Source of the DNA: an uncultured Lachnospiraceae bacterium
Lineage (GTDB): Bacteria > Bacillota > Clostridia > Lachnospirales > Lachnospiraceae
NCBI GenBank assembly: GCA_902762955.1
Contig: CACWQH010000026.1
Coordinates: 1 to 38,886 of the forward strand
Length of the DNA: 38,886 bases
Direction: 5' to 3'
The position numbers and the translations under genes were made by a program. This document shows positions 1 through 38,886 of the stretch, piece by piece. The notes beneath the pieces were generated by a model. That model worked only from the letters and a program-made list of their open reading frames with translations, had not been told where the DNA came from and searched no databases. How positions within the stretch are numbered: the first letter of the stretch is position 1; each line of letters begins with the position of its first letter.

Positions 1-38
1 TCCTTTCATTTCCTTTCTTTTAGAATACAGCACTTTAA

Positions 39-86
39 TAAAAAAATAAAGTGCGTAAGTTTAGTTACCGGTAACTTACACACTTT
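39..86 (-). terminator. Rho-independent terminator (minus strand)
   Basis: Read on the minus strand, a 14-bp stem with one mismatch (plus-strand arms 73-86 and 48-61) encloses a loop holding the palindrome GTTACCGGTAAC (64-75) and is followed by a run of seven T (plus-strand A run 40-46). A second small hairpin, GCACTTTA/TAAAGTGC (30-37 and 47-54), overlaps the tail. The position fits termination of the minus-strand nuclease remnant just upstream. Confidence 0.7.
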
Positions 87-120
87 ATTTTACACTCTCT
101 GATGTATTTCTCCTCGTTTA

Positions 121-448
121 TTAAACTCTTTCTTTTAGCTTCAATAGCTCTTCTTTTAATTTTAGAATTTCTTGATCTTTCTCTTCAAGCTCTTGCTTTG
201 TCTCTCCAAGCTCTTGCTTCATATCTTCAAGCTCCTGTTCTTTTTCAGCAAGTGCTTTTCTTGCTTCAGCCGTATTACGTCTTTCAGCTTGTATATCCAT
301 CTTTTCCATATTTTCAAACCATATACCCATTTCGCCATCCCTTTGCATAAGAATCCCATATATGTACCATGTACTTTAAAAGCTGCATAGCTACATTATA
401 ATCCACATCAGTCTTATGTTCAATAAGTGAAATTATAAAAACCGGAAC
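121..448 (-). pseudogene. Decayed Rpn-family (PD-(D/E)XK) nuclease/transposase remnant
   Basis: Two minus-strand reading frames make up the remnant. The upstream frame (about 448 down to the stop at 314) reads VPVFIISLIEHKTDVDYNV followed by AMQLLKYMVHIWDSYAK. This is the central strand-helix of the Rpn recombination-promoting nuclease family, with the E-x-K of IEHK in the expected place. It has no start codon and an in-frame stop at 479-481. The downstream frame (348-121, 75 residues) is shifted by one base and is a charged coiled coil (EELLKLKE type) of the kind that ends many Rpn proteins. The roughly 150 residues normally between these parts are missing, so both an internal deletion and a frameshift are likely. 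The last 75 codons could still be translated from the ATG at 346-348. Family assignment is from remembered motif resemblance. Confidence 0.65.
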
Positions 449-488
449 TTTTTTAAATTGGAATAATGTGGAAAATGTTTAGAAAATA

Positions 489-517
489 TTGCAAATTTGT
501 TAAATAAATGTTATTAT
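489..517 (+). promoter_or_regulatory. Predicted sigma-A promoter for the autolysin gene
   Basis: TTGCAA (489-494), a 17-bp spacer and TATTAT (512-517), about 50 bp before the GTG start at 568. The spacing is ideal and both boxes are near consensus. Confidence 0.55.
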
Positions 518-567
518 CGTTCTTGTTTAATTGAAAAATTTGTCGAGAAAAGAAAGAGGGAAGAAAA

Positions 568-3500
568 GTGAAAGTTTTAAAAAGGCTAATGGCTATGCTT
601 GTTTGCGTATGTATGATTGTGCCAAATGTCGGTATTACTTCATATGCAGCGGAGCAGACGGAAATTACTGAAGAAATCGCAGCTAATGAAGCTGCCAATG
701 ATGAAAATGATTTGGATAATGTGACAAATGCAGCAGAATCGATGGATTCAACAAGCAATGCGAACACTGCTGACGAAGTTTCAATTGAGGAAGAAGAAAC
801 CTCACCGGAACTTTCTGATGAAATAACAGAAGAGTCATCACCGGAACTTTCTGATGAAATATCAGTTGAAGAATTATATGGTGCTTCTTCTGAAACGGAT
901 AATGCATTAACTCTTAATTATCTGGTTATCGAAAATGATTATGTTGAAACTCCGAGCTCACAGTATGTTGTAGCAAGCTTGGGCGTTGAGGGTGCCGGAA
1001 TCACAAGTGCAGTTCTTACATATACCAATCATACTACAGGTGCAAGCTACACAAAGTCGGCTGATAAGATTCAGGATTTTCTTATCCTTTTTGATTTATA
1101 TTTTGGCGATTCATCCTATGCCGGACAGTACAAGCTTATCAACATAAGCTACACTGTAGCAGACAGTGAATATATAATTAATCTTGAGGATGAGGGTGTA
1201 AATGGCGTATTTGGTGTAGACCAGACCGTTGATATCGCTCCATCCGCATGGCTTGTAGATGACAATTCAGGTGCATCCTCCGAGTCTTCGGCAGATGTAC
1301 CGGGTGTTATAGTAAATGATGTATCCGGCGCAAGCGTTTCTGCCGGTGACGTGGAGACAGCTCTTGCTGAAAATGGATACACTGATGTAAAGATTGAGGG
1401 TTCAACCTATTATTATGATGAAGACTTCAACGAATCAGTGGTTTCTGCCGATCCGTCAAGCTTCATAGTAGTGCTTGATCCGGGACACGGACTTGGTGAT
1501 TCCGGTGCAACACGTACTCATAATGGCGTAACATATGTTGAAAGAGACCTTAACCTTAAGATTGCTTTTGCGTGCAAGGCAGAACTTGAAAAAAGCGGTG
1601 TAACCGTATATATGACACGAACTGACAATAATACTCTGCCTAGCCTTACAGAGCGTGCACAGATAGCATATGACCATGGCGCAGATCTTTTCATAAGCAT
1701 TCATAATAATTCTCAGACAGCTGATACCGCTACCGGTTCAGAGGTTTGGGTTCCAAACTCAAGCCCATACAATTATTATGCATATCAGACAGGACAAGCT
1801 CTCGGCAATGATATTATAAATCAGCTTGGTTCACTCGGATTAACTAAGAGAGGCGTATTTACAAGAAATGCTACCGATGGCGATACATATCCTACAGGCG
1901 ATACATCCGATTATTATACAGTAATAAATGAGTCAAGAAGAAGAGGCATCCCGGGCATTATAATCGAGCATGCTTATGTCTCAAATCCTTCTGATGCTGC
2001 TAATTTCCTCAGCTCAGATGCGAAGCTTCAGGCACTTGGTGCTGCAGATGCAAAGGGAATTCTCGAGTATATCAAGTCCGCTGATGAAAATTACATTTAT
2101 CAGGGCATAGATTATAGTCCTGTATATGATTATGATTATTACATAGCAAAATATCCTGATGTAAAAAATGCTTTTGGCAACAGTAAAGCAAAGGTTCTTG
2201 AACACTTTGTAAATTACGGTATGAAAGAAAGAAGACAGGCAAAGGCAACCTTTAATGTTAATTATTATATGAATAGATATGCCGATTTAAAGGCAGCATT
2301 TGGTACAGACTATCCGAAGTATTATATGCATTTTATAAAAAATGGTAAGAAAGAATACAGAGTAGGTTATGATGCGGATGGAACAGGAATACCTGCAGAT
2401 ACTTCAACCAACAATACTGATACCAATACCAATAAAAACACAAATACAAATACTAACACCAACACCGATACGGGTACCAAACCGGCAGAAAAGACATACG
2501 AGCCGGCAATTTACAACGGTGTAGATTATGGTCCGGTTTACAATTATGAATATTACATAAACAGATATCCTGATTTGAAGGCTGCTTTCGGATCCAATAA
2601 GGATGCAGCACTTGCTCATTTCGTAAATAATGGAATGAGAGAAGGCAGACAGGCCAGTGAAGATTTTGATGTCTTTTCATATAAAAATTCATATCCTGAT
2701 TTAAAAAAGGCATTTGGCAATGATTTACCATCCTATTATAAGCATTATCTGAACAATGGTATAAAGGAAGGTCGTACTAAGACAACCGGTGTTACTGAGA
2801 TTTTATATCCGGATACCATATATAATGGAGTTGATTACAGTGCAGTTTATGATTTCAACTTTTATGTAAATAAATATCCTGATATCAAGGCTGCATTTGG
2901 AAACAATGACACTGCAGTTCTTGCCCATTTTGTAAATAACGGAATGAAAGAGGGTAGACAGGGATGTGCAGACTTTGATGTGAAGTCTTACAGAAATGCA
3001 TATCAGGATTTGAGAAAAGCTTTTGGTACAAATTATACCTTATATTACCTTCACTATATAAAATCCGGAAAGAAGGAAAACAGAAAGGCTACAGGCGTAA
3101 CCACTTTGCAAAATGCAGTTACTGTTTATAACGGAGTTGATTACAGCAAGGTATATGATTATAACTATTACTTAAATAAGTATCCTGATATTAAAACAGC
3201 CTTTGGCGGTGATGAAAATAAGACACTTGCGCATTTTGTAAATAACGGAATGAAAGAAGGCCGTCAGGCAAAGGAAAGCTTTAATGTAACCTATTACAGA
3301 GCTAATTACGGAGATTTATCCACCGCCTTTGGAACAAATCTTCCGGCATATTACATACATTACATAAACAGAGGACAAAACGAAAAGAGAGTTGCAGACA
3401 GACTTCTTACAGTAAGCTCCGGTACAACCGCAATTATGGGAGACCCAAATACTTCAGTGGCACAGATGGTAGCTTATTATAAGGCAAAAGCAACCTATCC

Positions 3501-3951
3501 GGCGTATTATGCTGATTCGGATGCACCTACTATCGAGGCATTTTGCCAGATTTACTATGAGGAGTGTGTAGCAGAGGGCGTTAGAGTTGACGTGGCATTT
3601 TGTCAGTCTATGAAGGAAACAGGCTTCCTTAGATATGGCGGACAGGTAAGCATAGAACAGTACAATTTTGCAGGACTTGGCGCAACAGATGATGGAGCAA
3701 ACGGAGCATCCTTTGATACCGTCAGACTTGGAATAAGAGCTCATGTTCAGCACCTTAAGGCATATGCTTCCAAGAACGCACTTGCAAATGCGTGTGTGGA
3801 TCCAAGATTTGATCTTGTAACAAGAAATTGTGCACCTTATGTAGAATGGCTTGGTATTCAGGAAAATCCTTACGGCAAAGGCTGGGCAACAGCTAAAGGA
3901 TATGGATACAGCATAATAAACGATTACATAGCACAGCTTAGAAAATATTAG
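568..3951 (+). CDS. Secreted bifunctional N-acetylmuramoyl-L-alanine amidase / glucosaminidase with repeat modules
   Basis: A 1127-residue secreted peptidoglycan hydrolase. A signal peptide (residues 1-27, cut after SYA) leads to an acidic Ser/Glu-rich stretch in which a SPELSDEI segment is duplicated. Residues ~300-480 form an Amidase_3 (zinc amidase) domain: DPGHG with His307, Glu325, His379 in SIHNN and Glu467 in IIIEHAY give the complete zinc and catalytic set. Residues ~510-945 hold four ~90-residue units of the type YNGVDYSxVYDYNYY...AFG...AHFVNNGMKEGRQ, with a TNTNT linker near 612-640. Residues ~955-1127 are a GH73-type glucosaminidase (candidate catalytic Glu1017 in MKETGF). It should cut both the stem amide and the glycan strand during wall turnover. 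The start is GTG, chosen for GAGGGA six bases upstream and the intact signal peptide. The next gene shares the repeats. Confidence 0.9.
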   Translation: MKVLKRLMAMLVCVCMIVPNVGITSYAAEQTEITEEIAANEAANDENDLDNVTNAAESMDSTSNANTADEVSIEEEETSPELSDEITEESSPELSDEISVEELYGASSETDNALTLNYLVIENDYVETPSSQYVVASLGVEGAGITSAVLTYTNHTTGASYTKSADKIQDFLILFDLYFGDSSYAGQYKLINISYTVADSEYIINLEDEGVNGVFGVDQTVDIAPSAWLVDDNSGASSESSADVPGVIVNDVSGASVSAGDVETALAENGYTDVKIEGSTYYYDEDFNESVVSADPSSFIVVLDPGHGLGDSGATRTHNGVTYVERDLNLKIAFACKAELEKSGVTVYMTRTDNNTLPSLTERAQIAYDHGADLFISIHNNSQTADTATGSEVWVPNSSPYNYYAYQTGQALGNDIINQLGSLGLTKRGVFTRNATDGDTYPTGDTSDYYTVINESRRRGIPGIIIEHAYVSNPSDAANFLSSDAKLQALGAADAKGILEYIKSADENYIYQGIDYSPVYDYDYYIAKYPDVKNAFGNSKAKVLEHFVNYGMKERRQAKATFNVNYYMNRYADLKAAFGTDYPKYYMHFIKNGKKEYRVGYDADGTGIPADTSTNNTDTNTNKNTNTNTNTNTDTGTKPAEKTYEPAIYNGVDYGPVYNYEYYINRYPDLKAAFGSNKDAALAHFVNNGMREGRQASEDFDVFSYKNSYPDLKKAFGNDLPSYYKHYLNNGIKEGRTKTTGVTEILYPDTIYNGVDYSAVYDFNFYVNKYPDIKAAFGNNDTAVLAHFVNNGMKEGRQGCADFDVKSYRNAYQDLRKAFGTNYTLYYLHYIKSGKKENRKATGVTTLQNAVTVYNGVDYSKVYDYNYYLNKYPDIKTAFGGDENKTLAHFVNNGMKEGRQAKESFNVTYYRANYGDLSTAFGTNLPAYYIHYINRGQNEKRVADRLLTVSSGTTAIMGDPNTSVAQMVAYYKAKATYPAYYADSDAPTIEAFCQIYYEECVAEGVRVDVAFCQSMKETGFLRYGGQVSIEQYNFAGLGATDDGANGASFDTVRLGIRAHVQHLKAYASKNALANACVDPRFDLVTRNCAPYVEWLGIQENPYGKGWATAKGYGYSIINDYIAQLRKY

Positions 3952-3965
3952 TACATATATATGAC

Positions 3966-4068
3966 GGGGACAGGTATCTTGTCACGTTATAAGGTACACG
4001 CAAATCTCGCTGACGCTCACGATTTGCTTTGCACCTTATAACGTGACAAGATACCTGTCCCCTTTTTT
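3966..4068 (+). terminator. Very long hairpin terminator with 30-bp perfect stem
   Basis: Arms 3966-3995 and 4033-4062 are exact reverse complements over 30 bp, followed by six T (4063-4068). Inside, GCAAATC (4000-4006) pairs with GATTTGC (4021-4027) and the apex carries TCGCTGACGCT (4007-4017), whose complement is AGCGTCAGCGA, a motif shared with three other hairpins in the window. It lies directly after the autolysin gene. The stem is far longer than a terminator needs. Confidence 0.85.
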
Positions 4069-4131
4069 CATGTATTGTAATTTTCTCCCTGAACTTCCAA
4101 TATTTTTAAGGATAAATTAAGTGCATTGTTA

Positions 4132-4161
4132 TTGACATTGAAACGTGTAAGATGTTATGCT
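4132..4161 (+). promoter_or_regulatory. Predicted sigma-A promoter for the CAP-domain gene
   Basis: A consensus TTGACA (4132-4137), an 18-bp spacer and TATGCT (4156-4161), about 78 bp before the ATG at 4239 and downstream of the long terminator. The CAP gene therefore probably has its own transcript. Confidence 0.6.
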
Positions 4162-4238
4162 GTAGGTGATTTCATTTTACGATACTAGATAACACGACTT
4201 TTTTGATAAACTTATTGTCTTTTAGAGGAGGAGTACAT

Positions 4239-5723
4239 ATGTTTTTTGGAAAAAAGAACAGTTTATGTAAAAGATTATTTGCACTGGTTATGTGTATTGC
4301 ACTGGTGCTTGGATTTATCACAGTGGTTGATAAGCCTCTTAAGGCTGAGGCTGCATCCGCAAGCTATAATGAGGATTACGCATGGCAGGTCCTTGATATA
4401 GTCAATCAGGAGCGTGCAGCAGCAGGCTTGCCGGCACTTACTATGGATAAAAAGCTCATTGAATCGGCAAAGGTAAGAGCCGTTGAGATAACTTCTGTAT
4501 TTGACCACACCCGTCCGGATGGATCGTCTTGCTTTACTGCATTTCCGTCAGGACTTGGATGGCGCGGAGAAAATATAGCTGCAGGACAAAAAAGTCCAAG
4601 TGCGGTTATGACCGGATGGATGAATTCTGCCGGACATAAGGCCAATATCTTAAGCAAGAATTTTAAGAGTATAGGAATTGCCTGCTACTATGTACCGGGT
4701 TCACAGTACGGTTACTACTGGGTTCAGTGCTTTGGAGGCACTGTGCTTGAGGCAGCATCATCTTCGTCTACCGTTTACAATGGCGTGGATTACAGCGCAG
4801 TTTATGATTATGATTATTACATAAACAAGTATGCGGATTTAAAGGCTGCATTTGGAAATAATTCTTCTGCTGCACTTGCGCATTTTGTAAATAACGGAAT
4901 GAACGAAGGTCGTCAGGCTTGCGCTGATTTTAACGTAAATATTTATAAAAATAATTATGTAGATCTTCAAAAAGCATTTGGAAGCAATCTTAAGTCGTAT
5001 TATCTGCATTATATAAACAATGGAAAGCGCGAAGGCAGAAATGCCAAGACCTCTATCGTTGGAAGCACAGCTTCTACAACTACCACAACAACTACAAGTG
5101 GTGCACCTACCGTTTATAACGGAGTGGATTACAGTGCGGTTTATGACTACAATTATTATATCAATAAATATGGAGACTTAAGAGCTGCATTTGGCACAAA
5201 CTCATCAGCAGCTCTCGCACATTTTGTAAATAATGGTATGAAAGAGGGAAGACAGGCTAGCGCTTCCTTTAATGTTCAGGTATATAAAAACAATTATGCC
5301 GATTTAAGAAATGCTTTCGGCAGTGATTTGAAGTCGTATTATCTTCATTACATTAGAAATGGAAAAAGAGAAAACAGAAATGCCGTAACATCTATAGGAA
5401 CAGGCTCAAGCCAAAGTACAACATCCGCAAGCGGCGCTCCGACGGTATATGATGGAATAGATTACAGTGCAGTTTATGATTATAACTATTATATAAACAA
5501 ATATGCGGATTTAAGAGCTGCATTTGGAACCAATTCTACAGCAGCCCTTGCGCATTTTGTAAAAAATGGTATGAAGGAAGGAAGACAGGCTAAAGCTGAT
5601 TTTAATGTTATGACATATAAGAATAGATATGCTGATCTTCAAAATGCCTTTGGCAGCGATTTAAAGCAGTATTATCTGCATTATATAAGATATGGTATAC
5701 GTGAAAATCGTAGTGCCAAATAA
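4239..5723 (+). CDS. Secreted CAP/SCP-domain protein with C-terminal wall repeat modules
   Basis: A 494-residue secreted protein. The ATG at 4239 is chosen because AGGAGG (4226-4231) sits seven bases upstream and a signal peptide starts there (MFFGKKNSLCKRLFALVMC, cleavage near AEA-AS). Residues ~41-167 form a CAP (cysteine-rich secretory/SCP-like) domain: VNQERAAAGLPAL, a His in FDHTRPDGS, GENIAAG and a GHKANIL motif, typical of bacterial YkwD-like proteins. The rest is three ~90-residue units of the same YNGVDYSAVYDYNYY...NNGMKEGRQ repeat found in the upstream autolysin, separated by Ser/Thr-rich linkers. The repeats are probably envelope-binding or spacer modules common to several secreted proteins of this organism (inference). 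Biochemical activity of bacterial CAP domains is poorly known, so no enzymatic role is assigned. Confidence 0.88.
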   Translation: MFFGKKNSLCKRLFALVMCIALVLGFITVVDKPLKAEAASASYNEDYAWQVLDIVNQERAAAGLPALTMDKKLIESAKVRAVEITSVFDHTRPDGSSCFTAFPSGLGWRGENIAAGQKSPSAVMTGWMNSAGHKANILSKNFKSIGIACYYVPGSQYGYYWVQCFGGTVLEAASSSSTVYNGVDYSAVYDYDYYINKYADLKAAFGNNSSAALAHFVNNGMNEGRQACADFNVNIYKNNYVDLQKAFGSNLKSYYLHYINNGKREGRNAKTSIVGSTASTTTTTTTSGAPTVYNGVDYSAVYDYNYYINKYGDLRAAFGTNSSAALAHFVNNGMKEGRQASASFNVQVYKNNYADLRNAFGSDLKSYYLHYIRNGKRENRNAVTSIGTGSSQSTTSASGAPTVYDGIDYSAVYDYNYYINKYADLRAAFGTNSTAALAHFVKNGMKEGRQAKADFNVMTYKNRYADLQNAFGSDLKQYYLHYIRYGIRENRSAK

Positions 5724-5759
5724 AGAGCATTATGTTTTACTTAGGTTAAGGAGATTAGT

Positions 5760-6743
5760 ATGTCAGCATTATCAATGTTAAGTTTAGCATTGCCTAAAGA
5801 AGAGCAATTATTTAGAGAACTTGCCATAGAATATGTAAAAGGAACTTATAAGGTTACTGAGGAGGAAATGGATATTTCGGATGAACCGATGTCGGGTTTT
5901 ACCGTCTTTGTAAAGCCAAATCCTAAGGAAGACGGTGAATCAAAGGAAGGTGAGTCAAAGGAGGGCGAATCAAAGCAGCTTTATTCTGAAAAGGAGCAGA
6001 TTAAAAGAAATGTACTTGTTCAGTGTCTAAGCTGTCAGAAATTTCCTTCACTGGATACAGAAATGATAGATTCCTGGATTGCCACAAATGATGAAGATGA
6101 TGATATGCCGTTTTCCGAACTTGTGCTTGTAATAGCAGACCATTATGATGAAAAGTTTGTGGATCATATTAAAAAAGTAAATTTAGAAAGAAAACAGTAT
6201 GGTGTATTTAAGGTTTCGATTGTATTTTGGGAGGATATCGAAAGTTTTTTGAGGCGTAACCGCAGATTGATGAAACAATATTGCCCGAAATTTCTCGAAA
6301 TCGAAAATGATTTGCATAAGAAGAAAATATCCAAAAGGGATATCTACAAGGTGCCTGATGAAGCGACCATGAAAGAGATATGTATAGATGAGATGGAAGA
6401 ATATGGCATACTAAGAATGCTTCAGATTGATCCCGGTATAGGCTTTACGATAAGGCTTCTTATAGCGGCAGACACCTATGCAGTGTCCATGAATAAGCTG
6501 GAGGATAGTGCGAAGCATCTGGCAGAGCATTCGGAAGCTTACAGGCGTATGGCAGTATTTAATATAACCTACAATAAATTTGTCGAGAGGATGGCAGCAT
6601 TTTGTGAGGTTGATATGGATAATAAATGGGTTCTTATCATACCTTCTTATCGAAATGAAGAGGTTGCCGACATGCTTGGCGATCTAAAGGCTGAAGTTAC
6701 AGATCGTATGAATGAACTCTTCAAATGCTGGGCGCATATTTAA
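5760..6743 (+). CDS. Uncharacterised 327-residue protein, possible degenerate REase-like domain
   Basis: Not recognised with confidence. It has AAGGAG just before the ATG, 36 bp after the CAP gene and no promoter or terminator between, so co-transcription is likely. There is no signal peptide or membrane segment; it is cytosolic and acidic. Residues ~60-75 are a GESKE repeat encoded by three near-identical 15-bp units. Residues ~85-175 look alpha/beta: a hydrophobic strand with VLVQC, then LVLVIADHYDEKFVDHI, then KVSIVFWEDIESFLRRN. The last pattern (strand, then WEDIE, then helix) resembles the end of Mrr-like restriction-nuclease domains fused to defence NTPases, but the usual (D/E)xK residues are not clear (VQCLSC replaces VQCK). 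The C-terminal ~130 residues are mostly helical. The nuclease-fold idea is weak inference. Confidence 0.6.
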   Translation: MSALSMLSLALPKEEQLFRELAIEYVKGTYKVTEEEMDISDEPMSGFTVFVKPNPKEDGESKEGESKEGESKQLYSEKEQIKRNVLVQCLSCQKFPSLDTEMIDSWIATNDEDDDMPFSELVLVIADHYDEKFVDHIKKVNLERKQYGVFKVSIVFWEDIESFLRRNRRLMKQYCPKFLEIENDLHKKKISKRDIYKVPDEATMKEICIDEMEEYGILRMLQIDPGIGFTIRLLIAADTYAVSMNKLEDSAKHLAEHSEAYRRMAVFNITYNKFVERMAAFCEVDMDNKWVLIIPSYRNEEVADMLGDLKAEVTDRMNELFKCWAHI

Positions 6744-6979
6744 AATTAAAATTGTTCAAATTGTACAATTATCGAGACTAAAATAATAAAATCTTTATTA
6801 ATTTCAAATATAGACAGAAGATTGAAAGTATAGTAAAATGTCGAAAGAAGTTGTTGCTAAGAATATTATCTTAATAACGCTTCTGTCGGCATGTTATTTT
6901 TAAAAATGTAACAATGAGACAAACTTGTTTACTCTATAAAATCATTTGTTAAAAAAGCCAAACTAAAGATAACATGCAT

Positions 6980-7016
6980 GAACACTTTTTGGTGCGACTG
7001 TAGCCGGAAAATGTTC
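6980..7016 (+). other. Hairpin with apical loop TGCGACTGTAG
   Basis: A 13-pair imperfect stem starting GAACA and ending TGTTC (one mismatch, two G-T pairs) closes an 11-base loop TGCGACTGTAG. The same loop sequence caps the next hairpin only 27 bp downstream, although the stems differ. There is no T run after it, so it is not itself a terminator. Confidence 0.5.
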
Positions 7017-7024
7017 CAAAAAAC

Positions 7025-7058
7025 TCCGTTAGTGCGACTGTAGCTGACGGATTTTTTT
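7025..7058 (+). terminator. Rho-independent terminator ahead of the zinc-ribbon gene
   Basis: TCCGTTAG (7025-7032) pairs with CTGACGGA (7044-7051) with one G-T pair, around the loop TGCGACTGTAG, followed by seven T (7052-7058). It could end the 5760-6743 transcript or attenuate the gene that starts 36 bp later. Confidence 0.65.
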
Positions 7059-7094
7059 GATAGTTGAATTCTTACAAAAGAAGAGGTTGTTATT

Positions 7095-7406
7095 ATGATG
7101 CATGTTTATTATTGTCCCTGCTGTGACAGATTCTTTTATATCCAGTATGAAGTTCATACAGAATGCAGAGGCTGTGATACCCCGATGTATAAGGTGAACC
7201 TTGCCTTTACCCAGTTTTATCCATTGTCTTATGAGGAAAGATATGAGAATTTTGTCGACGATTATTTCGAATCGGATTATTATCAAAATTTATATGAGGA
7301 AAGTCGAAGACGAGAGGATATAGTAAAAAGAAAAATACGCCGGATGGATTATATAAGAAAAAAGGGTGAGAGACTTTTTAAAGAAGAAAAATATAAATAT
7401 AATTGA
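7095..7406 (+). CDS. Small zinc-ribbon protein of unknown function
   Basis: A 103-residue soluble protein. Near the N-terminus CPCC (residues ~8-11) and CRGC (~25-28) form a four-cysteine zinc-ribbon knuckle pair. The rest is highly charged and aromatic (many Tyr, Arg, Glu), probably helical. Two ATG codons sit in tandem (7095 and 7098) after AAGAGG, so the start is certain within one codon. A terminator hairpin ends 36 bp upstream and a promoter for the next gene overlaps its stop codon. No function is recognised; zinc ribbons of this size often bind nucleic acid or act as structural adaptors, but nothing here decides which. Confidence 0.7.
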   Translation: MMHVYYCPCCDRFFYIQYEVHTECRGCDTPMYKVNLAFTQFYPLSYEERYENFVDDYFESDYYQNLYEESRRREDIVKRKIRRMDYIRKKGERLFKEEKYKYN

Positions 7407-7432
7407 CGTTCTGTGTGTATTTATAGTATACT
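7403..7432 (+). promoter_or_regulatory. Predicted promoter of the secreted-protein gene
   Basis: TTGACG (7403-7408), an 18-bp spacer and TATACT (7427-7432), overlapping the stop codon of the zinc-ribbon gene and about 62 bp before the ATG at 7495. Confidence 0.6.
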
Positions 7433-7445
7433 AATCTGGTAGATT

Positions 7446-7464
7446 CTCTATATTTAATATAGAG
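7446..7464 (+). promoter_or_regulatory. Palindrome in the leader of the secreted-protein gene (possible operator)
   Basis: CTCTATAT-TTA-ATATAGAG is a perfect 8-bp inverted repeat about 14 bp after the -10 box and 20 bp before the AGGAGG. It may be a repressor site or an mRNA stem. It lacks the TACA/TGTA core usually associated with BlaI sites, so a BlaI-type repressor cannot be claimed. Confidence 0.4.
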
Positions 7465-7494
7465 GTATATTATAATACATAGGAGGAAAATTAT

Positions 7495-7974
7495 ATGAAA
7501 AAATTTAAGAAGAAGTTATTGGCAGTTTTAACAGTTGTAGGTTTACTTACCGGTAGTATGTCGGTTCTGGCAGACTCCGGTGATGACGGAGTTTTATGTG
7601 AAGACGGCTATATAGAATATACGGAATATCCAAGCGGTGACGAGCTTGTACCGATGGAACCAGCGATTGGACCTGTGTACGAGATAAATACAATGAAAGG
7701 TATAGATGGATGGGAGATAGAGACAGGTCACTCGGCAACAAGTGCTATCTTTTATGCGTCAAATGGCAACAGTATAAATGTGTCAGTTAATATAGCACCT
7801 GCTGATGTAGATGTTAAGGTTGGTATTGTACAGCCTGATGGGGTAAGAAGATATGTAGAGGGGGATACAACTGTCGGACACAGCTTTGCTTTGACTCAAT
7901 CAGGTAATTATAAAGTATATATACAAAATGACAGCGGAGTAACGGTTACAGTCGCAGGCTCCTATGTTTATTAA
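7495..7974 (+). CDS. Secreted protein homologous to the ectodomain of the neighbouring M56 peptidase
   Basis: A 159-residue exported protein. A signal peptide (KKFKKKLLAVLTVVGLLTG, cut near VLA-DS) precedes an acidic mature region and a beta-rich C-terminal half. The C-terminal block (residues ~108-159: VGIVQPDGVRRYVEG, then SGNYKVYI) aligns with the end of the M56 peptidase encoded 180 bp downstream (VGLIEPDGVIRYISG, then SGDYKVYI). The N-terminal mature part also matches (CEDGYIEYTEY versus CDDGFTECFEY). The two genes therefore encode the same outer domain in free and membrane-tethered form. It is preceded by AGGAGG and its own promoter and followed by a terminator. It could be a decoy, a ligand-binding partner or a processed signal; the sequence does not decide. 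Confidence 0.85.
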   Translation: MKKFKKKLLAVLTVVGLLTGSMSVLADSGDDGVLCEDGYIEYTEYPSGDELVPMEPAIGPVYEINTMKGIDGWEIETGHSATSAIFYASNGNSINVSVNIAPADVDVKVGIVQPDGVRRYVEGDTTVGHSFALTQSGNYKVYIQNDSGVTVTVAGSYVY

Positions 7975-7984
7975 ATAAAATATA

Positions 7985-8015
7985 AGCGGATGGCTTAAGG
8001 CTGTCCGCTTTTTCT
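7985..8015 (+). terminator. Rho-independent terminator after the secreted-protein gene
   Basis: AGCGGATGGC pairs with GCTGTCCGCT (two G-T pairs) around a short TTAA-type loop and is followed by TTTTTCTTT. It separates the secreted-protein gene from the M56 gene. Confidence 0.75.
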
Positions 8016-8095
8016 TTATGTTCAGATAGTGAGAAAAAGGCGATTTTTAATTGGCAATTTAAACTTAAATAGATTGTATGATTTTTTTTTTTGTA

Positions 8096-8124
8096 TTGAT
8101 TTTTTCGATAATAACTCATACAAT
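8096..8124 (+). promoter_or_regulatory. Predicted promoter of the M56 gene and probably of the polysaccharide cluster
   Basis: TTGATT (8096-8101), a 17-bp spacer and TACAAT (8119-8124), 30 bp before the ATG at 8154. No further terminator is seen for many kilobases, so it may also drive the glycosyltransferase genes downstream. Confidence 0.5.
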
Positions 8125-8153
8125 TTATATAGTACAAATGATGGAGCACAGAT

Positions 8154-9566
8154 ATGGATATAATATGTGATATAGTAATGATGATATTGGCAGCAGACCT
8201 GACAGGGACGATACTTGCCCTTGTCTGGCTTGCTATGTTTAGATACTTTGATAAGTATCTTAGGGCGGATATAATTAATTTTACTTTAAAATGTGTAATA
8301 ATCAGCTTTTATATTCCAAGTATGTTTATTATATTATGGATAAAAACTCATCTTTTAAATGGCGTAGAAATATATTATTCGTTTTATACTAATTTTATGA
8401 GAGTGCTATCTTTTTTGATATTAACAGTTTTTGTCTACAAGCTTGTAAGAAAATTAATAAAATGGTACAAGAAATCAAAGAGGATTAACGAAGTTATTTT
8501 GTTTAAAGCAAGGGTAGAGGATGAAAATATACTGGAAGTTGTAAATGAGGTAAAAAAGAAGCTTAAGATAAAAAGAAGGTTTAAGGTGTATATGGCTGTG
8601 GGTATAGCTACACCTTTTATATACGGATTTTTCAGTCCTAAGATATATATTAAAGTTGAAAAGCTTGACAGAGACAATCTTAAAATGATACTGACACATG
8701 AGATGTATCATTATAAGCAAAAAGACCCGCTTATGAAACCTATAGCAGGTATAATGTGCTGTATGCACTGGTTTAATCCTTTATCAAGGAAGATTAAAGA
8801 TTATTATGCTACCTTTGCAGAGGCTGGTTGTGATTATAAGTGTATCAAAAAGGCAGGATATAGTTTCGAAGAATATTTCGGATGTATCTCAAAATCCTCA
8901 AAAAAGGTTTTGGCTGATTTGGTCAGTCTGATATCTATGGCAGGTGATGAAGAAAGTACACTTGAAAGAGAAAAATTGGCAAATAAGTATACATTAGGTA
9001 AGAAAAAGGGTTGGATTTTGACCTTAATTCTAACAGTATCCATAGTGACAAGCAGTACTGCCATATATGCAGCTACAGATATAACAGAATCTGTTTATAA
9101 TCTTATATTTACCAGTTCAAGTGAACAGGTGAAAGAAGCAATGATAGTTTGCGATGATGGATTTACGGAATGCTTTGAATATGATAATGATATTGAATTT
9201 GATATAATAGATTCATACATAGAGGCTGATTGTAAAAATGATAATTTTTACAGGGATATTGTAAGAGAACCGATTGGTGATAACAAAAAGCTTATATTTT
9301 TTAAATATAATGATGTTAATAAGTATGATAGATTATCGGTTTCTGCGAATGGAGAAAACATTGATTCTAATAACAGTGAAATTAAATTAGAAGTAGGTTT
9401 AATTGAGCCTGATGGAGTTATTAGATATATATCAGGTAATGATATAATAAATCATAATTTCAAAATCACTAAATCAGGTGATTATAAAGTATATATTGTA
9501 AATAAAAGTGACAATGCGATTAAAATATATGCATCACTTATGTACTACCCGCGAGAGGAGGAATAA
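8154..9566 (+). CDS. M56-family (BlaR1/MecR1-like) membrane metallopeptidase with a novel ectodomain
   Basis: A 470-residue membrane protein. Three N-terminal membrane helices (around residues 5-28, 40-65 and 78-100) are followed by a cytosolic zinc-peptidase domain with HEMYH at 182-186 and the downstream FAEAGCD segment that supplies the third ligand in this family. A fourth helix (LTLILTVSIVTSSTAIYAA) leads to an outer domain of about 150 residues. In BlaR1 this position holds a penicillin-binding sensor; here it is instead homologous to the small secreted protein encoded just upstream. Family knowledge suggests signal-induced cleavage of a cytosolic repressor, but no BlaI-like repressor gene lies in the window. 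The glycosyltransferase gene begins one base after its stop, and that gene's AGGAGG lies inside this reading frame, suggesting translational coupling. Confidence 0.85.
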   Translation: MDIICDIVMMILAADLTGTILALVWLAMFRYFDKYLRADIINFTLKCVIISFYIPSMFIILWIKTHLLNGVEIYYSFYTNFMRVLSFLILTVFVYKLVRKLIKWYKKSKRINEVILFKARVEDENILEVVNEVKKKLKIKRRFKVYMAVGIATPFIYGFFSPKIYIKVEKLDRDNLKMILTHEMYHYKQKDPLMKPIAGIMCCMHWFNPLSRKIKDYYATFAEAGCDYKCIKKAGYSFEEYFGCISKSSKKVLADLVSLISMAGDEESTLEREKLANKYTLGKKKGWILTLILTVSIVTSSTAIYAATDITESVYNLIFTSSSEQVKEAMIVCDDGFTECFEYDNDIEFDIIDSYIEADCKNDNFYRDIVREPIGDNKKLIFFKYNDVNKYDRLSVSANGENIDSNNSEIKLEVGLIEPDGVIRYISGNDIINHNFKITKSGDYKVYIVNKSDNAIKIYASLMYYPREEE

Positions 9567-9567
9567 G

Positions 9568-10482
9568 ATGGCGAAAAAAGTAAACGTACTTTTATCCTCC
9601 TACAATGGCGCAGATCATATAAGGGAGCAGATTGAAAGTATATTAGCTCAAACCTATGATAATATTAGTCTCTATGTAAGAGATGATGGTTCGGTTGACG
9701 GAACCTTGGATATCCTCAAGGAGTACGAGGCAGCAGGCAAGCTTACTCTTTATGAGGGAAAAAATGTCGGATTTATAAAAAGTTTTTTGTGGCTGGTAAG
9801 GCATGCTGAAAAGGCGGATTATTATGCCTATGCGGATCAGGATGATGAATGGCTTCCGGATAAAATAACTATGGCGGTAGAGCTTTTAGACAAGGAAGAA
9901 CAGGACAAGCCTCTTCTTTATTTTTCAAACTATAATCTTTGCGATGATGATTTGAATTTTGTTAAAACCTACGATAAGGAGGGTTTGGTTAAGCAGCCGT
10001 CTTTTGCCAATGCACTTGTAGACTGCATGCCTCTTGGATTTAATTCTGTATTTAATTACAAGGCTCAAAGCATAATAGCAAAGGATACCCCTAAGTATAG
10101 CTGCGGACATGATTGGTGGACTTATATAGTTTGCCAGGGACTTGGAAAGGTAATATATGATAACAGACCGACAGTTAACTACAGGAGAACAGGTCACAAT
10201 GTCAGTCCGGGTGGCATGAGCTTTATCAAGTTCCAGATATGGAGATTCAAAAAGTTTTTTGTTAACGATTATTTTTCAAATATAAGAAAGATGCTTAGGG
10301 AGTTCGAGTATTATTACAAGGATGATTTAAGCAAAAAAGATAAAAAAGTACTGGCTTTATTTACTCATAAGAGATATAATTTTATAGCTATGATTAAAAA
10401 GCTGTTTTATCCGCATAGATTCAGGCAGGGCTTGTTTGATGAGTTGTCTGTCAGATTTTTGTTTATTATAGGTAAATTATAA
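9568..10482 (+). CDS. GT2 glycosyltransferase, rhamnosyltransferase-like
   Basis: A 304-residue GT-A enzyme. The start at 9568 is chosen over an upstream in-frame one because AGGAGG lies about seven bases ahead and the fold begins here (KVNVLLSSYNGADHI). The nucleotide-sugar strand with RDDGSVDGT and the DxD region ADQDDEWLPDK are intact. The DQDDEW form is typical of the family that transfers L-rhamnose onto cell-wall polysaccharide. It has no membrane segment, so it probably acts at the inner face of the membrane. It is coupled to the M56 gene and opens the polysaccharide cluster. Substrate is inferred from motif style only. Confidence 0.82.
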   Translation: MAKKVNVLLSSYNGADHIREQIESILAQTYDNISLYVRDDGSVDGTLDILKEYEAAGKLTLYEGKNVGFIKSFLWLVRHAEKADYYAYADQDDEWLPDKITMAVELLDKEEQDKPLLYFSNYNLCDDDLNFVKTYDKEGLVKQPSFANALVDCMPLGFNSVFNYKAQSIIAKDTPKYSCGHDWWTYIVCQGLGKVIYDNRPTVNYRRTGHNVSPGGMSFIKFQIWRFKKFFVNDYFSNIRKMLREFEYYYKDDLSKKDKKVLALFTHKRYNFIAMIKKLFYPHRFRQGLFDELSVRFLFIIGKL

Positions 10483-10533
10483 TATTATATGACATAATGA
10501 GCGGTGCGGCAGCTTTTGGAATGGAGATTTTTT

Positions 10534-11946
10534 ATGAGTTTTATTGAAAGACTTCGCAATAAAGAGGTTTTGTCGGTGGAGCACATTTTTCTTGTAATGG
10601 CACTGCTTTTCGGACTTTTTATTGCGGTAATCGGAACTCCTTTTCAGGAGTGCGACGGATGGTCTCATTTTATAAGAGCTGTAGATGTATCATATGGTAA
10701 TGTGTTTGCACCGGTTGTGACCTTTAGTCATGATGGTGGTGTGGCAGTGGTTCCCGACAATTTTGGCGACATTGATTTTAAGATAATCGATCCAACAGAA
10801 GATGGTGCGGGAACTGCATTTAAAGAGCATTTAAAAAGCTTTAAATTTTCTAAAAATAAATCTACGATGGAGTTTGGCGAGGGGATAATGTCTGTATTTT
10901 ACTATCCTCAGGCGCTCGGGCTTTTTATCGGACGACTTCTTAATCTGAGTGTTTTTGGCTGCGTATTGCTGGGGAAATTATTTAATCTCCTTTGCTTTGT
11001 GTGGCTTTCTTATAAGGCGATTTGCATAACTCCGATTTTAAAAAATTCTATGATTGTAATTGCACTTTTACCGATGTCTTTATATCAGGCGGCATCTTAT
11101 TCACCGGATGCTATGTTAAATGGTTTGTGCTTCCTCTTTGCGGCACTCTGCTTTTATTATGCCTTTGGAGATAAAGAAGAGCTTGGGTATAAGGAGGTGC
11201 TTTTGCTTGGTATAATACTTGCATTTATTTTTCTTTGTAAGTATGTTTATGTATTTTTGGGACTTCTGGTATTTTTGATTCCGATGAAAAAGTTCGGAGA
11301 CAAGAAAGAGTATTTCAAGAAATTTATGTTTGCGCTTGTACCCTTGCTTTTGCTGGGTATAATAGCTGTCTATGCTGCGGTTTCGGCACTTTCTTCTTCA
11401 CAAAATGCGGCTGCAGAAATTATCAATGAAACTGCTTCTTCAACCGGAGAAAGCAGTATGTCAACTCTTGAATTTTTATTTGCTTCACCTTTAAATATAT
11501 TTAAGATTCTGTTCCATACATTTACGGATAAATTTACTGATTATGTACTTTGGTTAAATGTACTCGGCTCGCTTAATTATTCGCTCGGACCACTTATATA
11601 TATTGTGCCGATGTTTGCGCTTTATGTGTTTGGAAGCGAGGTTTCTGCAGCAGGAATAGATATAAGAGTAAGGGATAAGGTGCTTTGCGGTGTTACATTT
11701 TTACTTATCTCAATATGCATTGTACTTGGAATGTATATAGGCGAGACAAGGGTAAATTTTGCCGGCAGCTATGTCGTTCAGGGCGTACAGGGAAGGTATT
11801 TTATAGCAGCATTTCCTGCACTTGCTTTAGTTCTGGCACCACGAGGACGCTCCGGGGAAAGTAAGATATTTAACTATATACTTTTAGGTGTGGAATTTGT
11901 TATACTGTGTATAGCGGTTTATTTCTTAAGGACGAACTGCTATTAA
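10534..11946 (+). CDS. DUF2142-like polytopic membrane protein
   Basis: A 470-residue integral membrane protein with roughly ten to twelve hydrophobic helices. The ATG at 10534 follows GGAG with good spacing; an upstream GTG (10504) is less likely. Early residues include PFQECDGWSHFIRA, a large outer loop follows, and the middle holds LLPMSLYQAASYSPDAMLN, the signature I associate with DUF2142 (a GT-C-like superfamily found in polysaccharide clusters). The acidic/His residues in the first outer loop resemble those of lipid-sugar-using GT-C transferases. In this cluster it may add a sugar outside the membrane or act as the polymerase, since no ordinary Wzy is seen; that role is inference. Confidence 0.75.
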   Translation: MSFIERLRNKEVLSVEHIFLVMALLFGLFIAVIGTPFQECDGWSHFIRAVDVSYGNVFAPVVTFSHDGGVAVVPDNFGDIDFKIIDPTEDGAGTAFKEHLKSFKFSKNKSTMEFGEGIMSVFYYPQALGLFIGRLLNLSVFGCVLLGKLFNLLCFVWLSYKAICITPILKNSMIVIALLPMSLYQAASYSPDAMLNGLCFLFAALCFYYAFGDKEELGYKEVLLLGIILAFIFLCKYVYVFLGLLVFLIPMKKFGDKKEYFKKFMFALVPLLLLGIIAVYAAVSALSSSQNAAAEIINETASSTGESSMSTLEFLFASPLNIFKILFHTFTDKFTDYVLWLNVLGSLNYSLGPLIYIVPMFALYVFGSEVSAAGIDIRVRDKVLCGVTFLLISICIVLGMYIGETRVNFAGSYVVQGVQGRYFIAAFPALALVLAPRGRSGESKIFNYILLGVEFVILCIAVYFLRTNCY

Positions 11947-11990
11947 TAAATAATGTGATTATTATATATAATTTATGATTGGATGTTATT

Positions 11991-12953
11991 ATGAGATTTT
12001 CGATTGTTTTGGTAACCTACAATGCAGATATTAATAAGGTTAAGCTTACTCTCAAATCTGTTCTTATGCAGAGCTTTAAGGATTATGAGATTGTGGTTTC
12101 GGATGATGGTTCCGAAGATAATCATTTTGGCGAGATAGAGGAGTTTTTTGCGGAGTATAATTTTGATAATTATGTGCTTGTTCCGCACGACGAAAATCAG
12201 GGCACGGTTAAGAATCTTATATCTGCGCTTGAACACTCAAGCGGAGAGTATGTGAGGGATTTTGGCCCGGGTGATTTGTTTTATGCGGAGGACTCTCTTG
12301 AAAAGCTTGATAAGTTTCTTAAAAAGAATCCTTGCGATATAAGCTTTGGCCTGATTAAGAGTTATCAGATAAACGGTGATAAGCTTGACAAGGCGGAGTT
12401 TTGCCATCCGTTTGATATCCAGGCATACAGGAAAAAGGATAATCGTGACAGGATTTTAAGAAATCTTATCCTTTATGGGGATAATATCTGTGGAGCTTCG
12501 TTTGTAAATAAGAAAGATGTTTACCTTGATTACTTGAATAAAATCAGCAAATATGTTAAGTATGAAGAGGATATATATGTTGTGCTGGCTGCCCTTGAGG
12601 GTAAAAGCATAAAGCTGTTTGACAGATATCTTATCTGGTATGAAACGGACATAGGAGTTTCTACCGGAGGGAACAGTAAGTTTTCAGAGCTTTTAAGAAA
12701 GGATGTAGATAACTTTTTCAATATGCTTTTTAAGGAATATCCGGATGAAAAGTATGTTAAAAAAAGAAAGCGTGTTGCACCGTTTTTTGCGATTAAGAAT
12801 CTTTATCTTAGGACGATTCTTCGTATGACGGTTAATCCGGGTGCACTTGTATATATTATTATCTCCTTTTTGGAGAGAATGCTTGGACTGCATAAGGATA
12901 AAAAGAGCAAAGACGGATTTATGGATGACGATGCATTTTGGAAGGAATTGTAA
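11991..12953 (+). CDS. GT2 glycosyltransferase
   Basis: A 320-residue GT-A family 2 glycosyltransferase. The ATG at 11991 begins directly with the first beta strand (FSIVLVTYNADINKVKLTL). VVSDDGSEDNH is the nucleotide-binding strand, and the DxD-like position reads VRDFGPGDLFY, where the usual D-x-D is replaced by G-P-G-D. That is an unusual variant seen in some GT2 enzymes. The C-terminal segment (residues ~270-310) contains a hydrophobic helix that could lie on the membrane. It lies 44 bp after the DUF2142-like gene. Donor and acceptor cannot be assigned. Confidence 0.8.
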   Translation: MRFSIVLVTYNADINKVKLTLKSVLMQSFKDYEIVVSDDGSEDNHFGEIEEFFAEYNFDNYVLVPHDENQGTVKNLISALEHSSGEYVRDFGPGDLFYAEDSLEKLDKFLKKNPCDISFGLIKSYQINGDKLDKAEFCHPFDIQAYRKKDNRDRILRNLILYGDNICGASFVNKKDVYLDYLNKISKYVKYEEDIYVVLAALEGKSIKLFDRYLIWYETDIGVSTGGNSKFSELLRKDVDNFFNMLFKEYPDEKYVKKRKRVAPFFAIKNLYLRTILRMTVNPGALVYIIISFLERMLGLHKDKKSKDGFMDDDAFWKEL

Positions 12954-13042
12954 GATTGATTCATGGAGTGGCTTATAAAGATGATTGAGGTATATATGAT
13001 GTAATCGGATTACAGGTCGTTTCGGAAGGGTGGATTATAAGT

Positions 13043-13447
13043 ATGGAAATTAAGAAATACCAATTTCAGATTCATGGTGATGACAGAGGGCAGCTTATCG
13101 CTCTTGAAGAGATGAAGGATATTCCTTTTGAGATTAAAAGGGTTTATTATATGTATGATACTCTGAAGGGTGTAAGGAGAGGTTTTCATGCACATAAGAG
13201 TCTGGAGCAGATTCTTATATGTATCCACGGAACCTGTAAAATTCTTCTGGATAATGGTTCTGAAAAAGTGGAAGTTCTTTTGGATAAACCGTATGAGGGA
13301 CTTTATATATCAAATGATATATGGAGGGAAATGTTTGATTTTTCTCCGGATGCGGTTTTGATGGTGCTTGCCTCGGAGTATTATGATGAGGCGGATTATA
13401 TAAGAAATTATGATGAATTTTTGAAGTATATAGGAAAAAAGAGGTAA
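13043..13447 (+). CDS. fdtA: FdtA/QdtA-type dTDP-4-oxo-6-deoxyglucose 3,4-oxoisomerase (WxcM-like cupin)
   Basis: A 134-residue single-domain cupin of the usual size for FdtA/QdtA. The family core is intact: [21 protein letters not shown], then [19 protein letters not shown] with the two catalytic histidines of H-A-H. It turns dTDP-4-oxo-6-deoxy-D-glucose into the 3-oxo isomer, the first committed step to dTDP-Fuc3N or dTDP-Qui3N. The galacto/gluco outcome (FdtA versus QdtA) cannot be read from the sequence, so the symbol is provisional. The partner aminotransferase starts within a few bases of its stop. The RmlA/RmlB enzymes that would supply the substrate are not in the window. Confidence 0.85.
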
Positions 13448-13452
13448 CTGTG

Positions 13453-14553
13453 ATGATGAATATTCCTTTTGCATCTGTTGATGTGATGCATAGAGAAATT
13501 GAAGATAAGATGCTTGCGGCATTTAAGAGAGTTTATGACAATAACTGGTTTATACAGGGTAAGGAGTGCGAGGAGTTTGAAAAGGAATTTGCGGCTTACT
13601 GCGGTGCGGACTACTGTGTTGGCTGTGGCAACGGACTTGATGCTCTTTATCTTATATTACGTGCCTACGGTATAGGCGAGGGTGATGAGGTTATCGTACC
13701 TTCCAATACCTATATAGCGACCGCACTTGCAGTTTCTTATACAGGTGCAAAGCCGGTATTTGTTGAACCGATTATCGATACATTTAATATTAATCCGGAT
13801 TTAATTGAGGCTGCCGTTACCGACAGAACCAAGGCTGTTATGGCGGTTCACCTTTACGGACAGCCTGCCCGTATGGATGAGATTAAGAAGGTTGCCGCAA
13901 AGTATGGTTTAAAGGTTATTGAGGATTCGGCACAGGCACATGGTGCGATTTATAAGGGTGTCAAGACAGGCGTGCTGGGTGATGCGGCAGGCTTTAGTCT
14001 TTATCCGGGTAAGAATCTCGGCGCATTGGGCGACGGAGGCGTTATCGTTACAAATGATAAGGAACTCGCAGATAAGTGTCGTGCACTCGGCAATTATGGT
14101 TCTGACTACAAATATCATCATATCTACAAGGGCAATAATTCCCGACTTGATGAAGTTCAGGCTGCACTGCTTCGTGTCAAGCTTGAGTGCCTTGATAAGT
14201 GGAACCAAAGAAGAAATGAGATAGCGCGCATGTATATAGATGGTATAACCAATGATAAGGTGGTCCTTCCTGTTACCGATGAAGGTGTGACACATGTATA
14301 TCATATCTTTGGTATAAGATGCAGCGAGCGTGATGCTTTGGAAAAGTATCTTAATGACAAGGGTATCGGTACCAACAAACATTATCCTATACCTATGCAT
14401 CTTCAGGGAGCTTATGAGGAGCTTGGATTTAAGGAGGGAGATTTCCCTATCGCAGAGGAGATTTCCAAAACCGAACTCAGTCTGCCGATGTACTATGGTA
14501 TGACCGATGAAGAGGTTTCTTATGTGATTGATGCTATTAATGCATGGAGATAA
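13453..14553 (+). CDS. fdtB: DegT/DnrJ/EryC1/StrS-type sugar 3-aminotransferase (FdtB/QdtB-like)
   Basis: A 366-residue PLP enzyme of the sugar aminotransferase family. The lysine that forms the Schiff base is in [15 protein letters not shown] (Lys187 from this start). Other family marks are [47 protein letters not shown] and [16 protein letters not shown]. With the oxoisomerase just upstream it should aminate dTDP-3-oxo-6-deoxyhexose at C3, using glutamate as donor. GTG, ATG and ATG codons occur in a row (13450, 13453, 13456); GAGG at 13441-13444 favours 13453. FdtB versus QdtB is not resolved. The stop of the preceding gene lies only five bases before. Confidence 0.88.
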
Positions 14554-14629
14554 TGAGGTTTAATACTTCATGTAAGAATGATTGCTTGGAGCAATATAAT
14601 AAATATTTTTAATGATAAGAGGATATATC

Positions 14630-15616
14630 ATGTTTAGATTTGAGTATTTTGACAGTTCTAAAGAAAAGGACTGGGATAATTTTATAGATGAAAGATCGGT
14701 CAACGGTACATTTCTTGTGAGCAGAAGATTTCTTAATTATCATCCTGAAGGCAGGTTTAAGGATGTGTCGCTTATCATTTACAATGAAAAAAATAATATA
14801 GCTGCACTGTGTCCGGCATGTGAGGTTTCTATAGATGGTAAGAGGACTTTTTTCTCTCACAAAGGCAGTACCTTTGGAGGAATTATAATTGATAAAAAGC
14901 ATTATAATGCCAAGTATGTAATGGCTATGGTGGCAGAGTTAAAGGAGTTTTTGCTGGGCGAGGGCTATGAAAGGGTTTATCTCAAACAGACCTCTGATAT
15001 TTTTTCTACGGTGGAGAGTGACCTGTTTCAGTATGCGTATTGTTATCACGGTTTTAAGGAATACAAGGAGCTTAGCACCTATGTTGACTATGCCGGATAC
15101 AAGGAGGATATTATCTCCAATCTCGCGCAGGGTAAGCGTACCAATGTCCATAACTGTATCAAGGAGGGACTGGTTGTAAAGCCTTTGACTTCGGATGAAG
15201 ACATTGCTAAATTTTATGATATACTTTGTGAGAATCTTGCCAAGTACGATACCAAGCCGGTTCATACTCTCGAGGAGCTGCTTGAATTTAAAAATAACAG
15301 ACTGGTTGATGAGTGTGGATTTTTTGGTATCTATAAGGATGATGAGATGCTTGCCGGTTCGATGATGTTTTATTTTCCGAAGGCAGGCTGTGCTCATACA
15401 CAGTATCTTGCGGCAAGGCAGGCATACAACAAGCTTAGCCCTATGACATTTATGTATTATTCAATGATTGACGAGATGAAAAAGAGGGGCTATGCCCGAA
15501 TTTCATGGGGTACCGCTACGGAAGATCTGGGCAGGTATCTCAATATGGGACTTATTACGAGCAAGGAGGATTTTGGAAGCTCCTACTGTAATAATCTTAT
15601 CTATGCTTTGGAGTAA
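14630..15616 (+). CDS. FemAB/GNAT-fold acyltransferase, probable N-acyltransferase for the 3-amino sugar
   Basis: A 328-residue protein of the Acetyltransf_6/FemAB-like type. The ATG at 14630 follows AAGAGG by seven bases. It has a tandem GNAT architecture: an N-terminal half with FSHKGSTFGGIII, and a C-terminal half with DDEMLAGSMMFYF, AHTQYLAARQAYN and a final strand RGYARISWGTATED. The location immediately after the FdtA/FdtB pair suggests that it acylates the new 3-amino group; in characterised Fuc3N/Qui3N loci that step is done by a left-handed-beta-helix enzyme (FdtC/QdtC), which is absent here. Alternatively it adds an amino acid to a sugar or peptide. The chemistry is inferred from context. 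Confidence 0.72.
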   Translation: MFRFEYFDSSKEKDWDNFIDERSVNGTFLVSRRFLNYHPEGRFKDVSLIIYNEKNNIAALCPACEVSIDGKRTFFSHKGSTFGGIIIDKKHYNAKYVMAMVAELKEFLLGEGYERVYLKQTSDIFSTVESDLFQYAYCYHGFKEYKELSTYVDYAGYKEDIISNLAQGKRTNVHNCIKEGLVVKPLTSDEDIAKFYDILCENLAKYDTKPVHTLEELLEFKNNRLVDECGFFGIYKDDEMLAGSMMFYFPKAGCAHTQYLAARQAYNKLSPMTFMYYSMIDEMKKRGYARISWGTATEDLGRYLNMGLITSKEDFGSSYCNNLIYALE

Positions 15617-15618
15617 TT

Positions 15619-17076
15619 ATGAAGAAAAAGATATCCGGATTATTAAATATATATAAAAATATGTCGATTCCGGCTAAAGCATCAATTTGGTTTTTATTCT
15701 GCAATATATTGCAGATGGGATTAAATGTTCTTTCGACTCCTATCTTTACAAGAATTATGGAACCTGATGAATTCGGAATTACCAATACCTATAATTCATG
15801 GAGAAGCATTCTTATAATATTCACTTCCGTAAATCTTTCCTATGGTGTATTTAATAATGCAATGGTTAAGTACGAGGATGCCGAAACCAGAGACAGGTAT
15901 GTATCCAGTATGCAGTTTTTGTATACTCTTATTACATGCTCTTATTTTGTTTTTTATCTTTTGGCAAGAGACTGGTGTAACCATGTGCTTAAGATGTCTA
16001 CCGGGCTTGTGGTTATGATGTTCGTTGATTTGATTTGTTATCCGGCACTGCTTTTCTGGAGTGGCAGACAGAGGTATGAATTTAAGTACAAATGGTTGGT
16101 TATCGTAACACTCCTTATGACACTTCTTAGTATAGGTGTTGGAGTAGTGGCGGTTTTATTTAGTGAAGATAAAGCTATGGCCAAGATTACATCTACTATA
16201 GCGGTCAATGTCTTGTTTGGCGGTTTCTTTTACGGATATCAGCTTGTGAAGGGTAAAAAGCTTGTAAACCTGAAGTTCTGGAAATACGCATTGGCATTTA
16301 ATATCCCGCTTATTCCACATTACCTTTCGGAAATGATACTTACCCAATCGGACAGGATTATGATTTCCAATCTTGAAAGCGATGCAGCGACTGCTAATTA
16401 TACGATAGCCTACAGTATAGTTTTGATAATGCAGCTGGTTATGTCAGCTATAAGTGCTTCGTATCTTCCATGGAGCTATGAACAGCTTAAAAAGAATAAT
16501 TATGAGGCTTTAAAAAAGATGGGCAATATTTTGCTTATTATGATATCGGGTTGTATTTTCCTTTTGATGATGTTCGTACCTGAAATCATCTTCCTGTTTG
16601 CCGGAAATAAATATGCCGATGCTGTTTATTGCATACCTCCTATAGCGCTGAGTATTTTCTTTATGTTTTTATATGATCTTTTTTCAACGGTAGAGTTTTT
16701 TTATGCAAAAAATATATTTGTAATGATTGCATCTGTTACGGCAGCTGCATTAAATGTAGGACTTAATGCATATTTTATACCTATATACGGATATCATGCG
16801 GCGGGTTATACTACATTGTTCTGTTATTTCTTCTATGCTGTGGGACATTTCATATTTTACAGATATATCTGTAAAAAGACACTTGGAATAAAAGAAATAT
16901 ATGATAAAAAGTTTATACTGCTTTTGTCTGCGATTATGTTTGCGATAACGCTTACCGTTAATCTGGTATATGATAAGATTATTGTAAGATATATTATTGC
17001 TGCGATAATTATTGTGATAGCATTTTTTAAGCGTAATTTTATATTGGATAAGCTTAAGCTTATGAAGGAAAAGTAG
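15619..17076 (+). CDS. Wzx-type polysaccharide flippase (MOP superfamily)
   Basis: A 485-residue membrane protein with about twelve to fourteen predicted helices and no soluble domain, the usual size for polysaccharide transport (Wzx/MurJ/RfbX) proteins. The first helix is followed by STPIFTRIMEPDEFGITNTYNSW, the family's N-terminal loop signature. IPLIPHYLSEMILTQSDRIMI is the conserved centre. It should move the lipid-linked repeat unit across the cytoplasmic membrane. It starts two bases after the acyltransferase stop with GGAG inside the upstream gene, so the genes are coupled. A 16-base stretch of its 3' end is duplicated just beyond its stop codon. Confidence 0.88.
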   Translation: MKKKISGLLNIYKNMSIPAKASIWFLFCNILQMGLNVLSTPIFTRIMEPDEFGITNTYNSWRSILIIFTSVNLSYGVFNNAMVKYEDAETRDRYVSSMQFLYTLITCSYFVFYLLARDWCNHVLKMSTGLVVMMFVDLICYPALLFWSGRQRYEFKYKWLVIVTLLMTLLSIGVGVVAVLFSEDKAMAKITSTIAVNVLFGGFFYGYQLVKGKKLVNLKFWKYALAFNIPLIPHYLSEMILTQSDRIMISNLESDAATANYTIAYSIVLIMQLVMSAISASYLPWSYEQLKKNNYEALKKMGNILLIMISGCIFLLMMFVPEIIFLFAGNKYADAVYCIPPIALSIFFMFLYDLFSTVEFFYAKNIFVMIASVTAAALNVGLNAYFIPIYGYHAAGYTTLFCYFFYAVGHFIFYRYICKKTLGIKEIYDKKFILLLSAIMFAITLTVNLVYDKIIVRYIIAAIIIVIAFFKRNFILDKLKLMKEK

Positions 17077-17148
17077 TTTATAAAGAATAATTAGCTTATG
17101 AAGGAAAAATAAGCTTTAAAATGATAGTAACCTGTGAAGGAGAATTAA

Positions 17149-18156
17149 ATGAAAGATATTAAACTAAGTGTTTTGATAACCACATATAATCTTGAAGAAT
17201 ATGTTGGAGAAACCTTGGACAGTGTGATGAATCAGGTGCTGGATTACAGGTTTGAGGTGCTTGTCGGAGATGATGGCTCTTCTGATAAAACGGCTGATAT
17301 CGTAAGGCACTGGATGGAAAAATATCCGGATATTATAAGCCTTTATGTAATGGATAGGGATAAGGATAAAAAATATAACAGGATTGAAAGGGCATCTAAA
17401 AATAGAATAAATCTTATCAATCATGCAAAGGGTGAATATCTCATTTTCCTTGACGGAGATGATTTCTATATAGATGACCAAAAACTCAATAAGCAGATAA
17501 AACTGCTCGACTCCGAGGAGTACAAGGACTGTGTAGCATGCGGACATAACGTATGGACTTATTATAGCGAAGACAAAAAGGAAAAGATAAATAAGAGAGA
17601 AGATAGGACTGTTATATCTGCTAAAGATTATTGGAAGTACGGAATGTATCTTCATAGCGACTCAATCATGTTTAGGAATATATATAAAGATGGATATAAT
17701 TATAGGGTTCCTGAAGCTTACTATGATGATAATTTGATTATGTTTGATCTTTTGTCTGAAGGGGATATTTTATATATTCCTGACACTATGGCATGCTACA
17801 GACAGGTTGAAAACTCTTCATGGAACAGCGTGGGTGATATAGAAAAAAGTATAATTAATTTAATTGATTTGGATATAGAACTTAAAATAAATAAAGACTT
17901 CAAAAAAGAAAGTATGTATCGACATCTGTACCCTGTATATTATATCCGGAGACATCCGGAGGAGGTAACGGATGAGGTTTATAATAAGTACGCATCGCAG
18001 ATTGAAAGAGACAGGCTTTCATGGACAAAACACTGGCTTAATTATAGAAAGCATAGTGCGTTAAAACGTTTCAGGATGTCTGCGTGGCTTATATTTATGT
18101 TGGTTAAATATGTATTTATCAAGATAGGAAGAGTTGTGCTGAAAAAGTATATATAG
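17149..18156 (+). CDS. GT2 glycosyltransferase
   Basis: A 335-residue GT-A family 2 enzyme with AAGGAG before the ATG. The opening strand (LSVLITTYNLEEYVGETLDS) and VGDDGSSDKTADI are standard, and EYLIFLDGDDFYIDD gives an intact DxD motif for metal and nucleotide binding. A C-terminal hydrophobic helix (LIFMLVKYVFIKIGRVV, residues ~310-330) suggests peripheral membrane attachment. It follows the flippase by 72 bp, in which part of the flippase 3' end is repeated. The sugar it transfers is unknown. Confidence 0.82.
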   Translation: MKDIKLSVLITTYNLEEYVGETLDSVMNQVLDYRFEVLVGDDGSSDKTADIVRHWMEKYPDIISLYVMDRDKDKKYNRIERASKNRINLINHAKGEYLIFLDGDDFYIDDQKLNKQIKLLDSEEYKDCVACGHNVWTYYSEDKKEKINKREDRTVISAKDYWKYGMYLHSDSIMFRNIYKDGYNYRVPEAYYDDNLIMFDLLSEGDILYIPDTMACYRQVENSSWNSVGDIEKSIINLIDLDIELKINKDFKKESMYRHLYPVYYIRRHPEEVTDEVYNKYASQIERDRLSWTKHWLNYRKHSALKRFRMSAWLIFMLVKYVFIKIGRVVLKKYI

Positions 18157-18157
18157 A

Positions 18158-18235
18158 GTGACGCGGATGTGCGCTTTTTGCAAAGAGAGTTTGGGTGTGA
18201 CGCGGATGTGCGCTTTTTGCAAAGAGAGTTTGGGT
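18158..18235 (+). repeat. Two exact tandem copies of a 39-bp unit
   Basis: The units 18158-18196 and 18197-18235 are identical. Each begins GTGACGCGGATG and ends AGAGTTTGGGT. The stretch starts two bases after the GT2 stop and lies upstream of the TagB/TagF-like gene. A more diverged partial copy seems to follow (TATGACAGACGGCG to about 18270). Confidence 0.85.
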
Positions 18236-18288
18236 ATGACAGACGGCGTGAGTCTTGTCACATATAGAGTTGGGATTTAGGAGGAATT

Positions 18289-19575
18289 ATGAAACTTTCA
18301 TCTTTGGTATATGGAATGAAATATAGGATAGGTAATATGGCTGCGGACAGAAAGCTTCCAAAGGCTCAAGTTAAGATCGAAAAAAGAAGACTTGAAAGAA
18401 AAAATGGCAAGAAGATAAATGTAATATTTGTATGCCACAGGCCTGCAATCTGGGGTGCGCTAAAATCGGTATGCGATGCTTGCATTGATGATAAGAGGTT
18501 TAATGTGGCTATAGTTGCCATACCAAATAAAAAGGAACTTCCAGGCAAGGGCTTTGCACATGAACAGTATGAGTGGGAAGGCGCCTATGAATTTTTTAAG
18601 GATTATAACTGTAAGGTTATAAAGGGTTATGATGAAGATAGTAAGAGATGGTTTGATTTAAGAAGACTTAAACCTGACTATGTTTTTTTTCAAACTCCTT
18701 ATGATATATGCAGACCGTTTGCATATCAGAGCAACAGGGTTGCGGCTTATGCAAAGCTATGCTATGTGCACTATGGCATGCCTTTTATGAATGGATATAT
18801 AGCCGAGGAATCATTTCCGGTTAGCTTTCTTAAAAATACATATTATCATTTTGCTGAGTTTGAGGAGATGCGCAAATTTTATGTAGAAAGAGTATCAGAC
18901 AACGCAGTTCATAAAAAGGAAAGAGTAATACTTACAGGCTATCCTAAACTTGATGAAGCAAAAGAATATGCGGGATGTGAAAGTGATAACTGGAAGAATA
19001 AGGGTGATGAAAGACGTTTCCGTATCATGTGGACACCTAGATGGAACACTGAAGAGGGTAATTGCACTTTCTTTACATTTAAAGATTTTATACCTGATTA
19101 TGTTGAAGCTGATGACAGGCTTGAACTTTTATACAGGCCACATCCACAGGCTGAACTGGAATTTTTGAGTCGTGGTATCATGACGAAGGAGGAGATAGAT
19201 TCCTATAGAAATCGTTTTGAAAACAGCAAAGCAATGTCCATAGATAAAAAGAAGGGCTACCTTGAGAGCTTCTACTCTTCGGACGTACTTATAACTGATG
19301 AATCCTCCATCATACCTGAATACTTCCTGACTGGAAAACCAATAATTTTTACATACAATGAAACTCATTTAAATGAATTCGCCAAGGAAATATCCAAGGG
19401 ATTTTATTGGGCACGCACCAAGGAGGAATTAAAGGGACATCTTGACAAGCTCATATCCGGAGAAGATGAACTTAAAGAAACCCGTGCCCGTCTTATCAAG
19501 GAACAATACTATATGCCGGAAAAAGGCTCCGGATGGGAAATCAAAGAAATTATAAAGAAGGATTTCTTAAAATAA
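18289..19575 (+). CDS. CDP-glycerol glycerophosphotransferase-like (TagB/TagF family) transferase
   Basis: A 428-residue cytosolic GT-B-like protein with AGGAGG-type RBS (TAGGAGGAATT) before the ATG. Family marks of the teichoic-acid polymerase superfamily are present in order: the N-terminal strand NVIFVCHRPAIWG, TPRWN (residues ~247-251), LYRPHPQ (~282-288) and VLITDESSIIPEYFLTGKP (~330-350). Known members transfer glycerol phosphate or ribitol phosphate from a CDP donor onto a lipid or glycan. Here it probably decorates the surface polysaccharide or forms a phosphodiester link. It is the last gene of the cluster; the CDP-glycerol synthase (TagD) is not in the window. Donor is inferred. Confidence 0.8.
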   Translation: MKLSSLVYGMKYRIGNMAADRKLPKAQVKIEKRRLERKNGKKINVIFVCHRPAIWGALKSVCDACIDDKRFNVAIVAIPNKKELPGKGFAHEQYEWEGAYEFFKDYNCKVIKGYDEDSKRWFDLRRLKPDYVFFQTPYDICRPFAYQSNRVAAYAKLCYVHYGMPFMNGYIAEESFPVSFLKNTYYHFAEFEEMRKFYVERVSDNAVHKKERVILTGYPKLDEAKEYAGCESDNWKNKGDERRFRIMWTPRWNTEEGNCTFFTFKDFIPDYVEADDRLELLYRPHPQAELEFLSRGIMTKEEIDSYRNRFENSKAMSIDKKKGYLESFYSSDVLITDESSIIPEYFLTGKPIIFTYNETHLNEFAKEISKGFYWARTKEELKGHLDKLISGEDELKETRARLIKEQYYMPEKGSGWEIKEIIKKDFLK

Positions 19576-19603
19576 TAGAAGCTCACTATATGATAAAAAA
19601 GTG

Positions 19604-19632
19604 TTGACAAAATAATGTTATAGTTATACAAT
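19604..19632 (+). promoter_or_regulatory. Strong orphan promoter upstream of hicAB
   Basis: TTGACA (19604-19609), a 17-bp spacer and TACAAT (19627-19632). The nearest downstream gene starts 186 bp away and has its own, even better promoter, so this site would give a long untranslated leader or a small RNA. No clear terminator is seen between the two promoters. Confidence 0.5.
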
Positions 19633-19750
19633 ACGACTAATCGAAAAAATTCGTAAAGAACCCCGAAATAACAATATAAATATTAGAAGTGTTTTGGGAC
19701 AAAAATATATATTTATAATACGAATTATAGAATAAATTCAGAAAGTAGAC

Positions 19751-19779
19751 TTGACAAAAATTTTCAATTATTATATAAT
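19751..19779 (+). promoter_or_regulatory. Consensus promoter of hicAB
   Basis: An exact TTGACA (19751-19756), a 17-bp spacer and an exact TATAAT (19774-19779), 39 bp before the hicA start. A palindrome begins on the last base of the -10 box. Confidence 0.8.
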
Positions 19780-19799
19780 GCAACTAAATATTAGTTGCA
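19779..19799 (+). promoter_or_regulatory. Probable HicB operator
   Basis: A perfect 9-bp inverted repeat, TGCAACTAA and TTAGTTGCA, separated by ATA. It covers the transcription start region, where binding of the RHH-type HicB antitoxin would block the promoter. Autoregulation by HicB is known for this family; the operator call is inferred from position and symmetry. Confidence 0.65.
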
Positions 19800-19817
19800 A
19801 GTTAGGGGGCTTGCAAA

Positions 19818-20075
19818 ATGAGTAGATTAGAAAAACATCTTAAACGAATTATTTCAATACCAAAGGATTATACATATTCTGAAGCTAAAACTTTACTATC
19901 TGAACTTGGCTTTAAGGAATTTAATAAGGGAAAATCGTCCGGTTCAAGAGTTAAATTTTGCAGAAAAGATGATATGAAGGTTATTTTATTACATAAACCA
20001 CATCCCGGGGATAATATGAAGGTAGGAGCTGTTAAAACGTTGTTGAAGTTTTTGAAAGAGATAGGAGAGATATAA
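19818..20075 (+). CDS. hicA: HicA toxin (mRNA interferase)
   Basis: An 85-residue protein with the dsRBD-like HicA fold. TYSEAKTLLSELGF is the first helix and loop, followed by GKSSGSRVKF and the catalytic-histidine strand VILLHKPHPGDNMKVG (His59, with His62 nearby). The length is typical. HicA toxins cleave mRNA in a translation-independent way. Its stop overlaps the hicB start by one base, in the usual toxin-first order, which supports a functional pair. The segment sits between the end of the polysaccharide cluster and a long inverted-repeat element. Confidence 0.85.
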   Translation: MSRLEKHLKRIISIPKDYTYSEAKTLLSELGFKEFNKGKSSGSRVKFCRKDDMKVILLHKPHPGDNMKVGAVKTLLKFLKEIGEI

Positions 20076-20485
20076 TGGATAATAGTATTTTGGAATATAA
20101 GGGTTATCATACAAGGGTTATATTTGATTCTGACGATTTTGTCTTGAGAGGTAAAATAGAAGGCATAACAGATTTGGTAGATTTTGAATGCAGCAGTATT
20201 GATGATGTTGAAAAAGAATTTCATGCTGCAGTAGATGAATATCTTGATTTTTGTAATAAAGTCGGAAAGAAACCGGAAAGAGAATATAAGGGAACATTTA
20301 ATGTTAGAATTAGTCCTGAACTGCATAAAAAACTGGCATTGGCTGCATATAAAAATGGAGATACTTTGAATGCAGCTGTCGAAAAGGCAGTAAAAGAATA
20401 TGTTTTGAAAGAAGACAAAGAAAAAACTGATACCATGAAAGATGATTTTGATTCAAAAAAGAATCTTTTAGGTGCTGTAGTGTGA
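20075..20485 (+). CDS. hicB: HicB antitoxin with C-terminal DNA-binding RHH domain
   Basis: A 136-residue antitoxin. The N-terminal half (YKGYHTRVIFDSDDFVLRG, then IDDVEKEFHAAVDEYLDFC) is the partly degraded RNase H-like HicB fold that blocks HicA. The C-terminal part, FNVRISPELHKKLALAAYK with NGDTLNAAVEKAVKEYV, is a ribbon-helix-helix DNA-binding domain that would bind the palindrome in the promoter. A Lys/Asp-rich tail follows. It is one base overlapped with hicA. It is immediately followed by a 229-bp inverted-repeat element. Confidence 0.87.
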   Translation: MDNSILEYKGYHTRVIFDSDDFVLRGKIEGITDLVDFECSSIDDVEKEFHAAVDEYLDFCNKVGKKPEREYKGTFNVRISPELHKKLALAAYKNGDTLNAAVEKAVKEYVLKEDKEKTDTMKDDFDSKKNLLGAVV

Positions 20486-20512
20486 AAGATAGTAAAGTAT
20501 AAAGTATTTTAT

Positions 20513-20741
20513 GGGATAGGCAACATATTACACTGAATAAGAGCCTCCTTGTTAGCATTTAGTCCAATTTGCGTTAAATCAAAAGTGAAAATTCGCATAT
20601 AGGTGCGTAAAAAATCGAACTGTTTGAGCGTTAGCGAGTTTTCGATTTTTAGCACCTATAAAGAATTGAACGCTTTGATTTAGCAAATTGATGACTAGCT
20701 AACAAGGAGGCTCTTATTCAGTGTAATATGTTGCCTATCCC
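20513..20741. repeat. 229-bp inverted-repeat element (copy 1 of a dispersed family)
   Basis: The outer arms, 20513-20556 and 20698-20741, are perfect reverse complements over 44 bp. The inner ~140 bp is also self-complementary but imperfect and carries GAGCGTTAGCGAG at its apex (20627-20637 is AGCGTTAGCGA). The inner part (about 20551-20700) is clearly related, in inverse orientation, to 35816-35965. It lies between the convergent hicB and PLP-enzyme genes and may work as a two-way terminator, although it has no classic T run. Confidence 0.85.
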
Positions 20742-20751
20742 TATTACAAAT

Positions 20752-21804
20752 TTATAAAAGCTCAAGTATTGTATTTACCAGCAGATCGTTTTGCTTAGGC
20801 TTCATAAAACAAAAGCGTATGTATTTGTTGTCAAGCCCGTGGAAGTTGGAGCAATTACGGATGATGATTCCTTTGGTGCGGCAGTGCTCTTCGATAGCTT
20901 GTGCAGAAAGGTCATCCTTTAAAATCTTAACGAGCATAAAATTGGCATAAGGCTTGAAAAGCTTTACGTTTTTGTTCGTATTCATAGCAGAGAATATAAG
21001 GTTTCTCTCGGTATGAATCTGTGAACGTGATTCTTCGATATATTTTTTATCCTTAAACATAGCTGTGCAGGCTGCGGCGGTAAGAGTCGAAATCTTGTTA
21101 GGGGCAACCGTTATCGATATCATCTCCAGATGTGATGGATTGCTTATAATTGAGTACGAGAGTCTTAGTCCCGGTACTGCAAAGAATTTGGAAACACTTC
21201 TTAATACAGCTATATTGTCAAATTCCTTTACAAGAGGAGTGCTTGTAAGCTTTTCGTAATCCTCTGTAAATTCGATATACATTTCATCTATGATAAGGAA
21301 TATTTCAAGCTCCTTACATACCTCGGCGATAAGCTCCATATCCGCTCTGCTTATAATCTGTGAAGTAGGGTTGTTAGGATTGCCGAGTATTATCATATCA
21401 TATGATGAGTCAAGTCCTGATATGAAATCTTTGATATCAGGTACATAGTTTTTTTCTTCATCAAGCTCATAATATGAAACCTCGCATCCGTATATGGATA
21501 GTACTCTTTCATATTCTGTAGCGGTAGGTGAAAGTATCAGTGCTTTTTGAGGTATGATTAGTGAGCAGTAAAGTCTTAGCATATCTGAAAGTCCATTGCC
21601 GAGAACTATATTTTCTTCTTCTGCTCCGGAGTAAAGAGATATGGACTTTTTTAAATCTCCATAGTACTCTGACGGATACCTTATTATACTGTCTAAATTT
21701 TCACTAAGAGCTTTTTTTACTGATTCAGGAACACCCATAGGATTTAGATTTGAATTGTATAAAACAGTATCCAATTGCTCGATTCTTAAAGGCGCTTTTG
21801 CCAT
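20752..21804 (-). CDS. Fold-type I PLP aminotransferase (histidinol-phosphate / threonine-phosphate decarboxylase-like)
   Basis: A 350-residue class I/II PLP enzyme. Family marks: the N-terminal NLNPMGVPESVKKAL and RYPSEYYGDLKK, GNGLSDMLRLYC, LGNPNNPTSQ and the Schiff-base lysine in SVSKFFAVPGLRLSY. RFCFMK near the end fits the substrate-carboxylate/phosphate arginine region. The overall style is that of HisC and CobD, but neither histidine nor cobamide genes are nearby, so the substrate is open. GGAGGG is eight bases before the ATG. The gene is divergent from the DUF5717-like gene, and a minus-strand extended -10 promoter lies at 21888-21916. Confidence 0.8.
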   Translation of the reverse strand: MAKAPLRIEQLDTVLYNSNLNPMGVPESVKKALSENLDSIIRYPSEYYGDLKKSISLYSGAEEENIVLGNGLSDMLRLYCSLIIPQKALILSPTATEYERVLSIYGCEVSYYELDEEKNYVPDIKDFISGLDSSYDMIILGNPNNPTSQIISRADMELIAEVCKELEIFLIIDEMYIEFTEDYEKLTSTPLVKEFDNIAVLRSVSKFFAVPGLRLSYSIISNPSHLEMISITVAPNKISTLTAAACTAMFKDKKYIEESRSQIHTERNLIFSAMNTNKNVKLFKPYANFMLVKILKDDLSAQAIEEHCRTKGIIIRNCSNFHGLDNKYIRFCFMKPKQNDLLVNTILELL

Positions 21805-21840
21805 ATGTGAACCCTCCCGACTTATAAATTATATTTTTAT

Positions 21841-21869
21841 TTGTATTCATTTCATTTTTTTGTTATAAT
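21841..21869 (+). promoter_or_regulatory. Predicted promoter 1 of the DUF5717 operon
   Basis: TTGTAT (21841-21846), a 17-bp spacer and TATAAT (21864-21869) with an extended TGT before the -10. A second extended -10 (TGCTATAAT, 21920-21928, weak -35 TTTAGT at 21900-21905) lies closer to the gene. The start at 21979 would have a leader of about 45 to 100 bases. Confidence 0.5.
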
Positions 21870-21876
21870 GTACTTT

Positions 21877-21897
21877 GTGGTATTAGCATTATACCAC
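21877..21897. promoter_or_regulatory. Inverted repeat GTGGTAT-N7-ATACCAC between the divergent genes
   Basis: A perfect 7-bp inverted repeat just after the first plus-strand promoter. The same bases contain a minus-strand extended -10 (TGGTATAAT; TATAAT at 21893-21888), with a -35 TTGCCT at 21916-21911 and a 17-bp spacer, suited to the PLP-enzyme gene. A regulator bound here could affect both directions. Confidence 0.45.
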
Positions 21898-21978
21898 AAT
21901 TTAGTATGCTAGGCAATTGTGCTATAATCATTTGACTGGCATATTTGACAGAAAAAATTATTGTGGTTGGAGAAACAA

Positions 21979-24900
21979 ATGAAAGCTGTTGTAGAGCATT
22001 ACGCAAAGGGAGAATTTCAGATTGACAGACCGATTATTGAAATCTCCGAAGAGCAATTAAAACTTAATATAGAATCCGGAACCGTATATGAGGGTTCTTT
22101 TAATGTTAAAAGTACAAATGATCATATAATCAAGGCTATGGTTTATGACAGCCGTTATACCTTGAGGTTTGATAACCATACATTTATCAGCAGAAGCTTT
22201 GATGTAACATACTCCTTTGATGCTACCTGTCTTGAAGCCGGCAAAAGCTATAAGGGACATATAAGCATTATCTCTGATGGTGGAGAGTTTAAGATTCCGT
22301 ATGACATCGAGGTTGTTACTCCGTATGTAAAGTATGGCGATGAAAAGATTGATGATTTGTTTAAGTTCGCGAGTCTTGCAGAGAGCAACTGGAGCGAGGC
22401 TGCAAAGATATTTGTAAGGGATGATTTTAAGAGAACCTTTATAAATAAGGAACCTATTGTTAAAAATATTTACGGTAGTCTTATGGCCAGCCTTTCTGTC
22501 AATCAGGCGCTGGAGGAGTTCCTTGTTTATGTACACAAAAAGCGTGCACTTACACTTTCTGTTTCAAAGGCTAAGATAAATGTTGAGATGCCGACGGAGC
22601 TTTCGCGTATCTCGATTAACATCAGCAAGAATACCTGGGGATTTACAAACTCCACCGTTCGTTCGCTGGATGATTTTTTGGTGCCTGCTAAGAAGAATAT
22701 TACAAGCAATGATTTCTATGGTAATTTATTTGCCTTAGATGTACTTATATCTCCGGAAAATGTTCCGGAAGGTGTTACCTCAGGTAAGATTGTTATAGAA
22801 AATATTTATCAAAAGATTGAGGTCGTTATAAATCTTATCAAGCCTCAGTCCAAAAATATTGTATCGCCGAGAACCGGCAATAAAAACCATATGGTCAATA
22901 ACAATAAGGTAAGACTTGTTAAGACTTATCTCAATTATCGTATGGACAGGCTTTCCTTAAAGGACTATGTTTCCAATACTTTGTTTGCATTTGAAAACCT
23001 TGCAAGATATGTGCCTGAGGAGGATATGTACAGACTCGGTATCATGCATATGAATATCATGCAGGATGAGCTTACCAAGGTTGAGCAGGAGTTCCTTCGT
23101 ATCGAGGCGGACGTGGACAACACGCTTATGAACAATATGCAAAGATGCTACTATGAGTATCTTAAGGCGCTTGTTTTAAAGGATGAGGAAACCATCAATC
23201 ATGCGAGAAATACCATAAGAAGAAATTTCAGAACCGAAAAGGATAAGATGTTTTATTTCTGGCTTTTGCTTTTTATGGATGATACATATACAGAGGATCA
23301 GGGCTCCCTTTACAAGGAGATTATAAACCTTTATGAGGAAGGCTATAACAGTCCGATTATGTACCTTGAGCTCTGTGAGATATTTAACAATAATCCGCTT
23401 TTGTTTAAACGCATTACACCTCTTGAGACTACAACCATCAGATGGGGCCTTAGACATAAGTTTATCTCGGATGAGGTTATAGACGAGTTTATCCGTCTTG
23501 CCGGTACATTTAAAGAGTTTAATACCAAGATATTTAATATCATGGAAGCTATATATGAAAAGACCAAGAGTGAAGAGGTCTTAAAGAGCATATGTGCCAT
23601 GCTTATAGGTGCGGGCAAGCTCGATCATAAGTATCATAAGTATTACAGGGATGCGGTTGAGAAGAATCTTAAATTTATCGGTCTCAATGAGTGCTTTGTC
23701 AAGAGTATGAACTTCTCAAGATATGACCTTATACCTACTTCTGTACTTATGTATCTTAATTACAAGAACACTCTTAATGAGAGTGAGCTTGCATACCTTT
23801 ATGCCAACGTTATCTACAACAAGGCACAGCATATGAAGGTTTACCATGAGTATTGTACCACCATGGAAGATTTCATGGAAAATATGATTATCAAGGGCAG
23901 GGTTAGTGATGACCTTACAGTCCTTTATGACGAATTTTTGGAGCCTGAGAGTGTAAGCCCTCTCTATGCGGGAAAGCTTATCAATATCATTTTCAGACGT
24001 AAACTTGTCTGCTATAACAAGGGAATAAGAGCGGTTATCGTTACTCATCAGGAGATAGAAGAGGTTCAGCGTGTACCTATCGTAAATGGTGAGGCTTATG
24101 TTGAAATTCTTTCCAATACCGCGTCCATCGTATTTGAGGATGGAGAAGGAAATGTGTATGCCGGTTCTATCCCTTACAGGCTGGAAAAGATTGTGGATGA
24201 GAAGGCTTACATGCCTATCTGCCACGAGTACAGTCCGAGAGATTACAGAGTGCTTCTTGATAATTATCAGTCGCTTGGTGACTTTACTTATAAGAGGGCA
24301 ATAGAGGTAAATGCTGCAAGAGATATAATCAACTGTGATCAGATTTCTTATGATTACAAGCAGCAGGCACTTTTAAATATTATTGAATACTATCATGAAA
24401 ATCTGGATGCAGAGGTACTTAAGAAGTATCTTGAAAAGCTGGATATCGAGTATTTGAATCATTCAAATGCAAGAAGTATCATCATGTACATGATTGATAT
24501 GAATATGTTTGACAAGGCTTTCCAGGCAGTTAAGCTCTACGGCTTTGATGAGATTGCATCTGATGAGTTATACAGACTTGCTGATTACGGTGTAGAGGAT
24601 TCAAACGGATTCTTAAATGAAGACCTTATGTCTATATGTATTCAGCTTTACAAGACAGGTAAGGTCAACAGCAGGATTCTTGTGTATATTATGAACAATT
24701 TCAAGGGTGACCTTGAAGAGCTTGCGACACTCTTTAAGATGGCAAGAGATAAGGTAAGGGATGTATCCTTGCTGGTTGAAAATACTCTTGCACAGATGAT
24801 GTTTGCCAATGGAAATGTAGAAAATATCTACGATATATTTACCGCTTACTACGGTGGAAGAAGCAGAGGACTTGTAGTTAAGGCATTCCTCAGATATACT

Positions 24901-25548
24901 GCACAGAATTATCTTATTAAGGATGCACAGGTTCCGGGCAACATATTTGACTGCCTCTATATAGAGATTTTAAAGGGTAATATAGATGATGAGATTTCCA
25001 AGATGGCGCTTATAGCACACCTTAGCAAGCTTGATAAGTTTACAATCGAGCAGCGTGAATGGATAAGTGATACAGTCGGTAAGTTCATGGATGGAGGTAA
25101 GATACTTCCGTTCTACAAGAGCTTCAGAAGCTTTATCAAGCTTCCGCAGGATGTATTTCTTAAAACCTATCTTATATACAAGTCAGACGTGGGTAAGCAG
25201 ATCGAGGTTAAATATGCCTTTGATACCGGTACCAGACAGTCCTTAAGCTTCAAGACAGAGAGACTCGATGAAATGATTCCGGGTATGTATGTCAAGGAAT
25301 TTGTTGTATTCCACGGTGAAAGACTGGTTTATAAGATTGATGAGGATAAAGATAACAAGGCATATGTGGTCGAAAGTGAAACCTTAAAGACCAAGTCCTT
25401 TAACCGTAAGGACAGAAGCCGATTTGAGATTATCAACAGCATGCTGGTTAATCAGGAAATGCGTGAGGATAATGAGCTTCTTGAAACCCTGGATGTATAC
25501 TTTAACACAGTTCATCTGTATGAGGAGAATTTAAATATTATATACTAA
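21979..25548 (+). CDS. DUF5717-like giant protein (1189 residues)
   Basis: A large soluble protein with no signal peptide or clear membrane helix, resembling (from memory) the Lachnospiraceae DUF5717 family. The ATG at 21979 follows GGAG by six bases; an upstream TTG is less likely. Residues ~10-115 look like an Ig-like beta sandwich (PIIEISEEQLKLNIESGTVY through GGEFKIPYDIEV), and a second similar beta domain ends near residue 290. Residues ~330-680 and ~780-1090 are long helical-repeat stretches of TPR/alpha-solenoid type; between them is a short beta-rich part (residues ~670-740). The C-terminus is again beta-rich (LVYKIDEDKDNKAYV). It looks like a scaffold that binds proteins. It leads a four-gene run with an Hsp70-fold protein, a TPR-like protein and a membrane coiled coil. 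Function unknown. Confidence 0.75.
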   Translation: MKAVVEHYAKGEFQIDRPIIEISEEQLKLNIESGTVYEGSFNVKSTNDHIIKAMVYDSRYTLRFDNHTFISRSFDVTYSFDATCLEAGKSYKGHISIISDGGEFKIPYDIEVVTPYVKYGDEKIDDLFKFASLAESNWSEAAKIFVRDDFKRTFINKEPIVKNIYGSLMASLSVNQALEEFLVYVHKKRALTLSVSKAKINVEMPTELSRISINISKNTWGFTNSTVRSLDDFLVPAKKNITSNDFYGNLFALDVLISPENVPEGVTSGKIVIENIYQKIEVVINLIKPQSKNIVSPRTGNKNHMVNNNKVRLVKTYLNYRMDRLSLKDYVSNTLFAFENLARYVPEEDMYRLGIMHMNIMQDELTKVEQEFLRIEADVDNTLMNNMQRCYYEYLKALVLKDEETINHARNTIRRNFRTEKDKMFYFWLLLFMDDTYTEDQGSLYKEIINLYEEGYNSPIMYLELCEIFNNNPLLFKRITPLETTTIRWGLRHKFISDEVIDEFIRLAGTFKEFNTKIFNIMEAIYEKTKSEEVLKSICAMLIGAGKLDHKYHKYYRDAVEKNLKFIGLNECFVKSMNFSRYDLIPTSVLMYLNYKNTLNESELAYLYANVIYNKAQHMKVYHEYCTTMEDFMENMIIKGRVSDDLTVLYDEFLEPESVSPLYAGKLINIIFRRKLVCYNKGIRAVIVTHQEIEEVQRVPIVNGEAYVEILSNTASIVFEDGEGNVYAGSIPYRLEKIVDEKAYMPICHEYSPRDYRVLLDNYQSLGDFTYKRAIEVNAARDIINCDQISYDYKQQALLNIIEYYHENLDAEVLKKYLEKLDIEYLNHSNARSIIMYMIDMNMFDKAFQAVKLYGFDEIASDELYRLADYGVEDSNGFLNEDLMSICIQLYKTGKVNSRILVYIMNNFKGDLEELATLFKMARDKVRDVSLLVENTLAQMMFANGNVENIYDIFTAYYGGRSRGLVVKAFLRYTAQNYLIKDAQVPGNIFDCLYIEILKGNIDDEISKMALIAHLSKLDKFTIEQREWISDTVGKFMDGGKILPFYKSFRSFIKLPQDVFLKTYLIYKSDVGKQIEVKYAFDTGTRQSLSFKTERLDEMIPGMYVKEFVVFHGERLVYKIDEDKDNKAYVVESETLKTKSFNRKDRSRFEIINSMLVNQEMREDNELLETLDVYFNTVHLYEENLNIIY

Positions 25549-25559
25549 GGAGGCTTTTC

Positions 25560-26813
25560 ATGGCAGAAGCGTATTTTATAGGAATGGACCTTTGCCCTGA
25601 GTCCACTCAGATAAGCTTTTATAATGATATTAAGCGTGAACCGGAGACGGTTAATCAATTAAATAATAAAGAGACCTATATGATGCCTAACATTCTCTTC
25701 TACAGTAAAAAAACCGGAGACTGGTATGTGGGTTCTGAAGCTTCGGAGGCCAGATTTAAGGAAGAGGGTATTATCCTTGATGAGCTTTATGACAATGCCA
25801 GAAGTGAGGAGCAGGTTGAGATAGGTGACAAGAGTTATACTTACAGGCAGCTCTTTCTTATGATGCTTAAGATGCATATAGATTCATTTCTTTACAGATA
25901 TGAGGGAGCGGTTGTTAAAAAGCTGGTTATAACCGTACCGGATTACAGTAGGGATTTATATAAGGTACTTGGCACACTGCATAAAGAACTTGGTGTGGAT
26001 AAAAGCTGCATCAGTCTTACAAGCCACCTGGACAGCGGACTTTATTATATCTTTAATCAGAGTCCCGACCTTTGGGTAAACAGTGTTGCACTTTTTGATT
26101 ATAATACAGACGGACTTCAGTATTACAGAATTGACATATCGAGAGGAAGAAATCCTGAGATTATTCAGGTTTCCCACGAGGATTATACCAAGCAGTTTAA
26201 TATGTCCATGTTTGCGGGAGATAATATCCTTATGGATGTTACATTTTCAAAAATCGTCGAGCATGAGATGAAGAAGACCTACATTTCCTCTGTCTTTCTT
26301 ACCGGACTTGGTTTCTCGGAGAAATGGATGAACAAGTCCCGCAACCTTTTGTGTCAGGGAAGAAGAGTTTTTGCAGGACAAAATATCTACACCAAGGGTG
26401 CCTGCTATAAGGCTGTCGGTGGTGAGTATGAGGAGTTTTATAAAAAGTATTTTGTTGAAACAGAAGAAAATGTTTTATTTGATATAGGCATTTCAAGTGG
26501 TGATGAGGAGGATGAGTTTATCCCGATCGCACTTGGCGGCCGTCAGTGGTACAATATCAAGGGTAAGATAAGTGTTATTCTTGATGATACGGATATTGTA
26601 ACCATTATTTACAGAAGCAGGGTAACTGATCAGGAAATCAGGGAGAGTGTCAAGCTTCACGGCATCCCTAAGAGACCAAATAAGACCTCTAAGTTTTCTA
26701 TCGAGGTTGAGTTTGAATCTCCAAATAAGGGCGCTGTTATCATCAAGGATTTGGGATTTGGAAAGCTCTTCCCGACTACGAACAAGATATATCGTAAGGA
26801 GTTTGAGGTATAA
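25560..26813 (+). CDS. DUF5716-like protein with Hsp70/actin fold
   Basis: A 417-residue soluble protein resembling (from memory) DUF5716. Its first ~290 residues follow the order of an Hsp70/actin ATPase. FIGMDLCPESTQISFYN takes the place of phosphate loop 1 (GIDLGTT), PNILFYS then DWYVGSEA resembles the Hsp70 PS-x-V then VG-AK segment, LVITVPDYSRDLYKVLG is like AVITVPAYF, VALFDYNTDGLQYYRID takes phosphate loop 2 (DLGGGT), and VFLTGLGFSEKWMN resembles the adenosine motif GG-x-SR. Several glycines of the loops are lost, so ATP binding may be altered. The last ~100 residues are beta-rich. AAGGAGG overlaps the end of the upstream gene, and the stop overlaps the next ATG by one base. The fold call is by pattern only. 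Confidence 0.75.
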   Translation: MAEAYFIGMDLCPESTQISFYNDIKREPETVNQLNNKETYMMPNILFYSKKTGDWYVGSEASEARFKEEGIILDELYDNARSEEQVEIGDKSYTYRQLFLMMLKMHIDSFLYRYEGAVVKKLVITVPDYSRDLYKVLGTLHKELGVDKSCISLTSHLDSGLYYIFNQSPDLWVNSVALFDYNTDGLQYYRIDISRGRNPEIIQVSHEDYTKQFNMSMFAGDNILMDVTFSKIVEHEMKKTYISSVFLTGLGFSEKWMNKSRNLLCQGRRVFAGQNIYTKGACYKAVGGEYEEFYKKYFVETEENVLFDIGISSGDEEDEFIPIALGGRQWYNIKGKISVILDDTDIVTIIYRSRVTDQEIRESVKLHGIPKRPNKTSKFSIEVEFESPNKGAVIIKDLGFGKLFPTTNKIYRKEFEV

Positions 26814-27646
26814 TGTCAAAGGTATTGTTATGTACAACTAAAGAGGCATCTCATCCGTTTATATTTTTAAATACAAAGGTTGAGATAAATACATATGAAG
26901 AGCTTTGCTTTTATATTTACAATAATACTGTGCTCATAAGCAAGTCCTCGATTTCCGATAAGCTTTTTGACTGGATAAGGGACGAGCTTGACATGCCGCA
27001 GCTTGCAGCTAAGCTTGTTGCACTTTCCAACAAGACCACCTATGTGCAGGATCTTCTGGTGGAGATTTTAAATGAGGGTGATTATTACGAGGCAGATGAG
27101 ATAACAACCTATATAGAAGCATGGCAGAAGTACAGAAAGCTTTCGCCAAACCAGAGGAAGAAGCTTAAGGCAGACGGCTATCTTGGATACAGAAGATATA
27201 TCAAGGCTGCATCTATCTATGAAGAAATTCTTGAAGAAAAAGACAGTATAGAGGATAAGGTATTTATAGGAAATGTATATCATAACAGGGCGGTTGCGGC
27301 TGCCAATAATTTAAATACCGAAGAGGCAAAAAGATATTTTCTTAAGGCATATGAGCTTAATCAAAATGAAGAGTCATTAAGAAGCTATCTCATAGTGTTT
27401 GCATCCACCAGTGATACAGCTGCGTTAAAGCAGGAGATGCGCAAATTTGATCTGGGTGAGGATGAGTTTGAAAGTCTTATGATTGAGATAGGAGATTCAA
27501 ACGAGGATGTCAGAGAGATGACTATCTACTCCATGCTTCAAAGAGCTATATATAACAGAATGAACAAGGATATGATTGACTACGATAAAAGAATGGATAT
27601 TATACTTGGTCAGCTTAAGGATGAATTCAGAGAGCAGGCGATTTAG
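26813..27646 (+). CDS. TPR-like protein of the DUF5717 operon
   Basis: A 277-residue soluble protein. The N-terminal ~95 residues are mixed alpha/beta (KVLLCTTKEASHPFIFLNT, INTYEELCFYIYN). From about residue 100 it is all helical, with TPR-like pairs: GYRRYIKAASIYEEILEEKD, then VFIGNVYHNRAVAAANNLNT, then EEAKRYFLKAYELNQNEES. TPR proteins commonly hold Hsp70 clients or partners, which fits the Hsp70-like neighbour. Its ATG overlaps the upstream stop (TAATG), a strong sign of coupled translation. No family name is recalled with confidence. Confidence 0.7.
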   Translation: MSKVLLCTTKEASHPFIFLNTKVEINTYEELCFYIYNNTVLISKSSISDKLFDWIRDELDMPQLAAKLVALSNKTTYVQDLLVEILNEGDYYEADEITTYIEAWQKYRKLSPNQRKKLKADGYLGYRRYIKAASIYEEILEEKDSIEDKVFIGNVYHNRAVAAANNLNTEEAKRYFLKAYELNQNEESLRSYLIVFASTSDTAALKQEMRKFDLGEDEFESLMIEIGDSNEDVREMTIYSMLQRAIYNRMNKDMIDYDKRMDIILGQLKDEFREQAI

Positions 27647-27723
27647 AAGATTAAAGATTTTTTCGGCTTGATGATAAAAGGCCGGATATTATCGTAAGGA
27701 TAAGTTAAAAAGTAGGCGGTTAG

Positions 27724-29013
27724 ATGGGTTTATTTGATAAATTTAAGGATTATCTTAACGAGGAGCCTGAGGACGATATAGACGAGGCGGAGGCAGAAGA
27801 AAAAAGACAAAAGCAGGCTGCGTTAAAGGAAAGAAAAGAACAAAGAAAAGCAAGAAAAAAAGCGAGAAAAGCTGCTTCGGAGGATAATGATGATATCATC
27901 AATATGGAGAAGGAGCTTAAGTCTGTAAAGGCAACTAAAAAATCCGACAATGAAAGAGCTATTGTCAAGGATGTATGCGAGCAGCTTGTGGATGTTTCAT
28001 ATCATATGGAGGATATGAAGCAGGAGTACAAGGTTGTTACGGATTATCTTGTGGACATACAAAGGATAGATGAGCTTCCGATACAGATGGCAAATGATCT
28101 TATAGATACGGCTAAAAGCATAGAGCTTTTGGAAAGAGATAAACAAAAATATCTTGCTTCGGAAAACCTGTTATCCATGGAGCAGTATAACCGCATTTCC
28201 ATGTATGAGGATGATGTCATAAAGACCGTCAAGGAACTAAATGAAATGGAGATGCGTGACGGTCTGTTAAAGAGCGACATGGGTTATCTTGAGGGCGAGA
28301 AGGAAGATTTGGAATACTTAAGAGACGAATATGCCGATAGTATCACAAGGATACGTGGTATCATGATTGGCGTATTTTTAGTTTGCTTTGCTGCCATGGC
28401 GGGCTTACTTATTTTTGCCTTGGGAAAGCGGGAAAATGTAACCGTGTATGCACTCGGAGTAGGTGCTATGCTTATGATTGCATTTGCCATAGCATATGTA
28501 AAATATCTGGATTATAACAATGATATAAGAGATATAAATGCCAAGCATAAAAAGGCGGTTTCGCTTCTCAATAAGGTCAAGGTAAAATATATAAATAATG
28601 TAAATGCCATGGATTATCTATATGAAAAATTCGGAGTCAATTCCTGTAAGGAGCTTGAGTACCAGTGGGAGCAGTACAATACTATGGTAAGTGATGCACT
28701 TAAGTATTCAAGAACCAATAAGGATCTTAGATTTTTCAAAGAGCAGCTTATAGATAAGCTTAAAAGGATTGGCGTAAGTGATGCGGAGGTCTGGACAAGG
28801 CAGACCAATGCTCTTATAGACAGACGTGAGATGGTGGAGATAACACACGGTCTCAATGTCAGAAGACAAAAGCTTAGGGAAAAGCTTGCCACCTGTGATA
28901 AGATTAAAAATAATGCGACTACAGCTCTTAAGGCAGCTATTGAGGAAAAGCCGGAGCTTAAGGCTTACGTGGCAGAGATACTTGAGTCTTACAGACTAAG
29001 TCTTGAAAATTAG
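27724..29013 (+). CDS. Membrane coiled-coil protein closing the DUF5717 operon
   Basis: A 429-residue protein. After a short motif (GLFDKFKDYLNEE) comes an extremely charged Lys/Glu/Ala coil (residues ~20-75), then a long coiled coil to residue ~200. Two membrane helices follow at ~208-232 (GIMIGVFLVCFAAMAGLLIF) and ~239-260 (YALGVGAMLMIAFAIAYVK), with a very short outer loop, and then another long coiled coil to the C-terminus. Both coiled-coil arms therefore face the cytosol and could bring the soluble partners of the operon to the membrane. It begins 77 bp after the TPR gene with no terminator between; weak symmetry CGGCTT/AGGCCG lies in the gap. Function unknown. Confidence 0.72.
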   Translation: MGLFDKFKDYLNEEPEDDIDEAEAEEKRQKQAALKERKEQRKARKKARKAASEDNDDIINMEKELKSVKATKKSDNERAIVKDVCEQLVDVSYHMEDMKQEYKVVTDYLVDIQRIDELPIQMANDLIDTAKSIELLERDKQKYLASENLLSMEQYNRISMYEDDVIKTVKELNEMEMRDGLLKSDMGYLEGEKEDLEYLRDEYADSITRIRGIMIGVFLVCFAAMAGLLIFALGKRENVTVYALGVGAMLMIAFAIAYVKYLDYNNDIRDINAKHKKAVSLLNKVKVKYINNVNAMDYLYEKFGVNSCKELEYQWEQYNTMVSDALKYSRTNKDLRFFKEQLIDKLKRIGVSDAEVWTRQTNALIDRREMVEITHGLNVRRQKLREKLATCDKIKNNATTALKAAIEEKPELKAYVAEILESYRLSLEN

Positions 29014-29041
29014 TTGAATTATTAAAGAAAAGTGATATAGT
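29014..29041 (+). promoter_or_regulatory. Predicted promoter of valS
   Basis: TTGAAT (29014-29019), a 16-bp spacer and TATAGT (29036-29041). The leader is then only ~50 bases, too short for a T-box riboswitch. Confidence 0.4.
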
Positions 29042-29098
29042 TATCTGATAATGTGATAATAATAAATTTTATATACATAACCGGAGGATTTTTAAATT

Positions 29099-31756
29099 AT
29101 GGCTAAGGAACTTGAAAAAAATTACAACCCGTCTGAGATTGAGGAAAGGATTTATAAAAACTGGGTTGATAAGAAGTATTTTCATGCGGAGGTAGATAGA
29201 AGCAAAAAGCCTTTTACTATCGTTATGCCACCGCCAAATATAACAGGACAGCTTCATATGGGACATGCTCTTGACAATACCATGCAGGACATTCTTATAA
29301 GATTTAAGAGAATGCAGGGTTATAATGCACTGTGGCAGCCGGGTACCGACCATGCGGCTATCGCTACAGAGGTTAAGGTTATTGAGTCCTTAAAGGAGCA
29401 GGGAATCGACAAGCAGGATCTTGGTCGTGAGGGCTTTCTCGAAAAGGTTTGGGACTGGAGAAGAGAGTATGGTGGACGTATCGTAAACCAGCTTAAGAAG
29501 ATGGGTTCTTCTGCTGACTGGGACAGAGAACGTTTTACTATGGATGAAGGCAATAACAAGGCCGTTACAGAGGTTTTCTGTAAGCTCTATGATAAGGGAC
29601 TTATATATAAGGGATCAAGAATTGTAAACTGGTGCCCTGTATGTCAGACAACTATTTCGGATGCAGAGGTTATCCATGAGGAGCAGCAGGGTAATTTCTG
29701 GCATATCAATTATCCTGTAGTTGGTGAGGAAGGAAGATATGTAGAGATTGCAACTACAAGACCTGAAACTCTTCTTGGTGATACTGCTGTTGCGGTAAAT
29801 CCCGATGATGAAAGATATCAGGATATAATCGGAAAGATGCTCAAGCTCCCTCTTACAGACAGAGAGATTCCTGTAATTGCAGATGCTTATGTTGATAAGG
29901 AGTTTGGAACAGGCTGTGTTAAGATTACACCTGCACATGACCCTAACGACTTTGAGGTTGGTAAGAGACATAACCTCGAAGAGATAAATATAATGAATGA
30001 TGATGCTACCATCAATTCTATCGGCGGCAAGTACGCAGGCATGGACAGATACGAAGCAAGAAAGGCAATGGTAGAGGATTTAGAGGCACAGGGACTTCTT
30101 GTAAAGGTTGTACCTCATACTCATATGGTTGGTACTCATGACAGATGTAAGACTACCGTTGAGCCGCTTGTTAAGCCTCAATGGTTTGTAGCTATGGAAG
30201 AGATGGCTAAGCCTGCAAAGCAGGCAGTTGTTGACGGAAAGCTCAAACTTATCCCTGAAAGAATGGATAAGACTTATTATAACTGGCTTGATAATATAAG
30301 AGACTGGTGTATCTCAAGACAGCTTTGGTGGGGACACAGAATCCCTGCATGGTACTGTCAGGATTGTGGAGAGACTATCGTTAGAAGGGAAACTCCGTGT
30401 GAATGTCCTAAATGTAACAGCAAGAATTTAAAGCAGGATGAGGATACTCTTGATACCTGGTTTTCATCGGCACTCTGGCCGTTTAGTACTCTTGGCTGGC
30501 CCAAAAAGACAGAGGACTATGATTATTTCTTCCCGACTGATGTGCTTGTAACGGGCTATGATATCATTTTCTTCTGGGTTATAAGAATGGTATTTTCATC
30601 TATCGAGCAGACAGGAAAGCTTCCATTCCATACTGTGCTTTTCCACGGTCTTGTAAGAGATGATCAGGGAAGAAAGATGAGTAAGTCTTTGGGTAACGGT
30701 ATCGATCCTCTTGAGGTTATCGAAAAGTATGGCGCGGATGCTTTGAGATTTACTCTTGTAACAGGAAATGCTCCGGGTAACGATATGCGTTTTTACTGGG
30801 AGAGAGTTGAGGCAAGCCGTAACTTTGCCAATAAGATATGGAATGCTTCAAGATTTATCATGATGAATATTGAAAAAGCAGATATAAAGGATGTAACTCT
30901 TGATAAGCTTACCTTGGCTGACAGATGGATCTTATCCAAGATGAATTCTCTTGTAAAAGAGGTTACTGACAATATGGAAAAATATGAGCTTGGTATAGCT
31001 GTATCAAAGCTTTATGATTTCATCTGGGAGGAGTTCTGCGATTGGTACATCGAGATGGTTAAGTCAAGGCTTTGGAATGATGAGGATGATACCAAGGCAG
31101 CAGCACTCTGGACGCTTAAGACAGTACTTATCAATTGTCTTAAACTGCTTCATCCGTATATGCCGTTTGTAACCGAGGAAATCTATGGTTCGCTTACAGA
31201 CGGTGACGATTCCTATGAGGAGTCAATTATGATTTCAAAGTGGTCTGAGTTTAAGGCAGAGTATGTATTTGCTGATGATGAGGCTGCGGTTGATAAGATC
31301 AAGGAAGCAGTAAGAAGCATAAGAAATATAAGAAGTGAAATGAATGTTGCTCCAAGCAAGAAGGCAACAGTATATGTTGTATCTGCTAAGAAGGAGATAA
31401 GAGATATATTTGAAGTAAGTAAGAGCTTCTTTGCAATGCTCGGATATGCAAGTGATGTAATTATCCAGGAAGATAAGTCAGGTATAGCGGATGATGCTGT
31501 ATCGGTGGTTATACATGATGCTGCACTCTATATGCCGTTTGCGGAGCTTGTTGATATCGAAAAAGAGCTTGAGAGATTAAATAAGGAAAAGGCAAGACTT
31601 GAAGGAGAGATAAAGAGAGCTTCGGGTATGCTTAACAATCCTAAGTTTGTTGATAAGGCACCGGCTGCCAAGGTTGAAGAGGAAAAGGCTAAGCTTAAGA
31701 AGTATACCGAGACTTTGGAACAGGTAGCTGATAGAATCGCCCAACTTAATAAGTAG
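29099..31756 (+). CDS. valS: Valyl-tRNA synthetase
   Basis: An 885-residue class Ia aminoacyl-tRNA synthetase, the usual bacterial length. It charges tRNA-Val using ATP in the cytosol. HMGH at 53-56 (after PPPNITGQL) and KMSKS at 526-530 form the ATP site. [15 protein letters not shown] and the following ~150 residues are the editing domain (CP1) that removes mischarged threonine. A four-cysteine zinc insert is at ~418-445 (CQDCGE then CPKC), and [17 protein letters not shown] follows it. The C-terminal ~65 residues are the ValRS coiled coil ([17 protein letters not shown]). A strong GGAGG precedes the ATG. The four-gene DUF5717 unit ends 85 bp upstream. Confidence 0.97.
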
Positions 31757-31884
31757 GATAAACTTTGTAAAAAGCGAGCGGATAGTGATTAAGAGTTGGT
31801 GTTTGTAAATTGAATGAATCATGATTAAGAGATAGTGTTTTTATCTTAATCTGATTATAAGGATTCGGTTTTGTGGAGAAAACT

Positions 31885-33891
31885 ATGGATAGTGAAAAGT
31901 TACTAAAACGAAAAATTGAACAGCTTCTTATCATACCGACTGCGGCATCTCTTTTGCTGGTTGGTATGTGTGTGGTTTTATTTCTCATAAATAATAAATG
32001 TGCAATCATTGCAAGTATGGTTGTCGGTACATTTATTGTAATTGAGGTTGTTATCCTTATATGGGGTAAGACTGCACTTTCTCCACTTTTGTTTAATTTT
32101 TCGATGCAGCACAGTCAGGTGCAAAAGCAGCTTCTGGATGAATTTGCGGTTCCGTATGCGATTATAGATATCGACGGTAAGGTGTTGTGGGGCAATGCTC
32201 CATTTGTTGATATCTTCGGAGAAGGCATCAAAAAACGTGTAAAACGTAATATTTCTGCATTCTTTCCGGAGGTAACAGAAGAACTTTTAAATTCGTCGGA
32301 GGATGTAAGCATCGACCTTTCTTATGACGAGGTTGAGTACAATGCATTGATTAAAAAGATTAACAATGAGGATGGAGAGGTTATCGCCTTTTACCTTTTT
32401 GATGTAACCGAGTTAAAGAGATACAAACGTGAAAATGTAGAGCAAAAGCTTGTTTCGGGACTTATCTATATAGATAATTACGATGAGGTCATGGACAATA
32501 CCGAGGAGGTCAGACACTCCCTTGTTGAGGCGCTTGTAGACAGACGAATTAACATGTACCTTAGCACCATCGATGCGATTGGAAAGAAGATAGAGAAGGA
32601 TAAATATTTCTTCGTTTTCAGACAGAAGTTTTTGCCACAGCTTAAGGAAACCAAGTTCGCTATCTTAAGTGAGATAAAGAGTATAAATGTTGGAAATGAG
32701 ATTCCGATTACCCTTAGTATAGGTATCGGTGCCGATACGGACAGCTTTAGCGAGGCATACGAATACAGCCGTACTGCAATCGGTATGGCGCTTGCCCGGG
32801 GCGGCGACCAGGTTGTTGTCAAGTATGGTGACAAGATTACGTACTTTGGTGGTAACAGTGCCGGAACCGAAAAGAGTACAAGAGTTAAGGCAAGAGTTAA
32901 GGCACAGGCCTTTAAGGAGCTTCTTGCCAATAAAGACAATGTTATGATTATGGGACATAAGCGTCCGGATGCGGATGCATTTGGTTCGGCTGTCGGTGTT
33001 TACCGCCTGGTTAAAACTCTTGGCAGAAATGCACACATTGTTTTAAATGAGGAAACTGCCGCAATTAAACCTATGGTCAGCGGATTTAAGGGTAACAGTG
33101 TATATGGTGATGATTTGATTATCTCCAGCGAGCAGGCTATCAATACGATAAATGATGATACGCTTGTAGTTGTTGTTGATGTAAACAGACCGAGCATGAC
33201 AGAGTGTGAGGAGCTTTTGTCACTGGCTAAAAGTGTGGTTGTTTTTGATCATCACAGACAGGCCAATGAAAAGATTGAAAATGCTACTCTTTCTTATATT
33301 GAGCCTTATGCTTCCTCTGCCTGTGAGATGATTTCCGAGATGCTTCAGTATATAGAGGAAAAGGTTAAGATAAGACCTGTTGAGGCTGATGCAATGTACG
33401 CAGGTATTGTTATCGATACTGACAATTTCCTTACCAAAACCGGTGTAAGAACCTTTGAGGCGGCTGCATACTTAAGAAGATGTGGCGCTGATGTTACAAG
33501 GGTAAGAAAGATGTTCAGAGAGAATATGGATTCCCATAAGCTTTTGGCTGAGGGAGTTATAAACTCCGAAATATATAAGAATCAATTTGCGATATCAAAG
33601 GTTGATCCTGAAGGAGTTGAAGCACCTACCGTCATGGCGGCAAAGGTCGCAAATGACCTCCTGGATATAGACGGTGTGAGGGCATCATTTGTAGTAACAC
33701 ATCAGGAGGATACCGCTTATATAAGTGCCCGTTCCGTAGACGATATGAATGTTCAGGTAGCTATGGAAAAGCTTGGCGGAGGTGGACATGCCAATGTGGC
33801 AGGTGCACAGCTTAAGGGTGAGTCAATCGAATCCGCAGTTGCAAAGATTAAAGAATTACTAGACGAGATGTACAAGGAAGGAGATATATAG
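31885..33891 (+). CDS. gdpP: GdpP-type cyclic-di-AMP phosphodiesterase (DHH/DHHA1)
   Basis: A 668-residue membrane enzyme. The ATG at 31885 follows GGAG by six bases; a GTG 12 bases upstream is less likely. Two N-terminal membrane helices (residues ~12-65) precede a PAS-like domain (VPYAIIDIDGKVLWGNAPF) and a degenerate GGDEF domain lacking the GG(D/E)EF signature, as usual in GdpP. The DHH phosphoesterase part has GHKRPDADAFGSA (His358, Asp362, Asp364), VFDHHRQ (455-457) and the DHHA1 GGGGHANVAGAQL (His635). It hydrolyses c-di-AMP to pApA, controlling turgor and wall stress responses. The rplI start is four bases after the stop, the classic gdpP-rplI-dnaB arrangement. Confidence 0.94.
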   Translation: MDSEKLLKRKIEQLLIIPTAASLLLVGMCVVLFLINNKCAIIASMVVGTFIVIEVVILIWGKTALSPLLFNFSMQHSQVQKQLLDEFAVPYAIIDIDGKVLWGNAPFVDIFGEGIKKRVKRNISAFFPEVTEELLNSSEDVSIDLSYDEVEYNALIKKINNEDGEVIAFYLFDVTELKRYKRENVEQKLVSGLIYIDNYDEVMDNTEEVRHSLVEALVDRRINMYLSTIDAIGKKIEKDKYFFVFRQKFLPQLKETKFAILSEIKSINVGNEIPITLSIGIGADTDSFSEAYEYSRTAIGMALARGGDQVVVKYGDKITYFGGNSAGTEKSTRVKARVKAQAFKELLANKDNVMIMGHKRPDADAFGSAVGVYRLVKTLGRNAHIVLNEETAAIKPMVSGFKGNSVYGDDLIISSEQAINTINDDTLVVVVDVNRPSMTECEELLSLAKSVVVFDHHRQANEKIENATLSYIEPYASSACEMISEMLQYIEEKVKIRPVEADAMYAGIVIDTDNFLTKTGVRTFEAAAYLRRCGADVTRVRKMFRENMDSHKLLAEGVINSEIYKNQFAISKVDPEGVEAPTVMAAKVANDLLDIDGVRASFVVTHQEDTAYISARSVDDMNVQVAMEKLGGGGHANVAGAQLKGESIESAVAKIKELLDEMYKEGDI

Positions 33892-33894
33892 AAT

Positions 33895-34344
33895 ATGAAA
33901 GTTATATTGTTGCAGGATGTAAAAAGCCTTGGAAAAAAGGATGAGATAGTTGAGGTTTCTGATGGATACGCAAGAAATTTTGTGCTGCCTAAGAAAGTTG
34001 GCGTAGAGGCTACTCCTAAGAATTTAAATGAGCTTAAGCTTAAGAAGGCACATGAAGATAAAGTTGCTGCAGAAAAGCTTGCAGAAGCAAAGGCACTTGC
34101 AGAGAAGATGAAGGATGAGAGCATAACTGTTTCTCTTAAGGTTGGCGAAGGCGGTAAGACCTTTGGCTCCATTTCCTCAAAGGAGATTGCTGAGGAGATG
34201 AAGAAGCAGCTGGGTTATGATATAGATAAAAAGAAAATCGTTTTGAAAGAGGCAATCAAGAGTGTGGGTACACATATTGTGGATATTAAGCTACATACAA
34301 AGGTGACTGCACAGATTAGTGTCAGGGTTGCAGAAGGAAAGTAA
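33895..34344 (+). CDS. rplI: 50S ribosomal protein bL9
   Basis: A 149-residue protein, full length for bL9. The N-terminal globular domain begins [20 protein letters not shown] and holds the signature [20 protein letters not shown] long connecting helix (residues ~40-75) leads to the C-terminal domain with [14 protein letters not shown]. The protein binds 23S rRNA near the L1 stalk and spans between neighbouring ribosomes. GGAAGGAG upstream is 11 bases from the ATG, a slightly long spacing. It is co-transcribed with gdpP. Confidence 0.97.
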
Positions 34345-34424
34345 GTTAAAAGAATGCAGATAATGAATAATTAAAAAATTGGTTGACAGATGCTATAACC
34401 ATAGTTTTGCATCGGAGAAATATT

Positions 34425-35777
34425 ATGGATGAAAATGTTATAAAAAGAATACAACCACATAATAATGAGGCTGAGCAGGCAATACTTGGTTCGATTCTTA
34501 TGGATAGGGATGTTATCTCAGAGATATCCGATAAGCTTAGCAGAGAAGATTTTTACAATGCCCAGTATGGAATTATCTATGAGTCCATGAAAGAGCTTTA
34601 TAATGAGGGCAAGGAGATTGATGTTATATCCCTTAGTAACAAGCTTAAATCAAAGGATGTTCCTGAGGAGATAAGCAGTCTTGCTTATTTATCCAACATA
34701 ATTGCTGCCGTTCCGGTTTCTGCAAATGCAAAGGAATATGCGCAGATTGTAGCAGATGATTCTGCTTTAAGAAAGCTTATTAAGCTTGCTGACAATACTT
34801 CAAAGGAATGTTATCTGTCAAAAGAGTCGGTTGAGGTAATTCTTAATGAAGCCGAGCAAAATATATTCCGTCTTGTTCAGGGAAGAAGTGGCTCGGGCAA
34901 GTTTAAGGAAACCAAGGAAATTATAATGGAGGTCCTTGAGGACATAGAAAAGGCTGCCAGAAATAAAGGACAGTTTACCGGTCTTCCTACCGGATTTAAG
35001 GATCTTGATAATATGCTTACCGGTATGAATGGCGGTGAGCTTATACTTGTTGCAGCCAGACCTGCTATGGGTAAGACTGCATTTGTATTAAATATAGTTC
35101 ATAATCTTGCGGTTATGAAAAATATCCCGTGTGTTATATTTTCACTTGAGATGAGTAGGAAACAGCTCATGTCAAGAATAGTTGCCATGGATGCGATGGT
35201 GGATTCAAAGTCACTTAAGCTTGGAACCCTTAGCGATGATGATTGGGATAAGGTTATCGAATCGGCTGATGTGCTTGGTAAGGCACCGATTTACATCGAG
35301 GCTGACTATGCGGTAACTCTTTCAGATCTTCGTTCAAGGTGCAGATATCATAAGCAGAATAATGGCATCAAGCTTATAGTTCTCGATTACCTTCAGCTTA
35401 TGAGTACCACCAAAAATGTAGAATCAAGACAGCAGTTTATATCAGATATTTCAAGAGGATTAAAGAACCTTTCTATAGAGCTTGATGTACCGATAATTGC
35501 ACTTTCACAGTTGAGCCGTGCGGTAGATTCAAGAACCGACCACAAGCCGGTTTTGTCAGACCTTCGTGAGTCGGGTGCAATCGAGCAGGATGCCGACGTG
35601 GTAATGTTTATCTATCGTGATGAATATTATAATCCGGAAAACACTACCAAGCCTAATACCGCTGAGATTAATATCGCTAAACACCGTAACGGAGAGGTGG
35701 GAAGTGTTGATCTTCGCTGGATAGGCAAGTACACCAAATTCGCAGATCCGGAAAAACACTATCAAGCGCCGAATTAA
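34425..35777 (+). CDS. dnaB: Replicative DNA helicase DnaB
   Basis: A 450-residue hexameric replicative helicase (called DnaC in Bacillus). The ATG at 34425 follows GGAG by seven bases and starts the conserved N-terminal domain (IQPHNNEAEQAILGSILMD). The linker region is normal (LPTGFKDLDNMLTGMNGGEL). Walker A is ARPAMGKTAF with Lys217; LIVLDYLQLM is Walker B; ALSQLSRAVDSRTDHKP and DLRESGAIEQDADVV complete the RecA-fold motifs. It unwinds DNA ahead of the replication fork. It follows rplI by 80 bp. No intein is present. A long inverted-repeat element follows the stop. Confidence 0.97.
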   Translation: MDENVIKRIQPHNNEAEQAILGSILMDRDVISEISDKLSREDFYNAQYGIIYESMKELYNEGKEIDVISLSNKLKSKDVPEEISSLAYLSNIIAAVPVSANAKEYAQIVADDSALRKLIKLADNTSKECYLSKESVEVILNEAEQNIFRLVQGRSGSGKFKETKEIIMEVLEDIEKAARNKGQFTGLPTGFKDLDNMLTGMNGGELILVAARPAMGKTAFVLNIVHNLAVMKNIPCVIFSLEMSRKQLMSRIVAMDAMVDSKSLKLGTLSDDDWDKVIESADVLGKAPIYIEADYAVTLSDLRSRCRYHKQNNGIKLIVLDYLQLMSTTKNVESRQQFISDISRGLKNLSIELDVPIIALSQLSRAVDSRTDHKPVLSDLRESGAIEQDADVVMFIYRDEYYNPENTTKPNTAEINIAKHRNGEVGSVDLRWIGKYTKFADPEKHYQAPN

Positions 35778-35782
35778 AATAC

Positions 35783-35987
35783 TATGTCTGAATACAAAAA
35801 AACAGGTGTATAGAGAGCTAACCATCAATTTGCTAAATCAAAGCACTCAAATTCTTTATCTGTGCTAAAAATCGTAAACTCGCTACGCTCAAACAGTTCG
35901 ATTTTTTTAACGCACAGAATAAAGAATTTTCGTTTTTGATTTTACGCAAATTGGGTTAAATGCTCTCTTTTTTACAATTCAGACATA
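35783..35987. repeat. 205-bp inverted-repeat element (copy 2 of a dispersed family)
   Basis: The outer arms (TATGTCTGAAT at 35783-35793 and ATTCAGACATA at 35977-35987) and inner segments (for example ATCAATTTGC and GCAAATTG) form one long imperfect stem. The apex carries TCGCTACGCT (35880-35889; complement AGCGTAGCGA). The middle 150 bp (about 35816-35965) matches 20551-20700 in reverse orientation at high identity, whereas the outer arms of the two copies are unrelated. It lies between the convergent dnaB and minus-strand genes. Confidence 0.8.
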
Positions 35988-35998
35988 TAGTTAAAGAA

Positions 35999-36031
35999 AT
36001 GCCGCTGAAATTTTTTCAGCGGCATTATATT
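35999..36031. terminator. Bidirectional-type terminator hairpin between convergent genes
   Basis: ATGCCGCTGAAA (35999-36010) and TTTCAGCGGCAT (36014-36025) form a perfect 12-bp stem around TTT. On the minus strand TTTCTTTAA follows, suitable for the gene that ends at 36042. On the plus strand the following sequence is only moderately T-rich. Confidence 0.75.
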
Positions 36032-36041
36032 ATATTGTTTT

Positions 36042-37331
36042 TTATTTCATTGAATTAAAGAGTGCTGCGATTTCTTCCGGTGAAAGTTGTCTGTTAGGAT
36101 CATCATCTATCGGAGCCGGTGCAGGAGTTGGGAACTCAAGCACATTTGAAGCAGGTTCAGGTTCCGGCTCAGGTTCCGGTTCAGCAACAGGCTCAGGTTC
36201 CGGTTCAGCAACAGGCTCAGGAGCAGCTGTCATGCTTGCAAGTAATGCATCAAGCTCAGCCTGTGAAAGAACACCGCCATCATCAGCAGGAGCCGGTGTT
36301 TCGTTTTTATGTTCATGCTTTGTTTCAAATTCATCGAAGAAGCTTTGGGCTTCAGCGCTTGATGCACCTACGTTATGAGGAAGCTCAGTATCCGGTTCAG
36401 CAACTGCTTCAGGTTCAGCAGCAGGTTCCGGTTCCGGAGTAGTATTCATACTAGCAAGAAGTGCATCCAATGCCTCCTGAGAAAGAACACCGCCATCATC
36501 GGCAGGAGCCGGTGCAGGAGCAACAGGCTCAGGTTCAGCAACAGGTTCAGGTTCCGGTGTGGAATTCATGCTTGCAAGAAGAGCATCCAATGCCTCTTGT
36601 GAAAGAACACCGCCGTCATCGGCAGGAGCTGGAGCAACCGGTTCTGGTTCAACAGCTGCAACAGGCTCAGGTTCGGCAACCGGTTCTGGTTCAACAGCTG
36701 CAACAGGCTCAGATGCAGGAACAACCGGCTCAGGCTCGGCAACTGCAACAGGCTCCGGTATAGGCGCTGCAACAGGCTCAGGAGCAGCCGCTTGAACAGG
36801 TGCTGACTGAACAGGCTGTGGAGCTGCAACGGGAACTTCCTTGATTATAACCTGTGGCTCCGGTGCGAGCTTTAAGCTTTCTGATAAATCAGAGATTGCA
36901 GCAAGAAGCTTGCTTGAATCTGCGTGATTGTATTTAATATTTACCTTTGTTGCATTATTTAAAATTTCCTTAGTAATCAAATCGTTGCTTAAGGTTGTAT
37001 TTACTTTTCTAAGCTGTACATATAGGGCCTTGCAGATTCGCTCAACCTCAAGACTGTTATCAGGCTGTTCGGTCTGCGCCTGTGCTTCATAAAAGTCTGC
37101 AACCAATTTTGCAACGGCTTCATTTATATCCTTTTTTAACTTTTTATCTTTTCGCTGACGGATGCTTATAATTGATCTTAGCAATACATAAACTGAAATT
37201 ATAAGAGCGACAGAAACGCATATGACATACACAGGTTTATCTCTGAATTCGATTATGCAGTATACCCAGCCGAGCAAGGCTGTAAAGCTTATCATACCTA
37301 TGCTGACAAGCCTTTTATACAAACTGTTCAT
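36042..37331 (-). CDS. Membrane protein with Pro/Glu/Ala-rich region and repeated FliM/FliY-like LSQxEIDALL peptides
   Basis: A 429-residue protein. Two membrane helices (residues ~8-28 and ~33-54) form an N-terminal anchor with a very short outer loop. A helical cytosolic part with ERICKALYVQLRKVNTTL reaches ~residue 160. The rest is a PEPVA-type low-complexity chain carrying a peptide, DDGGVLSQEALDALLASMN, near residues 237, 277 and (as LSQAELDALLASM) 348. A related C-terminal end, QLSPEEIAALFNSMK, closes the protein. The peptide closely resembles the N-terminal LSQDEIDALL segment of the flagellar switch proteins FliM/FliY, which binds phospho-CheY. The biological role is unknown. GGAGG precedes the ATG. 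Confidence 0.8.
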   Translation of the reverse strand: MNSLYKRLVSIGMISFTALLGWVYCIIEFRDKPVYVICVSVALIISVYVLLRSIISIRQRKDKKLKKDINEAVAKLVADFYEAQAQTEQPDNSLEVERICKALYVQLRKVNTTLSNDLITKEILNNATKVNIKYNHADSSKLLAAISDLSESLKLAPEPQVIIKEVPVAAPQPVQSAPVQAAAPEPVAAPIPEPVAVAEPEPVVPASEPVAAVEPEPVAEPEPVAAVEPEPVAPAPADDGGVLSQEALDALLASMNSTPEPEPVAEPEPVAPAPAPADDGGVLSQEALDALLASMNTTPEPEPAAEPEAVAEPDTELPHNVGASSAEAQSFFDEFETKHEHKNETPAPADDGGVLSQAELDALLASMTAAPEPVAEPEPEPVAEPEPEPEPEPASNVLEFPTPAPAPIDDDPNRQLSPEEIAALFNSMK

Positions 37332-37398
37332 AGCTTCCTCCGATAGATTAAATATTTAATATATTCTATAAAATGCAATCTTATTTAAAATCCCATAT

Positions 37399-37428
37399 AT
37401 TGTACCATAATATGATGTGTTTAGTCAA
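37399..37428 (-). promoter_or_regulatory. Predicted minus-strand promoter of the LSQ-peptide membrane protein
   Basis: On the minus strand TTGACT (37428-37423), an 18-bp spacer and TACAAT (37404-37399), about 68 bp before the start codon at 37331. Confidence 0.55.
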
Positions 37429-37465
37429 ATGTTGTTATTTTGCAGTATAAAATTATTTAATATCA

Positions 37466-37494
37466 TTGAAAAGCGTAATAAACAATGATAAAAT
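37466..37494 (+). promoter_or_regulatory. Predicted promoter of the CARF-nuclease gene
   Basis: TTGAAA (37466-37471), a 17-bp spacer and TAAAAT (37489-37494), about 49 bp before the ATG at 37543. It is divergent from the minus-strand promoter, with the two -35 boxes about 37 bp apart. Confidence 0.5.
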
Positions 37495-37542
37495 TATTTA
37501 CATATTATAAAAGTTGAATAAGTTTATAAATGAAGGTAAATT

Positions 37543-38751
37543 ATGGACACAAATAACGAAATTATGGAAGAATGTAATATCCTTGTCAAATTTTATTCTG
37601 AAGAACCTTTGGAAAATGTTATGGCGATGATGAAGTATAATCCGGAAAAAATCATTTTCTTAGGTCACAAGGATAATATGGTAACCAAAAAAATAAATGA
37701 TATAAAGCATTTTAAGGAGCTTAGGTGTCCGACCGTTAATCTTGAATTTATCGAGGTGCCTAAGGATAACTTAAATGCTGCGATTTCTATGCTGACGGAT
37801 ATTATCAGAGAGTATCCGGATGTGAAGTTTGACCTTACCGGTGGAAGTGAGCTTATACTTATTGCCCTCGGATGTATAGCTGCGCGCATGGAGATTAGGA
37901 AGATGCGTATCGATCCATTTACGGGTAAAGAGATAGACATAAATGGTGGAGAGATAATAACCTCTGATTATAAATTTCATCTTAGCATCGCCGAGGAAAT
38001 TGTGCTTCATGGGGGTGTGCTTACAAGCCATACAGGAAGCTATGCCGATTGGAGATTTACTGATGAATTTCGTGCGGATATCAGAACCATGTGGGATATC
38101 TGCAGCAGGTATCGCGGAAGATGGAATAAGCACTGCGCAAGAATTGATGAACTTAGAAAGTCGATGCCGGATCAAAATGAGGGCTGGGAGGAGCTTTATA
38201 AAAAACCACTCGGAGATGCGATTGAGCTTCTCCAGGATTTGAATAAAGTTAAGCTACTAAAAGAGTACAGAGAAACAGGCAATAAGGTTATATTCAAATT
38301 TAAGAATGATATGATTAAAAGGGTTATCGGTAAGGCCGGCAATATACTTGAGCTTCATGTGTACGAGGTTGCGACCAGAGATAGATATCTATTTTCAGAT
38401 GCAATTATCGGAGCGCATATCGACTGGGCAGGAGAGCTTCATACCGACGACAGTCTTATCTATGATACCATGAATGAAATCGATGTGATTCTTATGAAGG
38501 ATGTATGTCCGATATTTATATCCTGTAAGAGTGGCAAGGTTGGCGGTAGTGCACTTCACGAGCTTGAAACAGTTTCCAATAAGTTTGGAGGTAAGTATGC
38601 CAGAAAAGCACTTGTGCTTGCCAAGGGCAGCGACGATACCACGGGAACCAGATACTTCAAGCAGCGTGCAAAGGATATGCACACTTGGATAATAGATGAT
38701 GTTTTTCGTCTGAGCGACGAACAGCTTCTCAATAAGTTGAAGAGAATTTAA
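37543..38751 (+). CDS. CARF-domain nuclease, Card1/Can2-like (DUF1887)
   Basis: A 402-residue soluble protein. The N-terminal ~150 residues are a CARF-type Rossmann domain: NILVKFYSEEPLENVMAM, IIFLGHKDNM, FIEVPKDNLNAAI and the ligand-loop VKFDLTGGSELILIALG (TGG at 99-101). A winged-helix-like linker (residues ~200-255) follows. The C-terminal part is a PD-(D/E)XK nuclease: ELHVYEVA (Glu270), then NEIDVILMKDVCPIF (Glu312, Asp314) and ISCKSGK (Lys329). In type III CRISPR systems such proteins are switched on by cyclic oligoadenylate and cut DNA and RNA. No CRISPR array, cas10 or other cas gene is in the window, so its activator and role are open. Own promoter; a long hairpin follows. Confidence 0.82.
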   Translation: MDTNNEIMEECNILVKFYSEEPLENVMAMMKYNPEKIIFLGHKDNMVTKKINDIKHFKELRCPTVNLEFIEVPKDNLNAAISMLTDIIREYPDVKFDLTGGSELILIALGCIAARMEIRKMRIDPFTGKEIDINGGEIITSDYKFHLSIAEEIVLHGGVLTSHTGSYADWRFTDEFRADIRTMWDICSRYRGRWNKHCARIDELRKSMPDQNEGWEELYKKPLGDAIELLQDLNKVKLLKEYRETGNKVIFKFKNDMIKRVIGKAGNILELHVYEVATRDRYLFSDAIIGAHIDWAGELHTDDSLIYDTMNEIDVILMKDVCPIFISCKSGKVGGSALHELETVSNKFGGKYARKALVLAKGSDDTTGTRYFKQRAKDMHTWIIDDVFRLSDEQLLNKLKRI

Positions 38752-38762
38752 AATTAGTAAGC

Positions 38763-38850
38763 TTCTTCATACTGTATCGAAATATGTGCTAAGCATAGCG
38801 TTAAGCGACAGCGTGCTATGCGAGTACATATTTCGATACAGTATGAAGAA
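38763..38850. repeat. Long hairpin with 25-bp perfect stem after the CARF gene
   Basis: Arms 38763-38787 and 38826-38850 are exact reverse complements over 25 bp. The inner part holds GCATAGCG, AGCGTTAAGCGA (38797-38808) and the matching GCTATGC. No T run follows, so it is not a standard terminator. Confidence 0.8.
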
Positions 38851-38856
38851 TAAAAA

Positions 38857-38886
38857 GTGCTAAGCATAGCGTTAAGCGACAGCGTG
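38857..38886. repeat. Second exact copy of a 30-bp segment of the hairpin apex (cut by the window end)
   Basis: The 30 bases 38857-38886, starting GTGCTAAGCATAGCG, are identical to 38786-38815. The window ends inside this copy, so it may be part of another hairpin or of a longer repeat. Confidence 0.8.

Follow-up and report, generated by a model that had tools for sequence, protein, structure and literature searches.

The window analysed here, a stretch of 38,886 nucleotides from an uncultured Lachnospiraceae bacterium, carries a gene unit that appears to be what is left, without the motors, of an Hsp70 chaperone gene set whose larger form related families still keep. In our best explanation, to which we assign a probability of about 0.5, the products of the unit would form a membrane-linked co-chaperone scaffold around a pseudo-Hsp70, working like Ssz1/RAC without being a member of that system. 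The Hsp70 fold of DUF5716, the larger operon and its reduction are new here; the Pfam descriptions of these proteins give no function.

Results

Gene organization in the window

The four tightly packed ORFs of the first-pass annotation were confirmed and exactly placed, all on the forward strand with gaps of 11, -1 and 77 bp (Table 1). The length of the first protein is counted from an ATG, and a TTG lies 6 codons upstream of it. In Pfam, the first protein matched DUF5717_N (E 1e-281) and DUF5717 (E 1e-65) and the second DUF5716_C (E 3e-95), while the third gave a weak TPR_2 match under the cut-off (E 0.003) and the fourth, here called the hairpin protein, had no match over the cut-off. Scanning positions 20500-29400, we found two terminator-like sites on the forward strand, the first ahead of the operon and the second within DUF5717; the intervals between the four genes and the one preceding valS had none. 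Promoter-like matches numbered 36, against 30.8 ± 6.8 expected by chance. The CIRCE heat-shock operator was absent from the window with up to 3 mismatches allowed, as were Rfam matches at gathering scores.

Table 1. Positions of the four genes, their parts and the recurring neighbours in the window
Feature	Position	Strand	Evidence and remarks
DUF5717 scaffold, 1189 aa	21979..25548	+	Pfam, AlphaFold2, fold matches; two PapD/ASH-like sandwiches, alpha-solenoid, small beta insertions
PapD/ASH-like sandwich no. 1, about residues 18-113 of DUF5717	22030..22317	+	
PapD/ASH-like sandwich no. 2, about residues 190-291 of DUF5717	22546..22851	+	
DUF5716, 417 aa, degenerate Hsp70	25560..26813	+	AlphaFold2, Foldseek/VIA, motif check, alignment
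TPR protein, 277 aa	26813..27646	+	Alignment, profile match to TPR structures, fusions
Membrane hairpin protein with coiled-coil arms, 429 aa	27724..29013	+	Hydropathy, relatives, position 3' of the TPR gene
Two hydrophobic segments of the hairpin protein, residues 206-262	28339..28509	+	Hydropathy
valS, recurring 3' neighbour (context, not part of the system)	29099..31756	+	ORF list, same neighbour elsewhere
Aminotransferase, recurring divergent 5' neighbour (context)	20752..21804	-	Pfam

Conservation in the family of the window

We took one genome from each of 120 genera of the window's own family (f1). DUF5717 was present in 116 of these genomes and DUF5716 in 117, with a single locus per genome; both were absent from G466, G527 and G534, and DUF5717 also from G459, a genome that is 67% complete. 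The TPR protein was clear in 116 genomes, the other four giving weak, general TPR matches only. The genes for DUF5717, DUF5716 and the TPR protein were contiguous and co-oriented in 112 of the 120 genomes, which excludes chance, and in each of the remaining four DUF5717-bearing genomes one gene of the trio lay on a separate contig. The hairpin gene was clear in only 53 genomes (a 54th match was weak and left uncounted) and had no clear match in the other 67. Of the 53 genomes with a clear hairpin gene, 52 had it downstream of TPR, and all four genes were contiguous in 49 of the 120. Therefore the fixed unit is three genes, not the four proposed at first, of which the trio alone held up as constant.

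Moreover, DUF5716 and the TPR protein are encoded as one ORF of 684-723 aa in four genera (G503, G463, G507 and G480). These fusions support a link between two proteins of the unit and argue for a direct contact between them. Among the matches listed, inner stops were seen once for DUF5717 (G525) and never for DUF5716.

Predicted folds and loss of ATP motifs

The folds suggested earlier for the first three proteins were borne out. The AlphaFold2 model of DUF5717 (pLDDT 89.5) has two PapD/ASH-like sandwiches and, after them, a long alpha-solenoid, according to fold-match searches in which the beta parts were searched separately as far as residue 291. The model of DUF5716 (pLDDT 90.4), together with Foldseek and VIA, gives a nucleotide-binding domain (NBD, about residues 3-289) of actin/Hsp70-type fold and, following it, a beta substrate-binding domain (SBD-beta, about residues 297-416) that aligns with DnaK and Ssz1 in VIA. 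The helical lid (SBD-alpha) is missing, as the model stops with the beta domain at residue 417 and has no C-terminal helix. Of the best 50 Foldseek rows, 49 were titled Hsp70, Hsp110 or RAC, row 50 being a ciliary central-pair chain; the best 50 VIA rows were all so titled. Lists filled with Hsp70s in this way can still leave room for other families that match DUF5716. The label "Hsp70/actin-like" given to this protein resolves to a degenerate Hsp70 with SBD-beta.

We searched for the phosphate-1, phosphate-2 and adenosine motifs with three regular expressions. None of the 37 DUF5716-type rows (34 genes), from f1 or from other families, matched any of the three, after 5 of 42 rows had been dropped as fragments of other Hsp70s at stretch ends or in split ORFs. 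Among the other Hsp70s of the larger operon described below, 78 of 85 rows matched all three. Since all 37 rows lack the motifs, whether from f1 or not, the degeneracy of the DUF5716 type predates the reduction in f1. The loss of the motifs does not exclude nucleotide binding.

The TPR nature of the third protein became clear when its family profile was matched to TPR structures, and in the alignment about 110 aa at its N terminus form a conserved region. For the hairpin protein, hydropathy gave adjacent hydrophobic stretches at residues 206-236 and 238-262; such a region is common to all 18 aligned rows, that of the window included, in agreement with the two-helix membrane anchor noticed at first.

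A larger multi-Hsp70 operon in related families

DUF5717 was found in 75 of 146 genomes sampled from the order, 15 from f1 and 60 from other families, so that these DUF families are not confined to Lachnospiraceae, to which the first-pass annotation had assigned them. The unit in the window appears to be a cut-down version of a larger multi-Hsp70 operon, which the first-pass annotation could not see. Eighteen of the 20 extended loci of other families carry the full operon in one neighbourhood, consisting of DUF5717, Hsp70-a, a GrpE-domain protein, Hsp70-b (the DUF5716 type), Hsp70-c, Hsp70-d fused to a VWA domain, and the TPR protein; the full set is not shown in L070 and L091, the stretch of the latter starting downstream. 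In full operons DUF5717 is often split (about 400 + 900 aa), and G003, among these 18, shows the VWA-Hsp70 gene and the TPR gene as two ORFs each. Hsp70-a has about 558 aa, Hsp70-c about 545 aa and the VWA-fused Hsp70-d about 692 aa, and the GrpE-domain protein (279-645 aa) bears a long N-terminal extension. Pfam backs the HSP70, GrpE and VWA domains in the operon members scanned. No J domain or DnaJ was found in the four proteins of the window or in the operon proteins of relatives that were scanned; the rest of the genome may hold one.

With strict score limits, Hsp70-a was found in 59 of the 146 genomes, namely 59 of the 60 DUF5717 genomes outside f1 (not G016), and Hsp70-VWA also in 59, namely 58 of these 60 (not G006 and G016) and G122; neither was present in any of the 15 f1 genomes. 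The GrpE-domain protein and Hsp70-c were absent from the f1 loci read, a count over loci and not over whole genomes as for the other two. A scan of named organisms for Hsp70-VWA gave 80 loci, of which only one was a close match: L103, titled Defluviitaleaceae bacterium and 60% identical to the query across its residues 1-358. The others were 31-38% identical and DnaK-like. In a quick Hsp70 tree, from which the true Hsp70-b row of L045 is omitted, Hsp70-a formed one group, and Hsp70-c and Hsp70-d formed separate groups apart from misbinned fragments. The DUF5716 of f1 grouped with Hsp70-b on a long, fully supported branch from the rest, to be read with a warning for long branches.

The hairpin protein was present in 7 of the 20 extended loci. 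Five loci of other families (f6, f16, f18 and f19), in which no hairpin gene was seen, carry another membrane protein just 5' of DUF5717, which suggests that a membrane link recurs across families.

Probable reduction in f1

We built a tree from the ValS of 28 genomes, using two genomes from the same class for the outgroup; G126 and G006, for which no ValS locus was obtained, are not in it. In this single-gene tree, some branches of which are weak, f1 lies inside the order and its sister is f4 (100/99), which has an intact operon. Intact operons also occur in several earlier branches, and genomes without DUF5717 are scattered elsewhere too. Because f1 is nested in this way with an intact-operon sister, it is simplest to suppose that the order has long had the full operon and that Hsp70-a, the GrpE-domain protein, Hsp70-c and Hsp70-VWA were lost in f1. 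The f1 loci read hold neither an Hsp70 with ATP motifs nor a GrpE within the unit.

Two of the retained proteins are shortened as well. One region of DUF5716 has 14-31 residues in the f1 sequences aligned and 86-96 in 18 others; judging from the alignment, the missing part is probably subdomain IIB, a surface of contact with GrpE. The TPR proteins of f1 lack about 115 residues of repeats compared with those of other families.

Divergence, genome context and spread

Between the window and one genome of the same genus, dS was saturated; dN was 0.175, 0.167 and 0.146 for the three proteins of the trio, close to that of ValS (0.155), and reached 0.41 for the hairpin protein. DUF5717 is 70-77% identical inside two genera and 23-28% between genera, against 69-81% for ValS in the same between-genus pairs. 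The trio is retained, yet its sequence is not frozen, and from these identities DUF5717 appears to diverge unusually fast for a core housekeeping scaffold.

The aminotransferase recurs as 5' neighbour in 17 loci of f1, f6, f7, f11, f22 and f24, and valS as 3' neighbour in f1, f4, f7 and f22; the locus therefore looks vertically inherited. A sample of 299 genomes from the phylum gave four clear matches, all in f1, and seven others that were short and weak. Hsp70-VWA was found in none of 291 genomes of a class sample, which held no positive, though the probe works in the order sample. We found no plasmid matches. A phage origin was rejected: four unannotated records named "Bacteriophage sp." match DUF5717, and since all four genes occur in both of those examined, which are titled UNVERIFIED, the records look like bacterial scaffolds. 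A role in sporulation was likewise rejected, for SpoIVA is present in 80 of the 120 f1 genomes versus 116 for DUF5717, and of the 40 genomes without SpoIVA only G527 is without DUF5717 (lists compared by eye).

We found no published description of this operon, preprints and most subscription journals being outside the search, and the view of an undescribed system agrees with the literature covered. In that literature DUF5717 is unnamed, DUF5716 is named only in work unrelated by title, and we found no transposon-sequencing data on essential genes that bear on the f1 unit. The main text of a survey of bacterial DnaK duplication (PMC11019930) has no words starting with Lachno, Clostridi or DUF.

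Discussion

A proposed co-chaperone scaffold around a pseudo-Hsp70

In our best explanation DUF5717 would be a long rod on which the parts assemble. DUF5716 should not cycle like DnaK, because the ATP motifs, the lid and, in f1, a stretch that is probably the subdomain in contact with the exchange factor are absent; with its SBD-beta kept, it may serve as a static, low-affinity subunit for peptide binding or docking, a part played in RAC by Ssz1. The TPR protein would bind DUF5716 directly and join it to partners, and the hairpin coiled coil, where present, would tie the assembly to the membrane. The ancestor would have encoded ATP-motif Hsp70s of its own, one of them fused to VWA, and a GrpE-domain protein, all gone from the f1 locus, where the general DnaK system probably provides any ATP-driven step.

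Several observations count against this explanation: no J-domain protein is among the components scanned, no CIRCE is in the window, DUF5717 diverges fast (23-28% identity) relative to ValS, and the Hsp70-b branches are long. The hairpin gene, not clearly found in 67 of the 120 f1 genomes, counts against a universal membrane tie.

More speculatively, and as a tentative proposal only, the order may harbour an undescribed chaperone machine, linked to the membrane, that combines four Hsp70 paralogues, of which one is degenerate and another fused to VWA, with a GrpE-domain factor of its own and a PapD/TPR scaffold. Lachnospiraceae would have shed the ATP-driven subunits, and the pseudo-Hsp70 core left behind would stand alone in nearly every genome as a peptide clamp that needs no ATP and is central to the proteostasis of the envelope. 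These genes occur in 116-117 of 120 sampled genera, one locus per genome, and we found no function described for them; a testable role follows once they are seen as the pseudo-Hsp70 core that belonged to a larger Hsp70/GrpE/VWA operon. They also offer a natural experiment, a chaperone gene set that shed its motors and yet was retained.

Other explanations

A structural assembly free of chaperone activity, in which dead Hsp70 DUF5716 is a building block with DUF5717 and the TPR protein (for example a cortical or envelope-assembly scaffold), is possible though doubtful. The lost ATP motifs and the absent lid and probable IIB would suit it, as would the resemblance of the DUF5717 sandwich-solenoid to ciliary ASH/solenoid proteins and the membrane proteins, whether the hairpin coiled coil or the one 5' of DUF5717 in five non-f1 loci. 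Against it, SBD-beta is kept and aligns with DnaK and Ssz1, and relatives in an Hsp70/GrpE operon point to an origin in proteostasis. Actin and the ATPase domain of Hsp70 have a common fold, and a coiled coil with a membrane anchor could organise filaments; nevertheless, actin-like polymers of DUF5716 organised by DUF5717 seem very improbable, as the fold lists are filled with Hsp70-type titles and DUF5716 has lost its ATP motifs and kept SBD-beta. Nothing was found in support of the polymer-like complex that the first-pass annotation had put forward as an alternative to a chaperone complex. A decaying, functionless leftover, which the loss of partners and domains in f1 and the fast divergence between genera might recall, is hardly credible given DUF genes kept in nearly all f1 genomes, one inner stop among the matches listed, and a trio dN similar to that of ValS between two species of one genus, with dS saturated.

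A GAP1-N2-type system for biological conflict or defence against phages, with Hsp70, GrpE and FNIII/TPR proteins, is improbable too. The GAP1-N2 neighbourhoods described by Kaur et al. 2020 (PMC7159879) do hold Hsp70, GrpE, Hsp70 without a peptide-binding domain and FNIII-TPR proteins; the divergence of DUF5717, much faster than that of ValS between genera, raised our estimate slightly, and true Hsp70s of two relatives weakly match PDC-M61B, a model for candidate defence systems, over a stretch common to Hsp70s in general. On the other hand, the proteins scanned from the window and from relatives' operons gave no GTPase or GAP1 match, PADLOC matched none of the four window proteins, no plasmid matched, and the locus is single, near-universal and flanked by recurring neighbours across families. 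Both the polymer and the defence readings are weakly supported.

Comparison with known systems

The window proteins are members of Pfam DUF5716 (PF18980) and DUF5717 (PF18983/PF18984). In composition, the closest published case that we came across is the GAP1-N2 Hsp70/GrpE theme of Kaur et al. 2020 (PMC7159879), which combines Hsp70 and GrpE, in a subset with an Hsp70 without peptide-binding domain, an FNIII-repeat protein fused to DnaJ or TPRs, and membrane links, around a GTPase core with variable effectors. By contrast, the relatives' operon has several Hsp70s, one of them VWA-fused, no GTPase or GAP1 was found here, the degenerate Hsp70 keeps SBD-beta, and each f1 genome has one near-universal locus. 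The operon of the relatives shares with DnaK-DnaJ-GrpE the presence of Hsp70s that carry ATP motifs and of a GrpE-domain protein, but the latter has a long N-terminal extension, no DnaJ was seen in the operon proteins scanned, and the window unit is without an ATP-motif Hsp70. RAC (Ssz1-Zuo1, eukaryotes), which has a J-domain partner of Zuo1 type and binds ribosomes, gave the best VIA matches of DUF5716. Ssz1 is an atypical Hsp70 with a rudimentary SBD that binds nascent chains and acts with a canonical Hsp70 (PMC7083937). The unit differs from RAC in its unrelated scaffold of DUF5717 and the TPR protein and in that no J-domain partner was found in the operon proteins scanned.

Divergence of the DUF5717 protein

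The DUF5717 protein (window positions 21979-25548), compared with its relatives in genomes G028, G110, G093, G041 and G003, retains 70-77% identity inside two genera versus 23-28% across genera, while the between-genus pairs used in this comparison possess ValS identities of 69-81%. In the pair G110-G093, for example, ValS is 81% identical and DUF5717 26%. Possible explanations for this puzzling rate are episodic change and an exchange of the locus.

Variation in gene content and organization

A related membrane protein lies immediately upstream of DUF5717 at five loci from four other families of the order (f6, f16, f18 and f19); the hairpin gene was observed at none of these loci. The upstream protein carries a hydrophobic segment at the N-terminus and weak coiled-coil-type matches, and is possibly an alternative membrane anchor.

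Membrane protein genes located upstream of DUF5717
Feature	Locus	Coordinates
Upstream membrane protein	L050	3379-4764
Upstream membrane protein	L058	12871-14193
Upstream membrane protein	L063	1821-2993
Upstream membrane protein	L065	6748-7743
Upstream membrane protein	L066	3547-4995

Moreover, the DUF5716 and TPR genes are joined in a single ORF in four genera (L183, L184, L185 and L186). In G003 of family f4 (L045:142-3321), the Hsp70-VWA gene appears as a pair of overlapping ORFs, and the TPR gene is also divided into two ORFs; this copy may be broken or mis-sequenced. Elsewhere in the window, a large protein with amidase and glucosaminidase domains is encoded at 568-3951, and a GdpP-like c-di-AMP phosphodiesterase at 31873-33891, directly downstream of valS.

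All four genes also occur on L225 (MT835486.1) and L226 (MT835988.1), two “Bacteriophage sp.” records from human faeces that lack annotation and have titles marked UNVERIFIED; they are probably bacterial scaffolds deposited as phage. Among the 120 genomes of the window's own family searched, DUF5717 and DUF5716 are both absent from three (G466, G527 and G534), and these genomes provide a natural contrast set.
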